This document shows positions 1 to 64,000 of a stretch of DNA of 64,000 nucleotides, piece by piece. Position 1 is the stretch's first letter. Every line of letters starts with the position of its first letter. Source of the stretch: Anaerolineae bacterium (GTDB taxonomy: Bacteria; Chloroflexota; Anaerolineae; Aggregatilineales; UBA2796); assembly GCA_019637615.1 (NCBI GenBank), contig JAHBVJ010000001.1:62001-126000 (forward strand). The letters are read 5' to 3'. The notes beneath the pieces were generated by a model, which saw nothing but the letters and a program-made list of their open reading frames with translations, was not told where the DNA came from and searched no databases. The position numbers and the translations under genes are program-made.

Positions 1-599
1 AGGAGCTGACCCCAATTCTGGTAATACCACTCACGACGATCACGCATGGCCTGGATGATGGTATCGCCCATTTCGGCTGGCAACTGCTTTTCCCAGTACA
101 CTTCGATGTCTTCCGATTCGGCGTGGTTCCATTCGCGGCGGGTATCCGAGTACACGTCATTCTTCGTCTCGGTCTGGTAGGTGTTGCCCGCATCATCGGT
201 CAACTGCCACCAGTAATCGACGGCAACCCACTGCGGCGTGTCGCCGGAAATGCCGTGCGCGATCCACTTGCCAGTCGTCTCGTCCAGCTTGGCGATGGCA
301 CGGTTGCGCGCGGAGGGATTGTGCTGGAAAAACAGTAAGGCGCTGGTGATTTTGCCCGCGCTGCTGGCGGCGTCAAGCGTAAAAGTGCCGCCGTTGGGAT
401 ATTCGCTGGCGAACGTCATTTCGTTGATCGTCCATGTGGCGCTGCCGCCGTTGCCAGTCGGACTAGGGCGCGGAGTCGATGTTTGCGGGAAGACATCCTG
501 CGCTGTCGCTGTGTTTCCGAGCGCATTCAGGCCGATCAGGAGCGCGATGAGCAGCGCACACGCGATCCACAATGGAGCTTTTAGGCGTGGTTGAGACAT
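1..599 (-). CDS. Secreted peptidase MA-like protein, 3' end cut by the window edge
   Basis: The reading frame starts at ATG 599 and runs off the left edge with 199 complete codons. It opens with an N-terminal signal or membrane segment (hydrophobic stretch at about residues 9-30) followed by a Ser/Thr/Pro linker. The rest closely parallels the neighbouring gene at 668-1948, down to shared words such as SPTGNGG and EYPNGGTFT. By analogy the missing C-terminal half should carry an HExxH zinc site, but that part is not in the window. Role inferred: an exported metallopeptidase-like protein, substrate unknown. It lies in a tandem array of three related genes, all on the minus strand, which suggests recent duplication. 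Confidence 0.8.
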   Translation of the reverse strand, partial: MSQPRLKAPLWIACALLIALLIGLNALGNTATAQDVFPQTSTPRPSPTGNGGSATWTINEMTFASEYPNGGTFTLDAASSAGKITSALLFFQHNPSARNRAIAKLDETTGKWIAHGISGDTPQWVAVDYWWQLTDDAGNTYQTETKNDVYSDTRREWNHAESEDIEVYWEKQLPAEMGDTIIQAMRDRREWYYQNWGQL

Positions 600-667
600 G
601 ATTACTTCCTTCGTAGAGACCAGAGCATATAACAATACTAAGGCTTGAGTGGTTCTCAAGCATCCTA

Positions 668-1948
668 CTAGGGCTTCGGCGTTTTCGTCGGCGCGAAGGT
701 AGGCGACGGGAAGGCAAAGGCCAGCGTCGGTTCCGGCAGCGTCGTCGGTGGAACGGCGTTGGGCGCACCCAACCACGCCCGGAATTCGGTTTCCAGTGCG
801 AGAAAGCTCATCCCCGTGGCCTGTTCCAAGGCTTTTTGCCAATTGATGCCCTTGGCGCACAACTGCACGATGCTGAGATGAATATCATCCCCGAAACGGA
901 CTTCCAGCCACTTCCAGAAGGCATAGCCGACTTCATAGGCGATCAGGCCGTTGCGCCCGATGGCGAGCAACGGCGGCAGATTGCCACTGGCGGCTAGATT
1001 CTTGGCGTTGTTGAGAGATTCTTCCAGACTGGCTTCATCTTTGTTGAAATATTCGGCGTTGCCTTCATAGAACCAGATTTGCCCCGACGTGATGATGCCG
1101 CCATTTTGCGCCTGATAGAGATGACCGATTTCATGCAGCACAATATCGTAGGCCATCCAATGGGGGCTACTGCGACCCTTGCGGGCGACCCCGATGAAGG
1201 TGCCGAACGCATCATAGGCACGCCCTACGACGATGGTGCTGCCTACGCCACCCGTGCCGGGGTTGCGCAGACCCGCGCCCTGATCCCATTCCGCCATCGC
1301 CGCGTAGTCATCGTAGATCACCGCGCGGGGTTTGTATTTGAGCAACGTGCCCCAATGGCTGCGATAGAATTCGCGCTGTGCCGCCATCGCCGCGATGATC
1401 TCGTCGGCGTAGTCATCAGTGAGCGTAGCTTGCCAGTACACCGTGATGTCTTCGGAGTCACGCACTTTCCATTCGCGCGTGTTATCGGCGTAAATGTCGC
1501 CTACGGTATCCGTTTGGTAGACATTCTTCTGCGCGTCGCTCAGGCTCCAGTAGTAATTCACGGCGACCCACTGCGGCGTGGCCTGACCGAGCCACTTCGC
1601 GATCCATGTGCCTGAGGCGGCGTCATATTTAGCGATCACGCGGGTGCGCTTGAACGGCTGATGCTGGATAAAGACCGTCGCACTGTTGATGTCGCCAGCG
1701 CTGCTATTGGCCTCAATGGTAAAGGTACCGCCGTTGGGATATTCGCTCTTGAACGTCATCGATTTGACCGTCCACGTGGCGGTGCCGCCGTTGCCAGTCG
1801 GGCTGGGACGCGGCGTGATGGTGGCGGGGAGGCTGTCTTGGGCGGTGGCGGCGGTGCCTGTATTCATGGCGAGGCCGAGCGCGATGACAGCAATGAACGC
1901 AATCACCCCGACGAGAGTTCTTGAAGCAACCCGCAGAAAATTTTGCAT
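668..1948 (-). CDS. Secreted HExxH metallopeptidase (peptidase MA-like family)
   Basis: 426 aa from ATG 1948; a longer frame to 1987 exists, but the hydrophobic signal segment follows this ATG directly. After the signal come a Pro/Thr linker, a beta-rich domain and a catalytic-like domain with HEIGH (VLHEIGHLYQ). A downstream FYEGNAEYF segment could supply the third zinc ligand of a gluzincin. The C-terminus is a Pro/Thr tail ending SPTFAPTKTPKP. Function inferred: extracellular or membrane-anchored zinc peptidase, substrate unknown. It is a close paralogue of the partial gene before it and a more distant one of 2728-3942. Confidence 0.78.
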   Translation of the reverse strand: MQNFLRVASRTLVGVIAFIAVIALGLAMNTGTAATAQDSLPATITPRPSPTGNGGTATWTVKSMTFKSEYPNGGTFTIEANSSAGDINSATVFIQHQPFKRTRVIAKYDAASGTWIAKWLGQATPQWVAVNYYWSLSDAQKNVYQTDTVGDIYADNTREWKVRDSEDITVYWQATLTDDYADEIIAAMAAQREFYRSHWGTLLKYKPRAVIYDDYAAMAEWDQGAGLRNPGTGGVGSTIVVGRAYDAFGTFIGVARKGRSSPHWMAYDIVLHEIGHLYQAQNGGIITSGQIWFYEGNAEYFNKDEASLEESLNNAKNLAASGNLPPLLAIGRNGLIAYEVGYAFWKWLEVRFGDDIHLSIVQLCAKGINWQKALEQATGMSFLALETEFRAWLGAPNAVPPTTLPEPTLAFAFPSPTFAPTKTPKP

Positions 1949-2003
1949 ATCAATGAGAAACCTCAGTATGACATTCGCTGAACACACCGTAACATTGCGC
2001 TCA

Positions 2004-2339
2004 TCACTGATCCGCTAACCATGGCGCAATTTGCTCAATCAGAATTGGAATCTCGTTATGAAGCACTGACCAAACCACATCCAGTTTGATGTCATCATAT
2101 TGATGAACCAGTATATTACGCATACCAATGATTAACTTCCACGGTATTTCGGGATGTGCTAATCGAAATTCGTCCGATAGGCGTCTGGCGGCTTCACCGA
2201 TAATTTCGATGCTTCGAATCACGTCGTGCTGCCTCAAGAGATCGGCATCAAAGGTAGGTTGATCGATCCCTTCCACAAACGTTAACACCAAACGAGATTC
2301 CTGTAGAATATCAAGCAAATAAGCTGGATCACGCGACAT
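2004..2339 (-). CDS. hepT: HepT-like ribonuclease toxin (HEPN, DUF86)
   Basis: 111 aa from ATG 2339. This start was chosen because the family opens with MSRDPAYLLDIL-like sequence; a longer frame to 2399 would overlap mntA deeply. The HEPN active-site motif RX4HXY is present as RNILVHQY near residue 80. Known role of the family: an RNase toxin held inactive by AMPylation of its tyrosine by the partner MntA. The gene overlaps the end of the upstream nucleotidyltransferase gene by 11 bp, the usual antitoxin-first arrangement. Confidence 0.88.
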   Translation of the reverse strand: MSRDPAYLLDILQESRLVLTFVEGIDQPTFDADLLRQHDVIRSIEIIGEAARRLSDEFRLAHPEIPWKLIIGMRNILVHQYDDIKLDVVWSVLHNEIPILIEQIAPWLADQ

Positions 2340-2661
2340 AGATCGGCCTTGCTGATTCGAGGATCGCTTGACGACGGATGTAATTGCGACTGCGTTCAAG
2401 CCCTGTTTTGCTTATCAGATCCACAGGTCGGTGAAATAGAGTTTCTATTTCCTCTTGCATTGTCACTAAGTCCGCTAGACTATGATGCACTTGCGGATCA
2501 AAGCTCGCCAACACATCCACATCGCTTGCGGACTGAAAATCGGGGCGTAATACGGAGCCAAACAATGACAGCTCGGTGATGTGCCAACGACGACAAAATT
2601 GACGGAGATGCTCCATGTCGATGGCGATTGGCAATTGGTCTACTGTTAGCAAGGTATTCAT
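2329..2661 (-). CDS. mntA: MntA-like minimal nucleotidyltransferase antitoxin
   Basis: 110 aa, starting at ATG 2661. It carries the polymerase-beta-type nucleotidyltransferase signature GSX10DXD (GSV...SDVDV at residues about 35-49), with acidic metal ligands in place. Known family role: MntA transfers AMP to the HepT toxin and neutralises it. It is the first gene of the two-gene cassette and overlaps hepT by 11 bp. The cassette sits between two paralogous peptidase genes, so it may have inserted within a tandem array. Confidence 0.87.
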   Translation of the reverse strand: MNTLLTVDQLPIAIDMEHLRQFCRRWHITELSLFGSVLRPDFQSASDVDVLASFDPQVHHSLADLVTMQEEIETLFHRPVDLISKTGLERSRNYIRRQAILESARPIYVA

Positions 2662-2727
2662 GGTCGATATGCAGCTTTTAGGCTCATCTACATTTTACTA
2701 CGGTCTGATTTTGACTTGCCCTAGCCT

Positions 2728-3942
2728 TTATGGTTTCGGTGTTTTCGTCGGCGCGAAGGTGGGCGACGCAAAGAAGGCGGGCATCGTCTCCGTCGGCAGC
2801 AAGGTTGGCGGCGGGTCGGTCAGGCCGAGCCATTTGCGCCATTCAAGCTCGTATTCATCGAGCGTCCACCCCGTCGCGGCTTCGAAGGCTTCCTCAAAGT
2901 TTTTGTCGCCGTCGATGCCGTCCACGATCTTGCCAAGGATGTCCGTCCCGAAGCGCTCATAAAGGAAGGCGACTAACGAGGTTGAGGTGGCGTACCAATC
3001 ATCGACTCGATCCAGCCGATCTTGCGTGATGGTGGCTTGCGCTTCCATGAACTGCAAGCGTTCTAGCTCTCCCGACTGCGCCAATTCGCGCACGCGTGCC
3101 AAGTAGCGGTCGATCGGGGCGAGTTCGTTATTCACGGCTTGGCCTTCGTTGAACCAGTTGGGGATGCCGAATACGCGCCCTTGAAGGCGTGCGTGCAGGA
3201 AAGCGTGCGCCAATTCGTGCGGAATCACCTCGTACTGCACGAAATCGAGCTGGCCTTTGATCAGATATTGCACGGTGATGGTGTTGAAGGTGTTCGCCGC
3301 GTACCAGTCTTTGCATTCGTAGATCGCCCAGAAGGTGCAGTAGTCGGCCTGGCTGTTCATCAGCACTACGCGGATGGTGTAGGGCGGTTCATAGCCCGTT
3401 GCCGCTGAGACATGTTGATAGCCGAGTTCGGCTGAATGCAGCATTTCCTTGGCGAACGATTCGGGCTGATCGTACCAGTAGAAAGAGACGCCGTCGCCGT
3501 CGATATGCTGCCAATCGCGCGTGTTATCGGCATACTCCGATTCCTGCTCATCGCTAACGAATTTGTTGCCTGCCTCGTCGGTGAGTTCCCATTGATAATA
3601 GAGTACCTGCCACGGTGGTGTCGTCAGATTCTGGGTTTCCATCACGTACTCAAGATCGAGTTCTTCGGCTGGCTCGAACTTCTCCACACGCAAGCGTTCG
3701 CCGTGGCGCAAGCCCCGTTCGCGCACGATGACCGCCGCCGAGACGATCTTGCTGCCCTCGCTTTTGGCCTTCGCGCGGAAAATGAAGTTCTGGCGGAAGT
3801 TGCTTTCGGTCGAGGTAGACAGGATCTGCATTTTGCCCGCAGCAGAGACGATAGAGGATGGAACGCTGCTGAAGAGGCCGACGACCAATGAACACAGGAC
3901 GACACAAATACACACAACCGTGAGGGAACGACTGGCACGCAT
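2728..3942 (-). CDS. Secreted HExxH metallopeptidase (peptidase MA-like family)
   Basis: 404 aa from ATG 3942, which has AAGGA about 6 nt upstream; an in-frame extension to 3975 lacks such a site. A signal peptide or membrane anchor (residues 6-30) is followed by a beta-rich domain and a peptidase domain with HELAH (VIPHELAHAFL). A NWFNEGQAV segment about 20 residues later fits the family's Glu zinc ligand. The C-terminus ends SPTFAPTKTPKP, identical over 12 residues to the paralogue at 668-1948 although the rest has diverged. Role inferred: exported zinc peptidase, substrate unknown. Confidence 0.8.
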   Translation of the reverse strand: MRASRSLTVVCICVVLCSLVVGLFSSVPSSIVSAAGKMQILSTSTESNFRQNFIFRAKAKSEGSKIVSAAVIVRERGLRHGERLRVEKFEPAEELDLEYVMETQNLTTPPWQVLYYQWELTDEAGNKFVSDEQESEYADNTRDWQHIDGDGVSFYWYDQPESFAKEMLHSAELGYQHVSAATGYEPPYTIRVVLMNSQADYCTFWAIYECKDWYAANTFNTITVQYLIKGQLDFVQYEVIPHELAHAFLHARLQGRVFGIPNWFNEGQAVNNELAPIDRYLARVRELAQSGELERLQFMEAQATITQDRLDRVDDWYATSTSLVAFLYERFGTDILGKIVDGIDGDKNFEEAFEAATGWTLDEYELEWRKWLGLTDPPPTLLPTETMPAFFASPTFAPTKTPKP

Positions 3943-4020
3943 GGATGATCCTTCGTGATTTGGATAACAGCCCATTGTAGTTGATTTTTGACGGTGGGGA
4001 TGATCAGAATCAGATGAGAT

Positions 4021-4656
4021 TTACACGTTTGGAATGCGCCATGACACGATTTGATGGGCGATCAGGGCGATGATCAACCCGACGAGGCCAAGACCGAGCG
4101 GAGTCGTGAGGCGGATGGGATCGCTGGCGAGGATGGAAAAGGCCAAGGCGGTTCCCCATAAGCTGCTCACCATCAGGAGCAAGGCAAACAGTCCGCTGAG
4201 AGGTTTCCGCCACAGCCGTAGACGGGGAACGATGAGTACGGCACCCGCCATCAACAGCGTGAATAGAAAGAGACCGAACAACTGACGGTAATTGGGGTCA
4301 TCCATCCCGCCGGGTGCGCGGATGAATTCGATGGGCGGAAAGAGCGTGATGATCAGTAGAAGACACAAGCCAGCACTCAGCCAGCGCAGCCAACCACTCG
4401 TATAGCTGATGTTCAAAGCGAACAGGAGCGCCAGCAAACTCAGGCTCAGGCGCAATAAAAACGGCGCGAGCATGGGTGGGTTCGCCCCGCGCACCAATGG
4501 CGATAGACTGATCCATTCCGCCAAGTCAAAGGCGTTGGCGCTCAGACCCGCCGCCGCATTGTTGAGCCAAGGCAGATAGTAGCTCACCAAGGCCACCAAT
4601 AGGGCAAGTGTCAAGAATAGAGAGGTACGTCGGGATACTACTGATTGACTGTGCAT
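4021..4656 (-). CDS. Multi-pass membrane protein of unknown function
   Basis: 211 aa using ATG 4656. The frame continues upstream to 4743, but that part is charged and unlike a membrane-protein N-terminus. About six hydrophobic helices are visible, for example FLTLALLVALVSYYLPWL, LLRLSLSLLALLFAL and LGLGLVGLIIALIAH. No recognisable catalytic motif. It lies on the minus strand just upstream of the peptidase group and is divergent from the Rrf2 gene. No function assigned. Confidence 0.65.
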   Translation of the reverse strand: MHSQSVVSRRTSLFLTLALLVALVSYYLPWLNNAAAGLSANAFDLAEWISLSPLVRGANPPMLAPFLLRLSLSLLALLFALNISYTSGWLRWLSAGLCLLLIITLFPPIEFIRAPGGMDDPNYRQLFGLFLFTLLMAGAVLIVPRLRLWRKPLSGLFALLLMVSSLWGTALAFSILASDPIRLTTPLGLGLVGLIIALIAHQIVSWRIPNV

Positions 4657-4867
4657 CGTGAATCTATCGTTGTAAGAGCGTTCGGCGTATCGTAACGGGT
4701 CGCGGGCGTTCGGGCAAGAGGCCGTTGGTGGTCGGTTTGCCAACGATGGAGATTCGGACGGCGATAACCATACGTTATATGAGCACCCGACGCGTCGTCA
4801 AATGTCAACAGATTAATGTTACAATGGTGACAGGTTTAGTTGAATTAAATATCTACGGACGCCAACA

Positions 4868-5272
4868 ATGAGACTCACATCCCGTGGTGAATATGCACTT
4901 TTAGCCCTTGTTTATCTCGCCAGACAACCCGCCGACAGTTATGTGCGCGTCGAAACAATCGCAGCGGCGCAAGATATTCCGGCGAAGTTCTTAGAGCAGA
5001 TTTTACTGACGCTAAAACGTAACCAATTTTTGAGCAGCCTGAAAGGGCAGCACGGCGGTTATCGGCTGGCAAAGCCTTCCAACGCGATCACGCTGGCGGA
5101 AGTGCTACGCCTAGTGGATGGGCCACTCGCGCCGACTGAATCCGTGAGCTTGCATTATTACCGCTCTACGCCTATCGAGAAAGAACAAAAATTGGTCGGC
5201 GTGTTTACACAGGTGCGCGACTGCATCCTCGGCATTTTGGAGCACACGACCATCGCTGATTTAGCCACCTGA
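4868..5272 (+). CDS. Rrf2-family transcriptional regulator
   Basis: 134 aa, starting ATG 4868. The Rrf2 winged-helix signature is clear: [11 protein letters not shown] at the start, then [30 protein letters not shown]. Only one cysteine (in RDCILGIL) is present, so the three-Cys iron-sulfur site of IscR/NsrR members is absent. This resembles the cluster-free CymR branch, whose known role is repression of cysteine and sulfur genes together with CysK. Its stop overlaps the hemB stop by 12 bp in convergent orientation. The position next to the siroheme and sulfate genes makes a sulfur-control role plausible, but this is inferred from context only. Confidence 0.85.
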
Positions 5273-6253
5273 GCGCTGCTCGTCGCGCAGCCAACGCGCC
5301 GCGTCCTTGGCGTGATAGGTCAGAATGATGTCCGCACCCGCCCGCTTGATGCCCGTCAAGCTTTCCAACACGATACGACGCTCATCAATCCAGCCATTGG
5401 CAGCAGCGGCTTTGACCATGCTGTACTCGCCACTGACGTTGTAGGCGGCGAGGGGTAGATCGAACATCTCGCGCACGCGGCGCACGACATCCAGATAGGC
5501 CAAGGCTGGTTTCACCATCAACATGTCCGCGCCTTCCTCCACGTCAAGCTGCGCTTCCCGAAGGGCTTCCCGGATGTTGGCGGGATCCATCTGATAGCTG
5601 TGGCGATCTCCGAAACGCGGCGCACTCTCGGCGGCTTCGCGGAAGGGGCCATAGAACCCGCTGGCGTACTTGACGGCGTAGGATAGAATGCCAGTATCCT
5701 GATAACCCGTCGTGTCCAAGGCGGTGCGAATGGCGCTGACCATGCCATCCATCATGCCGCTCGGCGCGACGACATCCGCGCCCGCCCGCGCGTGAGAGAC
5801 GACCACACGTCCCAAGTAATCCAGAGTCTCGTCGTTGATCACTTTGCCGTCGCGCACGATGCCGCAATGTCCGTGATCGGTGTATTCGCACATGCAGACA
5901 TCGGTGATGACGACCATTTCTGGCACAGCATTTTTGATGGCGCGGATAGCCTGCTGGATAATGCCGGAGTCCGAGAAGTTTTCGCTGCCGACGGCATCTT
6001 TAACGGCGGGCAGGCCGAACAAGAGCACCGAAGGCACCCCTAAAGCGGCAACTGCGCGGGCTTCCGTCACAACCTGATCGATGGACAGATGATAGACACC
6101 GGGCATGGCGCTGATTTCTTCGCGCACATCACGCCCATGCACCACAAACAACGGGTAGACAAAATCGGATGGCGATAATGATGTTTCGCGCACCATGCGG
6201 CGGAGCGAACTGCTGGTACGTAAACGGCGCAAACGGGTGATCGGGAAGCTCAT
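5261..6253 (-). CDS. hemB: Delta-aminolevulinic acid dehydratase (porphobilinogen synthase)
   Basis: 330 aa. Condenses two 5-aminolevulinate molecules to porphobilinogen in cytosolic tetrapyrrole synthesis. The zinc-type cysteine cluster [14 protein letters not shown] is visible at about residues 118-131, as are the two substrate-binding lysines in [11 protein letters not shown] and [11 protein letters not shown]. Length is normal for the family. It is the last gene of the seven-gene minus-strand operon and its start overlaps hemD by 4 bp (ATGA). hemA/hemL, which feed 5-aminolevulinate into the pathway, are not in the window. Confidence 0.96.
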
Positions 6254-7023
6254 AACGGTTGAAACTCCTCAAGGGCTTGCAGCAGCCCCGCTATCGTATA
6301 GGTTGAGGCGATCACATCGACACGCAGACCGAGTGAGCGGGCGGCTTGCGCGGTGATCGGGCCGATGCAAGCTACTAGGGCACGGTTGGCAAGCGGGTAG
6401 GCTTCCGCACCCAACAACTGGACGAAATGGTGTACGGTCGATGCACTGGTGAAGGTCAACATATCAACGCCTGACCGTAGTTCGGCATAGGCGGAGGGAG
6501 AGGGCTGGCCTAACTGCGTCTGATATACGGGCACCGACTCGACCTGTGCGCCATGTGCGATCAACTGATCGACAAGGGTGGGGCGGACAGTTTCGGCGCG
6601 GAGCAGCAGGCAACATTGACCCGCCAGTGAGCCGCTGGCAAGCAGCGCGTCGGCTAGGGATTCGGCAACGTAGTCAGCGGGCACGAGGGCAACCTGTACC
6701 CTATTTTCCGCCAGCACCTGCGCGGTCGCTGATCCGATGGCGGCGACTTTGACCTGATTGAGCAAAGCTGGCGATAGATCATGCGAGGCGAGATGGTCAC
6801 ACACGATCCGCACCCCGTTGGCGCTGGTGAACACAACCCAATCAAACTGGCCTAGCTTGCGTATGACCTTTTCGAGGGCGGGGTTCGGGGTAATGGGAAC
6901 GATCTGGATGGTGGGGAACAGGATCGGAGATGCGCCACAGGCATGTAAGGCGGCGACGAAGCCGTCGGCCTGCGCATCCGCGCGCGTGATTACGATGCGT
7001 TTTCCGGCTAAGGGATGAGGCAT
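6250..7023 (-). CDS. hemD: Uroporphyrinogen-III synthase
   Basis: 257 aa. Cyclises hydroxymethylbilane with inversion of ring D to uroporphyrinogen III. The two-lobed HemD pattern is visible: [15 protein letters not shown] at the start, [11 protein letters not shown] in the first lobe and [13 protein letters not shown] in the second, then [16 protein letters not shown]. Sequence conservation in this family is weak, but the position between hemC (3 nt gap) and hemB (4-bp overlap) supports the call. It is the branch point metabolite producer for both siroheme and heme. Confidence 0.93.
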
Positions 7024-7026
7024 GAT

Positions 7027-8016
7027 TTATTCTCCCACGCGCAGCAGATCGCCCGCGCCGCGCCGGATAGCCTGTTCCGCCAGCGCCTCGCCCAAGTGGC
7101 GTGCCGTAGCGAGAATATGCTGGAACAAGACTTCGTTATGCGCCGTCACATCGCTATCGATCAGATCGATCTCGCTGTGGACGGTGATGCTGGTCGTGCC
7201 CGACACGCTCAGGACGCGCCCGGTCAGGGCAAGAGTAGCAGATCGGTGGTTGAAGCGCGCTAAAGCCGCGACGGGCAGATGACAGCCCGCATCCAGCACG
7301 GTGAGCAAGGCGCGTTCGGCCTCGACCTCGATGCGCGTCACCAAGTCATCGATGCGCGTGAGCACCCGTCGCAAGGCGGTGTCATCGGCGCGGCACTGCA
7401 CCGCCAAGGCTCCTTGCCCCGGCGCGGGCAGCATGACGTCCGGCGTCATGATCTCGGTGATGTGTCCAGTTAGCCCTAATCGATCTAGACCTGCGACGGC
7501 GAGGACAATGGCATCATAGGGACTGTCTGCCGCGAGCAGTTTTTCCAAGCGCGTCGGAACATTGCCCCGCAGCGGCAGAATCTCGACATCGGGACGGAGC
7601 GCTTTTAGTTGGGCAGAACGGCGCAAACTGCCCGTGCCGATTTTGGCACCGAGCGGGAGTTCATGCAGTTTCTGGCGCTGGCGGCTGATCAGCGCGTCGT
7701 AGGGCGAAGCGCGCTGCGGGACGGCACCGATCACGAACTCAGCGGGCATGAGCGTGGGCATGTCCTTCAGGCTGTGGACGGCGAGATCGATGTCGCCACG
7801 ACGCAAGGCCGCTTCTAGTTCGTCGGTGAAGGCACCCTTGCCGCCAAGTTCGGGCAAGGTAATGCTGAGATTGCGGTCGCCGCTGGTGGTGATGGGCGTG
7901 ATGACGACGGGCATCGAGGGCAGCACTTCGCGTAATCTGGCGGCGACAAATTCGGCTTGCCAGAGCGCGAGTTTACTGCCGCGTGTGCCAATCGACAGGT
8001 AGCGTTCGCTGATCAT
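7027..8016 (-). CDS. hemC: Hydroxymethylbilane synthase (porphobilinogen deaminase)
   Basis: 329 aa. Polymerises four porphobilinogen units to hydroxymethylbilane using a covalently bound dipyrromethane cofactor. Visible family marks are GTRGSKLALWQAEFV near the N-terminus, HSLKDMPT, RRSAQLKALRPD and APGQGALAVQCR. The cofactor cysteine is in DAGCHLPVAAL at about residue 245. The start overlaps the cobA stop by 4 bp, so translational coupling is likely. Confidence 0.96.
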   Translation of the reverse strand: MISERYLSIGTRGSKLALWQAEFVAARLREVLPSMPVVITPITTSGDRNLSITLPELGGKGAFTDELEAALRRGDIDLAVHSLKDMPTLMPAEFVIGAVPQRASPYDALISRQRQKLHELPLGAKIGTGSLRRSAQLKALRPDVEILPLRGNVPTRLEKLLAADSPYDAIVLAVAGLDRLGLTGHITEIMTPDVMLPAPGQGALAVQCRADDTALRRVLTRIDDLVTRIEVEAERALLTVLDAGCHLPVAALARFNHRSATLALTGRVLSVSGTTSITVHSEIDLIDSDVTAHNEVLFQHILATARHLGEALAEQAIRRGAGDLLRVGE

Positions 8017-8777
8017 CGGGTTTCCCCTTCGAACCAGCGCAGACCAGCACTACGCAAAGCGGATACCGCGCCGATCACAGTGGTGGCGGGCGGTTGCAGA
8101 TTGGCTTGCGCGACCTGTAACGGCAGAGTGGCTAAGGTAGCTTCGACCACGCGCTGATGGTGAGTGGTGCCCCACTCGATACAAACGGCGGGAGTGAGAG
8201 GATCGAGGCCGTGCGCGATCAGATGCGCCGTGATCGATTCCAAATGTCCGACACCCATCAGCAGCACCAGCGTGCCCATTTTGGCGATTTGCGCAAGGGC
8301 GGCGTAATTGAGGCTGCTCTCCGGTTTGGTGGAATCTTCGTGACCCGCGAACACAGTAAAAGCCGTTGCGAGATGGCGATGCGTGACGGGGATGCCCGCG
8401 TAGGCTGGCGCGGCGACTGCGCTGGAGACGCCGGGGATCACCACAAACGAAATGCCCGCCGCGTGACAAGCCAGCGCTTCTTCGCCACCACGCCCGAACA
8501 CAAACGGATCGCCCCCTTTGAGCCGCGCTACACACAAGCCCTGTTTGGCCTTGTCCACGATAAGCGCGTTGATCGCGTCTTGATCAAGGCGGTGTTTGGT
8601 GGGCAGCTTGCCAACGTCGATCATGTCGGCATCGGCGCGGGCTTCGGTCAGCAGTTCCGGCGCGATCAGGCGATCATACAGCACGACATCCGCCGATTGC
8701 AGCGCCTTCAAGCCCTTGACCGTGATCAGGTCGGGATCGCCGGGGCCAGCGCCAATGAGATAGACGGTGCCCGTCAT
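8013..8777 (-). CDS. cobA: Uroporphyrinogen-III C-methyltransferase
   Basis: 254 aa from ATG 8777, which overlaps the previous gene by 4 bp and places VYLIGAGPGDPDLIT at the N-terminus; an extension to 8846 would reach further into the upstream gene. SAM-dependent double methylation of uroporphyrinogen III to precorrin-2, the committed step to siroheme. Motifs seen: GAGPGDPDL, RLKGGDPFVFGRGGEE, and PGVSSAVAAPAYAGIPVTHR. It is a stand-alone SUMT, not fused to HemD or CysG. Confidence 0.95.
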   Translation of the reverse strand: MTGTVYLIGAGPGDPDLITVKGLKALQSADVVLYDRLIAPELLTEARADADMIDVGKLPTKHRLDQDAINALIVDKAKQGLCVARLKGGDPFVFGRGGEEALACHAAGISFVVIPGVSSAVAAPAYAGIPVTHRHLATAFTVFAGHEDSTKPESSLNYAALAQIAKMGTLVLLMGVGHLESITAHLIAHGLDPLTPAVCIEWGTTHHQRVVEATLATLPLQVAQANLQPPATTVIGAVSALRSAGLRWFEGETR

Positions 8778-10129
8778 TCCTGCACCTCCACACCGACCAA
8801 CTGCGTTAGGGCTTCGCTCATCCATAGGTTGCAGGGTTCGGGGCAAGGGAGGTCGTCAGTCGTACCGTCGAACCAAGACGGATGCAGCACACAGTCACCA
8901 CAGGTTTGCTCGATCAGTTCATGTTGTGTAGTGCTGGTGAGGTGGGCAAGCTGCCGGAACATGCCGACCTGCCGCGCCGTCACCTGAGCCAGATCAGCGA
9001 TGCGCAGCGTGCCATTACGCGCCGCGGCCCAGTCCGCGGTGAGGCCGGGATAAATCGTCTCGGTCACCGCTGGCAGCACCTCCAAGTCGCGGAGCGGTAC
9101 ACGCCACCCCCGTGCCAGATCACGCGAAGTCGCCAACGGACGAAAGTGCGGTGTTTCACGCATATGCTGGCGCAATTGATGCGGCGTGGTAAGCGGCAGT
9201 AAGTTCGCTGTGCCGGAATCATCGACGTGGCAAACGTTTGTTGGCGTGATGTGGAGTTCGCCAAGGCTGAATGAGTCACGCTTGGCGAAGATCGAGGCTG
9301 CAAAGCGCAGGAATTCGGCGTGCCCCGCCGTCGGGAAGCCGATCCATGCCGCCTCGGTCGGGACGGGTGAGTGGATGGGCGCGCCCGCTTCGAGCGCGAG
9401 ATCGAGGATTACCTGACCGAGCGAATCATCGACACCAACGGGATCGGTGTAAATCACGTCTCGGCCCTGAATATGACCGCGCGTTGCGCTGATTGGCAGT
9501 CCCAAGCGGGCGGGCACATCCTGCGTAACGTGCGAACCGAGCGCGACAAAGAAGGGCACGGCAACGATGATCGGCGCATCGGTGAGCGTGAAGATGGCTT
9601 CGATCTCCGGCGTGTCATCTAGATAGAGGGCGGCTACTTCCGCCGCGATCCCCGCCTGACGGAGCAGTTCGGCCTGCGTTTCGGTGGCTTGGCGGCTATC
9701 GGGGTTGCGCTTGGTGCTGTGCCCGATCAGCGCGACCGCCGCATGTTCGCCGCTGACGTTGGCGGCACGCAACCCCGCGATCACACGTTCCCGTACCACT
9801 TGCGCCAAGCGGGGATGCTCGCTCAGGGTGCGGGCATAGCGCATGGTGCGGCCTGCGGCTGATGTGAACGCGCCAGCTAACCTCATTTCGGCGGGGATGA
9901 CGGCACGGGTAAAAAAGCCCTGCGCGGTGAAGATAGGGATGATGGTGATGTCGTCCGCCGTGAGAGTGGCTAGTGCACGCGCAAAGGAGGGTAATTCCTT
10001 CCAGAAAGCGGCGGTAACTTCATCCGCAACTTGCAGCCGACGCAGCGCATCGACATGCGACCAGATCAGACCTGCTGTTTGCGGGCTGAGGTGTGAACCA
10101 TGCCCTGCCAATACGAGCGCGGTACGCAT
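8774..10129 (-). CDS. Sirohydrochlorin chelatase with C-terminal Fe-S (DR2241-like) domain
   Basis: 451 aa. The N-terminal 250 residues contain two CbiX-type lobes, each with a histidine motif (LAGHGSHLSP and LIGHSTKRNP). They are followed by about 200 residues ending in a cysteine-rich segment, CGDCVLHPSW with CPEPC 18 residues on, which fits the 4Fe-4S domain found in DR2241-like proteins. Role inferred: insertion of Fe2+ into sirohydrochlorin to make siroheme for the sulfite reductase encoded upstream. Cobalt as the metal is less likely because no cobalamin genes are near. It overlaps met8-type and cobA neighbours by 1 and 4 bp. Confidence 0.88.
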   Translation of the reverse strand: MRTALVLAGHGSHLSPQTAGLIWSHVDALRRLQVADEVTAAFWKELPSFARALATLTADDITIIPIFTAQGFFTRAVIPAEMRLAGAFTSAAGRTMRYARTLSEHPRLAQVVRERVIAGLRAANVSGEHAAVALIGHSTKRNPDSRQATETQAELLRQAGIAAEVAALYLDDTPEIEAIFTLTDAPIIVAVPFFVALGSHVTQDVPARLGLPISATRGHIQGRDVIYTDPVGVDDSLGQVILDLALEAGAPIHSPVPTEAAWIGFPTAGHAEFLRFAASIFAKRDSFSLGELHITPTNVCHVDDSGTANLLPLTTPHQLRQHMRETPHFRPLATSRDLARGWRVPLRDLEVLPAVTETIYPGLTADWAAARNGTLRIADLAQVTARQVGMFRQLAHLTSTTQHELIEQTCGDCVLHPSWFDGTTDDLPCPEPCNLWMSEALTQLVGVEVQE

Positions 10130-10794
10130 CAGGGCAGTGCTTTCTCTAGCATGGCGTCGAACATGGCGCGGGCGGCGGGTTCATCACCCCCGCGCAGCAG
10201 ATCGAGGATGGGCGACTCCAGCACGGCTCTCCACATGTCACGCCGATCCGTTTCTTCGCTAATTTTGTCGGTTACTTGCCGTCGCGCTTGATCCAACCAC
10301 GCCGCCAGCGTAGCGTATTCAGCGCCGATCAGGGTTTCTAACTTGGTGCGCAGATGCTTGCTCAGGGCGGGGGACGCACCATCGGTGCTGACACCGACGG
10401 TGATCACGCCGCGTTGGATGGCTGACATGGTGCTGAAATCGCGATCACCGTTCGCCTCTACTGCATCCGCCAACGCGCCGATCTTGTGCGCTTCGATCAC
10501 CACCTGCCGATTCACGGCGGGATCATTGGTGGCGGCGAAAACGAGCAGCGGGCGTAATTCGGTCAGCAAACCTGCGGCATAGGCTTGGCGGTGGACGGCG
10601 ATCTCACCGCGCATCGCCCGCCGAGACAAGGCATCGGTTAACGCCGGACTGATGACGATGATGTGCGCACCCGCTTCGAGCAGTCCGGTCACTTTGCGTT
10701 CGGCAACCGAACCACCGCCCACGATCACGCAGGATTTCTCCGCCACATCCAACAGAATCGGATAGCCGCGCGTCCGGCGGGTCGTCAATTTCAC
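10129..10794 (-). CDS. Precorrin-2 dehydrogenase (siroheme synthase N-domain, Met8/SirC type)
   Basis: 221 aa from GTG 10794, chosen because it forms a GTGA overlap with the sulfite reductase stop; the frame extends to 10857 inside that gene but has no reason to start there. NAD+-dependent oxidation of precorrin-2 to sirohydrochlorin. A Rossmann motif (VIVGGGSVAERK) appears at about residues 20-31, followed by VFAATNDPAVNRQV and DFSTMSAIQRGVITVGVSTDGASPALSKHLR-type family sequence. The chelatase function is supplied by the separate downstream gene. Confidence 0.93.
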   Translation of the reverse strand: MKLTTRRTRGYPILLDVAEKSCVIVGGGSVAERKVTGLLEAGAHIIVISPALTDALSRRAMRGEIAVHRQAYAAGLLTELRPLLVFAATNDPAVNRQVVIEAHKIGALADAVEANGDRDFSTMSAIQRGVITVGVSTDGASPALSKHLRTKLETLIGAEYATLAAWLDQARRQVTDKISEETDRRDMWRAVLESPILDLLRGGDEPAARAMFDAMLEKALP

Positions 10795-12461
10795 TTGGCT
10801 TGACTTTCGGCTTCTTGGACGATTGACCGCAATTTTTCTAGCCCGACACGGTAGCAAAAATCACCGAACGATTCGCCCGTCGCGCGTTCATCACGGAAGT
10901 AGGTGAAGACGGGGCGCATGGTGGGCGCTAACTGCGAGACAGGCATCAGATCGAGGAATTCCGCCGCGAGCCGCGTGCCGTTGGGATTGCCACCGATGAA
11001 TACTGTGTATTTGTTCAGCGAACGCCCGACGAAGGCGAGTTCCGCTACATAGGGGCGCGCACAACCATTGGGGCAACCCGTCATGCGGATCATGATTGGT
11101 TCGTTGGGAAGGCCGATCTCCGCTAACTGCACCTCGATCTCATCGAGCACATGCGGGAGGGCGCGTTCGGCTTCGGTGAGGGCGAGGCCACAGGTAGGCA
11201 GGGCGGGGCAAGCTAACCCGTAGCGACGGACGCCCGTCAATTCTTCGAGCGTGCGGATATGATGTTCGGCTAAGAGCGCGTTGATCGCCTCACGGTCTTC
11301 GGGGCGGATGTCCACGAGCAGGATATTTTGCTGCGCGGTCAGGCGCACGGGCAGTTGGTAGCGCTCGATGATGGTGCGCAGCCCCGTGCGGAGACGCAGG
11401 TCGCCTTGATCCAGAATGCGCCCGTTCTCGACGTAGACGCCAAGATACAGTTTGCCGTCACCCTGCTCTTGCCAGCCGAGATGATCGAGCACTTCGAAGG
11501 GCGGCATGGGCTGGACGGGTTGCAGCGGGAATGGCAGGCGGGATTGCAGCTCTTGGTGGAACTTCTCGACGCCCCACTCATGTAAAATGTACTTGAGGCG
11601 GGCATGTTTGCGGTTGCTGCGGTCGCCGTGATCGCGGTGGATTCCGACGATGGCCTTGACGGTTTCGATGGCTTGATCAGGCGCGATGAAGCCAATCTCG
11701 TCCGCGAGGCGCGGGAAAGTTTCTTCGTTGTTGTGAGTCATGCCCATCCCGCCGCCCGCCAGCAGGTTGAACCCGATCAACTGCTTGTCGTCATCGAAGA
11801 GCGCCACGAGACCGAGATCGTTCGAGTAAATGTCCACGCAGTTGTCGCCGGGGAAAGCGATGGCGATCTTGAATTTGCGCGGCAGATAGGTTTTGCCGTA
11901 GACGGGGTCTTCTTCGTCATCCACAATCGGTTCGCCATCGATCCAAATCTGGTGATAGGCTCTGGTGCGAGGCAGCAGTTCGTTGCTCAGTTGGGTGGCG
12001 AAGTCCTGTACGGCGGTGCGCTGCGGATCGCCCGTCGGCGCGGGACAAGCCATGACGTTGCGCACGACATCCCCGCACGCGCCAAAGGTGGTCACGAAGG
12101 CAAGGTTCAGCGCACGGATGGTGTCGCGCAGATCGCCTTTGATGACGCCGTGGAACTGGATGCCCTGCCGCGTGGTGATGCGCAGCGTTTCGTTGCCGAA
12201 CTGCGAGGCGATGTCGTCGTGCGTCAAATATTGGTCGGCGCTCAACTGTCCCGCTGGCAGCTTCGAACGAATCATGAACTGATAGTGTTTTTCGCCCTGC
12301 TTGCGGATGTCGCGATCTTCTTGCTGATAGGAGCCGTGAAACTTGATCAGCACTTGCCCCGCATCGCTGAGAAATGCATCACTATTCTCTAATTCTTGAT
12401 CCAACGGCCCGCGCAACCCGTTGCTGGCGAGCTTAACCGCCTCTACGTTTGCTTTACTCAT
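10791..12461 (-). CDS. sir: Siroheme-dependent (ferredoxin-type) sulfite reductase
   Basis: 556 aa from ATG 12461; an in-frame ATG at 12488 lies immediately next to the attenuator U-tract and is less likely. Reduces sulfite to sulfide (six electrons), with ferredoxin as probable donor since no flavoprotein subunit gene adjoins. Siroheme/4Fe-4S ligands are present as CX5C (CPALPTC, about residue 425) and CX3C (CPNGC, about residue 470). It also has the duplicated ferrite reductase folds with ITTRQGIQFHG and CGDVVRNVMACPAP. A nitrite reductase is the close alternative, but the surrounding sulfate genes and Cys leader favour sulfite. First structural gene of the operon. Confidence 0.92.
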   Translation of the reverse strand: MSKANVEAVKLASNGLRGPLDQELENSDAFLSDAGQVLIKFHGSYQQEDRDIRKQGEKHYQFMIRSKLPAGQLSADQYLTHDDIASQFGNETLRITTRQGIQFHGVIKGDLRDTIRALNLAFVTTFGACGDVVRNVMACPAPTGDPQRTAVQDFATQLSNELLPRTRAYHQIWIDGEPIVDDEEDPVYGKTYLPRKFKIAIAFPGDNCVDIYSNDLGLVALFDDDKQLIGFNLLAGGGMGMTHNNEETFPRLADEIGFIAPDQAIETVKAIVGIHRDHGDRSNRKHARLKYILHEWGVEKFHQELQSRLPFPLQPVQPMPPFEVLDHLGWQEQGDGKLYLGVYVENGRILDQGDLRLRTGLRTIIERYQLPVRLTAQQNILLVDIRPEDREAINALLAEHHIRTLEELTGVRRYGLACPALPTCGLALTEAERALPHVLDEIEVQLAEIGLPNEPIMIRMTGCPNGCARPYVAELAFVGRSLNKYTVFIGGNPNGTRLAAEFLDLMPVSQLAPTMRPVFTYFRDERATGESFGDFCYRVGLEKLRSIVQEAESQAK

Positions 12462-12488
12462 AGTACACTTTTTTCTCTCCCCAGACAT

Positions 12489-12515
12489 AAAAAAAGCTGA
12501 CCGGGTGGTCAGCTT
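12489..12515 (-). terminator. Attenuator terminator before the sulfite reductase operon
   Basis: On the minus strand a perfect 9-bp stem (AAGCTGACC / GGTCAGCTT) with loop ACCC is followed by seven T residues (12495-12489). It lies between the cysteine-rich leader ORF and the sulfite reductase start. Nothing upstream on this strand except the leader ORF needs terminating, so its role is read as conditional termination. Confidence 0.85.
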
Positions 12516-12549
12516 ATGCGTTTGCGTGGATGAAGTGTGACAGCGATGA

Positions 12550-12642
12550 TTACAAATGTTCCCGCAAGCCCTGATGACCCGGCATTAAGCAGCATGGCGT
12601 ACAACACATACAGGTCACAACTGCATTAAGAACGGTACACAT
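12550..12642 (-). CDS. Cysteine-rich leader peptide (30 aa) of the sulfite reductase/siroheme operon
   Basis: ATG 12642 to TAA 12550, 30 codons. Cysteine occurs at positions 2, 11, 13, 14, 17 and 18 (CMCCTPCC core), four as TGT and two as TGC. No clear Shine-Dalgarno is seen; a short leader or leaderless start is possible. Codons 21-25 contain GGTCA and GCTT (12579-12575 and 12569-12566), which complement the 5' arm AAGCTGACC of the terminator at 12489-12515 with a 5-nt bulge, a candidate antiterminator. Inferred role: ribosomes stalling at Cys codons when Cys-tRNA is scarce let the operon be transcribed. Too short for standard gene calling. Confidence 0.78.
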   Translation of the reverse strand: MCTVLNAVVTCMCCTPCCLMPGHQGLREHL

Positions 12643-12673
12643 GGGGCGAACAGGTGAATTCATCATAGCGGCT

Positions 12674-12702
12674 ATCCTAGCACAACGATGTTGATTTTAC
12701 AA
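12674..12702 (-). promoter_or_regulatory. Candidate promoter of the sulfite reductase operon leader
   Basis: Minus strand: -35-like TTGTAA (12702-12697), 17-nt spacer, -10-like TAGGAT (12679-12674) preceded by TGC, an extended -10 feature. This would start the transcript about 25 nt before the leader ORF. An alternative -10, TATGAT, lies at 12667-12662. Only moderate matches. Confidence 0.4.
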
Positions 12703-12764
12703 CAAACCAAATCGATTTAATGGGCTTTGTGCAGAATCCCAAAAGTTAATGTTGGAATTAGGGC

Positions 12765-12794
12765 TTGCCATTTTGCAGGAAGGTAGTGTATGCT
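12765..12794 (+). promoter_or_regulatory. Candidate promoter of the cysH operon leader
   Basis: TTGCCA (12765-12770), 18-nt spacer, TATGCT (12789-12794). It is correctly placed to start a transcript that includes the leader ORF at 12892. The match to consensus is moderate. Confidence 0.35.
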
Positions 12795-12823
12795 CAATTC
12801 AATGGCGACAAAATCTATCATCT

Positions 12824-12838
12824 AAATCACAGTGATTT
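12824..12838. promoter_or_regulatory. 15-bp palindrome between the two divergent sulfur operons
   Basis: AAATCAC-A-GTGATTT is a perfect inverted repeat in the divergent intergenic region, just downstream of the candidate cysH promoter. A second short palindrome, AAATCGATTT, is at 12709-12718. Either could be an operator, for example for the Rrf2 regulator at 4868 or another sulfur regulator. The binding protein is not known. Confidence 0.4.
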
Positions 12839-12891
12839 GATGATGGATGTCAGTTGACAGTGCGCAGATGACGCAAACACAAGAGTCTTGA

Positions 12892-13005
12892 ATGGCAACG
12901 TTGATTTCCGTCCCATCCGCTTTTATACCAACCAACAACGGCTGTTGTTGTGCTTGTTGTATGTGTATGCCACGCATGGAGGCCGGCGGCGGAATGGTCG
13001 TGTAG
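12892..13005 (+). CDS. Cysteine-rich leader peptide (37 aa) of the cysH-cysC-sat operon
   Basis: ATG 12892 to TAG 13003-13005, 37 codons. Six cysteines lie at positions 18, 19, 20, 22, 23 and 25 (CCCACCMC), all TGT. The rest is unremarkable. Codons 31-33 contain GCCGG-c-GG (12982-12989), able to pair with CCCCGGC of the downstream terminator's 5' arm and loop, a seven-pair GC helix with one bulge. This segment begins 15 nt after the last Cys codon. Inferred role: cysteine-sensing ribosome-stalling leader for transcription attenuation of the sulfate reduction genes. Confidence 0.8.
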   Translation: MATLISVPSAFIPTNNGCCCACCMCMPRMEAGGGMVV

Positions 13006-13043
13006 TGAGACTGTGTATGTCCAGACATGATTAGACCTTTCTG

Positions 13044-13069
13044 AACCCCGGCTTGCAGCGGGGTTTTTT
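13044..13069 (+). terminator. Attenuator terminator before cysH
   Basis: Stem AACCCCG (13044-13050) / CGGGGTT (13059-13065) with an 8-nt loop and a run of six T (13064-13069). It lies between the Cys-rich leader ORF and the cysH ribosome binding site (AAGGAG, 13087-13092), with no other upstream gene on this strand. Confidence 0.85.
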
Positions 13070-13099
13070 GTTGTATTCGCCAAGTGAAGGAGCGCGAAG

Positions 13100-13801
13100 G
13101 TGTCCACTGTGACAGCAGAGCAGATAACTGATTTGAACGCGGCATTCGAGAAGCAAGCACCACAAGACATCCTGCGCTGGGCAGTCGAGACGTATGGCAC
13201 TGGGCTTGCCTCGGTGACGAGCTTCCAGCCGACGGGCATCGTGATCTTGCATATGCTGCGCGAGATCGCGCCGGAAACGCCCGTGTTGACGCTGGACACG
13301 GGACTGCTGTTCCCAGAAACCTACGCGCTGATCGATGATCTGGAAGCGCGCTTCGACCTGCGGCTGACCCGTTTGCAACCTGAATTGACCGTGGAGCGGC
13401 AGGCCGAACAGTACGGCGCGGCGCTATGGGAACGCGAGCCGAATTTGTGCTGCGCGATGCGCAAAACCGCGCCACTTGACGCCGTGTTGGGGCAGTATCC
13501 GGCGTGGATCACAGGCTTGCGGCGAGATCAATCCGAAGGACGCGGCACGACGCCTATCATCAGTTGGGATCGCAAGCATGGTAATATAAAGTTGGCTCCA
13601 CTGGCAACTTGGACAGAAAGTATGGTGTGGACGTACATCCACGCCTACGAACTACCCTACAATGCACTTCATGACCAGAATTATCCCAGCATCGGCTGCT
13701 ACCCCTGCACCCGTGCCGTCGCCGCTGATGGCGACAAACGCGCAGGTCGATGGGTAGGTCATAACAAGACCGAATGCGGAATTCACGTTCAAAGCAATTA
13801 A
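13100..13801 (+). CDS. cysH: Adenylylsulfate (APS/PAPS) reductase, thioredoxin-type
   Basis: 233 aa from GTG 13100, with AAGGAG seven nt upstream. Reduces activated sulfate to sulfite. It has the PP-loop-like fold region with TSFQPTGIVILHML and LDTGLLFPET. The two cysteine pairs of the iron-sulfur APS-reductase type are present (NLCCAMRK and GCYPCTR), as is the C-terminal catalytic cysteine in ECGIH. The Fe-S cysteines argue for APS rather than PAPS as substrate. All five cysteines are encoded by TGC, unlike the TGT-rich leader. First gene of the plus-strand sulfate operon. Confidence 0.95.
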   Translation: MSTVTAEQITDLNAAFEKQAPQDILRWAVETYGTGLASVTSFQPTGIVILHMLREIAPETPVLTLDTGLLFPETYALIDDLEARFDLRLTRLQPELTVERQAEQYGAALWEREPNLCCAMRKTAPLDAVLGQYPAWITGLRRDQSEGRGTTPIISWDRKHGNIKLAPLATWTESMVWTYIHAYELPYNALHDQNYPSIGCYPCTRAVAADGDKRAGRWVGHNKTECGIHVQSN

Positions 13802-13828
13802 CTCAGCTAAGGGAAGAGGGACTAGACA

Positions 13829-14407
13829 GTGTCAATCAACGGGAATTATGGCAACGACGGCTACACTTTATGGCTCACGGGTCTTTCTGGCGCGGGCAAG
13901 ACGACCATCGCGCTGGCACTAGAGGCCAAACTGAAGGAACGCGGTGCGCGTGTCGAACGGCTGGACGGTGATGTCGTCCGCGAAGGCTTGACGCGTGATC
14001 TTGGCTTCAGCAAGGAAGACCGCGACAAAAACATCGAACGCGTAACGTTCGTCGCCAAACTGCTTTCGCGCAACGGCGTCGGCGTGATCGCCTCGTTTAT
14101 CTCGCCGTACCAAACCGCCCGCGACCTTGCCCGCCGCGAGACAACCAATTTCATCGAAGTGTACGTCAACGCTTCGCTGGATACCTGCATCCAGCGCGAT
14201 GTTAAGGGCATGTACGCCAAGGCTATCGCGGGCGAGATCAAGAACTTCACAGGCATCAGCGACCCGTATGAAGCGCCGGAAAACCCTGAACTGACCCTAA
14301 CCACCGATGCTGAACCTGTCGAAGAAAGCGTCGCCAAAGTATTGAATTACCTTGAAGCGCGTGGGTTGATCCAGCCCGCCGCTGTTAGCCTCGGAGAAGT
14401 TCGCTAA
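13829..14407 (+). CDS. cysC: Adenylylsulfate kinase
   Basis: 192 aa from GTG 13829. Phosphorylates APS to PAPS with ATP. P-loop LTGLSGAGKTTIA lies at about residues 13-25. RLDGDVVREGLTRDLGFSKEDRDKNIERV and SPYQTARD-type APS-binding sequence follow, then KNFTGISDPYEAPENPEL typical of the family. The stop overlaps the sat start by one base (TAATG). Its product PAPS is not strictly needed if CysH uses APS directly, so it may serve sulfotransfer or an alternative route. Confidence 0.95.
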   Translation: MSINGNYGNDGYTLWLTGLSGAGKTTIALALEAKLKERGARVERLDGDVVREGLTRDLGFSKEDRDKNIERVTFVAKLLSRNGVGVIASFISPYQTARDLARRETTNFIEVYVNASLDTCIQRDVKGMYAKAIAGEIKNFTGISDPYEAPENPELTLTTDAEPVEESVAKVLNYLEARGLIQPAAVSLGEVR

Positions 14408-15609
14408 TGACCTACGCAACCACTTTTCAACTAATCCGCGCTCACGGCGGTACCCTGATCAACCGCGTGTTGGCGGGTGAGGCGCGGGCTGAGGAATTGG
14501 GGCGCGCCGGCGGGTTGGAACGTATCGTCCTGAGCGAACTCAATCTGGCTGACCTTGAGATGATCGCGAATGGTGCGTTGAGTCCGCTGACGGGATACAT
14601 GACGCAAGCCGATTACACCAGCGTGGTACATGATATGCGCCTCACTAACGGGCTGCCGTTGACGATCCCTGTGACGCTGGCGGTGAGCGCCGAGCAAGCG
14701 GAGCGCATCCAGATCGGGCAGAAGGTGGCGCTGGTCGAGCAACGCGCCGATGGCGAACACATCCTCGCGACGCTGCACGTGAGCGACAAGTTCAGCTACG
14801 ACAAAGAGACTGAGGCGAAGGAAGTGTTCCGCACCACAGAGACGGCGCATCCGGGCGTGGCGCGGTTGTACCGTCAGGGCGAGGTGCTGCTCGGAGGATC
14901 GGTGTGGCTGGTGGAGTGGCCTCAGCGCGTGACTACAGAATTTGCTGATCTGCGGTATACCCCCGCGCAGACTCGCGAAATCTTCCTTGAGCGTCAATGG
15001 CGGCGCGTGGTCGGCTTCCAGACCCGCAACCCAATCCACCGCGCGCATGAATACATTCAGAAGACAGCGCTGGAAATCGTGGATGGTTTGCTCTTGCATC
15101 CGCTGGTAGGCGAGACGAAATCTGACGACATTTCGGCGGCGGTGCGTGTAGAAAGCTACAAGGCCATCGTGAACGCGTACTATCCGGCCTCGCGTGTGCT
15201 GCTCGGCGCGTTCCCTGCCGCGATGCGCTATGCTGGCCCGCGTGAAGCGATCTTCCACGCCATTGCCCGCAAGAATTATGGCTGCACGCACTTCATCGTC
15301 GGGCGTGACCATGCTGGCGTGGGCAAATATTATGGCTCTTACGATGCACATCACATCTTCGACAACTTCGCGCCGGACGAAATCGGGATCATGCCGTTGT
15401 TCTTCGAACACACCTTTTACTGCAAGAAGTGTGGCGGAGTCGTCAGCGCCAAGACCTGCCCGCATGACAGCACTGCGCATGTTGTCCTCAGTGGGACGCA
15501 AGTCCGCGAAATGCTTTCTCGCGGTGAGGCACTGCCCACCGAATTCACCCGCCCCGAAGTTGGGGCTATCCTTATGCGCGGCATTCAGCAGCGCGTCCTA
15601 GATAACTAG
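14407..15609 (+). CDS. sat: Sulfate adenylyltransferase (ATP sulfurylase)
   Basis: 400 aa. Activates sulfate with ATP to APS. The homo-oligomeric Sat type is shown by QTRNPIHRAHEY (residues about 205-216), VGRDHAGVGKYYGSYDAH and a zinc-binding CKKCGG...CPHD region. It is translationally coupled to cysC. The stop lies 12 nt before the third Cys-rich leader ORF. Confidence 0.96.
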   Translation: MTYATTFQLIRAHGGTLINRVLAGEARAEELGRAGGLERIVLSELNLADLEMIANGALSPLTGYMTQADYTSVVHDMRLTNGLPLTIPVTLAVSAEQAERIQIGQKVALVEQRADGEHILATLHVSDKFSYDKETEAKEVFRTTETAHPGVARLYRQGEVLLGGSVWLVEWPQRVTTEFADLRYTPAQTREIFLERQWRRVVGFQTRNPIHRAHEYIQKTALEIVDGLLLHPLVGETKSDDISAAVRVESYKAIVNAYYPASRVLLGAFPAAMRYAGPREAIFHAIARKNYGCTHFIVGRDHAGVGKYYGSYDAHHIFDNFAPDEIGIMPLFFEHTFYCKKCGGVVSAKTCPHDSTAHVVLSGTQVREMLSRGEALPTEFTRPEVGAILMRGIQQRVLDN

Positions 15610-15621
15610 AAGGACATGACC

Positions 15622-15702
15622 ATGCTATTCAACCCCATGTTGAGAATTGCTCGAGACTGCTTATGTAGCACCTTAGCGTACGGTCAGTGCTGTTGTCGCT
15701 GA
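15622..15702 (+). CDS. Cysteine-rich leader peptide (26 aa) before the sulfate transporter genes
   Basis: ATG 15622 to TGA 15700-15702, with a good ribosome binding site AGAAGGA ending 7 nt upstream. Cysteines are at positions 13, 15, 23, 24 and 25, the last three consecutive before the final Arg. The three consecutive Cys codons (15688-15696) form the loop and part of one arm of a strong hairpin (15682-15704), so a ribosome held there would melt it. It is placed between sat and the sulfate-binding protein gene, giving the transporter part of the operon its own cysteine check. Inferred regulatory, not functional, peptide. Confidence 0.72.
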   Translation: MLFNPMLRIARDCLCSTLAYGQCCCR

Positions 15703-15719
15703 CCTAACCGTTTTATTTT
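15680..15719 (+). terminator. Hairpin and U-rich tract overlapping the third Cys leader
   Basis: GGTCAGTG (15682-15689) pairs with CGCTGACC (15697-15704), one G-T pair, 7-nt loop. A U-rich run TTTTATTTT follows at 15711-15719 after a 6-nt gap. An alternative outer pairing ACGGT / ACCGT (15680-15684 / 15707-15711) brings the stem directly to the U-tract. Likely an internal attenuator before the transporter genes. Confidence 0.6.
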
Positions 15720-15769
15720 GCTCACATTCCAGACTAACTCGATAGCAAAACTCATCATTGGAGAAAATC

Positions 15770-16828
15770 ATGGTTCGCAAGCAACAACAATCACGCGTCA
15801 TACAGACCATCATCGCGATTTTGCTGGTCGCCGGTACGATTGCCACAACGATTGCCCCGCAGGTCAACGCACAGTCTAGCGAAGTTACGCTCACCCTAGC
15901 TGGTTATGCCGTCCCGCGTGAAGCATATGCCGAGATCATCCCCCTGTTCCAAGCCTACTGGGAAAAGGAAAAGGGGCAGAAAGTCACCTTCCAAGAGTCG
16001 TACATTGCTTCCGGCGCTCAATCACGCGCGGTGGTGGGTGGTTTTGAGGCGGATGTGGTGGCGCTCTCGATTGAGAGCGACGTAACGCGCATCGCGGACG
16101 CCAAGCTGATCACGAAGGATTGGAAAGGCAACGCGTACAAGGGTTTCGTGACGGATTCGGTGGCAGTGATCACCGTGCGGAAGGACAACCCGAAGGCCGT
16201 CAAGGATTGGGCGGACATCGCCAAAGAAGGCGTCGAAGTGATCACGCCCGATCCGGCGACCAGCGGCGGCGCACAGTGGAATCTGCTGGCGGCGTACGGC
16301 GCAGCCAAGCGCGGTCAGGTGGAAGGCGTGGAGAAGGGCGAGGAGCCAGCGCTGGAATTCCTCGGCAAGGTGATCGCCAACGTGAGCGTGTTCGACAAGG
16401 ACGGACGCGAAAGCTTCTTGACCTTCGAGCGCGGGATCGGTGACGCGGCGATCACCTACGAGAATGAAGCTTATGCTGGTCTGGATGCTGGTGGCGAGTT
16501 CGAGGTGATCTATCCGGCCTCCACAATCTTGATCGAGAACCCCGTCGCGGTGGTGGACGTGTATGCCGAGAAGCACGGCACGTTGGAAGTCGCGAATGCG
16601 TTCGTCAACTTCCTGTACTCGCCGGACGCGCAAGCCGTATTCGCCAAGAAGGGCTTCCGCCCCGTGGTCGCGGATGTGCTGAAGGATGAAGCGTTCACGG
16701 GCAAGTTCCCTGAGATCAAGGACTTGTTCACGATCGCGGAGTTCGATGGTTGGGGTGCCGTGCGCAAGAACTTGTTTGGTGAAGAAGGCAAGATCACCAA
16801 ACTGATCGCGGACATCAAGGGCAAGTAA
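15770..16828 (+). CDS. sbp: Sulfate ABC transporter, periplasmic/extracellular substrate-binding protein
   Basis: 352 aa from ATG 15770, preceded by GGAGA; an upstream TTG in frame at 15758 sits on that site and is rejected. A signal peptide (residues 8-33, ending VNA-QSS) leads into a mature protein with sulfate-binding family sequence: LTLAGYAVPREAYAEIIP, SGAQSRAVVGGFEADVVALS, and TPDPATSGGAQWNLLAAYGA. It captures sulfate for the CysTWA permease encoded downstream. A strong hairpin after the gene may stabilise its mRNA relative to the permease genes. Confidence 0.95.
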   Translation: MVRKQQQSRVIQTIIAILLVAGTIATTIAPQVNAQSSEVTLTLAGYAVPREAYAEIIPLFQAYWEKEKGQKVTFQESYIASGAQSRAVVGGFEADVVALSIESDVTRIADAKLITKDWKGNAYKGFVTDSVAVITVRKDNPKAVKDWADIAKEGVEVITPDPATSGGAQWNLLAAYGAAKRGQVEGVEKGEEPALEFLGKVIANVSVFDKDGRESFLTFERGIGDAAITYENEAYAGLDAGGEFEVIYPASTILIENPVAVVDVYAEKHGTLEVANAFVNFLYSPDAQAVFAKKGFRPVVADVLKDEAFTGKFPEIKDLFTIAEFDGWGAVRKNLFGEEGKITKLIADIKGK

Positions 16829-16848
16829 CACACTCCCTTGTTGATCCT

Positions 16849-16874
16849 GTAGGGATGTGCTGACACATCCCTAC
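16849..16874 (+). other. Intercistronic hairpin between sbp and cysT
   Basis: GTAGGGATGTG / CACATCCCTAC, a perfect 11-bp stem with a 4-nt loop and no U-tract. Typical of mRNA-stabilising or processing hairpins after a highly expressed binding-protein gene. Confidence 0.65.
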
Positions 16875-16904
16875 CTTGATAAACCCGATGTTGAAGGATT
16901 GTGC

Positions 16905-17777
16905 ATGACCGAATTGTCACTCTCGAGGCCAGTATCACAACCACAAACCACCAAGCCGCGCACCTCACTGCAAGCACCGTGGGGAAGGTGGGGATTGAGG
17001 ATTGCAGCGCTGAGTTATCTGGCGGCGTTCATCCTCGTGCCGATCTTCGTGGTGAACATAGAAGGCTTCCGCAACGGGATCGCTACCTTCTGGGGTGACG
17101 TGACGCGTCCCGTTGCCTTAAGCGCGATTGGCTTGTCGGTGTGGACGGCGGCGGTGATGGCGGTGGTTAACGCCGTGATGGGCGTGCTGACCGCGTATGT
17201 ACTGGTTTATTACAAATTCCCCGGCAAAGCACTATTTAATACACTGGTGGATCTGCCATTCGCGATCCCCGCGCTGGTGACGGGCGTGATGCTGGTGCTG
17301 TTGTACGGCCCGCAGACCGCCGTCGGCAGTTTTCTCGACAAAACTTTTCATTTCCGCGTGCTATTCGCACCGCCGGGAATCGTGCTGGCGCTGCTGTTCA
17401 TCAGCTTTCCGTTCGTGATTCGCACGGTGCAGCCCGTCCTCGTTGAACTGGATTTCAACCAGCAGGAAGCCGCCTACACGCTCGGCGCGTCCGAATGGAC
17501 GACGTTCCGGCGCGTGATCTTCCCAGCGATTCGTCCCGCATTGATCACGGGGACGCTGCTGAGTTTTGCCAGAGCGCTCGGTGAATTCGGCTCGATCATC
17601 GTGGTGGCGGGCAACGTGCCGATGAAGTCGCAGACCGCCGCCGTGTACATTTACGGACAGGTCGAGTCGGGCAATATGCAAGCTGCCAGCGCGGTATCGG
17701 TGGTGCTGCTATTCATCGCGTTCGGGATCACGCTGGTCGTCGATCTGGCGTTGAAACGAGGATGGAACCATGCGTGA
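16905..17777 (+). CDS. cysT: Sulfate ABC transporter permease CysT
   Basis: 290 aa from ATG 16905, with GAAGGA 8 nt upstream; the frame extends back to 16857 through the hairpin and is rejected. Six membrane segments are visible. The permease coupling EAA-like loop EAAYTLGASEWTTFRRVIFPAIRPALITG is followed by ARALGEFGSIIVVAGN, typical of CysT/CysU. It overlaps cysW by 8 bp. Confidence 0.95.
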   Translation: MTELSLSRPVSQPQTTKPRTSLQAPWGRWGLRIAALSYLAAFILVPIFVVNIEGFRNGIATFWGDVTRPVALSAIGLSVWTAAVMAVVNAVMGVLTAYVLVYYKFPGKALFNTLVDLPFAIPALVTGVMLVLLYGPQTAVGSFLDKTFHFRVLFAPPGIVLALLFISFPFVIRTVQPVLVELDFNQQEAAYTLGASEWTTFRRVIFPAIRPALITGTLLSFARALGEFGSIIVVAGNVPMKSQTAAVYIYGQVESGNMQAASAVSVVLLFIAFGITLVVDLALKRGWNHA

Positions 17778-18570
17778 GATTACCCCTCGTTCGCCAGTGG
17801 GCATTGCCCTGATTGTCATTATGCTCGGCTACGCGGGATTACTGCTGATCTCGCCGCTGGTCGCGATCCTGCAAGGGGCGTTCGCGAAAGGCATCACGCC
17901 GTTTCTCAATGCACTGACGCAACCTGATGTGATTCATGCGTTTCAGGTGACATTCTCGCTGACGTTCGGCGCAGTGGTGATCAATACGGTGTTCGGGTTG
18001 ATCGTGGCGTGGGTGCTGGTGCGGCACCGTTTCCCCGGCAAGCGAATCGTAGATGCGTTGGTGGATGCACCGTTCGTATTTTCGCCCGTGATCGCGGGGT
18101 ATGTGCTGATCGTGCTGTTCGGGCGCGGCGGGTGGTTCGAGCCGCAGCACTTCCAGATCGTATTCGCGTGGCCCGCGATGCTGCTCGGTACGGTGTTCGT
18201 GTCGCTGCCGTTCGTGATCCGCGAGGTGCAACCCGTGCTGGCGTCGCTGGCGCTGGAGCAAGAAGAAGCAGCGTATACGCTCGGCTCTAGCCCGTGGACG
18301 ACCTTCAGGCGGATCGTGCTGCCGCAAATCTGGCGCGGACTGCTGTACGGGATCGTGCTGACCATCGCCCGCGCCTTGGGCGAATTCGGTGCAGTGGCGG
18401 TGGCGGGCGGCGCGATTGAGCGTTTGACCGAGAGCGCCACGGTGTTCGTATTCCGCGCCAGTTTGGATCGTAATCCTATCGGCGCGTACAGCGTATCGAT
18501 TGTGTTGTGCCTGCTTTCTGTTGGCATTCTGACAGTGATGAGCTTACTTAGACGGCGCGCGGCGCGTTAA
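17770..18570 (+). CDS. cysW: Sulfate ABC transporter permease CysW
   Basis: 266 aa, start ATG 17770 inside the end of cysT. Six hydrophobic helices and the coupling loop EAAYTLGSSPWTTFRRIVLPQ are present, followed by ARALGEFGAVAVAGG. It forms the heteromeric sulfate channel with CysT. Confidence 0.95.
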   Translation: MREITPRSPVGIALIVIMLGYAGLLLISPLVAILQGAFAKGITPFLNALTQPDVIHAFQVTFSLTFGAVVINTVFGLIVAWVLVRHRFPGKRIVDALVDAPFVFSPVIAGYVLIVLFGRGGWFEPQHFQIVFAWPAMLLGTVFVSLPFVIREVQPVLASLALEQEEAAYTLGSSPWTTFRRIVLPQIWRGLLYGIVLTIARALGEFGAVAVAGGAIERLTESATVFVFRASLDRNPIGAYSVSIVLCLLSVGILTVMSLLRRRAAR

Positions 18571-18587
18571 TTTGGGAGAAAGTTTGC

Positions 18588-19655
18588 ATGTCCATCGTAC
18601 TTGATAACGTGACCAAAGCGTATGGGAAGCAAGTCGTGGTGAAGGACTTGTCGCTAGAAATCAAAGCGGGCGAGTTGTTCGTGCTGCTGGGTGCGAGTGG
18701 CAGCGGCAAGAGTACACTACTGCGCTTGATCGCGGGGTTGATGCCGACCGACAGCGGGCGAATCTGGCTGCATGACCGCGATGTGACTACACTGCCGCCA
18801 CAGCAGCGGAATACGGGCTTCGTGTTCCAGAATTATTCACTGTTCCAGCATATGAGTCTCGCGGAGAATATCGAATTTGCATTGAGCATCCGACACGCAC
18901 CGCGCAAGGAACGTGAGCAGCGCGTTCAGGAACTGCTGCATTTGATCGGGATGGACGGACTCGGCAGCCGCAAGCCGTCGCAGATTTCGGGCGGGCAGCA
19001 GCAGCGGGCGGCGTTGGCACGGGCGCTGGCACATCAGCCGGAAGTCTTGTTGCTGGACGAGCCATTCGGCGCGTTGGACGCCAAAATTCGCGGACAACTG
19101 CGGCAAAATCTACGCGAGATTCAGCGGCAACTCGGCGTGACGACCATCATGGTCACGCATGATCAGGACGAGGCTTTCGAGTTGGCTGACCGCATCGGCA
19201 TCATCGAGCAAGGAACCCTGTTGGAAGTTGGGACGCCGGACGAGTTATACCGCCGTCCGCAGCACCGCTTCACGGCGACGTTCCTCGGCACGGCGAACCT
19301 GTTCAACGCGGTGCGCAACAGCCATCAGGTGTACTGGGGCGATGTCAAGTTAGAGGCTCCGCCTGCTACCGAGCATTTGTCGAACCAAGATGTGCTGATC
19401 CTTTCGCGCCCGGAAGAAGTTGACCTTGCCCCGCAACGTGATGCCCTGCGCGGGCAAGTGCTCGGACGTGGCGTAATCGAGGGGCGGACATTCGCGGGAT
19501 CGGCGGAAAAGCTGGCGGTGCGGCTGAAGGAGCAGAACGGCGTCAACCTGCAAGTGCTGCTCGACGCCGAAAAGGCGAATTCGAACGCGCTGGAGATCGG
19601 ACACGAAGTGTGGGTCGGATTGAAGCACTTCCATCTGATGGCGCAGCAGAATTAA
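18588..19655 (+). CDS. cysA: Sulfate ABC transporter ATP-binding protein
   Basis: 355 aa, ATG 18588 preceded by GGGAGAAAG. ATPase of the sulfate importer: Walker A GASGSGKST at about residues 36-44, signature ISGGQQQRAALARALA, Walker B VLLLDEPFGALD, and H-loop MVTHDQDEA. A C-terminal TOBE-like region (about 270-355) is present. It ends the plus-strand sulfate operon; a small hairpin without U-tract follows at 19681-19704. Confidence 0.96.
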   Translation: MSIVLDNVTKAYGKQVVVKDLSLEIKAGELFVLLGASGSGKSTLLRLIAGLMPTDSGRIWLHDRDVTTLPPQQRNTGFVFQNYSLFQHMSLAENIEFALSIRHAPRKEREQRVQELLHLIGMDGLGSRKPSQISGGQQQRAALARALAHQPEVLLLDEPFGALDAKIRGQLRQNLREIQRQLGVTTIMVTHDQDEAFELADRIGIIEQGTLLEVGTPDELYRRPQHRFTATFLGTANLFNAVRNSHQVYWGDVKLEAPPATEHLSNQDVLILSRPEEVDLAPQRDALRGQVLGRGVIEGRTFAGSAEKLAVRLKEQNGVNLQVLLDAEKANSNALEIGHEVWVGLKHFHLMAQQN

Positions 19656-19680
19656 GCCTATTGGCTAGTATCAACTACAG

Positions 19681-19704
19681 CGGCTGTCTATTGCTAAACA
19701 GCCG
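19681..19704. terminator. Hairpin between convergent cysA and ppk2
   Basis: CGGCTGT / ACAGCCG, a 7-bp stem with a 10-nt loop, in the 75-bp gap between convergent stops. No clear U-tract on either strand, so a weak terminator at best. Confidence 0.4.
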
Positions 19705-19730
19705 TCTGTAACCCGCTGTACGCGGTGTGC

Positions 19731-20633
19731 TTACTCGTCGCGACGATAATCTGCGTAGCGATCTGGCACGATGTAGTGGGCGTCGTGCGGCGGGCGTATA
19801 TAGCCTTCATCCTCAGGCGGGCGCTTATTCAGTTTGGCAGGTTTGGGCACGATAGACGTGTATTCGGGGAACAAGGATAACAGGTAGTGGATGCAGTTGA
19901 GATGTGCGCGGCGCTTGTCGTTCGCCTCGATCTGCGCCCACGGCGCTTCTGTGATGTCCGTATATTTCATCATACGATCTTTGGCTTTGGAGTAATCTAC
20001 CCAACGTTCGCGCGAGACCAAGTCCATCGGACTGAGCTTCCACAACTTGGCGGGATTGCCAGCGCGATCCTGAAAGCGGCGCTCTTGCTCGTCGTCACTG
20101 ACAGATAGCCAGAACTTGATCAGTTTGATGCCTGAAGACACTAGCAGCCGTTCAAACGCTGGACAGGATTTTAGGAAATCTCGATATTCTTCGTCCGTGC
20201 AAAACCCCATGACATGCTCGACGCCAGCGCGGTTATACCAGCTACGGTCGAAGATCACGATTTCGCCCGCCGCTGGCAAATAGTTGACGTAGCGCTGAAA
20301 ATACCACTGCGTGCGTTCTACGTCGGAGGGTTTGCCGAGTGCAATTAGGCGGACACCGCGCGGATTCAACGGCTCGACCAAGCTCTTGATCGTGCCGCCC
20401 TTACCTGCCGCATCGCGCCCTTCAAAGATCAGCACTAGCCGCTGACCCGTTTCCTTCACCCAATATTGCAGCCGAACCATCTCGAATTGGAGCTTGTCCA
20501 GTTCTTTGTCATAGAATTTGCGCGAGAGTTTCTCGGCAGCGGGCAGGGTGTCCTTTGCACCAGTGCCATTCATGGGCATCACTACTGTTGATTCGCCTGA
20601 TTTATGCTTCTTCTTATCTTTTGACTTGCTCAT
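19731..20633 (-). CDS. ppk2: Polyphosphate kinase 2
   Basis: 300 aa from ATG 20633. Transfers phosphate between polyphosphate and nucleoside diphosphates. The PPK2 P-loop FEGRDAAGKGGTI lies at about residue 70, followed by PRGVRLIALGKPSDVERTQWY and the lid/Walker B part FDRSWYNRAGVEHVMGF. It has a single PPK2 domain with a charged Lys/Ser-rich N-terminal extension of about 45 residues. It is convergent with cysA; no operon partner. Regeneration of ATP or GTP is the usual role. Confidence 0.94.
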   Translation of the reverse strand: MSKSKDKKKHKSGESTVVMPMNGTGAKDTLPAAEKLSRKFYDKELDKLQFEMVRLQYWVKETGQRLVLIFEGRDAAGKGGTIKSLVEPLNPRGVRLIALGKPSDVERTQWYFQRYVNYLPAAGEIVIFDRSWYNRAGVEHVMGFCTDEEYRDFLKSCPAFERLLVSSGIKLIKFWLSVSDDEQERRFQDRAGNPAKLWKLSPMDLVSRERWVDYSKAKDRMMKYTDITEAPWAQIEANDKRRAHLNCIHYLLSLFPEYTSIVPKPAKLNKRPPEDEGYIRPPHDAHYIVPDRYADYRRDE

Positions 20634-20845
20634 GCTCAACTTTAACCCGTTGTTAAGAACTCAAGTTGTCACTAGCATAGTACAGTTTTCCGAAAACAGT
20701 GGCATCAGGATCGACTGGATTGGGATGAAGTACGCGAACTTCGTGGCTATTTGGTACATGGTCTTGCAGTGCGCTAGTTTTCGATCACGGTGAGCGTGCT
20801 ATCATTGGTAGGTATCACGGTTATTTCCTTCAATGAGATTTGCGT

Positions 20846-21391
20846 ATGCCTTCTGTGGTTACGATTGCGGGCAGTCCGACGCACCCTAGCAGATCGGCGG
20901 GGCTGCTGAACTACGCAGCACAGCAACTTGAGCAAGCCGGACTTCATGTGCAGCCGATCATCGTGCGCGATCTGCCTGCTGAGGCACTGATTCATGGTCG
21001 CTATGATGATCAGACGATCCAAGCGGCAACCGCCGGCATTACAGCGGCGCGTGGGGTGATCGTGGCAACGCCCGTTTACAAGGCCACTTATACAGGCGTG
21101 CTGAAAACCTTCCTCGACCTGTGTCCGGCGGGAGCGCTGGCTGGCAAGGTGGTGATGCCGTTGGTGACGGGCGGATCAGCCTCACATTCGTTGGCGCTGG
21201 AATACGGGTTGAAGCCCGTCCTCGCGGCACTGGGCGCGGGGTTGATCGTCAATGGGCAGTATTTCATGGACAGCCAGATCGAAGTCGTCAACGGGACAGA
21301 ACTTAACTTCAAGGATCAAGAGGCCGAGGCGAAATTCCGCGCGTCGTTAGATGCATTCGCCGCGTACATCGCTGGACTTACACAAAAATAG
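20846..21391 (+). CDS. ssuE: NADPH-dependent FMN reductase, SsuE-like
   Basis: 181 aa from ATG 20846; an in-frame TTG at 20840 is less likely. Flavodoxin-like fold with the FMN loop GSPTHPSRSAGLL near the N-terminus and TPVYKATYTGVLKTFLDL, the SsuE-type sequence. Supplies FMNH2 to the sulfonate monooxygenase encoded 19 nt downstream. It extends the sulfur acquisition island to organosulfonates, although no ssuABC transporter genes are in the window. Confidence 0.9.
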   Translation: MPSVVTIAGSPTHPSRSAGLLNYAAQQLEQAGLHVQPIIVRDLPAEALIHGRYDDQTIQAATAGITAARGVIVATPVYKATYTGVLKTFLDLCPAGALAGKVVMPLVTGGSASHSLALEYGLKPVLAALGAGLIVNGQYFMDSQIEVVNGTELNFKDQEAEAKFRASLDAFAAYIAGLTQK

Positions 21392-21410
21392 TTTCAAGGG
21401 AAGAGGTCGC

Positions 21411-22526
21411 ATGGACATTTTATGGTTTATTCCCGGCATGGGTGACACCCGTTATTTAGGTACGCAAGACAGCCGTCGTCTGACGAGCTTTGGTTATCTG
21501 TCGCAAGTCGCACAGGCCATCGACAACCTCGGCTTCACGGGCGCGCTGCTGCCGACAGGACGCGGCTGCGAGGACTCGTGGTTGGTGGCATCGTCGTTGA
21601 TCCCGATGACACGGCGCATGAAGTTCTTGATCGCGATGCGACCGGGCAGCATGTCGCCCACGCTGGCGGCGCGGATGGCAGCGACGTTTGACCGCCTGTC
21701 CGAGGGGCGCTTGCTGATCAACGTGATCACGGGCGGCGATCCGGCGGAACTGGCGGGCGATGGTACCTTCGAGAGCCACGATGAGCGCTATGCGATCACG
21801 GACGAATTCCTCGACGTGTGGCGCAGGCTGATGGTGGGCGAAGACGTGTCCCACAATGGGCGCTACGTCCATATTGAAGGTGGCAAAGTCTCCTTGCTGC
21901 CATATCAACAGCCATATCCGCCGCTGTTCTTCGGCGGGTCGTCGCCCGCTGGCATCGCCGTCGCCGCCAAGCACATCGACACTTATCTGACGCTTGGTGA
22001 GCCGGTGGCTGACCTGAAGGTCAAGTTCGACAACGTGCGGCAGAAGACGGCGGAAGCAGGCCGCACGATGCGCTTCGGCGTCCGTCTGCACGTGATCGTG
22101 CGGGAGACGGAGGAGGAAGCGTGGGCAGCGGCGAACAGCCTGATCAAGTATGTCGATGAGGCTGCCATCGAGCGACATATGCAGAAACTCGCCAAGTTCG
22201 ACTCGGTGGGACAAGGACGGATGGCGAACCTGCACAAGGGTGACCGCGCTTCGCTGGAGATCGCGCCGAATCTGTGGGCGGGAATCGGCCTCGTCAACAT
22301 CGGCGTGGGAACGGCGTTGGTGGGCAACCCGCAACAGGTAGCCGAACGGTTACGCGCGTATGAGGCGCTTGGCGTCGATACGTTCATCCTGTCCGGCTAC
22401 CCGCACCTTGAAGAGTCGTTCCGGTTTGCTGAACTGGTCTTCCCGCTGCTGCCGTCGTGGGCGGAGCAGGTGGGCGCGAACAACAAGGTATTCCAGCGAT
22501 CCTTGCTGCCGAAGACGTGGCAGTAA
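21411..22526 (+). CDS. ssuD: FMNH2-dependent alkanesulfonate monooxygenase
   Basis: 371 aa from ATG 21411, with AAGGGAAGAGG upstream; the longer frame to 21351 overlaps ssuE. Luciferase-like TIM barrel of the SsuD type: LWFIPGMGDTRYLG near the N-terminus, RPGSMSPTLAARMAATFDRLSEGRLLINVITGGDP, and EHIGVDTFILSGYPHLEES-like sequence near the end. Cleaves alkanesulfonates to aldehyde and sulfite, which would feed the sulfite reductase encoded at 10791-12461. Confidence 0.94.
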   Translation: MDILWFIPGMGDTRYLGTQDSRRLTSFGYLSQVAQAIDNLGFTGALLPTGRGCEDSWLVASSLIPMTRRMKFLIAMRPGSMSPTLAARMAATFDRLSEGRLLINVITGGDPAELAGDGTFESHDERYAITDEFLDVWRRLMVGEDVSHNGRYVHIEGGKVSLLPYQQPYPPLFFGGSSPAGIAVAAKHIDTYLTLGEPVADLKVKFDNVRQKTAEAGRTMRFGVRLHVIVRETEEEAWAAANSLIKYVDEAAIERHMQKLAKFDSVGQGRMANLHKGDRASLEIAPNLWAGIGLVNIGVGTALVGNPQQVAERLRAYEALGVDTFILSGYPHLEESFRFAELVFPLLPSWAEQVGANNKVFQRSLLPKTWQ

Positions 22527-22982
22527 AGAAGTGCTGAGTGCTTAGTCCTTAGGGCTTAGTACAAGGTAAAATGCACGGCAAGTGTCCGATTCGTTCGTGA
22601 TCACTAACAGCAAATTGATAGGGCTACAGCGAATAACGCGACATGCAGTCGGCGGCTGAAAATAAGAACAAACGATTGGCTAGAAATGATCGATTCGATC
22701 ATGATTCAGATCATCCAATGATCTGTTTGTGCTTGGGATTCAGATCATTTAAGAATGGGTTTATTAGGCCGGGATGGGTCAAATGATCTGATTATGATCT
22801 GATTTCTCTGCTCAATTCAGATCATTTCTGCTACGAATTCAGCAGTTTTTCCGATTCGGATCATTTGATCGATGGCGGTTAATAGTTGAGCGTCCGCGAC
22901 TCGTTTTTCATCAGCACGGAAAAGTATACACGAACATTTGAGTGGAGTCAAGGGCTAAGTTTTGACCAATTGTCCGCGTGGG
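22527..22982. other. 456-bp gene-free region with a GATC-centred repeat array
   Basis: No credible gene. It begins with a dispersed-type repeat GTGCTGAGTGCTTAG (22531-22562) and carries eight imperfect copies of a 14-bp word between 22684 and 22866 (see the repeat entry). Its right end leads to the stop of the minus-strand dipeptidase gene, so it lies between two convergent genes and is not an obvious promoter region. Confidence 0.6.
22684..22866. repeat. Cluster of eight GATTCAGATCATTT-type repeats in both orientations
   Basis: Forward copies (GATTCAGATCATTT consensus) at 22703-22714, 22737-22750, 22814-22827 and 22853-22866. Reverse-complement copies (AAATGATCTGAT consensus) at 22684-22691 (partial), 22717-22725, 22781-22792 and 22792-22805. 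Spacing is irregular. Function unknown. Confidence 0.65.
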
Positions 22983-24062
22983 TCAGCCACCTAATGCGCG
23001 AGTCAGGAAGCGCAACCAATTGCCGTGCATGATGGCCTTTATGTCGCCGTCCACGTAGCCACGCTGGGCGAGAATAACCGCGATTTGTTGGAGATCGGCA
23101 ATCGTATCCAGATCACGCGGGGATTGTTCGCGCCCGAAACCGCCATCCAGATCGGTGCCGAGGGCGGCATGATTGGCGTTGCCCGCAAGCTGGCAAACGT
23201 GATCGATGTGATCAACGACGGTGGCGAGGCTAACACGCTCGTTGGTGGTGTGGTCGATCTTCCAGCCCGTTTGAAGCATCCATGTGTCGAAGGCAGCGCC
23301 GATCACGCCATCGCGCTCGATGACGGCTTTCAACTGCGCATCGCTGAACTGACGTTGGTGCGGGACGAGGGCGCGGCAGTTTTGATGACTGGTAAGGATG
23401 CTGCCATCGTAGACTTCAAGCGCTTGCCAGAAGGCTTGATCCGAGCAGTGGGTTACGTCCAAGGGGATGCGCAGACGCCTCATTTCTTTGAGCAGTTCGC
23501 GCCCGATGTCGGTGAGGCCGTGTTCGGTCGCCGTGCCGCCTGCATAGCGCCCATAGCCGTAATGCGTGATCCCGATCAGGCGTAATCCGGCTTGGTGCCA
23601 TGATTCTAACTGGGCAGGGTCGTGGATGGGGTCTGCGCCTTCCATGCTGATGACAAAACCGAGCGGCGGGGCATCGGCACTGACCGCGCCCGCCGCTTCC
23701 CACTGCTGCCATTCCGCAACGTGCTGGTTGAGCGCGGCGCTCTCCGTCAGCACACGCACCAAGCCCTGCTGCTCCAAGGCGCGATAATAGGCAAGCTGCC
23801 CGTGCGCGACGGCATAGGCCTGCGCCGTCGATCCGTAGTCGATGTTGGGCGCAGGCTGACCCGTCGAACGTGCCAATAAGGTCACGATGCTCACCGCGAT
23901 CCGACCCTGCCGCATGTCTGGCAGGGCGACCGTGCCCAACGCACGGCCTTTGCCCGCAACGCTGGACTCTCGCGTGCGGATGGTGTAGACCGACTCAGCG
24001 AGGTTGCGGTTCCATTGCAGCGCATTCCACGCTAGATCGAGATGAGCATCGATGATCAACAT
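22983..24062 (-). CDS. Membrane dipeptidase-like metallohydrolase (peptidase M19)
   Basis: 359 aa, ATG 24062. Renal-dipeptidase fold: the first metal ligands are in IIDAHLDLAWN, a bridging Glu in ISMEGADPIHDPAQL, then ITHYGYGRY, the His motif DVTHCSDQAFW and a late Asp in ALGTDLDGGFG. No signal peptide or lipid anchor is visible, so it is probably cytosolic. It starts 12 nt after the M20 hydrolase gene, so the pair likely form an operon that degrades peptides or acylated amino acids. Confidence 0.9.
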   Translation of the reverse strand: MLIIDAHLDLAWNALQWNRNLAESVYTIRTRESSVAGKGRALGTVALPDMRQGRIAVSIVTLLARSTGQPAPNIDYGSTAQAYAVAHGQLAYYRALEQQGLVRVLTESAALNQHVAEWQQWEAAGAVSADAPPLGFVISMEGADPIHDPAQLESWHQAGLRLIGITHYGYGRYAGGTATEHGLTDIGRELLKEMRRLRIPLDVTHCSDQAFWQALEVYDGSILTSHQNCRALVPHQRQFSDAQLKAVIERDGVIGAAFDTWMLQTGWKIDHTTNERVSLATVVDHIDHVCQLAGNANHAALGTDLDGGFGREQSPRDLDTIADLQQIAVILAQRGYVDGDIKAIMHGNWLRFLTRALGG

Positions 24063-24074
24063 GGGCGATTCCCT

Positions 24075-25256
24075 TTATTTTGCGGCCTTCGCCAGCCGGA
24101 TGGCGGTTTCGGTCAGGATGGCAGCGCCAATCGCGAAAGGCGATTCATCAATGTTGAAGATGGGGCTGTGATGCGGGCGGTTGGTGTCGTCAAACTTCGC
24201 GCCGAGCATGAACATCGCGCCGGGGGCTTTTTGCGCCATGTAGCTAAAATCTTCCGCACCCATACCTGCTTCATCCGCATAAAAACCATCGTCCCCGATC
24301 ATTTCGCTGGTCACGGTGCGGATTAGCCCCGCGACTTCGGGTGCGTTGTAGAGCGAGGGATAGCCCTTGGTGATGTCCAATTTGTAATCGCCGCCAAGCG
24401 CCCGCGCCACACTGAAGGCACGTTCGAGTTCTGTCCAGAGCTGATGGCGCACCCCGTCATCATAGCTGCGAATGGTGCCGCGCAGTTCCACTTCCGCCGG
24501 AATCACGTTATCGGCGTTGCCAGCGTGGATCGCGCCGATCGAGATCAGAGCGGGCTGCACGGGGTTGATGCGACGGGCGCGGACACCATGAATGGCGTTG
24601 ATCACCTGCGCGGCGATGTAGATAGGGTCGATGCCCGTGTGCGGATAGGCACCGTGACAGCCTTCCCCGATGATCTTGGCCTTGAATGAGTCCACTGCCG
24701 CACACGCGTAGCCATCTACGATGCCGATTTTACCGGCTGGTTTCTCGCTGTTGACGTGCAGGGCGATGACGTTATCGAGGTTTTCCAGCGCGCCATCTTC
24801 GATCATACGCACCGCGCCGCTTTTGCCATCGGCACCAAAGTCTTCTTCGGAGGGTTGGAACAAGAGGCGGAATTCACCCTTGGGACGGTCGGGCATCTCG
24901 TTGAGCATCTTGGCGACGGTAAGCAGGATAGCGGTGTGGGCGTCGTGACCACAAGCGTGCATGACGCCGGGGTTTTGTGACTTGTAGGCAACATCGTTGG
25001 CTTCGAGGATGGGCAGCGCATCCATGTCGCCACGAATGCCGACCGCCGGACGGCCTTCCCCGATGCGCGCGACGACGCCCGTCACGCCGACACCGGCTTG
25101 GGCTTCGATGCCCATCTTGGTGAGTTCTTCGACAACGCGTTTGGAGGTGCGGATTTCTTTGAAGCTGAGTTCAGGATGCATATGAAAATCGCGGCGCAGG
25201 CTGATGGTCATGTCTTCTAGACTGCGGGCCTGTTCGAGCGTGGAGATGGCACTCAT
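24075..25256 (-). CDS. M20-family amidohydrolase (N-acyl amino acid / hippurate hydrolase-like)
   Basis: 393 aa, ATG 25256. Cleaves N-acyl or aminoacyl amide bonds with two metal ions. Zn motifs HACGHDAHTAIL (about residue 100), PSEEDFGADGKSGAVRMIEDGAL and the late HHSPIFNIDESPF are present, with the dimerisation domain in between. Substrate is not determinable from sequence. First gene of a two-gene operon with the M19 hydrolase. Confidence 0.92.
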   Translation of the reverse strand: MSAISTLEQARSLEDMTISLRRDFHMHPELSFKEIRTSKRVVEELTKMGIEAQAGVGVTGVVARIGEGRPAVGIRGDMDALPILEANDVAYKSQNPGVMHACGHDAHTAILLTVAKMLNEMPDRPKGEFRLLFQPSEEDFGADGKSGAVRMIEDGALENLDNVIALHVNSEKPAGKIGIVDGYACAAVDSFKAKIIGEGCHGAYPHTGIDPIYIAAQVINAIHGVRARRINPVQPALISIGAIHAGNADNVIPAEVELRGTIRSYDDGVRHQLWTELERAFSVARALGGDYKLDITKGYPSLYNAPEVAGLIRTVTSEMIGDDGFYADEAGMGAEDFSYMAQKAPGAMFMLGAKFDDTNRPHHSPIFNIDESPFAIGAAILTETAIRLAKAAK

Positions 25257-25386
25257 GATGAAGCCTTTGAGGAATTGGTAGACGAATGCGGGGAATTATA
25301 TGCCGTCCGTATGCGTAGATCAACGTGTCGGCGCGAGACAAGACAGGTATAGTAGTTTAGGACTAGCAGCCGACGGGAGCGCGAAG

Positions 25387-25899
25387 ATGATCACAATTGT
25401 GCAGGCAGCGAGCGAAGAACAGCTCGATCAGGTGCGGAGCCTGATGGTGGAATATTTCGAGTTCTTGCGCAAGGATGTTGACAATTATCTGACCAATTAT
25501 GACGATATAGTGCCGCTGGCGGGTTATGACGAGGAAATGGCGGGGCTGCCGGGGCGATATGCGCCGCCGGACGGACGCTTGCTGCTGGCGCACTATGAAG
25601 GCGAGGCGGCTGGCTGCGTGGCGTTCTACAAGTTTGATGACGGCGTGTGCGAGTTGAAGCGGCTGTGGACACGTCCACAGTTCCGAGGCAAGAAGATCGG
25701 TAGGGCGCTGGTAGAAGCGCTGCTGGTGGAGTCGCGTAAGGTTGGTTACAGCACCATGCTGTTGAGCACCGTCGATATTTTGAAAGAAGCGCAGTCGTTG
25801 TATCAGTCGTTGGGGTTTGTGCTAACCGCACCGTATTTCGATGGCCCAGAAGAAATGATGGCGCATGAGGTATTCATGCGACTGGATCTGACACGGTAA
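25387..25899 (+). CDS. GNAT-family N-acetyltransferase
   Basis: 170 aa from ATG 25387; the upstream part of the frame from 25300 is unlikely to be coding. Acetyl-CoA binding motif A is RPQFRGKKIGRALVEALL at about residues 100-117, followed by the motif B region SLYQSLGFVLTAPYF. Single-domain acetyltransferase; substrate unknown. Divergent from the M20 gene. Confidence 0.88.
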   Translation: MITIVQAASEEQLDQVRSLMVEYFEFLRKDVDNYLTNYDDIVPLAGYDEEMAGLPGRYAPPDGRLLLAHYEGEAAGCVAFYKFDDGVCELKRLWTRPQFRGKKIGRALVEALLVESRKVGYSTMLLSTVDILKEAQSLYQSLGFVLTAPYFDGPEEMMAHEVFMRLDLTR

Positions 25900-25923
25900 C
25901 GCGGGGTGACAAATAGCAAGCCA

Positions 25924-27753
25924 TTAGCGCAGCCAGTGTGTGCCTGAGTTGCCATTGGCGGCGGTGGTGTAATCCGCAATGGCACCGTTGAGCGTGATCA
26001 CCTTGACCGCGATGCCGCCGTCCGCTGTGCGCAGATGGACGAGCAGCGCTTGGCGGTTGGGACTCCATTCCGCCGTGAGGACTTCGCCACTCAAGGGTTC
26101 AGATACCGGATAGGGTGGCTGACCGGAGATGTAAAGATAGAGCCGCAGATCAGTCGCGCCACCGTCGAGTCGCCCGCTGAGGCTCGGTTTGCCGAGGAAC
26201 GCGTACTGACCATCCGCGATCTGGGCGGGATTTTGTATCCAGACGCCCGCTTGCAGACTGTTGAGCAGTAGTGTGAAGGGGCCGTTACGATCATTTACGC
26301 CAAGCGTGACCGTACCGTTTTCGGCGCGCGTGGCGACCCATCCGCTGCTGTCGAGAAGCCATGTGCCGGGCGCGGTGGGGAAGGTTTGCGCCTTTTCGGG
26401 TGGATCGTAGATGCCCGCGAGGACGGTGGAGAGTCCTGCCACTGTATCGACAGTGATCAGCAGTGTGCCGTTGTCGTTCGCCCATGACAGCCCAACCGCT
26501 ACACGATAAGGGTAATCGTTGGAGTCGCGTATGTAGGTATTGAGGAAGATATGGCGCGGCTTCGATCCTAGCGCGGAATCGACCACCCAGACGCCATCAT
26601 CAATGGTGGTCAGGAAGTCGAGATTGCCGGATTGCGCGCCTTCCCGCTGGACGATATAAGCCAGATAGCGACCATCCGGCGACCAACGTGCCATGATGAA
26701 GCGCTGACGCGTGTGTTTGTCGTCGCCCACGTAGGGAGAGCCGTTGATGATGGCTTGCCCCGCCGCATTGATGATCACTTGCAGTCCATCTTTGATGTCG
26801 TAATCTAGCACGACCTGCCCCTGCGCATCGCGAGGCGGCGGTTGCAGCACGCTATCCGCGATACGCGTTTGTCCGTTGGGGAGTGTTTCAAAAGTCGGGA
26901 CAACGGCGACGGAAATAGGTGTCGGCGTTACGCCGGGAACCGCGATAGGCGTGCCGCTGGTGGCGGTGAGCTGCGGGCGCGGCGTGGAGGTGATCACAAT
27001 GACTGGACGTTCGAGCGTAGCGGGTGGCTGGCTGGCGGTGGGACGCAATGTCTGCGAGGCCACGATGGCGACGGGCAGCGGTGTAAACGTCACGGGCTGA
27101 GGCGCGGAAGTCGGGACGCTGGCGATGGTCGGCGGGTTGGTGACCGTGATGGCGACTTGCTGCGCGGTGCGGGAGGCAGGCGGTGTCGCCGTCGTGGTGG
27201 CAGTGGGCGGCGGGAGCGTCAGCGAAGGAACTAGGGTAAAGCTGGCGGTCGCGCTCGGCGGTTGGGTGGCTGTGGAAGTCGCCGTTGGTGTGTCGGTTGG
27301 GCGCGGCGTAACGGTCAGAGTCGGCGGCGGTGCGGTGAGGGTCGCCGTGGCGATTACGGGCGTGATGGTAGCAGTCAAGGTGGCAGACGGTGTCACTGTG
27401 AGCGAGGGCGGCAGCGTCGGTGTGGCGGTCAGGGTGAGACTCGGCGCGGTGGTCGTCGTCGGCGTTGCGGGTGGCAGGTCAGTCGGCGTGCGGGTGGCGG
27501 AGGGCGTAAGGCTAGGACTAGGCAAGAGCAACACTTGTGTGGCGATCTGGGCGGTGGGAGTCGGCGTTTCGTAGGTCGGGATCAGCGTGGGCGTAGCGGG
27601 CACACCGGGATACAAATTGCACGCCGCCGATGCCAGCCCTAGCAGCGTGGCAACAAAGATAAGCGCTGCGTGCCGATGCAGATGGGAAGTACTGGGTGCT
27701 AAGTGCTGAGTGCTAAGTACATACAATTTCGGTGTCTGGTGGTGGCAAAGCAC
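25924..27753 (-). CDS. Lipoprotein-like protein with Thr/Pro-rich linker and WD40/TolB-like propeller
   Basis: 609 aa if translation starts at GTG 27753. The frame is open to 27927 and no ATG lies close to the signal segment, so the start is uncertain; TTG 27726 is another option. A hydrophobic segment ending LASAAC suggests lipid attachment. Then come about 240 residues extremely rich in Thr, Pro, Ser and Val (an extended wall-spanning linker), and a C-terminal propeller-like domain with ARWSPDGRYLAYIV and AEWSPNRQALLVHL. Function unknown; the domain is typical of surface-exposed PD40 proteins. Long antisense frames over the linker are artefacts of its codon bias. Confidence 0.75.
   Translation of the reverse strand: MLCHHQTPKLYVLSTQHLAPSTSHLHRHAALIFVATLLGLASAACNLYPGVPATPTLIPTYETPTPTAQIATQVLLLPSPSLTPSATRTPTDLPPATPTTTTAPSLTLTATPTLPPSLTVTPSATLTATITPVIATATLTAPPPTLTVTPRPTDTPTATSTATQPPSATASFTLVPSLTLPPPTATTTATPPASRTAQQVAITVTNPPTIASVPTSAPQPVTFTPLPVAIVASQTLRPTASQPPATLERPVIVITSTPRPQLTATSGTPIAVPGVTPTPISVAVVPTFETLPNGQTRIADSVLQPPPRDAQGQVVLDYDIKDGLQVIINAAGQAIINGSPYVGDDKHTRQRFIMARWSPDGRYLAYIVQREGAQSGNLDFLTTIDDGVWVVDSALGSKPRHIFLNTYIRDSNDYPYRVAVGLSWANDNGTLLITVDTVAGLSTVLAGIYDPPEKAQTFPTAPGTWLLDSSGWVATRAENGTVTLGVNDRNGPFTLLLNSLQAGVWIQNPAQIADGQYAFLGKPSLSGRLDGGATDLRLYLYISGQPPYPVSEPLSGEVLTAEWSPNRQALLVHLRTADGGIAVKVITLNGAIADYTTAANGNSGTHWLR
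27689..27721. repeat. GTGCTAAG-type short tandem repeat
   Basis: AGTACT and GTAC flank tandem heptads (GGTGCTAAGTGCTGAGTGCTAAG). Related copies are at 27774-27787 and 22531-22562. It overlaps the 5' coding part of the lipoprotein gene. Looks like a dispersed intergenic repeat. Confidence 0.55.
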
Positions 27754-28045
27754 GGAAAGCGCTCTAGAAAATCGTGCTAAGTGCTGAAAAGGTGATTGAA
27801 AACGCTGATTGGCAGCACGGGGATAAATTCGGCGCGCTGAAATCAGGGTAGATACCCTTGTGGAGACTAGACTGCCCGATCTCGCAGCATCGTGTTGGCA
27901 GCAAGTGTTCCGGGTAGGCATAGGCACTAGCCACTTTCTGATTTCTTCGTGCTCGGCGAATACGATCTGATTCTACGATGAACAGGCAGGGCAAAATCGA
28001 CGGCGAGCCAATGCTTCGCCATCGATAGGCAGCGTGGAGCGTCGG
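27754..28045. other. Gene-free stretch between lipoprotein and HD-domain genes
   Basis: No convincing gene. Contains a copy of the GTGCTAAGTGCTGA repeat (27774-27787) and the unassigned upstream extension of the lipoprotein frame up to 27927. It lies upstream of the lipoprotein gene and downstream of the HD gene, both minus strand, so it should hold the lipoprotein promoter. I see no strong consensus. Confidence 0.5.
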
Positions 28046-28795
28046 TTAAGCCTTTTTCGGTATGGATTGTGCCACTTGGGCAAATTCTTGCGTCATGGTG
28101 AGCGACGGATAGGGATCGACAAAGGCGATTTCTGTCGAAATCTGTTGCAAGAATGCCTCATAAAATTGGTAGCGCTCTTCGCCCAAGGCTTGTCCTGTTT
28201 TGGTGGTCAGCAATTGACGCCACAGACTGGCGCGTTGCAGCGGCCAACCCGAAGCCAGCTCTTGCGCGATGTCCGCCAAGCGCTGCCCGTTCTGGGTCAT
28301 GGTCATGACCGATTGCAAGATGTTGTTGACGCCGATTTTATCGAGCGTGTCAGCATCCATCAGGACGCGGGTTTCGTAATTCAGGGTACTGACGATCTCA
28401 GCGATCTGTTCCTCAACGGGAATGTCATCATCCAGATCGGTATGATGGTTGCGGATCATCACTTCGACGCGCTTGACGAAATCCGGATCGTAGCCTTCTT
28501 TATTCAGCCAGTGCCGCGCTGTCTCCGCGCCACGCGCTGCGTGGTACATCAACTGCACGGTGTAGTGATCGATGTCGTGGAACAGCGCTGCCACCTCGAC
28601 AGCGGTGCGCAGATCGTCCCCGACAACCTCACCATTCATGATCAGATCAGCGTTTTTGACCACATTCAGGGTATGCGTCCAACGCGCCGAAGCACGCGAA
28701 TCCGCGTGATGGTGCCCGAAATTTTCCGCCGAGCGAAGAATGTAACTCCGAACGTACAGCGCCATCTTTTGACGCTGTTCAGCCGAGAGCGGCAT
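28046..28795 (-). CDS. HD-domain phosphohydrolase
   Basis: 249 aa, ATG 28795. The HD pattern is visible: histidine in RWTHTLNVVKNADLI, the HD pair in VAALFHDIDHY and further His in IRNHHTDLD, with a late Asp in MDADTLDKIG. Known family role: metal-dependent phosphohydrolase on nucleotides or similar substrates. Specific substrate unknown. It stands alone, divergent from the GT39 gene. Confidence 0.82.
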   Translation of the reverse strand: MPLSAEQRQKMALYVRSYILRSAENFGHHHADSRASARWTHTLNVVKNADLIMNGEVVGDDLRTAVEVAALFHDIDHYTVQLMYHAARGAETARHWLNKEGYDPDFVKRVEVMIRNHHTDLDDDIPVEEQIAEIVSTLNYETRVLMDADTLDKIGVNNILQSVMTMTQNGQRLADIAQELASGWPLQRASLWRQLLTTKTGQALGEERYQFYEAFLQQISTEIAFVDPYPSLTMTQEFAQVAQSIPKKA

Positions 28796-28914
28796 AAACC
28801 CTCCCCAAAAAACTAAGTAGCGGGGATCAAATCGTTTTGGTCGATACCGAACTATTCTAACGCTTTTCCGCCGCGTTCAAACAAAGTGGCGGTAGGCTTG
28901 TTAAAATAACCTAT

Positions 28915-31647
28915 ATGAAACCACGCGTATTTGTGCTAGTTGCCACGTTGATATTGTTGGGCGCAAGTTTCCTCCGCCTTGCCGACCTTCACCGTTACCC
29001 GCCTGCTTTGCATTACGACGAAGCCGCCGATATGTTACTGAGCCGCGATGTGGCGTGGTTCGGGTATCGCCCGTTCCCGGTGGTAACGGCATATTCCGGG
29101 CGGGAAGCGTTGTTTTATTACATCGCCGCGCCGATGCTGCGCATTTTCGGTACAGACGTGATGGCGACACGGCTGACCAGCGCGTTTCTAGGCATCTTGA
29201 CGGTGGCGGCGACGATCGCGCTCGGCAAGGCGATGTTCAAGCATAGGGGAATCGCGCTGCTGGCGGGGGCATGGCTGGCGGTGAACGGGGCACAGATCTG
29301 GCTGACGCGGCAGGGCTTCCGCACCAGTCCACAACCTCTGCTGGAAGCGCTGGCGCTGTGGCTGCTGTGGGTGGCGCTGCGGCGTCAACAGCGGTGGCTG
29401 CTGCCGCTGGGGCTGGCGGGCGTGTTTGGCGGGTTGGCGCTGTACGTGTACATGGCGGCGCGCATCTTCCCGATCTGGTTGGCGATCCCGCTGGTGATCC
29501 TGCTCGTTTCGGATGGACAACGGCGGTGGTTGCGGGTGCGGCAAGCCTTTGTGTTTTTGCTGGCGCTGGCGATCACCGCGCTGCCAATCGCGATGTTTTA
29601 CCTGACGAACCTCGATGTGCTGACGGATCGGTTGAGTCAGCTCGCGCCGAATGGCAATACGCCGACGCTGCTGCAAAGCGTGTGGCTGCACCTCGGCATG
29701 TTCTTCATTCAGGGCGATCCGCTACTGCGCTACAACCTGTATCCGGGACGCCCGTTTTTCGACCCGATCAGCGGGATTTTGCTGGTGGTCGGGCTGATTA
29801 TCAGTGGATGGTGGCTGTTCACGCGGCTACCGGCTGTTGATCGGGCGACGATGGGCGCGGTGCTGCTGTCGCCGCTGCTGGTGATCCCCAGCGTGATCGC
29901 GGTCAATGGTTTGCCGCCGAGTCATATGCGGTCGGTGGCGATGGTGCCGCTGATTTTCTTCGCGCCTGCACTGGGATTTGTGTGGTTGACGCAGCGGTGG
30001 CAATGGAGATATGCCGAGCGGGTGGTGGGCGTGATCGCGGTGGTGCTGATAATAGGACTGGGCGCGTGGACATGGCGCGATTATGAGGCATGGGGAGGCC
30101 GCGCCGATCTTTTTTATGACAGCGACGGCGATCTGGCGCTGGCGGCGGATTGGTTGGAACATAACGCGGGCAGCGTGCCGACGATTTATATCGCATCGGT
30201 ATATTATCAGCATCCGACAATACTGGCGTCGAAGCTCGATCCGGCACGGCTGCGGTGGCTGCAAGCGGATCACCTTTTCGTGCCGCCGCCCGATCAGGAC
30301 GCGCTGCTGATCATCCCGCGCTCGGTGCAGCCGCCGTCATGGGTGGACATCCTTGAACCCGCGTGGCAGGTGAAAAATGTGCCGTTGGGGCCGGATGGAC
30401 AGCCCGCGTTCACAGCTTATCACTTCCCGACGGATGCGCAGTTGGCGATTGATGAGCGACCAATCGCGAATATTGGCGGGATGCTAGAGTTGCAGCATTT
30501 CGACGCGACACCAGCTAGCGCGGGCGAGAAGACGCAAATCACGCTAGTGTGGCGTATTTTGCGCGAGATGGGACGGGATGACCTCGCGCCGGTGGTGACG
30601 GTCACGGATGCGTGGGATAACGAGATCACGCGGGTGCAGCCATATTTTGAGTACAGCGGGACGTGGAAAACGGGCGAACGGCTTGTCCAGCGGCTTAGTG
30701 TGCCGATTCCGGCTGGCAACCCGCCGGGAGAATATCAGGTGAAGGTGACGTGGATCGGCAAAGCCAAGGCGAATGATTATTTGCCCGTGCTGGATACCGA
30801 ACGGCGATTCGCGGGCGTGTGGCTGACGCTGCGAGGGTTGACGGTGAATATGGGTGCGCCAACTGTGATCACGGTTGATGCGTCGGCGCGAGAGGTGATG
30901 CCGGGGTTGTTTGTGATGCAAGCGCCAACATTGCCAACGTCAATCGGGCAGGGGATGCCGTTGAATTTCGCGGTGGAGTGGTACGCGCAAGAAAGCCAAC
31001 TGAGGGCGGCTCCTCTCACGCTGACCGCGCAGCCAAGCAGCGGTGAACCGATCACGTTGTGGAGTGGCGATCCTGTCCACAACACGTATCCGATCAACCA
31101 GTGGCGAGCGGGTGAAGGCGTGATAGACCGCTATTCGATCCGTATTCCGCCCGATTTCCCCGCTGGCGAGTACACGGTGAGTATGACGGCGCGAGGCGCG
31201 ATCCAGCCCGTGTTCGCGGAACCGCTGCAAGTCGAGGCCGTCGAGCGGCACTTTGACGTGCCGACGCTGGCTAATCCGATGTCGATTCGCGCGGGGAACA
31301 CGATCTGGCTGCGCGGGTACGAGGTGACGCGGGCGGATGAGACGCACATCACGGTCACGCTGGCATGGCAAGCCAGCCAGCCACCCGATCGTGATTACAC
31401 CGTGTTCATACATGTCGTCGGCCCCGATGGGACGAACTTCACCCAGATCGATCAACAGCCACCACGCCCGACCAGCCAATGGATCGCCAACGAAGTGAGC
31501 GTCGTCACGTATACGTTGGCGATCCCAGACGGCGCGTATGAGCTACGCGCGGGGATGTACCTGCAAGAGAACGGCTTGCGCTTGCCGCTGACCGACAGTA
31601 CAGGACAGGCGCTCGGTGATGCGCTGACACTGACGCCGCCGGAGTAG
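28915..31647 (+). CDS. GT39/ArnT-like integral membrane glycosyltransferase with large C-terminal domain
   Basis: 910 aa. A GT-C fold is shown by an N-terminal helix, an acidic first loop with LHYDEAADMLLSRD, and about ten further hydrophobic helices to residue 400. A second half of about 500 residues is soluble and beta-rich, predicted outside the membrane, with repeated all-beta modules (for example TQITLVWRILREMGRDDLAPVV and AWQASQPPDRDYTVFIHVVGPDG). Typically transfers sugars from a lipid carrier. Acceptor unknown. It is followed by a hairpin repeat acting as terminator. Confidence 0.82.
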   Translation: MKPRVFVLVATLILLGASFLRLADLHRYPPALHYDEAADMLLSRDVAWFGYRPFPVVTAYSGREALFYYIAAPMLRIFGTDVMATRLTSAFLGILTVAATIALGKAMFKHRGIALLAGAWLAVNGAQIWLTRQGFRTSPQPLLEALALWLLWVALRRQQRWLLPLGLAGVFGGLALYVYMAARIFPIWLAIPLVILLVSDGQRRWLRVRQAFVFLLALAITALPIAMFYLTNLDVLTDRLSQLAPNGNTPTLLQSVWLHLGMFFIQGDPLLRYNLYPGRPFFDPISGILLVVGLIISGWWLFTRLPAVDRATMGAVLLSPLLVIPSVIAVNGLPPSHMRSVAMVPLIFFAPALGFVWLTQRWQWRYAERVVGVIAVVLIIGLGAWTWRDYEAWGGRADLFYDSDGDLALAADWLEHNAGSVPTIYIASVYYQHPTILASKLDPARLRWLQADHLFVPPPDQDALLIIPRSVQPPSWVDILEPAWQVKNVPLGPDGQPAFTAYHFPTDAQLAIDERPIANIGGMLELQHFDATPASAGEKTQITLVWRILREMGRDDLAPVVTVTDAWDNEITRVQPYFEYSGTWKTGERLVQRLSVPIPAGNPPGEYQVKVTWIGKAKANDYLPVLDTERRFAGVWLTLRGLTVNMGAPTVITVDASAREVMPGLFVMQAPTLPTSIGQGMPLNFAVEWYAQESQLRAAPLTLTAQPSSGEPITLWSGDPVHNTYPINQWRAGEGVIDRYSIRIPPDFPAGEYTVSMTARGAIQPVFAEPLQVEAVERHFDVPTLANPMSIRAGNTIWLRGYEVTRADETHITVTLAWQASQPPDRDYTVFIHVVGPDGTNFTQIDQQPPRPTSQWIANEVSVVTYTLAIPDGAYELRAGMYLQENGLRLPLTDSTGQALGDALTLTPPE

Positions 31648-31674
31648 GCTTATTTCATTCATCGTATGCAGACC

Positions 31675-31718
31675 CTCATCCCCCAACCCCTTCGCCCTGA
31701 GAGAGAAGGGGAGATGAG
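31675..31718. terminator. Convergent hairpin terminator (CCCTCATCCCC-type repeat)
   Basis: CTCATC / GATGAG outer arms (31675-31680, 31713-31718) and CCCCTTC / GAAGGGG inner arms (31687-31693, 31705-31711). It lies between convergent genes and resembles a dispersed intergenic repeat of the CCCTCACCCC kind. Confidence 0.6.
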
Positions 31719-31736
31719 CTATGTGTGTAACAGCAG

Positions 31737-32579
31737 TTAGTGTATGCCCGCCAGAAATGCCAGTACGGATTGGTTGAAGACGGCGGGCTGTTCCAAATTG
31801 ATGAGGTGGGCAGCGCCCTGTACGGTAATAAGCCGTGCGTCCGCGATTTTGTCCGCCAGCACTGAGCCGACTTTCACGATGTCGGGATCGTCACGGTCGC
31901 CTACGATGACCAGCGTAGGGACTTTGATCTCGCCCAAGCGCTCGATCTGGGGTTGGGGAGGTTCGGCGGGTTCCGAGGTGGTGGACGCTGGTCCGGGCAT
32001 GTCGCCAACATTTTCGGGCGGAAAGAAGTTGACAAAAGTGTAGGTTTCCAGCATGTGGCGGACGCGTTCACGCACTGGCGGCGCGGCGGGCGAAACGGGG
32101 CCATCGACTACCCAATATAAAAATTCTTCGCGGGCGCTGGCGAAATCACGCGCTTGTACGAACTCGTAGAAGCGCTGCCAGTTGTGCTCACTTTGCGAAG
32201 AATACTCGAAGCCTTCGAGCGCGGACGAGACAAGCGTGAGCGATTTAACACGCGAGGGGAAGGTGAGCGTAAAGTTCAAGGCGAGTTCCGCGCCGATGGA
32301 CAGCCCCAAAAGATGCGCTTGCTGGATGCCGAGATAGTCCAGCAGCGCGTTGAGATCGTCGGCGTCGGAGGCCGTCACTTGCTTCGACTGACCGAAGCCG
32401 CTGAGATCATAGCGAATCACCTGATAGCGATCTTTGAAGGCGGCGACTTGCTCATCCCACATGCCGCTGTGCAGTGCCAACGAGTGAATCAGGATCAGCG
32501 GTTCACCGTGTCCGCTGATTTCGTAATAAAGCTCGACTCCGTTGATGGGCGCGAAACCCTGTTTAGCTTGATTTGTCAT
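31737..32579 (-). CDS. Alpha/beta-fold hydrolase
   Basis: 280 aa. Nucleophile elbow GLSIGAEL (GxSxG, Ser at about residue 97), oxyanion region LIHSLALHSGMWDEQ, and a late His in QGAAHLINLEQPAVF. An acid is in VGDRDDPDIV. Catalytic triad residues therefore look complete. It resembles 3-oxoadipate enol-lactonase-like hydrolases, but substrate cannot be stated. Divergent from the WYL regulator, which may control it. Confidence 0.88.
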   Translation of the reverse strand: MTNQAKQGFAPINGVELYYEISGHGEPLILIHSLALHSGMWDEQVAAFKDRYQVIRYDLSGFGQSKQVTASDADDLNALLDYLGIQQAHLLGLSIGAELALNFTLTFPSRVKSLTLVSSALEGFEYSSQSEHNWQRFYEFVQARDFASAREEFLYWVVDGPVSPAAPPVRERVRHMLETYTFVNFFPPENVGDMPGPASTTSEPAEPPQPQIERLGEIKVPTLVIVGDRDDPDIVKVGSVLADKIADARLITVQGAAHLINLEQPAVFNQSVLAFLAGIH

Positions 32580-32659
32580 GACATTTTTGCCCTTTGCCTA
32601 TCGATGATCTGAGCATAAACTGATAAGAGGGCGATCTCGATCCTATTTGGCGCACCAAG

Positions 32660-33619
32660 ATGCAACATCCGACTACCCGCGTGCTAACCGTACTTGAACT
32701 GCTGCAAGCATACCCGCAGATTACCGGGCGCGAACTCGCCGCGCGACTCGAAGTTGATGTGCGCACGGTGCGGCGCTATATCACGATCTTGCAAGACCTC
32801 GGCATTCCGGTGGAGGCGGAACGCGGGCGATACGGCGCGTACCATCTGAGTCCGGGCTTCAAGCTGCCGCCGCTGATGTTCAACGATGATGAAGCGTTGG
32901 CTGTCACGCTGGGGCTGCGGTTGACCAAGCAGCTACGCTTGAGCGCGGATGTGGGCGCAACGGACGGCGCACTGGCGAAGATCCAACGGGTGCTACCACA
33001 TGCGCTGCAAGATCGGGCGAAAGCAGTGGAAGCAGCGTTGAGCGTCAATCTGTCACTGCCTGCGTTTTCGCCGCCGGGGACGGTGGTGATCAGCTTGAGC
33101 TACGCGGTGCATTATCACCACCGCGTCCGACTGCGGTATCAGTCATGGAAAGGGGAGGGCACCGAACGCGCCTTCGATCCCTACGGCATCGTGCTGCATG
33201 ACGGTTACTGGTACACCATCGGCTACTGCCATTTGCGCGAGGATGTGCGTACTTTCCGCCTAGACCGCATCACAGAATTGACGCTGGAAGAGCGCAGGTT
33301 TGAGGCTCCGGCGAACTTCGATGCTGTCGCGGCGCTGATGAAATCGGTGGTGGAGACACCGGGCGTGTACGTGATCGAGGCGTTGTTGATGACTACATTA
33401 GAAAATGCTAACCAACTGATTCCACGCTGGCTCGGCGTGCTGGAAGAAACGCCGCGCGGGGTGCTGCTGCGCTGCAATTTCCAGCGGTTGGCGTGGATCG
33501 CGCACTTCTTAATGGGACTAGAATGCCCTGTTCACGTGATCCAACCGATTGAACTCCGGCAAGAGATGCAACGGTTGGCGGAACACGTCCGTTTGATTGC
33601 TCTAACCAATCCGCCATAA
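32660..33619 (+). CDS. WYL-domain HTH transcriptional regulator (YafY-like)
   Basis: 319 aa. N-terminal helix-turn-helix (ITGRELAARLEVDVRTVRRYITILQDLGIPVEAERGRYGAY) and the WYL domain with YGIVLHDGYWYTIGYCHLREDVRTFRLDRI are visible. A C-terminal WCX-like extension is present. Ligand unknown; probably controls the divergent hydrolase. Confidence 0.9.
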   Translation: MQHPTTRVLTVLELLQAYPQITGRELAARLEVDVRTVRRYITILQDLGIPVEAERGRYGAYHLSPGFKLPPLMFNDDEALAVTLGLRLTKQLRLSADVGATDGALAKIQRVLPHALQDRAKAVEAALSVNLSLPAFSPPGTVVISLSYAVHYHHRVRLRYQSWKGEGTERAFDPYGIVLHDGYWYTIGYCHLREDVRTFRLDRITELTLEERRFEAPANFDAVAALMKSVVETPGVYVIEALLMTTLENANQLIPRWLGVLEETPRGVLLRCNFQRLAWIAHFLMGLECPVHVIQPIELRQEMQRLAEHVRLIALTNPP

Positions 33620-33730
33620 GCTGGCTCGTCAGGCTAAATTGTTACCTCCCGCGTATAGCGTCTGAGCAGTAACTAGCCTATACTCTTTGATCATTGCGCC
33701 TGAACCGCATGGTGAGATGAGGGCTGAACG

Positions 33731-35194
33731 TTGGCAGGTGAACGCATCCTCGTGGCGGACGACAGCCGCGAAAATAGAGAATTTATCATTGATTACATTC
33801 TTAACCCGAATAACTTTCAGGTGATCGAGGCGCGTGACGGGATCGAGACGCTGGAAATCGTGCGGCGGCAGTCTCCAGATTTGATCCTGCTTGATCTTCA
33901 AATGCCACGGTTGGGCGGGCGCGGGGTGCTGGAAGCGTTGCAGCGGGAAGACCTGAGCATCCCTGTGATTTTGATGACGTTCCACGGCTCGGAAGAGATC
34001 GCGGTCGAGATGTTCCGGTTGGGCGTGCGCGATTACGTCAAGAAGCCGTACACGCCAGAAGAGATGCTGGCGGCTATCGAAACCTGCCTGACCGAACGAC
34101 GGCTACGCAAAGAGAAAGATGCCCTCACACAGCGGCTGTTACACGCTAACCGCGAGCTACACAGCCGTGTCAAGGAATTGAACGCGCTGTACAGCATTGG
34201 TAAGAGCGTGACCGGCTTGATGAATATGCCGCAATTGCTGGCGCGCATCGTGGAAGCCGCTACTGTGGTCACATCAGGCGAAGAAGGGCGGTTGCTGCTG
34301 CTGGAAAATAACCAGTTGATCTTGCGCGCCGTCAAGCGAGTCGGCGATGAGCATGCCCGCCCTAGTTCGGATGTGACGCAAGACCCCATCGCAGAGCGCG
34401 CGATCCAGACGGGACAGCCAGTCGGGTTCACCGTCGAGGAGATGGTTCCGAAACGGCAGAAGAATCCTAATTTGCCCGTCGCCCTGACCGTGATCCCGTT
34501 GATGGTCGGTGGGCGGGCTATCGGCGCGTTGGGCGTCAGCAACGTCAGCGACGCCGCCAAGAGCTTCACGGAACATGACGGGGCGCTGCTCTCGGCATTG
34601 GGCGACTACGCCGCCATCGCCATCGAAAATGCGCGCAATTTGCAGCAGGCCGATAACAGCAAGAAGACTGAAGAGCCGGAAATCGAGCCTAGCCACAAGG
34701 TCGCCGCGATTATCGCCGCTGAACTGCGCGGCAGCGGGCTGTATCATCCTGATGATCCCGATCTGACGGCGGATATTTTGAATGACTATATGACGCTGGC
34801 GACGGAAGCCATCCAACTGCGGGATGGGCAGGTGCTGTATACCTATGGCGATGGTCTGTTGGCGATGTTTGAAAACCCGCTACGGGCTATCACGGCGGCA
34901 CAAGCCCTGCAAAACGGCGCGGCGTCGCTCAACACGGCGCATGGGATCACCGCCGCGTTTTCGCTCGGCATGGCGATGGGTGACGTGATTATGGGCACGT
35001 TGGGCGGTGGTATGGCGGCGGTGGGCAGTACGGCGCTACTGGCGCGGCGACTGCTGGATATGGCGGAACCGGGGCAGATTTTGATGGATGAGACGAGCGG
35101 ACGTGCCGTTGGTAAGGATACGCGGCTGAATTCGCTCGGACGCCAAAAGCTGCGGGGCATCACCACGTTGATCGAGCTGTTCGCGGTGAAATAG
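33731..35194 (+). CDS. Response regulator with GAF and adenylate-cyclase-like output domain
   Basis: 487 aa from TTG 33731. Receiver domain residues 1-120: acidic pair ADD, phospho-acceptor Asp in LILLDLQMP, Lys in YVKKPYTPEE. A coiled-coil linker, then a GAF domain (about 155-305), then a class III cyclase-homology domain. In that domain YGDGLLAMF keeps the second metal Asp, but the first metal position reads AAELRGSG (Glu instead of the usual Asp). This suggests altered or lost activity. Likely a signalling output protein responding to an unlinked kinase. A terminator hairpin follows. Confidence 0.86.
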   Translation: MAGERILVADDSRENREFIIDYILNPNNFQVIEARDGIETLEIVRRQSPDLILLDLQMPRLGGRGVLEALQREDLSIPVILMTFHGSEEIAVEMFRLGVRDYVKKPYTPEEMLAAIETCLTERRLRKEKDALTQRLLHANRELHSRVKELNALYSIGKSVTGLMNMPQLLARIVEAATVVTSGEEGRLLLLENNQLILRAVKRVGDEHARPSSDVTQDPIAERAIQTGQPVGFTVEEMVPKRQKNPNLPVALTVIPLMVGGRAIGALGVSNVSDAAKSFTEHDGALLSALGDYAAIAIENARNLQQADNSKKTEEPEIEPSHKVAAIIAAELRGSGLYHPDDPDLTADILNDYMTLATEAIQLRDGQVLYTYGDGLLAMFENPLRAITAAQALQNGAASLNTAHGITAAFSLGMAMGDVIMGTLGGGMAAVGSTALLARRLLDMAEPGQILMDETSGRAVGKDTRLNSLGRQKLRGITTLIELFAVK

Positions 35195-35208
35195 AAAACT
35201 GCCACTCG

Positions 35209-35244
35209 AACGTCCCTAAGCGAGCACCTGAGGGACGTTTTATT
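35209..35244 (+). terminator. Intrinsic terminator after the response regulator gene
   Basis: AACGTCCCT (35209-35217) / AGGGACGTT (35231-35239), a perfect 9-bp stem with a 13-nt loop, followed by TTATT. Confidence 0.75.
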
Positions 35245-35276
35245 GAATTATCTCGACACAAGTCTACATGAGGTAA

Positions 35277-36284
35277 ATGATTCTGATTAACTGGCTACTG
35301 CAAGTGTATGCGGTGGGTATTACGCTGTATCTCGCGCTGTACATAGTGTTCCGGCTGGCATGGTGGCCGCTGGCGCTGCTGAGTAACTTCATGCACTGGT
35401 TGACACTGCCTGCCGCCGCGATTTTCGGCATCAGTTTGTGGCGCAAACGCTGGAAGATGGCGCTAGTTATGCTGCCGAGCGCGGGCTATTTCTTGATTCG
35501 CTATGGGCCGCGTTGGATTCCGCGCCGTCAACCGATGCCGACGGGAAAGGTACTCACGCTATTCACGTACAACATTCATGCCGAGGAAGAGGGATTAGCC
35601 GAGATCGCCGCCGTAATTCGTGAGGCTGACGCCGATGTAGTGGCGCTGCAAGAAGTGACGGTTAATGCTGCTGCTTATCTCGCCAGCGAATTCGCGACGT
35701 CCTACCCGTACCAGAAGGCACATCACGCCTCACAGCCTACTGATGGGCAGGCTATCCTCAGCCGTTTTCCGATCCAAGAGGATGATTACTGGCAAAATCC
35801 GGTGGCGTCGTTCGTACTGGGACACCAGCGGGCATTGATCGCGTGGCACGAGACGCCAATCGCCCTTTACAACCTGCATCCGATCCACCCGCGCATGATT
35901 GAAGGCAAGATTTACGATGAAGTGCCACGCGGAGAAGAGATCGAGATTTCGCTGGCGAAAGCGGCACAGGAAAAAGTACCCGTGGTGTGGGCGGGCGATT
36001 TCAACATGACGGAAGAGTCACGCGATTATGAGCGCATCACGCAGCGCTATCAGGACTGCTTCCGCAGTGTAGGCTATGGATGGGGTTTGTCGTTCCCTGA
36101 TCTCAGCCATCCACAAGCACTGCCCACCAAAGGCTATATGCGCGTGCCGTTCCGCTTGATCCGGCTGGATTACGTGTTCGCGGACATCGCATGGCAGCCG
36201 ATCAGCGCTGAATTGTGGCCGAGTTCCGGCGGATCGGATCATCGCCCATTCCGCGTGCGGTTGGCGCTGCGGCATCAGCCATAG
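35277..36284 (+). CDS. Membrane-anchored endonuclease/exonuclease/phosphatase family protein
   Basis: 335 aa. Two N-terminal hydrophobic segments (residues 5-60) precede an EEP domain with TYNIHAEEEG, VVALQEVT, GDFNMTEES and the terminal GGSDHRPFRVRL motif. Metal and catalytic residues look intact. Function uncertain between nuclease and phosphodiesterase; the anchor suggests action outside the cytoplasm. Confidence 0.86.
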   Translation: MILINWLLQVYAVGITLYLALYIVFRLAWWPLALLSNFMHWLTLPAAAIFGISLWRKRWKMALVMLPSAGYFLIRYGPRWIPRRQPMPTGKVLTLFTYNIHAEEEGLAEIAAVIREADADVVALQEVTVNAAAYLASEFATSYPYQKAHHASQPTDGQAILSRFPIQEDDYWQNPVASFVLGHQRALIAWHETPIALYNLHPIHPRMIEGKIYDEVPRGEEIEISLAKAAQEKVPVVWAGDFNMTEESRDYERITQRYQDCFRSVGYGWGLSFPDLSHPQALPTKGYMRVPFRLIRLDYVFADIAWQPISAELWPSSGGSDHRPFRVRLALRHQP

Positions 36285-36351
36285 AACGTTGAGCAGTCGT
36301 CTATCGAACACGTCTTATCCGGCGCTACAATCGTCGCAAAGGATGTGACCG

Positions 36352-37722
36352 ATGACTTATTCCCGATCTGATGCCCTAATTGAGCGCGGGCTGCTGACAT
36401 TGATCGTCACTGCCTATCTGGTGATCGCGACGCTATACGCCGTGCGCACGCCGCTGTGGCAAGTCCCCGACGAACCCGCCCACTATAACTACATCCGCCA
36501 GATCGCGACGGTGGGCTGCTGTCCAGTGATCCAAGCGGGGGATTGGGATAATGATTATCTGGAGGCGATCAAGGCTGCGCGGTTTAGCCCTGCTTCCATC
36601 GGGGATCGGCTCGGCACGATTCAATACGAAGATCATCAACCGCCACTATATTACCTCCTCGCCGCTCCGTTGTATACCGCGTCTAACGGTGACCCGATCA
36701 GTTTGCGCTTGTTTTCGCTAGCACTTGGCGCGTGTACGATCATCGTGACGTGGGGCACACTGCGCTTGCTGGTGCCGTCGAGGCCGAGTATGGCGCTGAC
36801 AGCGGCGGGATTCGTGGCGTTTTTGCCGCAACACATCGCGATGATGGCGGGTATCAACAATGACAGCTTGGCGGAATTGATCATCGCACTGATCTTGTTC
36901 GGCTGTGTGGCGTATGTCGGCAACGGTAAGCGTGAAGGTTGGATCGTGCGGCTATTTTCGCAGCCGCTGACGCTCGGCATTCTGTACGGAATCGGGTTGC
37001 TAACGAAATTGACGGTGTATCCGCTGGCGGCGGTGATCGGGCTGGCGGTGCTGCTGCGCGCCCGCAGCGACGGCTGGACGTGGCGGCGCGTGATCGGGCA
37101 ACTGGTGTGGATCGGGATTCCGGCGCTGATCTGCGGCGGGATATTATGGGGGCGTAATCTAAGCGTGTACGGCGGCCTCGACTTCCTCGCGCAGAATGCC
37201 CATGATCACGTAGTAGTCGGACAAAAACAGACGATGGATTACATCTCGGAACATGGCGTCAGGGGCTGGATAGGTGATGCACTGCAAACCACGTTCCACA
37301 GCTTCTGGGGGCAGTTCGGGTGGATGGGCGTGCCGATGACGGACACGATCTACGCGGCGCTGCTGGCGTTCAGCGCGTTCGTACTGAGTGGCGCGGTGAT
37401 CGCGTTCGTCCGGTGGCGAGGCAAGCTGACGCCGCCACAGCATCATGCCCTGTTGATCTTCGCCCTCAGCTTCGCGCTGGCGGTGGCGACCATCACCTAC
37501 TGGAATTTGAAGTTCGTGCAGTTTCAGGGACGCTATCTGTTCCCCGGCCTGATCCCCATCGCGGCGCTGGTGGCGTTCGGGATCGCGGGGTGGCTATCTC
37601 TGATCTCAGCGCGCGCGCCGATCTTGCGCTGGATTGCGCCGTTGATCCCGTTCGGGTTGGCGGCGTTGTCAATATACGCGCTGTTCCGCATCATCTTGCC
37701 TGCGCTAGTGATCGTGAATTAG
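36352..37722 (+). CDS. GT39-like polytopic membrane glycosyltransferase
   Basis: 456 aa. About eleven hydrophobic helices, and a first extracytoplasmic loop with VPDEPAHYNYIRQ, the acidic pair of GT-C enzymes. Probably uses a polyprenyl-phosphate sugar donor; acceptor unknown. A DUF2142-type label would also fit. Confidence 0.75.
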   Translation: MTYSRSDALIERGLLTLIVTAYLVIATLYAVRTPLWQVPDEPAHYNYIRQIATVGCCPVIQAGDWDNDYLEAIKAARFSPASIGDRLGTIQYEDHQPPLYYLLAAPLYTASNGDPISLRLFSLALGACTIIVTWGTLRLLVPSRPSMALTAAGFVAFLPQHIAMMAGINNDSLAELIIALILFGCVAYVGNGKREGWIVRLFSQPLTLGILYGIGLLTKLTVYPLAAVIGLAVLLRARSDGWTWRRVIGQLVWIGIPALICGGILWGRNLSVYGGLDFLAQNAHDHVVVGQKQTMDYISEHGVRGWIGDALQTTFHSFWGQFGWMGVPMTDTIYAALLAFSAFVLSGAVIAFVRWRGKLTPPQHHALLIFALSFALAVATITYWNLKFVQFQGRYLFPGLIPIAALVAFGIAGWLSLISARAPILRWIAPLIPFGLAALSIYALFRIILPALVIVN

Positions 37723-37816
37723 CGCGTGCTTTTGGAGTGATTGCGGCGACTGGCTAGAATAACCGCAACAATACACATGGTTATCAGCACCCAAGGAAAG
37801 AGGTAGCTTCGTTATT

Positions 37817-38797
37817 ATGCCGACATGGAAAGCCACGGCTTGCGCTTATTCCAATATCGCTTTCATCAAATATTGGGGAAATATCAACGACGAACTGCGG
37901 TTGCCAGTCAGCGGATCGATCTCGATGAATCTGGACGGTTTGCGTACGCGCACGACCGTCGATTTTGAGAATGATTTGAAGTCTGACGCAGCGGTGATCG
38001 ATGGCAAGGAACTGCCGCTCGGCCCGGCACTGGATCGCATCTCGAAGCACATGGATTACGTGCGCAAGCTGGCGAACAACCCTCATCGGGCGCTGGTCAT
38101 TTCCGAGACTAATTTCCCGACTGGCGCGGGCATCGCCTCTTCCGCTTCGGCGTTCGCCGCGCTGTCGCTGGCAACGGCGGCGGCACTGGAAGTGAGGCTG
38201 ACCGAACGCGAATTGAGCGCGCTTGCCCGTTTAGGCTCTGGATCGGCGTCGCGATCCGTGCCCGGTGGTTTCGTGGAGTGGTACGCAGGGACGACGCACG
38301 AGGCCAGCTACGCGGAAAGCATCGCGCCAGTCGATCACTGGGCACTGACGGATGTGGTGGCGATCATCAGCAAGGCGCATAAGGCGACTGGATCGACAGA
38401 AGGGCATTCCATCGCTGCAAGCAGTCCATTGCAAGCTGCCCGCATCGCCTCCGCGCCGCAACGGTTAGAAACATGCCGGAAGGCGATTCTCGCGCGGGAT
38501 TTTGATGCCTTCGCAGAGGTGGTGGAACTCGATTCTAACGTGATGCACTCGGTGATGATGACGGGAAATCCGGCGCTGTTTTACTGGCTGCCGACTACGC
38601 TCACGCTGATGGAAACTGTGCGCGATCTGCGCAAACAGGGCGTGGGCGTATGCTATACCATCGACGCAGGGCCGAATGTCCACTGCATTTGCGCGCCGGA
38701 CGCCGCCCCCAAAGTCATCGCGGCATTGCAGAACATCCCCGGCGTACTGGAACTTAAGCAAGCGACAGCGGGCGGTCCCGCTTACGTGGAAGCGTAA
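37817..38797 (+). CDS. mvaD: Diphosphomevalonate (or phosphomevalonate) decarboxylase
   Basis: 326 aa. GHMP-fold decarboxylase of isoprenoid synthesis: AYSNIAFIKYWGN at the start, FPTGAGIASSASAFAAL and SGSASRSVPGGFVEWY. Normal length. In some Chloroflexota the homologous enzyme is known to act on phosphomevalonate instead of diphosphomevalonate (shown for Roseiflexus), so the substrate is left open. No other mevalonate-pathway gene is in the window. Confidence 0.9.
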   Translation: MPTWKATACAYSNIAFIKYWGNINDELRLPVSGSISMNLDGLRTRTTVDFENDLKSDAAVIDGKELPLGPALDRISKHMDYVRKLANNPHRALVISETNFPTGAGIASSASAFAALSLATAAALEVRLTERELSALARLGSGSASRSVPGGFVEWYAGTTHEASYAESIAPVDHWALTDVVAIISKAHKATGSTEGHSIAASSPLQAARIASAPQRLETCRKAILARDFDAFAEVVELDSNVMHSVMMTGNPALFYWLPTTLTLMETVRDLRKQGVGVCYTIDAGPNVHCICAPDAAPKVIAALQNIPGVLELKQATAGGPAYVEA

Positions 38798-38825
38798 TCA
38801 ACTTGTAGGCTGGGCGGTGATGATG

Positions 38826-38853
38826 CCCCGATCAATAGGAACAAAGGTCGGGG
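38826..38853. terminator. Hairpin between convergent mvaD and small Cys-rich gene
   Basis: CCCCGA (38826-38831) / TCGGGG (38848-38853) with a 16-nt loop, followed by GATGCGATTTT on the plus strand. A modest terminator candidate. Confidence 0.4.
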
Positions 38854-38862
38854 GATGCGATT

Positions 38863-39264
38863 TTAGCGTTTGACACGCGCGTGCTGGACTTGGTACAGAC
38901 GCTTCTGGCGATTCTGGACGATTCGGGCATAGATGGTCTGCTCGTCCCAATCCGCGAAGGCATCGACGCTGACCAGCTTCACATAAGGGTGGGTGTAGTT
39001 GGACGGGAAATAACTGTAATTAGAGTCATCGTTGGCTGCACCGGAAACCCACTCGTAGATGGTGTTGACTTCGATCATCGGGGCGCTGGCAAATTGGGCG
39101 AGTTCCGGGGCGCGATCATGCGATAGATTTTTACAAAAGAAAGCTGCCCCATGACGGATAGTGACATTGTGGTGCTGGCACCGGATAAAAACCCCTTTAT
39201 CCGTCCACTGCCACTGTGCCCACTTACAGGAGGAGCAGCATGGTAATTTTTTGCCGTTCGGCAT
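38863..39264 (-). CDS. Small protein with N-terminal Cys-rich (zinc-finger-like) segment
   Basis: 133 aa from ATG 39264, preceded by GAGGAAG; the frame extends to 39363 without support. The start carries PCCSSCKWAQW, then IRCQHH and FFCKNL, suggesting a four-Cys metal site within residues 9-50. The C-terminal half is not recognised. Probably regulatory or metal-binding; function unknown. Confidence 0.6.
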   Translation of the reverse strand: MPNGKKLPCCSSCKWAQWQWTDKGVFIRCQHHNVTIRHGAAFFCKNLSHDRAPELAQFASAPMIEVNTIYEWVSGAANDDSNYSYFPSNYTHPYVKLVSVDAFADWDEQTIYARIVQNRQKRLYQVQHARVKR

Positions 39265-39551
39265 AGTCTTCCTCAATAAATTCTTTAAGTGCCAGCATGT
39301 GTGACAGAATCTATTAAACCACGTTGAGCGTGATGATCCCACTAATTCGTGCGAATTGACCACCGCCCGACGTTACCGTTACAAACCTATCACAGCCCTT
39401 GTATCACCCATTGTATGACAATTAGCCTGATGCCTGCAATAAAGTACTAACTACTTCTGTTTTGCGGAGGGTGTTATTTTCGTTCAAGGTTATACTTGTC
39501 CGAGGTGATATGATGTCACAACGCATGGCACGAGGGGGCAAGGAGTGCGTA
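39265..39551. other. Divergent intergenic region, no clear gene
   Basis: Between the small Cys-rich gene (minus) and the deoxyribosyltransferase-like gene (plus). The plus frame opens at 39462 but its N-terminus is not family-like, and AAGGAG sits just before ATG 39552. A TATACT -10-like hexamer lies near 39490. No other signal seen. Confidence 0.45.
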
Positions 39552-40106
39552 ATGGCGGACGTATTCTTGATGGGCACAGCGGGCAGTTATAATGACCCAA
39601 ACCGTTCTCTGTGGCGGGAACCAATCAAAGAAGGTCTCAAGAAGTTAGGCGTCTCCTATTATGATCCGGTTGTGCCGACATGGACGGATGATACGATGAT
39701 GCGCGAATCTGAAGCGATGGCAACCGCCAAAATGCTCGTGATGGCGATCACCTCGACCACTGCTGGCGTGGCTTCCCTTGCTGAAAGCGGCTGGTTGATC
39801 GCCAGCGCGATCATGCGTAAACAGGTCGTTGGCATCTGGGTGGATGGCATGTTCGAAGGCCTCAAACTGACCCAAGGTACCATGATGATCCGCCGTGAGA
39901 TGATGTTAAAAATGGGGCCGGAAACGCTTGAAGACGCGTCACGACGTGCCCGCAAACTGGTGAATTCGCACGCGCGTAAGCTCCTTGAAGAGTATCCTGA
40001 CTTGAAATTATACGTCGCTAAAGATTTGCCCGATTTGACGGATTGGACGCTGCGGATGGCTCAAGAATTGATAGTAAAACCCAAAAAACGCTTTGGGTTG
40101 TTTTAA
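39552..40106 (+). CDS. Nucleoside 2-deoxyribosyltransferase-like protein
   Basis: 184 aa from ATG 39552 with AAGGAG 7 nt upstream. Opens MADVFLMGTAGSYNDPNRSLWR, the family-type start, with an acidic loop YYDPVVPTWTDDTM and a later ASLAESGWLIASAI segment containing a Glu. Similar small proteins are annotated as deoxyribosyltransferase-like; activity not proven. Close to galK (24 nt gap), so possibly co-transcribed. Confidence 0.6.
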   Translation: MADVFLMGTAGSYNDPNRSLWREPIKEGLKKLGVSYYDPVVPTWTDDTMMRESEAMATAKMLVMAITSTTAGVASLAESGWLIASAIMRKQVVGIWVDGMFEGLKLTQGTMMIRREMMLKMGPETLEDASRRARKLVNSHARKLLEEYPDLKLYVAKDLPDLTDWTLRMAQELIVKPKKRFGLF

Positions 40107-40129
40107 TTCATTCATCGAGAAGGGTAACA

Positions 40130-41293
40130 ATGTCTGAGCAAAATACCTTGGATCTGCGCGCCACTGTACTTACTGCGTTTCAAAATCAATTTGGTAACAA
40201 CGCTACATTTTTGGCACGTGCGCCGGGGCGTGTGAACATCATCGGTGAGCATACGGACTATAACGACGGGTTCGTGCTGCCTGCGGCCATCCAGCAAGGC
40301 ATCTACATCGCTGGACGTGCGCGGGATGATGTGCAGGTGAATCTCCATTCTCTGGACTTCCACGATAAGGCTTCGTTCTCGCTCGACCAACTCAAGGACG
40401 ACTCGCTGCCCGCATGGACGCGCTTCTTGCGGGGCGCATTGTGGATTCTGACGCAAGAATGCGAAGACCTACGCGGACTCGACCTGACCATTGCGGGCAA
40501 TGTACCGGGCGGCGGCGGTTTTAGTTCGTCGGCGGCGGTGGAAGTCGCCATGATGGAGATTTGCTCCGGCCTGTTCGGCATCAAGCTCACACAGCGCGAA
40601 AAAGCCTTGCTCGGCGTACAGGTCGAGCATAAATTCATCGGCGTGCGAACGGGCGTGATGGATCAGATGATCTCGGCATTAGGCGAGGCGGATCATGCGG
40701 TACTGCTCGACTGCCGCAGCCTCGAAACGCGATCGGTGCCGATCCCCGCTGGCGTGTCGCTGCTGGCGTGCGACACGATGAAGCGGCGCGAACTCGTCAC
40801 GAGCGAATATGGCAAACGGCGTGAGCAGTGCGAGGAAGCCAGCCGTATCCTCGGCGTGAAGGCGCTGCGCGATGTGACGCCGGAACAGCTCGCCGCGAAT
40901 GCCGACAAACTTCCGGAGATCATCCTGAAGCGCGCTACGCATGTGGTCAATGAGAACGCCCGCACGTTGCAGGTGGTGGACGCACTGGGCACAGGCGATC
41001 TGGCGACGGTCGGCAAGCTGATCAATGAAGGACACACAAGCCTCAGCAAGCTGTACGAAGTCAGCATCCATGAACTGGATGTGATGGCGGACATTGCCCA
41101 GCATACCGAGGGCGTGATCGGCGCGCGCATGATGGGCGGCGGATTTGGCGGCGCGGTGATCGCGTTAGTCTACGACGAGGCTGCCGATAGCTTTGCGGCG
41201 GCGGTTAAGCAGAAATACGATGCGGCGACGGGATTGAACTCGATCATTCACCGCACCAAGTCGGGCGCGGGAAGCAGCGTCGAGAAGCTTTAG
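40130..41293 (+). CDS. galK: Galactokinase (GHMP kinase)
   Basis: 387 aa from ATG 40130 with GAGAAGGG upstream; the longer frame overlaps the previous gene. Signature RAPGRVNIIGEHTDYNDGFVLP, ATP loop VPGGGGFSSSAAVEVA and C-terminal MMGGGFGGAVIALV are all present. Phosphorylates galactose at C1 in the Leloir pathway. No galT/galE nearby. A long hairpin (41301-41337) follows. Confidence 0.95.
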   Translation: MSEQNTLDLRATVLTAFQNQFGNNATFLARAPGRVNIIGEHTDYNDGFVLPAAIQQGIYIAGRARDDVQVNLHSLDFHDKASFSLDQLKDDSLPAWTRFLRGALWILTQECEDLRGLDLTIAGNVPGGGGFSSSAAVEVAMMEICSGLFGIKLTQREKALLGVQVEHKFIGVRTGVMDQMISALGEADHAVLLDCRSLETRSVPIPAGVSLLACDTMKRRELVTSEYGKRREQCEEASRILGVKALRDVTPEQLAANADKLPEIILKRATHVVNENARTLQVVDALGTGDLATVGKLINEGHTSLSKLYEVSIHELDVMADIAQHTEGVIGARMMGGGFGGAVIALVYDEAADSFAAAVKQKYDAATGLNSIIHRTKSGAGSSVEKL

Positions 41294-41300
41294 ACATCAT

Positions 41301-41337
41301 GCAGCCCTTTCTCATTTGCGCCGATAGAAAGGGCTGC
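41301..41337. terminator. Hairpin between convergent galK and PP2C phosphatase
   Basis: GCAGCCCTTTC / GAAAGGGCTGC, perfect 11-bp stem with a 15-nt loop in the 56-bp gap between the two stops. No strong U-tract, but placement fits a shared terminator. Confidence 0.6.
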
Positions 41338-41349
41338 TTCAAAAATGCG

Positions 41350-42204
41350 TTAACGAGATGGATTTGCAGCAGGGCGCACCAAGACCGCGGCGATGTTGTC
41401 CTTCGCGCCTTTAGCATTGCAGGAATCAATGAGCGTCTGACAGGCCGCGCTAGGCGAGTCTGCTGTGCGCACGATGGACAAAATCTCTTCATCGCCCAAT
41501 GTTTCCCACAAGCCATCTGAACACAGCAGAATCGACTCGTCATCGTCCAGCGTTTCGTTGAACAGCTCGATATTGATCTCATCGTCAGAACCGATGGCTT
41601 GTGTCAATACATTCTTCATCGGGTGTTTGGCGGCTTCTTCCGGCGTGATCCTGCCGGAATCGACGAGGACTTGTACCATGCTGTGATCATGGGTGATCTG
41701 ACGTATGCCGGTGGGCGAGATGAGATAAGCGCGACTATCTCCGACGTTGGCGATGTGCGCGGCATTGCCAACTACGACCGCCATGACGAGGGTTGTCCCT
41801 AGATTCTTGTGCTCCTCAGCGCCTGTTTTGCGTACCACTTGATTGGCGACCATTACAGCGCGTTCGAGCCATTCACGATACGTCTCCGGTAAGGCTTCGT
41901 CGGTTTCCGTAATGTCGCTCACAAGATGCCGGATCGCCGTCCGTACGGCCAGTTTGCTGGCGACTTCCCCCATGTCGTGCCCACCCATGCCATCCGCGAC
42001 GGCATAGACACCAACTGTTTGTGACACCGACTCGCTGGCTTGATTGACAGTAACCGCCGCGAGGCTATCTTCATTATTATCGCGCGTAACGCCTTTATCG
42101 ATGCTCCAGCCGACGTCCGGGGCTGTCCCGGTCTCTGCCGTAGTGACGAATTCCGCTGTATCAGCAGTCTGACGCTTATCCGAAGTCATATTATTGGTAT
42201 CCAT
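41350..42204 (-). CDS. PP2C-family serine/threonine protein phosphatase
   Basis: 284 aa. Metal-dependent phosphatase motifs: GVTRDNNEDSLAAV (motif 1), AVADGMGGHDMGEVASKLA (motif 2), ANVGDSRAYLISPTGIRQIT and LLCSDGLWETLGDEEI. A Thr/Asp-rich N-terminal extension of about 30 residues. Probably opposes a Ser/Thr kinase encoded elsewhere. Confidence 0.94.
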   Translation of the reverse strand: MDTNNMTSDKRQTADTAEFVTTAETGTAPDVGWSIDKGVTRDNNEDSLAAVTVNQASESVSQTVGVYAVADGMGGHDMGEVASKLAVRTAIRHLVSDITETDEALPETYREWLERAVMVANQVVRKTGAEEHKNLGTTLVMAVVVGNAAHIANVGDSRAYLISPTGIRQITHDHSMVQVLVDSGRITPEEAAKHPMKNVLTQAIGSDDEINIELFNETLDDDESILLCSDGLWETLGDEEILSIVRTADSPSAACQTLIDSCNAKGAKDNIAAVLVRPAANPSR

Positions 42205-42344
42205 GAGCGCCGAACCTTTCTTCCCTGAGTTTCACCTCCTCCACATTCTTGAGGTTGGCATGTAAATTAATCCCAAACGATGAGCGGCAGAAAATTAGGA
42301 GCGCCTCAGGGTTGATATGGAGACCATCAGGTTCGGCAAAACAA

Positions 42345-43223
42345 TTATGCCTCGTCCAAATCCGGCACATCATGCATGAGGACGTAGTAATTGCGGCGAT
42401 GTTCGCCTTCACGTTCGCTCAGAAAGTCACACACGGTGTAACCCCGCGTGAAGTAATGCTGAAAGGCTTGGCGCGTTTCCCACCGCCATTCTTGCGCTAT
42501 GGTCATCGAATAGCGCTTCAACTGCTGAAATTCGGCGGGAATCTCCAGAAGTACGGTGCCAGCCGTCAAGTCGAAGTGCGTATTTTCGTAATGCAGCATC
42601 CCCTGCTCGTCCAAGCGCGTGTCAAAAACGACCTGCGCGCCCGCCTCAAGATGCCATGCGTGGCTTTGACGCCCATGATCGGGATGCAAGTATTTTTCTA
42701 CGCGCGGGCTGCGAATCCACCATTCGACCTCAAAGCGATCGGTCGGAATGCCGCGATTCAGATCGTCATTCCAATCACCATAGTGATTTTCTGAGTAGTG
42801 ATGCGCGATCCCGCCGAGCTTGCCGATGTTCAGCATGGCGTTGACGCTCTCTAACGGATCATACGTCCACGTGACGAGATTGAGCAGCCCTTGCTTGAGC
42901 ACATAGTCGCGCTGAAACAGCTTGAGCGCGTAGCCAATATTCTGGCGGCGGATGTTGGGGAGTACGCCCGCCATATGCGAACAATGTTTGAACTTGCCGT
43001 CACTCGTTAAGCCGATGAAGCCGAATACGAAGCCGACGATGTTGCCGTCTTCATCAAACGCGCCTGCCGTGAGGCCGCCGTTTTCTTGCGCGGTCAACAA
43101 CACCGCCAACGGTACGATCTCGGTGAGGTTGGTGACGCCCCACACGGCAGCCTGCAAATTTTCAACTTTGTGATAATCGTCAATCGTTTTGATGGTGCGG
43201 ATGGTCAATGAATTTTCGGGCAT
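42345..43223 (-). CDS. Predicted GNAT-superfamily acetyltransferase (COG3375-like)
   Basis: 292 aa. N-terminal GNAT-like fold with VWGVTNLTEIVPLAVLLTAQENGGLTAGAFD and motif A-like GVLPNIRRQNIGYALKLFQRDYVLKQG, then WTYDPLESVNAMLNIGKLGG. C-terminal part is family specific. Substrate unknown. Its upstream region contains the IS1-family insertion 175 bp away. Confidence 0.78.
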   Translation of the reverse strand: MPENSLTIRTIKTIDDYHKVENLQAAVWGVTNLTEIVPLAVLLTAQENGGLTAGAFDEDGNIVGFVFGFIGLTSDGKFKHCSHMAGVLPNIRRQNIGYALKLFQRDYVLKQGLLNLVTWTYDPLESVNAMLNIGKLGGIAHHYSENHYGDWNDDLNRGIPTDRFEVEWWIRSPRVEKYLHPDHGRQSHAWHLEAGAQVVFDTRLDEQGMLHYENTHFDLTAGTVLLEIPAEFQQLKRYSMTIAQEWRWETRQAFQHYFTRGYTVCDFLSEREGEHRRNYYVLMHDVPDLDEA

Positions 43224-43390
43224 GATTGCTTTTGATCGATGGTTTGAAATCGGAGCAGTATGCTCAATTATAGTCGCGGCAGGGTAGATCGCTACTTCGT
43301 ATTGTGCTACTTGACGTGAGTTGCGGCGGGATTATTGAAGGGCAGCGCGTCCGCCGCCTAGCATAATTACATGAGCGTGTGAGATTGTGA

Positions 43391-43398
43391 CGGGAGTG
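43391..43398. repeat. Target-site duplication, left copy
   Basis: CGGGAGTG, identical to 44185-44192 on the other side of the insertion sequence. 8 bp, as usual for IS1-family insertion. Confidence 0.85.
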
Positions 43399-43437
43399 GG
43401 TAATGGTATAATGTGTACTGCTAATGAGGGATAAAAG

Positions 43438-43725
43438 ATGAGCGGAATGCAGTGCAAAAAGTGTGGCAGCGCGAACGTAAAGAAAAACGGACGAACGGCA
43501 GCGGGACGACAAAAATACCATTGCAAGGCGTGTGGGGTACATACAACGACAGATGAAGCAGCACGAGAACGCGCCGCTCAAGAAGCGCTGATGGAGCAAT
43601 TACATTTGGAACGCGTGTCACAGCGCGGCATTGCTCGGTTAACGGGGATGAGCCGCTCAACCATCATTAAGCGGCTAAAAAAAGACCTTTCCACCCATCG
43701 CGCAGAGCATGACCCCACTGCCTAA
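43438..43725 (+). CDS. insA: IS1-family InsA-like DNA-binding protein
   Basis: 95 aa, with GAGGG upstream. Zinc-ribbon CKKCGSANVKKNGR...YHCKACGVHTT at residues 4-40, then a helix-turn-helix (RGIARLTGMSRSTIIKRLKK). It contains an A7 run (43677-43683) just before its end. The insB frame is in +1 relative to it, so a fusion would need slippage on this run. Confidence 0.9.
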   Translation: MSGMQCKKCGSANVKKNGRTAAGRQKYHCKACGVHTTTDEAARERAAQEALMEQLHLERVSQRGIARLTGMSRSTIIKRLKKDLSTHRAEHDPTA

Positions 43726-44155
43726 GCGTCCCGTTTTGGAGATGGATGAGTTGTGGTCATTCGTGGGTGATAAAGGTCAGGAAGTCTGGGTGTGGATTGC
43801 GCTAGAACGCCAGACCCGAAAAGTCGTTGGTCTCGCTTTTGGAGATCGTTCTGCTGAGACCTGTCGGGTCTTATGGCAGTCGCTACCTGCTGACTATCGC
43901 AAACGAGCTATAATCTATACCGATGAATGGACTGCCTATCCAGTGGTCTTGCCGTCCAAACGGCATCGTCCCGTTCCCAAACAGGCTGGTGAAACCAACC
44001 ACATTGAACGTCTCAACAACACCTTACGCCAATGGTGTGCCAACCTTGTTCGTAAGACCTTATCCTTCAGTAAATCTCTGCTGCTCCATCAAACCCGCAT
44101 CCGTATGCTTATTGATTACCTCAACCGCCGCGCTGATCTCTGGGCATCAGTATGA
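43709..44155 (+). CDS. insB: IS1-family transposase catalytic part (InsB-like)
   Basis: 148 aa from ATG 43709. The DDE acids are visible in MDELWSFVGDKG, IIYTDEWTAY and NHIERLNNTLRQW. The open frame reaches upstream through the A7 run to a TAA at 43676, so an InsA-InsB fusion by +1 shift or one-base transcriptional slippage is possible; an independent start at this ATG is the alternative. Confidence 0.9.
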   Translation: MTPLPKRPVLEMDELWSFVGDKGQEVWVWIALERQTRKVVGLAFGDRSAETCRVLWQSLPADYRKRAIIYTDEWTAYPVVLPSKRHRPVPKQAGETNHIERLNNTLRQWCANLVRKTLSFSKSLLLHQTRIRMLIDYLNRRADLWASV

Positions 44156-44184
44156 TTTATACCATGACCATTTATACCATGACC
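44155..44184. repeat. Duplicated right inverted repeat of the IS
   Basis: Two adjacent copies of ATTTATACCATGACC (44155-44169 and 44170-44184). Only the outer copy borders the target duplication. Confidence 0.75.
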
Positions 44185-44192
44185 CGGGAGTG
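44185..44192. repeat. Target-site duplication, right copy
   Basis: CGGGAGTG, see 43391-43398. Confidence 0.85.
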
Positions 44193-44215
44193 AAAGCTTA
44201 TCGCCTCTTAAGCAA

Positions 44216-44857
44216 TTACGGAGAAGTGTAGAGTGAGGGACAGCGACCAACAGTGCGCTCTTGTGGATTTAATCCAATGGATTTGCCAAAATCCATACCC
44301 TGTAAGTGCTCACAGTCGCTAGTTGGCAGAAAGTCGGGGCCTTCCAATCTACTGGGATCATACCGACCATACTCAAGTTCTAACCCGACAGCGAGATCCC
44401 ATAACCGAATGTTCACTTTTATTGGTGGAAGGCCTTGTTTGGCTGCTTCACGTTGAATAATGCGACAGATATTTTTGGCTTCCTCTGCTAATGCATTGAT
44501 GGTGTCTTGTGTTACAGCATCAGGAAGCTTATTCAAATCGGCGGGAATACCCCAATTCACTAACACAAACATCGATGGTAGATTACTGGGATAGGTCGCT
44601 AAGGTTTGATCTCCTGCCTTCAACACCCAAGCTGATTGTGAAGCACTGAAATCGTACCAACTTAGTGAAGGCCCATACGGCATAATGTAGCCAGCATTCT
44701 CAAGTGCATAGCAGATTGGTTGTGTTTGGCTACCGGGGAGTTGCTGATCTTCTATTCTTAGCGTGATGCCTGACAACGTAAGCATCGGTCGATCTGGGGC
44801 ACAAGCCGAAAGCAAGAATACCAACATTAAGAGTGCAGCCAAACGACACTTTGCCAT
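44216..44857 (-). CDS. Putative lipoprotein of unknown function
   Basis: 213 aa from ATG 44857. Signal segment with lipobox LLSAC at about residue 19 predicts lipid attachment. No known domain recognised; contains two further Cys near the C-terminus that could form a disulfide. It starts 4 nt after the SorC regulator stop and may be the end of that transcription unit. Its 3' end lies 24 bp from the IS. Confidence 0.65.
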   Translation of the reverse strand: MAKCRLAALLMLVFLLSACAPDRPMLTLSGITLRIEDQQLPGSQTQPICYALENAGYIMPYGPSLSWYDFSASQSAWVLKAGDQTLATYPSNLPSMFVLVNWGIPADLNKLPDAVTQDTINALAEEAKNICRIIQREAAKQGLPPIKVNIRLWDLAVGLELEYGRYDPSRLEGPDFLPTSDCEHLQGMDFGKSIGLNPQERTVGRCPSLYTSP

Positions 44858-44861
44858 GCAT

Positions 44862-45821
44862 TTAGCCTTTGCGGGATTCTTCGAGGACGGCGTGGGCAGT
44901 GGCATCGTCGGTGGCGAGTACGTTGACCCAGCCGCCACGCATCGCGCCGAGGATGGAACGGGTTTTCAGCAGCCCACAGGAAACGGCAAGCACATGCGGG
45001 ATACGTTTGACTTCGTTGAGATCGAGGCCGATCACGCGGTTATTGATGTCGAAACGTTCGGTACGTCCGAAGGCGTCGAAGTAACAGCCGGAGGATTCGC
45101 CGACCGCGCCCTGCCGCCGCAATTCCGCAAGCTGCACTTCGGTGAGGTGCCCCGCGCGCAAGAAGCTGGAGGCGGCTGATTCGGTAGTGCCGACGCCAAT
45201 CAGCGCTGTGCTGGCTCTACGGGCGCGATTCAGGGTGTCCATGATGGTGCTTTGTTCAAGGAAGGTATTTCGCGTTTTTTGTGAATCCACGATAAGCGGC
45301 GCGTGCAGGTAATAATATTTGCCACCCAATTTGATGGCAAGCTGACGGGCTAACTCTGGCCCGTCAATAGCGGAATCTACCGTGCCGACGCTGCCGATCA
45401 TCTGCGCGACATCGACTTGCAGCGATGGATTGGGGCTGATGGCGTTGACAGCAGCACTGACCCCCGTCCCCCATGAAATAGCTAAGGTATCGCTTGGATG
45501 TAAGCGTTCTTCAAGATGCTGCGCGGCGAGCATACCCGCCGAGGCCAGAATCTCGTCGTAGGTGCGTCCGCCGCTTTCCACGATGAGCGCCGTTTGCAGG
45601 CCGAAGACGCGGCGAAATTCACGTTCCAAGGCCGTCGCTTGAGGGATGCGCTTACGGATTTTGATCTCGACAATGCCGCGCTGACGGGCTTCCTTCAACA
45701 TGCGCGAGATATTGGAGCGTGTCTTGCCGAGCATCCGCGCGATGCCTTCCTGATTCATGTCTTGCTCGTAATAGAGCGTAGCGACTCTTACCAGTAGGTC
45801 TTCGCGGCTTTCGGTGGGCAT
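44862..45821 (-). CDS. SorC-family sugar-responsive transcriptional regulator
   Basis: 319 aa. N-terminal HTH (YYEQDMNQEGIARMLGKTRSNISRMLKEARQRGIVEIKI) and a C-terminal sugar-phosphate-binding domain with ISWGTGVSAAVNAI and IGVGTTESAASSFLRAG. Known role of the family: control of sugar catabolic genes by phosphorylated sugars. Here it follows the FGGY kinase and RpiB genes and probably binds the palindromes at 48121-48158. Confidence 0.92.
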   Translation of the reverse strand: MPTESREDLLVRVATLYYEQDMNQEGIARMLGKTRSNISRMLKEARQRGIVEIKIRKRIPQATALEREFRRVFGLQTALIVESGGRTYDEILASAGMLAAQHLEERLHPSDTLAISWGTGVSAAVNAISPNPSLQVDVAQMIGSVGTVDSAIDGPELARQLAIKLGGKYYYLHAPLIVDSQKTRNTFLEQSTIMDTLNRARRASTALIGVGTTESAASSFLRAGHLTEVQLAELRRQGAVGESSGCYFDAFGRTERFDINNRVIGLDLNEVKRIPHVLAVSCGLLKTRSILGAMRGGWVNVLATDDATAHAVLEESRKG

Positions 45822-45974
45822 CCTTGCTACCTTACTTTGTAATGGACAAAGAATCGATCAGGATGCGCAGCGTACTGCGCTCCTAAAATGGATAAGCACC
45901 AGCAGCCTATATCCTAACCAAGAAGGGCAGGTTTGAAAACCCATCGGATTTGTCAAAACTGCCACTGTCACGCT

Positions 45975-46439
45975 TTATTCGTTGGTACGTTGCGCACGAT
46001 ATTGCGCATCGACCGCGTTCATTTTATCGACCTTGGGCGCGGATCTGCCGCCCGCGAAGTCGGAGGCCAACCACGCGTCGATGATCGATTTGGCGAGCTC
46101 GGGGCCGATAACACGGGCACCCATCGTGATGACCTGCGCGTCATTGCTCTTGCGGGCACGCTCGGCGGAATAAGTGTCGTGGCACAGCGCCGCACGCACA
46201 CCGGGGATTTTGTTAGCGGTGATGCTCATGCCGATGCCAGTACCGCAAATGAGCACGGCGCGTTCGACTTGATGGTTGGCAACCGACTCCGCGACCTGCG
46301 CGGCTATATCAGGATAATCGACCGGATCGGTGGAATGGACGCCGAAATCAAGCAGATCGATCCCTTTCCCTTTCAATTGTTCGCGGATCACCTCCATGAG
46401 CGGAAGCCCCGCTTCGTCACATCCGACAGCTATACGCAT
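45975..46439 (-). CDS. rpiB: Ribose-5-phosphate isomerase B / RpiB-LacAB family isomerase
   Basis: 154 aa from ATG 46439; AAGGAGG lies 6 nt upstream of this ATG and 3 nt from the preceding one at 46442. Family marks: GCDEAGLPLMEVI, DFGVHSTDPVDYPDIA, LICGTGIGMSITANKIPGVRAAL and ARKSNDAQVITMGARVIG. Isomerises an aldose/ketose phosphate; could be ribose 5-P or a related pentose or tetrose phosphate. In operon with the FGGY kinase and SorC regulator. Confidence 0.92.
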   Translation of the reverse strand: MRIAVGCDEAGLPLMEVIREQLKGKGIDLLDFGVHSTDPVDYPDIAAQVAESVANHQVERAVLICGTGIGMSITANKIPGVRAALCHDTYSAERARKSNDAQVITMGARVIGPELAKSIIDAWLASDFAGGRSAPKVDKMNAVDAQYRAQRTNE

Positions 46440-46482
46440 CATCAGCCTCCTTAGGCAACTCTAGCAGAAGCTTATCCTCTGC

Positions 46483-48027
46483 TTAATCGTTCGGTTCGTC
46501 ATAGGTGAGCGCGGTGAGCCGATTGATGGTTTTTTGTAACGCCGGAAAGATTTCGACATAGACCTCTTTGAAGAGACGGTCGTAAATCTTGTGCATTTTT
46601 TCGTTCGGCTCAAAGCTGCGCTCGTTGGAAGTCATCGCATTAGCGGCAGTACGCACATCGGGATACCAGCCGACGGCTGTGGCGGCTAGGACACCTGCCC
46701 CCAAGTTGGTGGCTTCCGCCGTGCTGGCACGAGTCGCCCGCTTGCCAGAAACATCCGCGACGATCTGGCACCACAATGCACTGCGAGAGCCGCCTCCCAT
46801 CAGAATATATTCGGTGAGCGGCACGTTGGTGGCCTGCTCGATGTGTTCCATCGTCAGGCGATGTTCGTAGGCGATGCCTTCCAGAATGGCGCGGTAGAAA
46901 TGCTCGCGACGATGGGCACCCGTCCAACCGATGGTAATGCCGGTGGCGTTTTCGTCCCAATAGGGCGGGAGGACACCGCTCCAATAGGGAACGAGCATCA
47001 GACCGAGCGCACCGGGGGGCAGTTTGGCGGCGGCAAGTTCCAAGATTTCTTCGGGACTAACATGCACATGCAGATCACGCAGATCGGGCGCGATATTTTC
47101 TACGAACCAACTGATGGTGAAGGTGCCACCGCCGAGGACTTCTTCCCCTATAAAGGCACCTGCGACCGGGGAACACAGGGTACGGAAGGCGCGGTTGGCA
47201 ATGTAGTCATCAATGTGAGCACCTGAGACCATCGCTGTACCTAAATTGAGATAAGCCTTGCCGGGGCCAGTGATATTGGCTCCGAGACCCGCTGACTGCC
47301 CATCCCCCGCGCCCGCCACGACTGGCGTGCCGGGGAGCAACCCCGTCAAGGCTGACGCGGACTCGGTGACCTCGCCTAGAATCGTCCCCGGCGGCTTGAT
47401 GTCCACGAATTTGTCCAGCGAAATGCCGATTTGCGAGAGGAGATCGGCTGCCCATGTGCCTTTACGCATATCCAATATGCCCATCGGATCGGCACAGGGC
47501 GTGCTGGTGCCCCAACAACCCGTCAGGTGATAGACGAGATAGGCATGGACATCAAGCAGTTTATAGGCGCGGGGGATGACATCTGGCTCGTTTTGCTGCA
47601 ACCAGAGGAATTCTGGCAGTGATTGTTTGGTGGAAGGGCCTTTGCCAGTCAGGTCTTGTATGTAGTCGCTACCGAAGCGTTTGTCGAGGTCTTTGACCTG
47701 CTGACGGCAACGATCATCGACCCATAGGATAGCATTGCGGATCGGCTGGCACTGCTCATCGACGGGGACGAAGGTTTCGCGCTGGTGGGTGATGCAGATG
47801 GCGGCGATGCGGTTGGCATCGATTTGCGCCGTGACGCTGCGCAGGGTGCTACAAAACGCATCCCACCACAAGGTAGCCTGCTGTTCGTAATAGTTGGGGC
47901 GCGGCGAAACCAGCGCGAATGTCGAGCGTCCTTCGGCAACCGCTTTACCCCATTTATCCCATGCAATGGCTTTACAGGCAGTGGTGCTGCTGTCAACGCC
48001 AATGACAAGGTCTTTGATGATACTCAT
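46483..48027 (-). CDS. FGGY-family carbohydrate kinase (xylulokinase-like)
   Basis: 514 aa from ATG 48027; a short extension to 48051 is not needed. Actin-like ATPase fold: VIGVDSSTTACKAIAW start, ITHQRETFVPVD, ILWVDDRC, GAGDGQSAGLGANI and late GGGSRSALWCQIVADV. Phosphorylates a pentulose or related ketose. Together with RpiB and SorC it forms a small sugar utilisation operon. Exact sugar not determinable. Confidence 0.9.
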   Translation of the reverse strand: MSIIKDLVIGVDSSTTACKAIAWDKWGKAVAEGRSTFALVSPRPNYYEQQATLWWDAFCSTLRSVTAQIDANRIAAICITHQRETFVPVDEQCQPIRNAILWVDDRCRQQVKDLDKRFGSDYIQDLTGKGPSTKQSLPEFLWLQQNEPDVIPRAYKLLDVHAYLVYHLTGCWGTSTPCADPMGILDMRKGTWAADLLSQIGISLDKFVDIKPPGTILGEVTESASALTGLLPGTPVVAGAGDGQSAGLGANITGPGKAYLNLGTAMVSGAHIDDYIANRAFRTLCSPVAGAFIGEEVLGGGTFTISWFVENIAPDLRDLHVHVSPEEILELAAAKLPPGALGLMLVPYWSGVLPPYWDENATGITIGWTGAHRREHFYRAILEGIAYEHRLTMEHIEQATNVPLTEYILMGGGSRSALWCQIVADVSGKRATRASTAEATNLGAGVLAATAVGWYPDVRTAANAMTSNERSFEPNEKMHKIYDRLFKEVYVEIFPALQKTINRLTALTYDEPND

Positions 48028-48120
48028 AACTTCATACCAATCAACACGCACTTCTCAAATAATGAATAAGTACTTTAACTCAGGTTATGACGATCTATTG
48101 GCAAACCAGCCAGATAAGAT

Positions 48121-48158
48121 ATTCACATTTGTGAATTGAATGCACAAATGATGCATTC
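48121..48158. promoter_or_regulatory. Two candidate SorC operators downstream of the kinase promoter
   Basis: ATTCACA-TT-TGTGAAT (48121-48136) and GAATGCA-7nt-TGCATTC (48138-48158), two adjacent inverted repeats that share the word TGCA/TGTGAA. They lie directly after the -10 element of the candidate promoter, where a bound repressor would block transcription. Confidence 0.6.
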
Positions 48159-48160
48159 AA

Positions 48161-48190
48161 ACTATAGCAGCGATCTGATTCGGGTGTCAA
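48161..48190 (-). promoter_or_regulatory. Promoter of the FGGY kinase-RpiB-SorC operon
   Basis: Minus strand -35 TTGACA (48190-48185), 18-nt spacer, -10 TATAGT (48166-48161). Near-consensus sigma-70 type, 134 bp before the kinase start. Confidence 0.65.
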
Positions 48191-48290
48191 GACGTACGAA
48201 TTTTCGCGATGGGAAGGCGAATTAAGCAGATAAACGGGGTAGATCGCGGGAGGGAATGGTCTCAGCACGCGATCTACTGATGCAGCAGGA

Positions 48291-49127
48291 CTATTCGGAT
48301 TTGGCGGGGAAAGGCTGTTTGGCGTCGGTCAGGGCGAACTGCTGCTGGTCGTCTACCCAGATGCCGCACTGACTGCCAGAGTCGCTCTCCTCAAGCCCGA
48401 TGATCGTACCATCCATGCGCAAGGCAGGATGATACCAACGGTAGACCTCGCGCGCGTTGCCCTCGACATAGTGCCCGATCAGGGCGCGACGGAAGCGATC
48501 GGTCGTGACGTTGGGCTTGCTGCCGTGTACCAACGCACCATTGAAGAACATCACGCTGCCCGCATCCATGACGATGGGGCGTACCTCGTGCCCCGGCGGG
48601 ACATCAACGGTGACATCGGTGAAGCTTTGCGTGGTATCGGCCTGCGCTGCGCAAAGGATAGGCCATGTGTGACTGCCGGGGACGATCTCCAAGCAACCAT
48701 TTTGCTCATCACAGGGATCGAGCGCCAACCACGCGGCGAGGCAGGTTCCGGGTTGCGCCCGCAGATAGTAGTTATCTTGATGAAGTGCCTGACCACGCGC
48801 TTTGGGCGGTTTGAAATAGAGCATGGTCTGTACGGCGAACGGCTCGACTCCTGAGAGCGTGGTGAGCGCTTCTTTGAGGCGAGAATCGAGCAACCAACGC
48901 AGGCTCACGTCGTCCCAACGGTGCATGTGGATCATGCGCGGATAGCGGCGAAGCGGATCGGTACTGGTGGCGTTGATGCCAGCGTCGTCACCGGGATAGG
49001 TACCTGCTTCGCGCAGGCGCATAAAGTGATCGCGGTAGAACTGCACCTCGTCTGCGCTGAATAAGTGCTCTAATACGACATAGCCGTTGTCATCGAAAAA
49101 GTGTTTTTGATCGGGCGTAACAAGCAT
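48291..49127 (-). CDS. Phytanoyl-CoA dioxygenase (PhyH) family protein
   Basis: 278 aa, ATG 49127 preceded by AAGGAG. Non-heme Fe(II)/2-oxoglutarate oxygenase: HxD in QALHQDNYYL (about residue 117), distal His in GALVHGSKPN and an Arg in TTDRFRRALIGHY. Hydroxylates an unknown small molecule. Divergent from the GpsA-like gene. Confidence 0.87.
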   Translation of the reverse strand: MLVTPDQKHFFDDNGYVVLEHLFSADEVQFYRDHFMRLREAGTYPGDDAGINATSTDPLRRYPRMIHMHRWDDVSLRWLLDSRLKEALTTLSGVEPFAVQTMLYFKPPKARGQALHQDNYYLRAQPGTCLAAWLALDPCDEQNGCLEIVPGSHTWPILCAAQADTTQSFTDVTVDVPPGHEVRPIVMDAGSVMFFNGALVHGSKPNVTTDRFRRALIGHYVEGNAREVYRWYHPALRMDGTIIGLEESDSGSQCGIWVDDQQQFALTDAKQPFPAKSE

Positions 49128-49260
49128 TTTTTGGCTCCTTGGGTGTCAACTCTCGTTAGCGTAAGATTGTACGATGGTCTAGCGGATTTGCAGCAATCGA
49201 AAATCTGAGACTGCGGCTAGATCGGACTACAATAGAGAGAATGGCGCGTGGTCGTCGTGC

Positions 49261-49289
49261 TTGACATAGATCGCTGCCTCTCATACAAT
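49261..49289 (+). promoter_or_regulatory. Consensus sigma-70 promoter of the GpsA-like gene
   Basis: TTGACA (49261-49266), 17-nt spacer, TACAAT (49284-49289), 87 bp before the start codon. The best promoter match in the window. Confidence 0.72.
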
Positions 49290-49376
49290 CGTCGTGAATA
49301 TGTGAAGTGACCGCACATTTGTGAGTTCGCAGCCGTAAAAAGTGTTATTCAAGCCTAGTTTTGAAAGGTTTTTATC

Positions 49377-50465
49377 ATGACGCGAATCACAATGGTAGGC
49401 GCAGGCGTGATGGGCACGGCGTTGATGTTCCCCGCTGCTGACAACGGGAACGACATCAAGCTCGTCGGTACGCACCTTGACACGGACATCATTACCCGCC
49501 TAAAACAAGATCACTTTCACCCCCGTTTGAAACGACCAATCCCCGCTAACATTCAGCCATATTTTCATACCGAGATCGCTGAGGCCATACGCGGTGCTGA
49601 GATCATCGGATTGGGCGTGAACTCGCGCGGGGTACATTGGGCAGCAGAACACATCGGGCCGCATCTGCAAGCGGGGCAGATCATCCTGATGGTGACGAAG
49701 GGACTGGAGAGCAGCGACGATGGCGAGTTGATGATCTTGCCGGACGTGATCAAAAGCCGATTGCCCGCCTCGATCCGAGAGCAAATCCATTATGCAGCGA
49801 TTGGTGGGCCATCCATCGCCGGAGAATTGGCTGCGCGACGTCACACCAACGTGATCTTCACCTCGCGCAATCCCGATATTTTGCCAAAGCTGCAAGCGAG
49901 CTTCGCCACTCCGTATTACCACATCTGGACATCGACGGACATCATCGGGATCGAGGTGTGCGTGGCACTGAAGAACCCGTATGCACTGGCGGTAGGGTTA
50001 GCAGCGGGCATCGCGGAGGCCGAGACACCACCTGACATTGCCGGAGCGAAGATGCACAACTACGCGGCGGCGATCTTCGCGCAGGGGTTGGCGGAAACGG
50101 CCTATCTCGTGCAGAAAATGGGCGGCAAACTGGAAACCGTGTACAGCTTGCCGGGGGCAGGCGATTTGTATGTCACCACACAGGGTGGGCGTAACTCACG
50201 GATGGGGCGCTTGCTCGGCATGGGTAAGCCCTACAGCGATGCGGTGGAAGAGATGCCCAACGAGACGATTGAGGGCGTAGACGCGTCGGTCTCGATTGCG
50301 CCCGCAATCGATGCAGCGGTAGCGGCGGGGAAGCTCTCCGGCGAGGCACTGCCGCTGCTGCGCAAGCTGATGCGGATCGTGATGCGCAACGAGAAGGTCG
50401 AATTCGACTTCGACAGCTTTTTCAGCCAATTGCCGTTTAACGCACCGAAACGGCTCGAATCGTAA
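49377..50465 (+). CDS. NAD(P)H-dependent glycerol-3-phosphate dehydrogenase-like protein
   Basis: 362 aa. Rossmann motif ITMVGAGVMGTAL at the N-terminus. VTKGLES, AIGGPSIAGELAARRHT, the catalytic Lys in VALKNPYALAVGLAAG and PGAGDLYVTTQGGRNSRMGRLLG fit the GpsA pattern. Might act on a sugar-type glycerol phosphate analogue given the nearby sugar genes. Confidence 0.88.
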   Translation: MTRITMVGAGVMGTALMFPAADNGNDIKLVGTHLDTDIITRLKQDHFHPRLKRPIPANIQPYFHTEIAEAIRGAEIIGLGVNSRGVHWAAEHIGPHLQAGQIILMVTKGLESSDDGELMILPDVIKSRLPASIREQIHYAAIGGPSIAGELAARRHTNVIFTSRNPDILPKLQASFATPYYHIWTSTDIIGIEVCVALKNPYALAVGLAAGIAEAETPPDIAGAKMHNYAAAIFAQGLAETAYLVQKMGGKLETVYSLPGAGDLYVTTQGGRNSRMGRLLGMGKPYSDAVEEMPNETIEGVDASVSIAPAIDAAVAAGKLSGEALPLLRKLMRIVMRNEKVEFDFDSFFSQLPFNAPKRLES

Positions 50466-50531
50466 GTCTGTTTACGATCAAGTATGACGTAATTGGCGGA
50501 TCTTAAGCAGATTTTGGAGAATCCCGCGCCG

Positions 50532-52247
50532 CTATTGTGGTAGGTTCAGGCGCGGGAGTTTGGGCGACGGTTCGCAGTGTGTCCAAGCCTGAGGCAACCC
50601 GAATGCTCCTGATTGAGTTGGCAGCGTGATCACGCGCAAATGCTCTCCATTACGACTAATTACACTAAAGAATACTTGGCTTCCATCGGTATCCATAACC
50701 ACAAAACGGCTGCTATCAGGACTCCATTGCAAGGGCACATAATCATTTGAACGTGCAAAGTTGTTGGGGATAGTTGCGATTACATGGTTCTCAATATCAA
50801 CCAATAACAAGTGGTTCCTATCTGCGCCCCAGATTGTATAGCGCGACGAGTCAGGCGAGATTGTTATGCTGGTCATCGCGACTTTGTCTGGAAGCAGTGT
50901 CCAGCGTCCGGTAATCATATCTACGATCCCAAGCTGCCCGTCAGAGAAATACGGGTTATACGGGAGCCAGAAAAATGCCTTTTGACTATCGGGACTCCAT
51001 GCCAATATTCGGTCTGCTTGGGCAGGTAGGTTGAACGGCGATAAGGAAAACGGGGAAGTTCGGATCACCAGCCAATGACCTTCAAGAGACGCGGGCGGTA
51101 TTTGTCTGATCAACCATGTCGTGTTATCGGGGGCTGGTTTTAGGAAGAAACATTCGGAAGCAACCGTAATCGTTGGTTGTGTTTCGGCAATCGCGATCAG
51201 GTTAAAACGGGTTCCCGACACCGTGCGCTGACAAATCCACTCACCCGAAAAGATGAAGGAGGGGCGATCTGTACTAGGGAGTAGGAGCGTAGTTTCTGTT
51301 ACGGTATCGTGCAGATGAAAGGTCAGCACCGTATAGGTAGCATCCTTATTCAAGCGTAAGATTGAAAATGCATTCCCTAATCCTGACCATACAGCATCTT
51401 CCAAACCGCCCATTTGATATTCTTGATCTGGAATGCCAGTATCGTAGCTATGAATGACCTGCCACTGCCCATCTTTTAGTGCAACAAGATCGAGTTTGCG
51501 GTAAAGCATGTCAATCGATGCATCCGTAGTAAACCCACCACCTAGAACAGCGAGTGACATCCCAGCTGGTGACCAGATGATTTTTCTGAATGGCATCCCG
51601 CTGGCGATTGCCAGAGATTGTGTTTCGCCTGTGCGTGATGAGATGAGCGTTAACGTTGCCGATTGCTCGTTAAAGGTTGTGAATGCTAACCACTCGTACG
51701 TTGATGACCAATCCTTGGGATAATCATTCGTAATTCTATATCCAACGATATCGGGCGTGTTGAGATTGCCGGACACTTTCACCGACACCACTGGCGCAAA
51801 TGTGGTTGCGTTCCGCAAAATCATCGCTTGATCTTGGGAAGTGTGATTGACTGATTTATATGCCAAATACTTCAAATCTGGCGAAATGCTGTAGATGGAT
51901 TCGGTGAAGTTGAAATTGCTGCCGCCATTGATATAGCCGTAAGAACGCGCAGAATCAATGATGCCGTCGCGTTGATTGCCCGCCGGGGTGAAAATTTTAT
52001 AGTACACTTTGGAATCATCATTCATCGGTGCCCACAGCACGGCGGGAATGTATTTTTGGGGAATCGTGGCATTTTCTGTGAAAACGATGCCACGCTGCAC
52101 ATCCACTGTCCTATCGAGATCCCAATCCGTTGGCGTAAGGCGCAGACAGCCCCACTCTATTGACGAACGACTCACCGCAATCACCAAGGAAATGCACCCA
52201 ATAGTAATGGCAAACAAGCCAAGTGCAGTGCGTAAAAGACGAACCAT
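50532..52247 (-). CDS. Membrane-anchored WD40/TolB-like propeller protein, paralogue 1
   Basis: 571 aa. One N-terminal membrane segment (residues 5-25) then WGCLR. The rest is a large beta-propeller-like ectodomain with SPDSSRYTIW, WSPDSQKAFFWL and WSPDSSRFVVMD repeats, the PD40-like words. The C-terminus ends WTHCEPSPKLPRLNLPQ, shared with paralogues 3 and 4. Closest to paralogue 4 (long shared blocks such as LYRKLD-VALK, SYDTGIP, TDRPSFIF/ATRPSFIF). Function unknown; probably a surface protein. Confidence 0.78.
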   Translation of the reverse strand: MVRLLRTALGLFAITIGCISLVIAVSRSSIEWGCLRLTPTDWDLDRTVDVQRGIVFTENATIPQKYIPAVLWAPMNDDSKVYYKIFTPAGNQRDGIIDSARSYGYINGGSNFNFTESIYSISPDLKYLAYKSVNHTSQDQAMILRNATTFAPVVSVKVSGNLNTPDIVGYRITNDYPKDWSSTYEWLAFTTFNEQSATLTLISSRTGETQSLAIASGMPFRKIIWSPAGMSLAVLGGGFTTDASIDMLYRKLDLVALKDGQWQVIHSYDTGIPDQEYQMGGLEDAVWSGLGNAFSILRLNKDATYTVLTFHLHDTVTETTLLLPSTDRPSFIFSGEWICQRTVSGTRFNLIAIAETQPTITVASECFFLKPAPDNTTWLIRQIPPASLEGHWLVIRTSPFSLSPFNLPAQADRILAWSPDSQKAFFWLPYNPYFSDGQLGIVDMITGRWTLLPDKVAMTSITISPDSSRYTIWGADRNHLLLVDIENHVIATIPNNFARSNDYVPLQWSPDSSRFVVMDTDGSQVFFSVISRNGEHLRVITLPTQSGAFGLPQAWTHCEPSPKLPRLNLPQ

Positions 52248-52280
52248 AGGCCGTTCTTACCTCAACAGGATGCAGCAAGT

Positions 52281-53993
52281 TCATGCGCGGAGTTTGCTGG
52301 ATGGTTCGCAGCGAGACCAGCTTGGATCAAGATAGCCTCCAAGCCACATTTCAAATTCGGCGGGCTGCCGGAAGGTTTTCAGCACCCGTCCATCGCGATT
52401 AAAGAGGCTGATCATGGTTAGCCCTGCATTGTCGATGCGCGAGACGAGCATATACTGGCTATCGGGACTCCAGCCGACGTTGACGCTGAAATCGTAGGGC
52501 GTGTCGATGGGCAGTTCGGCAAGCAGATGGTCATCGGTATCCAGTAGCAGGAGCGTATCCCCCGACTCAGTCCAGACCGTGAAGCGCGAGGAGTCAGGCG
52601 AGATGGTGGCAGGCAGCACCAGATCGGCTTTTTGCGGGACGAGCGACCACTGCCACGTGGCAGTATCAATCAATGCGATTTGCCCGACGATCTTATTAGG
52701 GTTGATTGATTCGGCGGGAATGCGGGCGATGAGATAGCGGTGATCGGAACCCCATGCCAGATTGTCGCTCAGGCCGACGGGTAGGGATAGCGACGTTAAG
52801 CTGAAGGGATCAGCGCTCAGACCTGCCCATGTGGCGGCGGCGGAGGCTGACGACGGGAGCTTGAGCAAGAGTCTGGCTTTATCTGGCGAGAGATAGGGCG
52901 AGAGGCAGGAGGTGGTCAATGTTACAGGTGATTGCGCCGCCGACAAGGGCACGAGTGTGTATTGCCTTGTCGCGGCATCTTGCACACACAGCCACGCGGG
53001 TGTTAGTGCGATGGGGCGGGCGTTCGCGTCCAGTGTGGTGATCGTCGGGATGGCAGTGTGATCGGATCGGAAGGTAAGCAGACTGATATTCAAGCCTTCG
53101 TTCACCGATGCTCCTTGTAAGACGGTCAGCGTTTGCCCCGTGGCATCCCAGACGGCGTCGGCTAGTTCCCATGTCAGCGGTGAGGTGGCATCAAGGTTGA
53201 CATCATAGCTGTTGACGCGCTGCCAGTATCCGTTGACGAGTGTCACTATATCGAGGTTGGCATAGGCTTGGCGGTTGGCTGAACGCCCGCTGAGGATGGC
53301 GAGGCTAGTTCCAGTAGGTGACCAGATGATCCGCGTCAGGCTATTTTTGCCGTTCAAGGTGACGGATTCGGCTTGCTTGCCGGAAGGCGACATCAGCGTC
53401 AGGGTTAGGGATGTGGATGTGTAGCTGGTAAAGGCAAACCATTCATTGGAAGCAGACCAATCTGGCGCAGATTGGCGCGAGAATATGTCGGATGTGCTTT
53501 TGGGTGAGACATTACCGTCAATCATGGCGCTTACCAAGGGCGTCAGCGTGGCGCGATCATGGATCGTGAGCGTTTGGCGGCGTTGTTTGGGGTTGGACGT
53601 GTTGAGCACGATGTAATGATCGTCGGAAGAAATGCTGTACAGCGAGGTGGTCAGTCCCTGAGATTTGCCGTTATCAGCGATGTTGAATGTCTGACCATAG
53701 CCAGCAATGCCCAGATTACGCGTTCCCGTAGGCATAGTGAATTCATAATAGAAGGCAAGCCCATTGCTGATCGGGAGCCATGTAAGCTGAGTTCGATAGG
53801 CGGCAGGGACGAGTGACTGCTCGATGATGGACGCGCCGTGTTTGACATCCAGCAGGCCGATGCTAGTGTGATCGGAGGCGAGGAAGCGGACACAATCCCA
53901 CGCGACATCGGCGCTGCGTGAGAGCAGTACGAGAGCGATGCCAACAGCATTCAGGGTCAGCAGTCCGAGCATGGTACGGAACAGTCGCCACAT
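52281..53993 (-). CDS. Membrane-anchored WD40/TolB-like propeller protein, paralogue 2
   Basis: 570 aa, ATG 53993. N-terminal membrane segment followed by WDCVRFL in place of WGCLR. Propeller words SPDSSRFTVW, GWSPDSQYMLVS. Ends WSRCEPSSKLRA, so the PRLNLP tail of the others is replaced. The most divergent of the four tandem paralogues. It lies 33 bp upstream of paralogue 1 and probably shares a transcript with it. Confidence 0.77.
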   Translation of the reverse strand: MWRLFRTMLGLLTLNAVGIALVLLSRSADVAWDCVRFLASDHTSIGLLDVKHGASIIEQSLVPAAYRTQLTWLPISNGLAFYYEFTMPTGTRNLGIAGYGQTFNIADNGKSQGLTTSLYSISSDDHYIVLNTSNPKQRRQTLTIHDRATLTPLVSAMIDGNVSPKSTSDIFSRQSAPDWSASNEWFAFTSYTSTSLTLTLMSPSGKQAESVTLNGKNSLTRIIWSPTGTSLAILSGRSANRQAYANLDIVTLVNGYWQRVNSYDVNLDATSPLTWELADAVWDATGQTLTVLQGASVNEGLNISLLTFRSDHTAIPTITTLDANARPIALTPAWLCVQDAATRQYTLVPLSAAQSPVTLTTSCLSPYLSPDKARLLLKLPSSASAAATWAGLSADPFSLTSLSLPVGLSDNLAWGSDHRYLIARIPAESINPNKIVGQIALIDTATWQWSLVPQKADLVLPATISPDSSRFTVWTESGDTLLLLDTDDHLLAELPIDTPYDFSVNVGWSPDSQYMLVSRIDNAGLTMISLFNRDGRVLKTFRQPAEFEMWLGGYLDPSWSRCEPSSKLRA

Positions 53994-54081
53994 AGCCTAG
54001 TCTCAACTCATGATGCAGTACGCATAGTATACGGGTGACAGATGTGATGCGCATCGGCGAGTGGGCTACGATAGCGCGGCG

Positions 54082-55767
54082 TTACGGCGGGAGGTTAAGG
54101 CGAGGGAATTTGGGCGCGGGTTCGCAGTGAGTCCAGCCGTCACTCCCAATCGTGAAGACGGAAGGGTGGTAAGTACTGGTGATAGGCTGTCCGTTGCGGT
54201 CATACATAGTGATTATAAAGGCAGGCGAGGGCAAGGTTTTGTCGTCGGGGAGGACGAAGCGCGAACTATCGGGCGACCAGTTGGCATGGAACAAACTCAT
54301 ATTGGGCGCGGGCAGGGTAGCAAGCAGTTCGCCATTGAGTGTGTAGAGCAGGATGCGCTGCCGATCGGCGGCGGTCACTGTAAGGCGGGTCGCATCGGGA
54401 GAAAGACCATAAGACAAATCCGTGGCGATAGCGTCTGGGAAAATCAGCGAACGCTGCGTTTTCAGATCGAAGATGCCAAGCTGACCGATCCCGCTTTCGG
54501 TGGGGTTGTCTGGCGCGGGTACGAAGAAAAGTACTCTCGTATCGTGATCCAGCCAGCGGAGGACATGGCTGGCTGTGGATGGAAGCGAAATCGGCGTCAG
54601 CGCATAGGGACTCACGGATAAGCTCATCCAAGTAGAGTCTGCGCCTAGTGATAAGCGTGTGGGAAGGATCAGGCGGGTTCGGGTGGAATCTTCAACGAGA
54701 TAACATGGACTGAAATACTGGTTGGGTTTGGTGGCTAAGGTGATGGGCGCATAGTCACCGGACAGGGAGACAAGTTCGTACTGCTTGCTGTCGCCGATTG
54801 GGGCGCAAAGCCACGTGTCGCTGAAATGGAACGCCGTCGGATTACTATGGACAGGATCATTAGCCTCAAGGCTTTCCGTCGCCAGCGAAAAAGTCAAATA
54901 CTGTACCTGTGGCGTCGAAGTCACGCCGACGTTGATATATTTTTGCAGAAAGAGCGTTTGTTGATCTTCTGACCAGCGATCCACATTTAGCCGATCTTTG
55001 CTAGCATCGGCGTTCAACTGGAAGTGACGCGCGTCCGTCCAGTCACCGTTGTCGGTCGCGAAGATGTCCACATAATTGCCGTTACCACCAAAAATCGCGA
55101 CTGCATTCCCTGATGATGTCCAACTCGGTAGCCGATCTTCGTAGTCTCCTGACAGTGGAAAGGAGATCGATTGGCCTGTGCGGGGAGAGAGGGCGGTCAT
55201 GGTGATCTTCGCTGCGGTCGGGGTTGGGAACCAAAACCAGTTGCTATCGGGTGACCACGACGTACGAATTAGGTGGGCACCATCCGCTATTGATTGAGGG
55301 ACGATAACGGGCGACTGCGTGAGGGAGGCTAAGGCGGTGAGAGTGGAGGCGGTGTATAGCGTGACGGTCTGGGACTGATCGACTTGATCATAGGTGATGA
55401 TGGGCAGCACACTAGAATCGGGAGATAGTTCTTGACGATAGGCGAAGAAGGTGATCGATTCGGCGTAATCCTGATAGACATGCGTAAAAGCTGGCTGCGT
55501 TGTGATACTTCCGACGCGATGAATATTGGTCGGGCTGATGTAGTCGTAGATCACGCGATTGTCGGTGCGCCAAGCCCGCACATTGCTACCGTACGGCAGC
55601 GGATAGGCGCGATTCGCAACCATTTTCCCTATGTAGAGATCGAGCAGCGATTGATCAATATCCAAGCAGCCCCAATCAGAGGATGAAAGGCGTATGACAA
55701 GTACAAGGGTAATGCAGACAGCGTTGAGGATTATCAGGACTAGCACAAGACGCAAGAGTCGGGGCAT
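54082..55767 (-). CDS. Membrane-anchored WD40/TolB-like propeller protein, paralogue 3
   Basis: 561 aa from ATG 55767, chosen so that it begins MPRLLR like the paralogues; a GTG at 55773 is the alternative. Membrane segment then DWGCLDI, propeller words SPDSNWFWFP, LSPDATRLTVT, NWSPDSSRFVLPD, and the tail WTHCEPAPKFPRLNLPP. Function unknown. Confidence 0.77.
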   Translation of the reverse strand: MPRLLRLVLVLIILNAVCITLVLVIRLSSSDWGCLDIDQSLLDLYIGKMVANRAYPLPYGSNVRAWRTDNRVIYDYISPTNIHRVGSITTQPAFTHVYQDYAESITFFAYRQELSPDSSVLPIITYDQVDQSQTVTLYTASTLTALASLTQSPVIVPQSIADGAHLIRTSWSPDSNWFWFPTPTAAKITMTALSPRTGQSISFPLSGDYEDRLPSWTSSGNAVAIFGGNGNYVDIFATDNGDWTDARHFQLNADASKDRLNVDRWSEDQQTLFLQKYINVGVTSTPQVQYLTFSLATESLEANDPVHSNPTAFHFSDTWLCAPIGDSKQYELVSLSGDYAPITLATKPNQYFSPCYLVEDSTRTRLILPTRLSLGADSTWMSLSVSPYALTPISLPSTASHVLRWLDHDTRVLFFVPAPDNPTESGIGQLGIFDLKTQRSLIFPDAIATDLSYGLSPDATRLTVTAADRQRILLYTLNGELLATLPAPNMSLFHANWSPDSSRFVLPDDKTLPSPAFIITMYDRNGQPITSTYHPSVFTIGSDGWTHCEPAPKFPRLNLPP

Positions 55768-55854
55768 AGGCACGATCTCAGATCACGGACGTTGGACATA
55801 GTATAGACGCAGCGATGACGCTCTACACTATCGGATAGGCTACGATAGACGAGT

Positions 55855-57582
55855 TTATGAGGGCAGATTCAGGCGCGGGAGCTTGGGCGAGGGTTCGCAG
55901 CGCGTCCACGGCTGAGGTAGCCATAGGGAAACTTGGCTGGGACGTTGTAGCGTGCGGATAAGCTGCCCATTACCGCTGAGGATATGTACGATGGGCTGTC
56001 CATCTGAAGATGTATCCGTAAGCATAAACGCGCTGCTATCGGGACGCCATTGCAGCGTCACAAAGGTGGGATTCGAGCGCGCGAGATTATTCGGAATGGA
56101 CGCGATGAGGCGGTTTTCCATATCGAACAACAACAACTCACGCATATCCGCCGTCCACACGGTATAGCGCGATGAATCGGGGGAAATCGTCAGATTCGTG
56201 ATGTCCACTGAGCCGGAAGCTACCGTCCACTGTCCCGTCGTGATGTCGATGAGGCCAACCTGCCCATCGGTCGCATTGAGAGACGTTGACGCATCGGGCA
56301 GCAAGAACAACGCCTTGCGGCTGTCAGGTGTCCACGCGGAGATGGTGTCTACGCGGGAGGGGATGGAAAGCGGAGTCAGGGCAAACGGAGAGGAATATAC
56401 CGCGACCCAAGCGCCGGCGGGAGATTCCGGTGTGAGTTGCTTGATTAGCCAGATTTTCTTGTCGGGCGAGGAGGTGAGGAACAGGCAATCCGAATCAACC
56501 GTCATCGATTGCGGCGGCGAGGAAAGCGACAGGAGCAAGGTGTGCCTGCTGGACGAATCGGGCTGGCACAGCCATGTGCCGTCAAAAATGAAGCTAGGAC
56601 GCGTGGCGGCAGGTAAGGCGACCGTCGAATCGGTCACGGTGTCTTGCAGATGAAACGTCGTAACGCTGAAACTTTGATCGGGATGCAAGCGCAGCACTGA
56701 AAACGCTTGATCCGAGGCACTCCACGCCGCATCGATCAGGCCGCCCTGCGAAAATTCCTCGGCGGGAATGCCTGTGTCGTAACTACGGATGATTTGCCAA
56801 CGTCCATTTTTGAGCGCGACAATATCCAATTTGCGGTAGAGCATGTAGACGGGGGAATTGGCGAAAAATCCGCCGCCCAAAATGGCAAGCGATGTGCCAT
56901 CGGGCGACCAGATAATTTTCCGGTAGGGGACACCACTGCTGATCGCGACTGACTGTGATTGTCCCGTGTGCGGCGAGATGAGAGTCAAGGTGGATGCCTG
57001 TTGTTTGTAAGTCGTTAAGGCAAGCCAATCATAGGAGGGCGACCAGTCACTCGGATAGTCGGTGATCACCGTATACTTGGAAATATCGCGCGGCTTGAGG
57101 TTGCCTTCTACCTTCACGGAAACAACGGGGTTAAGCGAAGCAGTTTCCCGTATGATGACCGATTGTGTGCGGGGCGAGGCATTCACGGATTTGAAGGCTA
57201 AATACTTGAGATCGGGGGAAATGCTATAGATGTCTTCGGAGGTGCCGAGGCTGCTGCCGCTATCGATGTAGCCGTAGGAATGGGCGTAATCTACGAGGCC
57301 GTCTCGCTGGCTGCGATCTGGTTGAGTGAGGATGTAGTAGGCCATGAGGTCATTATTCATCGGCACCCACAGCACCGATGACTTGTACCGCGCAGGAATC
57401 GAGGGACGTTCGATGAAATAGGTGCCGCGCTGCACGTCTAACAAGCCGTCCCCGTAGCGATCCGTCGGCACAAAGCGGAGACACCCCCAATCGGCGGCTG
57501 ACCAACTGGCGCTAATCACGAGCATCGTACACGCGGTGACTGCGATGAACAGACCTAGTGTGATGCGTAGAAATTGGAGCAT
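55855..57582 (-). CDS. Membrane-anchored WD40/TolB-like propeller protein, paralogue 4
   Basis: 575 aa from ATG 57582, which gives the family N-terminus MLQFLRITLGLF; the extension to 57645 lacks family similarity. Membrane segment followed by WGCLRFV, propeller words SPDSSRYTVW and WRPDSSAFMLTD, and the tail RCEPSPKLPRLNLPS. Close relative of paralogue 1. It is the most upstream of the four minus-strand genes. Function unknown. Confidence 0.78.
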   Translation of the reverse strand: MLQFLRITLGLFIAVTACTMLVISASWSAADWGCLRFVPTDRYGDGLLDVQRGTYFIERPSIPARYKSSVLWVPMNNDLMAYYILTQPDRSQRDGLVDYAHSYGYIDSGSSLGTSEDIYSISPDLKYLAFKSVNASPRTQSVIIRETASLNPVVSVKVEGNLKPRDISKYTVITDYPSDWSPSYDWLALTTYKQQASTLTLISPHTGQSQSVAISSGVPYRKIIWSPDGTSLAILGGGFFANSPVYMLYRKLDIVALKNGRWQIIRSYDTGIPAEEFSQGGLIDAAWSASDQAFSVLRLHPDQSFSVTTFHLQDTVTDSTVALPAATRPSFIFDGTWLCQPDSSSRHTLLLSLSSPPQSMTVDSDCLFLTSSPDKKIWLIKQLTPESPAGAWVAVYSSPFALTPLSIPSRVDTISAWTPDSRKALFLLPDASTSLNATDGQVGLIDITTGQWTVASGSVDITNLTISPDSSRYTVWTADMRELLLFDMENRLIASIPNNLARSNPTFVTLQWRPDSSAFMLTDTSSDGQPIVHILSGNGQLIRTLQRPSQVSLWLPQPWTRCEPSPKLPRLNLPS

Positions 57583-57881
57583 CGCAAGACTTTCATGGCA
57601 TGATCTGTTTACCATGATACATGAATATCTTCCGTGGCGGCGCAAACTCCGGTGGTAGCTGTGTCTGAGACTAAGGAATGGGGCTAAAAATTTTATGAAT
57701 TCTTTGAAGCCTAGTACTTTCTCCTACCAATATCCTCCTAAGATGCTCGATGTATTGATTTATGATAATGAACAGCAATCAGTGATTGCAGCGAATTTAT
57801 ACAATTCGTTAATGGTTGAGGTTTTTCTCCACAATCCTGTGGAGCGCTAGGCTGAGGCATGAGCAAGGCCGAGGTAGGACG
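57583..57881. other. Divergent intergenic region before the histidine kinase
   Basis: 299 bp, no gene seen. Contains a 7-bp hairpin CTCCACA-ATCC-TGTGGAG (57827-57844) about 38 bp before the kinase start and AT-rich sequence with several -10-like hexamers (for example TACAAT at 57810). It probably holds both divergent promoters. Confidence 0.5.
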
Positions 57882-59855
57882 ATGACGACGGAAACACCCA
57901 AAACGGAGCAAGCACTGCGCGATGAAATCGAAGCGCTCCGTACACGGATCAACACACTTGAGGCCGAAAAACTACGGAGTCAACGGCTACGCCAACTTGA
58001 CAGCAGCTTGACCTCAAGTGTACTTGACTATTTGCCGGATTTTGTTTACGTCAAGGATCTGGACGGCAGCTACGTTTTCAACAATGTCGCTCATGCGCGA
58101 TCGATCGGGGTGGAAAACCCGATTGAGTTGGTGGGAAAATCCGATTTCGATTTTTTCACACCGGAATTGGCTACACAATATTGGCATGATGAACAGCAAA
58201 TCATTCAATCCGGTCAGCCTTTGCTCAACCGCGAGGAACGCAGCATCGGCGTCGATGGGACACCAATCTGGGCGCTGACCAGTAAGGTACTGCTACGTGA
58301 TGAGCAGGATCAGATCGTTGGTCTGCTAGGCATCACCCGTGATATTTCGCAGCGACGGCAGATTCAAGACAAACTGGCGGCGCGTGAAACTGAATATCGG
58401 CTGGTCATCAACACCATGACGGATGGCATCGTCCTCCAAGACGCGCATGGGAAGATTGTTTCGTGCAACCCAAGCGCGGAACGGATCTTGGGCTTGACCG
58501 AACCACAATTGTTGGGACTCACCTCGATTGATCCACGATGGCGAGTCGTGCATGAAGATGGTTCGCCGTTCCTCGGCGACGCACACCCCGCTATGATCAC
58601 GCTCCAAACTGGCAAACCACAATCGAACGTGATCATGGGCATCCACAAGCCGGATGGCAGTTTGTCGTGGATCACAGCAAGTTCGCGTCCGCTCATTGGC
58701 GCTGACAGCGACAAACCTTATGCAGTGGTCGTCAACTTCACGGACATCACCGCGCTTAAGACTGCCGAGCATCAGCTCAGGGAGAGCGAGGAGCGCTTCC
58801 GTGAACTGGCGGCAACGATCGATGTCGTCTTTGCACTCTACAGCTATGCTGAACGACGCCCTCTCTACATCAGCCCCGCTTACGAAAAAATCTGGGGGCG
58901 TGACAGCGCAGCATTGTTCGAGACTCCGGCCTCGTTCATCGACGCCGTCCATGCTGACGACCGCGCCCGTGTGCTCAAGGCAATCACAGCGGGAAAACTC
59001 GGCTACGAATATCGCATCGTTAAGCCAGAGGGCGACATCCGTTGGATCAGGACACAGAGCTTCCCGATCCGCGATGTACATGGCGAAGTGGTGCGCATCG
59101 CGGACATCTCCGAGGATGTGACCGAGCACAAACGGATCGCCGCCGAGCAGCAGCGCGCGGAAACGCTCAGAACTTTTCTTGCCGATGCGTCTCACGATTT
59201 GCACACTCCATTAGCGGTGGCGACTACGAGCGTTTATTTGCTGCGGCGTTTGATCACGGATAAACATCCGATTGATGAACAATTGAAATACGTGGATATG
59301 TTGGGCGCGCGCATCGAGCATATCCGCAAGCAGTTGGACGATATGTTTACACTCGTGCGCTTAGACTTGGAAAGTGCCTTCGAGTTCAAGTTAGAAGATA
59401 TCAACGAGATCGTACAAATCGTACATGCACAAACATTGCCCGCAGCGACGAATAAACAGCATCAGTTCACATTGGCACTAGGCACTGATCTACCGTCCGT
59501 GCTCATCGATACAAAAGAAATCCACCGCGCGATTGGAAGCTTGGTCGATAACGCAATCGCGTATACATCCCCGCAAGGTTCGATCACAATCCGCACGGGC
59601 AAACGGGATAACTTTGTGCTCATCGAAGTCGAAGATACGGGGATCGGGATCGCAGAGGAGCATCTGGAGCGAATATTCGACCGTTTCTACCGCGTTGATG
59701 ATGCACGCAACACGTCATTTGCGCGATCCGGGTTGGGCTTGACGATTGCCGAGAAAATCATCGAAGCGCACAATGGCATCATCCATGTGAAAAGTGAAGT
59801 GGATAAAGGTAGTGTGTTCACAATTGCTCTGCCACTGCCTGCTGCGGGTACGTGA
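57882..59855 (+). CDS. PAS-domain sensor histidine kinase
   Basis: 657 aa from ATG 57882 with an AGGTAGGA site upstream; the frame extends to 57816. A short coiled coil, then three PAS/PAC domains (about residues 45-160, 165-290 and 300-415). HisKA has the phospho-acceptor His in FLADASHDLHTPLAVATTSVY, and the HATPase domain has IGSLVDNAIAYT, DTGIGIAEEHLERIFDRFYR and SGLGLTIAEKII. No membrane segment, so a cytosolic sensor. No response regulator gene adjoins; the receiver protein at 33731 is a possible partner. Confidence 0.93.
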   Translation: MTTETPKTEQALRDEIEALRTRINTLEAEKLRSQRLRQLDSSLTSSVLDYLPDFVYVKDLDGSYVFNNVAHARSIGVENPIELVGKSDFDFFTPELATQYWHDEQQIIQSGQPLLNREERSIGVDGTPIWALTSKVLLRDEQDQIVGLLGITRDISQRRQIQDKLAARETEYRLVINTMTDGIVLQDAHGKIVSCNPSAERILGLTEPQLLGLTSIDPRWRVVHEDGSPFLGDAHPAMITLQTGKPQSNVIMGIHKPDGSLSWITASSRPLIGADSDKPYAVVVNFTDITALKTAEHQLRESEERFRELAATIDVVFALYSYAERRPLYISPAYEKIWGRDSAALFETPASFIDAVHADDRARVLKAITAGKLGYEYRIVKPEGDIRWIRTQSFPIRDVHGEVVRIADISEDVTEHKRIAAEQQRAETLRTFLADASHDLHTPLAVATTSVYLLRRLITDKHPIDEQLKYVDMLGARIEHIRKQLDDMFTLVRLDLESAFEFKLEDINEIVQIVHAQTLPAATNKQHQFTLALGTDLPSVLIDTKEIHRAIGSLVDNAIAYTSPQGSITIRTGKRDNFVLIEVEDTGIGIAEEHLERIFDRFYRVDDARNTSFARSGLGLTIAEKIIEAHNGIIHVKSEVDKGSVFTIALPLPAAGT

Positions 59856-59915
59856 AGCCGTGAAGCAGTAGGCAGCAGATGTAATATCACCGTTAGGTAG
59901 CACGAAACTCAACCC

Positions 59916-59944
59916 TTGAAAGTAGGTGAACAGTCTGTTAAAAT
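59916..59944 (+). promoter_or_regulatory. Strong promoter of the rpsK operon
   Basis: TTGAAA (59916-59921), 17-nt spacer, TAAAAT (59939-59944). The predicted start near 59951 leaves a leader of about 54 nt with a terminator hairpin. Confidence 0.65.
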
Positions 59945-59967
59945 CCCGAATTGCTATTTTAAAAAGG

Positions 59968-59992
59968 TCAGCGAGTGCCGCTGATTTTTTTT
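59968..59992 (+). terminator. Terminator or attenuator between the rpsK promoter and rpsK
   Basis: TCAGCG / CGCTGA stem (59968-59973, 59979-59984) with a 5-nt loop and eight T residues (59985-59992). The rpsK ribosome binding site GAGGAG begins at the next base. It may end the kinase transcript, control rpsK, or both. Confidence 0.72.
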
Positions 59993-60004
59993 GAGGAGTG
60001 ACTA

Positions 60005-60448
60005 ATGGGTAGACCAGCATCATCTGGCGGCGCTCAGGGTGGTCGTAAAGGCGGAGCCACAGCGCGTAGAGGTGCAGCAGCAGCCAAGAAAGCCCGGAAG
60101 AATATTCCGTACGGGCAGGCGCATGTTCACGCCACGTTCAACAACACGATTGTGTCGATCAGCGACCAACAGGGGAACGTGATTACGTGGGCAAGTGCTG
60201 GCACGTCTGGGTTTAAAGGCAGCCGCAAGAGCACCCCGTATGCTGCTCGTGTTGCCGCGCAACAAGCATCCGATGCCGCAAAAGATCATGGTATGCAGGA
60301 AGTTGATGTGTTCGTAAAAGGCCCCGGCCCCGGTCGTGAAGCCGCCATCCGCGCCATTCAGGCGAGCGGATTGCGCGTGCGCTCGATCAGCGACATTACT
60401 CCTGTTCCGCATAACGGTGTACGCCCGCCCAAAAAGCGCCGCGTCTAG
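60005..60448 (+). CDS. rpsK: 30S ribosomal protein S11
   Basis: 147 aa. The S11 core is clear: [40 protein letters not shown] and the C-terminal [26 protein letters not shown]. The N-terminus has a basic Gly/Ala-rich extension of about 30 residues. Starts the rpsK-rpsD-rpoA-rplQ-truA run. rpsM (S13), its usual upstream partner, is missing here and replaced by the kinase gene. Confidence 0.97.
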
Positions 60449-60549
60449 CATCGACTTTCGTTTCTATCAATTGAATACACCACTGCTATTCGGTCAGTAA
60501 TTGGTGTAAACACACTGCCTTAGTGCATTCGTAGAGTGTGGAGGAAGCC

Positions 60550-61200
60550 TTGGCTCGTCATATCGGCCCTGTCTGTAAGCTGTGCCGCCGTGAAGGTGAG
60601 AAGTTATACCTGAAGGGCGCACGCTGTTTATCTCCTAAGTGCTCGGTTGACCGACGCACTTATCCCCCCGGTCAACACGGGAAGGACACCCAATATAAAA
60701 AGGGACGTACTTCCGACTACAACGGTCAGCTGCGTGAAAAGCAGAAGGCGCGTCGTATTTATGGCATCCTAGAGCGTCAGTTCCATCGTTATTTCGTGGA
60801 AGCTGCTCGCCGTCAGGGGCCGACCGGTTCCAACCTGCTGCAACTGCTCGAAACCCGCCTCGACAATGTTGTCTATCGTCTGGGTCTGGCTGATTCTCGC
60901 CCACAAGCTCGTCAGCTCGTGCAGCACGCGCACTTTGATGTGAACGGCGTTTCGACCAACATCGTGTCTTACGCGGTGAAGGCTGGCGACGTGATCACGG
61001 TTCATGGTGGCAGCAAGAATCTGCGTTATTTCCGTGAAATCCGCGCGTATATGGAACAACGCCCATCCTTGCCGGATTGGCTGTCGATCAACGTGGGCAG
61101 TGATGGCAACATCACAGCGAACGTGATCCGTGTGCCAGACCGCAACGAAATTCAGTTGCCGCTCAACGAACAGTTGATTGTTGAGTACTATTCCCGCTAA
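60550..61200 (+). CDS. rpsD: 30S ribosomal protein S4
   Basis: 216 aa from TTG 60550, with GGAGG five nt upstream; GTG 60538 would lie on that site. Starts ARHIGPVCKLCRREGEKLYLKGARC and has four N-terminal Cys, the zinc-binding C+ form. The S4 RNA-binding domain is at about residues 105-170 (LETRLDNVVYRLGLADSRPQARQLV). Primary 16S binder and, in other bacteria, a translational regulator of its own operon. Confidence 0.96.
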   Translation: MARHIGPVCKLCRREGEKLYLKGARCLSPKCSVDRRTYPPGQHGKDTQYKKGRTSDYNGQLREKQKARRIYGILERQFHRYFVEAARRQGPTGSNLLQLLETRLDNVVYRLGLADSRPQARQLVQHAHFDVNGVSTNIVSYAVKAGDVITVHGGSKNLRYFREIRAYMEQRPSLPDWLSINVGSDGNITANVIRVPDRNEIQLPLNEQLIVEYYSR

Positions 61201-61367
61201 GACGGCGTGGCATAGTCCGCAGCAGGCAAAAGTATTGAGCCGATGGTCTGAAAATCTTAAGTCTTTACGAAACCTAAACGCTTTTTATCGTTCGGTTTTG
61301 TGTAAGATAGTGCATCTTTCTCACAAACACATTTCACCATCGGTTCAGCCCTGCTAAGGAGGGTGAC

Positions 61368-62378
61368 TTGACTACGAATAATATGGTGCTACCCAAGATC
61401 GAAGGCGATGCAAGCTCCCGTAAGTATGGGCGGTTTGTGATCAGCCCATTGGAAAGCGGCTATGGCATTACGCTCGGCAATGCGCTGCGGCGTGTGCTGT
61501 TGTCGTCGCTGCCGGGTGCGGCGGTGACCTCGATCCGCGTTTCCGATGTGCATCACGAATTCAGCGCCATCCCGAACGTGCGCGAAGACATGACGCAACT
61601 GATTCTGCAAGTCAAACAGTTGCGGTTGAAACTGCACGGTACGGAGTCAGCACGGCTTCGCTTGGAAGTGCATGGTGAAGGTACGGTGACTGCCGCCGAC
61701 ATCCTGTGCCCGCCCGAAGTTGAGATCATCAACCCGGAACTGTATCTGTTCACGGTGGACAACGAAAACGCCCATCTTGAAATGGAACTGACGGTGCAGG
61801 CTGGTCGCGGTTTCAGCCCTGCCGAGGAACGTGGACGGTTACCGATTGGCGAACTGCCAGTGGACGCCATCTACAGCCCACTCAAACGCGTAAATTTTGA
61901 TGTGGAGCCAGCACGGGTTGGTCAGCGAACCAATTACGATAAGCTGATCCTCGAAATCTGGACGGATGGCACGATCCGCGCCGACGAGGCGATGAGCCAA
62001 GCAGCAGGCATTTTGATGCAACACTTGATCATCGTGCAAGCGGTCAAGGGCGATCCGAGCGCGATTGGTACACCGATTGCTTACGGTGAAGACTCTGACG
62101 TTTATGAAAGCGGCGGGCATCGTCCGCGTGGCATCGATGACGAGCGCCTGAACACGCCCATCGAGTCACTTGACCTGAGCGTGCGCGTTTTCAACTCGCT
62201 GAAGCGGACAGGCATTACCACCGTCGGTGAAGTGCTGGAAATGCTGGATCGTGGCCCTGATGCCATGCTGGCAATTCGCAACTTCGGTGAGAAGTCGCTG
62301 GATGAGTTGGTAACACGGCTGAAGGAAAAAGGGTTCCTGCCGCAAGATACCGACATCAAGGCACCGGGCTTGCCATAA
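61368..62378 (+). CDS. rpoA: DNA-directed RNA polymerase subunit alpha
   Basis: 336 aa from TTG 61368, with AAGGAGGG upstream. N-terminal assembly domain with GRFVISPLESGYGITLGNALRRVLLSSLPG. C-terminal alphaCTD with LDLSVRVFNSLKRTGITTVGEVLEM and NFGEKSLDELVTRLKEKGF. Normal length and order. Preceded by a 167-bp gap that may hold an extra promoter. Confidence 0.97.
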   Translation: MTTNNMVLPKIEGDASSRKYGRFVISPLESGYGITLGNALRRVLLSSLPGAAVTSIRVSDVHHEFSAIPNVREDMTQLILQVKQLRLKLHGTESARLRLEVHGEGTVTAADILCPPEVEIINPELYLFTVDNENAHLEMELTVQAGRGFSPAEERGRLPIGELPVDAIYSPLKRVNFDVEPARVGQRTNYDKLILEIWTDGTIRADEAMSQAAGILMQHLIIVQAVKGDPSAIGTPIAYGEDSDVYESGGHRPRGIDDERLNTPIESLDLSVRVFNSLKRTGITTVGEVLEMLDRGPDAMLAIRNFGEKSLDELVTRLKEKGFLPQDTDIKAPGLP

Positions 62379-62391
62379 CAAGTATGAAGTC

Positions 62392-62423
62392 ATCCCTGTC
62401 ACAGCCATCGCCGTGACAGGGAT
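62392..62423 (+). other. Intercistronic hairpin between rpoA and rplQ
   Basis: ATCCCTGTCAC / GTGACAGGGAT, perfect 11-bp stem with a 10-nt loop, no U-tract. Likely an mRNA processing or stability element within the operon. Confidence 0.6.
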
Positions 62424-62553
62424 ATAGAACACATTTCAATAGACGACCTGTTAGCGCGTCTTTAAACACAGCTACCCGCCTCCAAATAGCGACATCAACG
62501 TACGCGGTGCGATGTTGTGTAGGGAGGTGGCTTATCTAAGGAAGTGAGGAAGT

Positions 62554-63345
62554 ATGAGACACCGCAAGTTTGGAAAACATCTGGGTCGCAGTGTAGGGCA
62601 ACGTAATGCTCTACGTCGTACCCTGATCACCCAACTTTTCGCTTACGAACGCATCAAGACCACGCAGACGAAGGCGCAAGCTATTCGTGGCGCGGCTGAA
62701 CATATGATTACGATGGCGAAACGCAGCCTCGTTCACCCTGATCCGATGCGCAAAGTGCATATCCGCCGTATCCTGAATGGTCGGTTGGACAGCCCCGATG
62801 TTGTGGACAAGGTGATCACGGAATTGGCTCCGCGTTATTCAGAACGCCCCGGTGGGTATACCCGCATTTATAAACTTGGCCCCCGCAAGGGTGACAGCGC
62901 CGAGATGGTGCTGATCGAATTGGTTGACCGCCCGACGGACTCGGAAGTCTCGACTGGTGCGGCTGGTGCAGTACAGAATGTGACGGGTCGTGCGCGTGGA
63001 CTGCTCAACCGTCTACGTGGACGTGGTCAACAGGCTGGAACGAGCGGAACAGCCGCTTCTGCTAGCAGCGAGGCAACCAGCAGCCGTGATAAGCTGACCC
63101 GCATCGAAGGCATTGGGCCGAAGGTGCAGCAAGCGTTGTATGACGCTGGCATCACGACCTTCGAGCAGGTAGCCAATACATCGGGCGAGGAATTGACCCG
63201 CATCGTCAAGGAAGAGAAGAAGGTCAACATGGTGGGCGACGCCACGACGTGGCCCAAGCAAGCCAAGTTGATCGTCGATGGCGATGAAGCTGGCCTGAAG
63301 GAATATCAGGATCGGCTGGTTGGTGGACGCGAACCCGGCGAATAA
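62554..63345 (+). CDS. rplQ: 50S ribosomal protein L17 with C-terminal helix-hairpin-helix extension
   Basis: 263 aa, more than twice the usual length. Residues 1-127 are canonical L17 (MRHRKFGKHLGRSVGQRNALRR, ERIKTTQTKAQ, RPGGYTRIYKLGPRKGDSAEM). A basic, Ala/Ser-rich linker follows (about 128-180). The last 80 residues carry LTRIEGIGPKVQQALYDAG, a helix-hairpin-helix motif with a following acidic/basic helix, as seen in DNA- or RNA-binding proteins. One unbroken frame with no sign of frameshift. Role of the extension unknown. Confidence 0.93.
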   Translation: MRHRKFGKHLGRSVGQRNALRRTLITQLFAYERIKTTQTKAQAIRGAAEHMITMAKRSLVHPDPMRKVHIRRILNGRLDSPDVVDKVITELAPRYSERPGGYTRIYKLGPRKGDSAEMVLIELVDRPTDSEVSTGAAGAVQNVTGRARGLLNRLRGRGQQAGTSGTAASASSEATSSRDKLTRIEGIGPKVQQALYDAGITTFEQVANTSGEELTRIVKEEKKVNMVGDATTWPKQAKLIVDGDEAGLKEYQDRLVGGREPGE

Positions 63346-63380
63346 GCCGTTACCGTCCGCCAAGATGCCGCAGATCGATC

Positions 63381-64000
63381 ATGCGCTATAAAGCGATTGT
63401 CGCCTACGATGGCAGCGCGTATCAAGGATTTCAGAAGTTGGCGGGAACGCAGCCTTCTGTACTTGGGACAATAACGCGGGTAATCGAGCAGATCAATGGC
63501 GCAGAAGTCAAGGTGCTAGGGGCGGGGCGGACGGATGCAGGAGTCCACGCGACAGGTCAGGTGATTGCCTTTGACTTGCCAACGTGGAAACACAACGTTG
63601 AGACCTTGTTACAAGCGCTCAACGCGACCTTACCAACTGATATCGCGATACTGCGGTTGGAGCATACCCAACCGGATTTTCATCCGCGTTTCGAGGCTCG
63701 CAGTCGCACTTATCGTTACCTTGTGTACGAAGCGCCGATTCGTCATCCGCTGCTGGCAGGAACACATTGGCACATCCGCCCATTTCAGGGGCAAGTATTG
63801 GATGTTGACAAGATGAATGCTGCCGCAGCACAATTAATCGGCACGCACGACTTTGCCAGTGTAGGCACGCCACCAGAAGATCATAACGGTGGCAGCAAAA
63901 GTTCGGTTCGGGAAATGTTCCGATCCGAATGGCGCGAACAGCCGCACGAATTAGGGCGTGTAATAGCGTACACAATCGAGGCGAACGCCTTCTTGTATCA
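63381..64000 (+). CDS. truA: tRNA pseudouridine synthase A, 3' end cut by the window edge
   Basis: Starts at ATG 63381, with 206 complete codons to the right edge. It modifies uridines 38-40 of the tRNA anticodon stem. The catalytic Asp motif GAGRTDAGVHATGQV is at about residues 55-69; RYKAIVAYDGSAYQGFQ opens the protein, and FHPRFEARSRTYRYLVYE and GTHDFASVG follow. Its position after rplQ is a common arrangement. Confidence 0.95.
   Translation, partial: MRYKAIVAYDGSAYQGFQKLAGTQPSVLGTITRVIEQINGAEVKVLGAGRTDAGVHATGQVIAFDLPTWKHNVETLLQALNATLPTDIAILRLEHTQPDFHPRFEARSRTYRYLVYEAPIRHPLLAGTHWHIRPFQGQVLDVDKMNAAAAQLIGTHDFASVGTPPEDHNGGSKSSVREMFRSEWREQPHELGRVIAYTIEANAFLY

Follow-up and report, generated by a model that had tools for sequence, protein, structure and literature searches.

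The window, a stretch of 64,000 nucleotides, comes from a genome assembled to 8.2 Mb in 76 contigs (85% complete, 7% contamination). It carries the sulfite reductase gene sir, with siroheme and heme genes behind it on the minus strand, and a sulfate cluster that begins with cysH and runs away from sir on the plus strand. The two permease-like ORFs of the sulfate cluster are named by position and translation alone. Many sir homologues align only from residue 9–10, so that the start of the gene is probably 12461 rather than 12488. The intergenic region holds a short ORF rich in Cys codons before each of the two gene sets, each with its own terminator signal. The leader before sir had been described in the original prediction; the second, which lies 250 bp off on the opposite strand before the cysH genes, had been missed. 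The features are collected in Table 1.

Table 1. Genes and leader features of the window, and loci that carry particular leader types.
Feature	Position in the window, or loci	Strand	Basis or remark
sir, sulfite reductase hemoprotein	10791..12461 (longest ORF to 12488)	minus	PF01077/PF03460; NF010029 above cut-off
CysG-N-type dehydrogenase, CbiX-type chelatase, cobA, hemC, hemD, hemB, closely packed behind sir	5261..10857	minus	
cysH, cysC, sat, sulfate-binding protein, two permease-like ORFs, ABC ATPase	13100..19655	plus	divergent from sir
sir leader ORF MCTVLNAVVTCMCCTPCCLMPGHQGLREHL, 30 codons, six Cys codons	12550..12642	minus	read from sequence; counterparts in relatives
Clustered Cys codons 11, 13, 14, 17, 18 of the sir leader	12589..12612	minus	
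Predicted 5' half of the sir antiterminator, GGGT and TCAG	12571..12580	minus	fold prediction; not above shuffles
Predicted intrinsic terminator before sir, 9-bp hairpin and T tract	12489..12515	minus	sequence signal
cysH leader ORF MATLISVPSAFIPTNNGCCCACCMCMPRMEAGGGMVV, 37 codons plus stop, Cys codons 18, 19, 20, 22, 23, 25	12892..13005	plus	
Hairpin CAACAAC-GGCT-GTTGTTG, seven pairs, overlapping the first Cys codons of the cysH leader	12933..12950	plus	
Predicted antiterminator of the cysH leader	12978..13058	plus	fold prediction
Predicted intrinsic terminator before cysH	13043..13069	plus	sequence signal
Tandem leaders before sir	L040, L042, L043, L046, L096, L099, L100, L102, L103		
Tandem leaders before cysH	L078, L081-L083, L086, L088, L090, L147-L150, L155, L160, L164-L169		
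Cys leader before adjacent cysK-cysE	L207, L206, L205		
Leaders with GR-stop ending	L212, L213, L217, L218, L222, L223, L225, L227, L233, L234		

The sir leader has the 30 codons and six Cys codons that were first reported for it, the one Cys codon outside the cluster being codon 2. An in-frame ATG at 12666 is a possible alternative start that would lengthen the ORF to 38 codons. A weak promoter-like TTGTAA-17-TAGGAT was seen by eye ahead of this ATG; the promoter scan gave no candidate on the minus strand. The 9-bp hairpin and seven T that were said to stand directly before sir are likewise there: the hairpin reads AAGCTGACC-ACCC-GGTCAGCTT (12515..12494, dG −13.9), and the T tract occupies 12495..12489, with two of its T in the stem. 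The 671-bp stretch with this hairpin contains three terminator-like sites vs. 0.6 in shuffles. The antiterminator fared less well. The proposed complementarity of GGTCA...GCTT to AAGCTGACC is present, but the predicted minimum-energy partner of the terminator arm is a different one, GGGT with ACCC of the loop plus TCAG with CTGA of the arm. Since the pairing of the 5' arm (0.49 vs. 0.52 in shuffles, i.e., no excess) is indistinguishable from that of shuffled sequence, the exact antiterminator of the original prediction is unproven.

According to the fold predictions, a ribosome placed at codon 13, 14, or 17 allows a sir antiterminator with a dG between −16.8 and −17.7 kcal/mol, which is already lost once the ribosome is at the last Cys codon (18), as it is at the stop. 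It is predicted only before the 3' arm of the terminator has been made. In the completed leader RNA the terminator is preferred at all ribosome positions tried, so that only a kinetic switch would be possible there. The arm pairing climbs again six codons beyond the last Cys. Judged by its predicted folds, the sir leader is the less convincing of the two Cys leaders of the window.

The cysH leader, with six Cys within eight codons, is predicted to be a clear case of a switch that depends on ribosome position, far better than the sir leader. With the A site on Cys codons 18–25, the complete leader RNA reaches its minimum energy in the antiterminator fold (dG −33.0 to −42.8). Among the positions tried, the terminator fold wins from codon 27 onward, two codons after the last Cys. 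The arm pairing has a rank of 0.07 against shuffles. The small hairpin over the first Cys codons may serve as a polymerase pause or a protector hairpin, which is a guess. The leader has a counterpart (L146) in a genome of the same genus, G007.

Conservation of the ORF and its Cys codons in relatives had been set as a test beforehand, and it was found. The terms order and class and the genus and family numbers used here are labels of the sequence search. The order search for sir covered 154 genomes, of which 70 had a match and 20 a Sir-type gene (identity cut-off 44%, matches below 150 bits being dropped); the locus of G504 is cut by a contig end and was left out of the count. L101, whose contig stops inside the gene, was dropped as well. 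For automatic detection, a leader unit had to lie on the sense strand in the 500 nt before the gene and to combine a short ORF having three or more Cys in ten codons with an intrinsic terminator signal behind it; these thresholds were fixed only after a first look at the data. Such a unit stands before sir in all 19 order genomes with upstream sequence, and 14 of the 19 regions pass a stricter requirement of four Cys in ten codons. The detector fired on 5 of 2212 control segments taken from the same loci and the window (these segments overlap, and the five represent three distinct places), on the antisense strand of one of the 19 sir regions, and on 1.1% of 380 shuffles. The searches were made mainly before cysteine genes, and it is therefore from the control segments alone that the absence of units elsewhere can be judged.

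These counts bear on the simplest alternative, namely that the Cys ORFs arose by chance and stand before terminators that mark ordinary ends of transcripts. Intergenic terminators are common, and the antiterminator of the sir leader does not rise above shuffles, both of which would fit. However, chance would have to account for 19 of 19 regions at sir against the handful of control and antisense hits, and we find this very improbable. In the window the intergenic region is divergent, hence neither terminator ends an upstream gene.

For cysH, 58 loci of at least 54% identity were fetched, the cut-off for listing being 40% with the same limit of 150 bits. Six repeats of genomes already counted were dropped, which left 52 distinct loci; they are a sample made up of the best loci of the class sample and of 30 chosen genomes. 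The leader is present at 31 of the 52 loci, at 30 by the detector and at L146 by eye, as the detector does not accept a terminator loop of that width. In ten further cases cysH is internal to a cluster that has a leader on its first gene (six behind sir, four behind the sulfate ABC genes). The remaining 11 loci have no leader; one of them is in G010, a genome that does have a leader before its sir. Several of the leaderless genes have an open frame close by and may be internal genes.

The spacing within the units is narrow: in each of 77 units the T tract lies 41–76 nt past the stop codon of the ORF, and the detector permitted far more. Within eight groups of related leaders, amino-acid replacements occur in 11 of 41 Cys columns vs. 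102 of 175 other columns (Fisher p 0.0004), a comparison that is only supporting since the leaders had been picked for Cys. Between genera little is shared beyond the Cys clusters; the length, the spacing of Cys, and the remainder of the peptide differ.

A series of two full units, in which both ORFs have a terminator of their own, is found in nine of the 19 sir regions (genera g8, g23, g244, g11, and g254) and at 19 of the 52 cysH loci (g13, g15, g11, g255, and g4). At least two further loci, L075 and L079, are tandem by eye, the second terminator having been missed by the detector. The paired ORFs are not copies of one another. Alternatively, the products of the small ORFs might themselves be functional as Cys-rich peptides, such as carriers of metal or sulfur, with terminators that just end transcripts; the conserved presence and Cys content of the ORFs would fit this. 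Such peptides would hardly be expected to share so little between genera outside the Cys clusters or to differ within one tandem pair, and we hold this explanation to be as improbable as chance.

The pairing potential of the terminators was assessed in 78 units as the strength with which the 5' arm pairs to RNA further upstream while the 3' arm has yet to be made, the ribosome covering 14 nt from the A site on. When the ribosome sits on the Cys codons, the arm pairs at a mean of 0.73, as against 0.55 in shuffles; with the ribosome at the stop the mean is 0.30. Less RNA is free at the stop, so that the contrast between stall and stop is partly automatic. Followed codon by codon, the pairing stays near 0.75 across the Cys cluster, is 0.63 four codons later, and 0.32 seven codons later. 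It exceeds shuffles in 70 of 78 units, with a rank of 0.05 or better in 35 of them. Of the 32 groups into which the units fall by genus, gene, and position, 29 lie above shuffles (Wilcoxon p about 1e-7). Eight units and three groups fail to do so, the worst being the downstream sir units of g8 with a rank of 0.82.

We propose that the leaders before sir and cysH are ribosome-mediated transcription attenuators that sense charged Cys-tRNA, which, on the strength of conservation and modelled pairing taken together, is very probably the case. The leader ORF would be translated by a ribosome trailing RNA polymerase. When Cys-tRNA is scarce, the ribosome would stall on the Cys codons and the RNA just downstream would stay free, pair with the 5' arm of the terminator, and let transcription continue into the genes. 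With plenty of cysteine, the ribosome would advance a few codons and cover the pairing RNA; the terminator would then form and transcription would stop. Two units in series would multiply two termination steps and thus give a tighter shut-off.

Cys-codon ORFs could also act through translation, either by coupling or by a stall that exposes or hides the next start site, the terminators being incidental. Polycysteine short ORFs were predicted before mycobacterial cys operons, where, as far as the available portion of PMC1262725 goes, no conserved terminators were found. They are said to regulate downstream translation (Canestrari 2020, as cited in the accessible parts of PMC9031893 and PMC9094748). 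The leaders described here share with these the short ORFs with Cys runs before cysteine genes; unlike the mycobacterial form, as those excerpts present it, they have a terminator signal behind the ORF, which holds for all 19 sir regions of the order. A second point in favour of translation comes from family f43 of the same class (L048, L049, and L052), where Cys-run ORFs end 187–290 nt before sir. In all three of these Sir-type loci the ORF nearest sir has Cys codons in or next to its last codons and no evident terminator follows, so that f43 resembles more closely the terminator-free arrangement reported, in the portions available, for mycobacteria. Within the order, the constant terminator signal and the excess pairing of its 5' arm with upstream RNA argue against a purely translational effect, which we regard as improbable there, if somewhat less so than chance or a functional peptide. 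Attenuation at the terminator thus remains our preferred reading for the order.

Outside the order but within the class, one of nine Sir-type loci (L050) has a unit within 500 nt; looking wider, L048 has a Cys ORF at −633..−510 and a terminator at −458. For other classes, 29 of 55 strongly matching genomes were fetched, and none of the 28 Sir loci with enough upstream sequence has a unit within 500 nt. The same is true of 21 further named loci of at least 44% identity from Ktedonobacteria, cyanobacteria, and others. A spread of the leaders through the phylum is not seen in the loci sampled.

Leaders before other genes were sought in gene-led searches, mainly before cysteine genes, so that those at different genes would be missed. 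A scan of the window's genome for a paired-Cys-codon pattern gave 511 matches vs. 216 for the reversed pattern; it cannot name a regulon and was replaced as too unspecific. The window's genome has a third leader (SCMCTC, with a terminator) before cysK (L207, contig C20), with cysE 33 nt behind. The cysK-cysE pair of G117 likewise has a Cys leader, and that of G010 has a leader of two Cys codons with a terminator recognised by eye only. Among 12 strong matches to sulfate-binding-protein genes, six have a unit of their own (four g8 genomes, G008, and G009), four belong to a cluster of cysH or sir, and in the other two a Cys-rich ORF is present for which no terminator was detected.

The cysK-like genes present a more varied picture. 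Besides the three cysK-cysE loci just named, the 25 loci of this kind that were inspected include ten, one of them in the window's genome (L234), at which the leader ends in Cys...(Q/R/P)GR-stop and a hairpin is predicted across the last Cys codon. The arms of this hairpin vary by species, as seen by eye in L212, L223, and L233 vs. the rest. A downstream CGTCCC pairs 8/8 with a GGGRCG stretch in eight of these ten loci, L217 and L223 failing to do so; shuffles reproduce the pairing in 4 to 29 of 200 trials, and it is suggestive only. At three loci (L214-L216) the Cys codons form an unbroken run of five or six; in L214 and L216, from two g13 genomes, a short ORF with six consecutive Cys codons precedes the gene. 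Nine of the 25 loci have no leader.

Curated Rfam families (T-box, riboswitches, and others) were considered as an explanation and gave no match at the leaders. The covariance models had no match on the window at gathering scores, and in 16 leader-bearing loci at E ≤ 0.5 they returned tRNA, SAM-I/IV, and two sub-threshold matches, none of them at leaders. The SAM-I/IV riboswitch match (L206:626-747, minus strand) is above the Rfam gathering score and lies near the cysK-cysE pair of G117.

It had also been suggested that cysteine status gates tetrapyrrole synthesis. Control of the heme genes is possible in the window, as the genes up to hemB are closely packed and a single hemB was found in the assembly, which is 85% complete. 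The linkage of sir to hem genes is seen in the window, in G007 (sir-cbiX-cobA...hemC-hemD-hemB), and partly in G009 (hemC), and is absent from the regions of the eight others of ten relatives examined, some of which are short. The suggestion can therefore stand for the surroundings of the window, that is, for the genus and in part for one family member; there, going by gene order, cysteine may control heme genes, and this is not a general feature.

Attenuation of this type is itself known. The trp, his, and ilv leaders carry codons for the end product in a short ORF, with an antiterminator that competes with an intrinsic terminator (described in the accessible text of PMC1183508), and a ribosome-mediated attenuator of ilvB1 is described for mycobacteria in what is available of PMC13236596. 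The predicted folds of the present leaders follow the same plan; they differ from trp, his, and ilv in that the codons are Cys codons, the genes serve sulfate uptake and reduction and cysteine synthesis, and there are often two units in series. Another described system of this kind is the uORFC-8-2 motif of Rhodobacterales, a Cys-codon uORF with a U-run terminator before cysS for which ribosome-mediated attenuation was proposed (PMC8632094). As given in the accessible portion of that article, it has two Cys codons in a conserved two-stem RNA, occurs exclusively before cysS, and belongs to Alphaproteobacteria, whereas the leaders reported here mostly have clusters of at least three Cys codons, precede biosynthetic genes (sir and cysH in the window), and belong to Chloroflexota. 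Salmonella mgtCBR has two short ORFs with attenuators in one leader mRNA, which sense ATP and proline; its own authors call it a 'singular example' in the available text of PMC3641672. Unlike mgtCBR, as described there, with its two different signals, both tandem units here carry Cys codons.

In the part of PMC4833913 that is accessible, Chloroflexi are mentioned only as a group with too few genomes, and the available part of PMC2965389 contains no cysteine leader. The open-access papers searched yielded no report of Cys leaders in Chloroflexota or of tandem units that read the same amino acid. What is unusual is the tandem arrangement of units for the same amino acid, and the phylum.

The broader reading, for which we put the chances at about even, is that the order runs its sulfate-to-cysteine genes by Cys attenuators, that many species stack two of them and so sharpen the response, and that near the window the same control also gates siroheme and heme synthesis. 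One class appears to contain both the terminator and the terminator-free form of Cys leader. If the proposal is true, attenuation by leader peptides and terminators would extend to the cysteine-synthesis genes of another phylum, the 78 leaders would be a natural set for learning which features matter, and serial attenuators for the same signal could be compared in gain with single ones from sister species.
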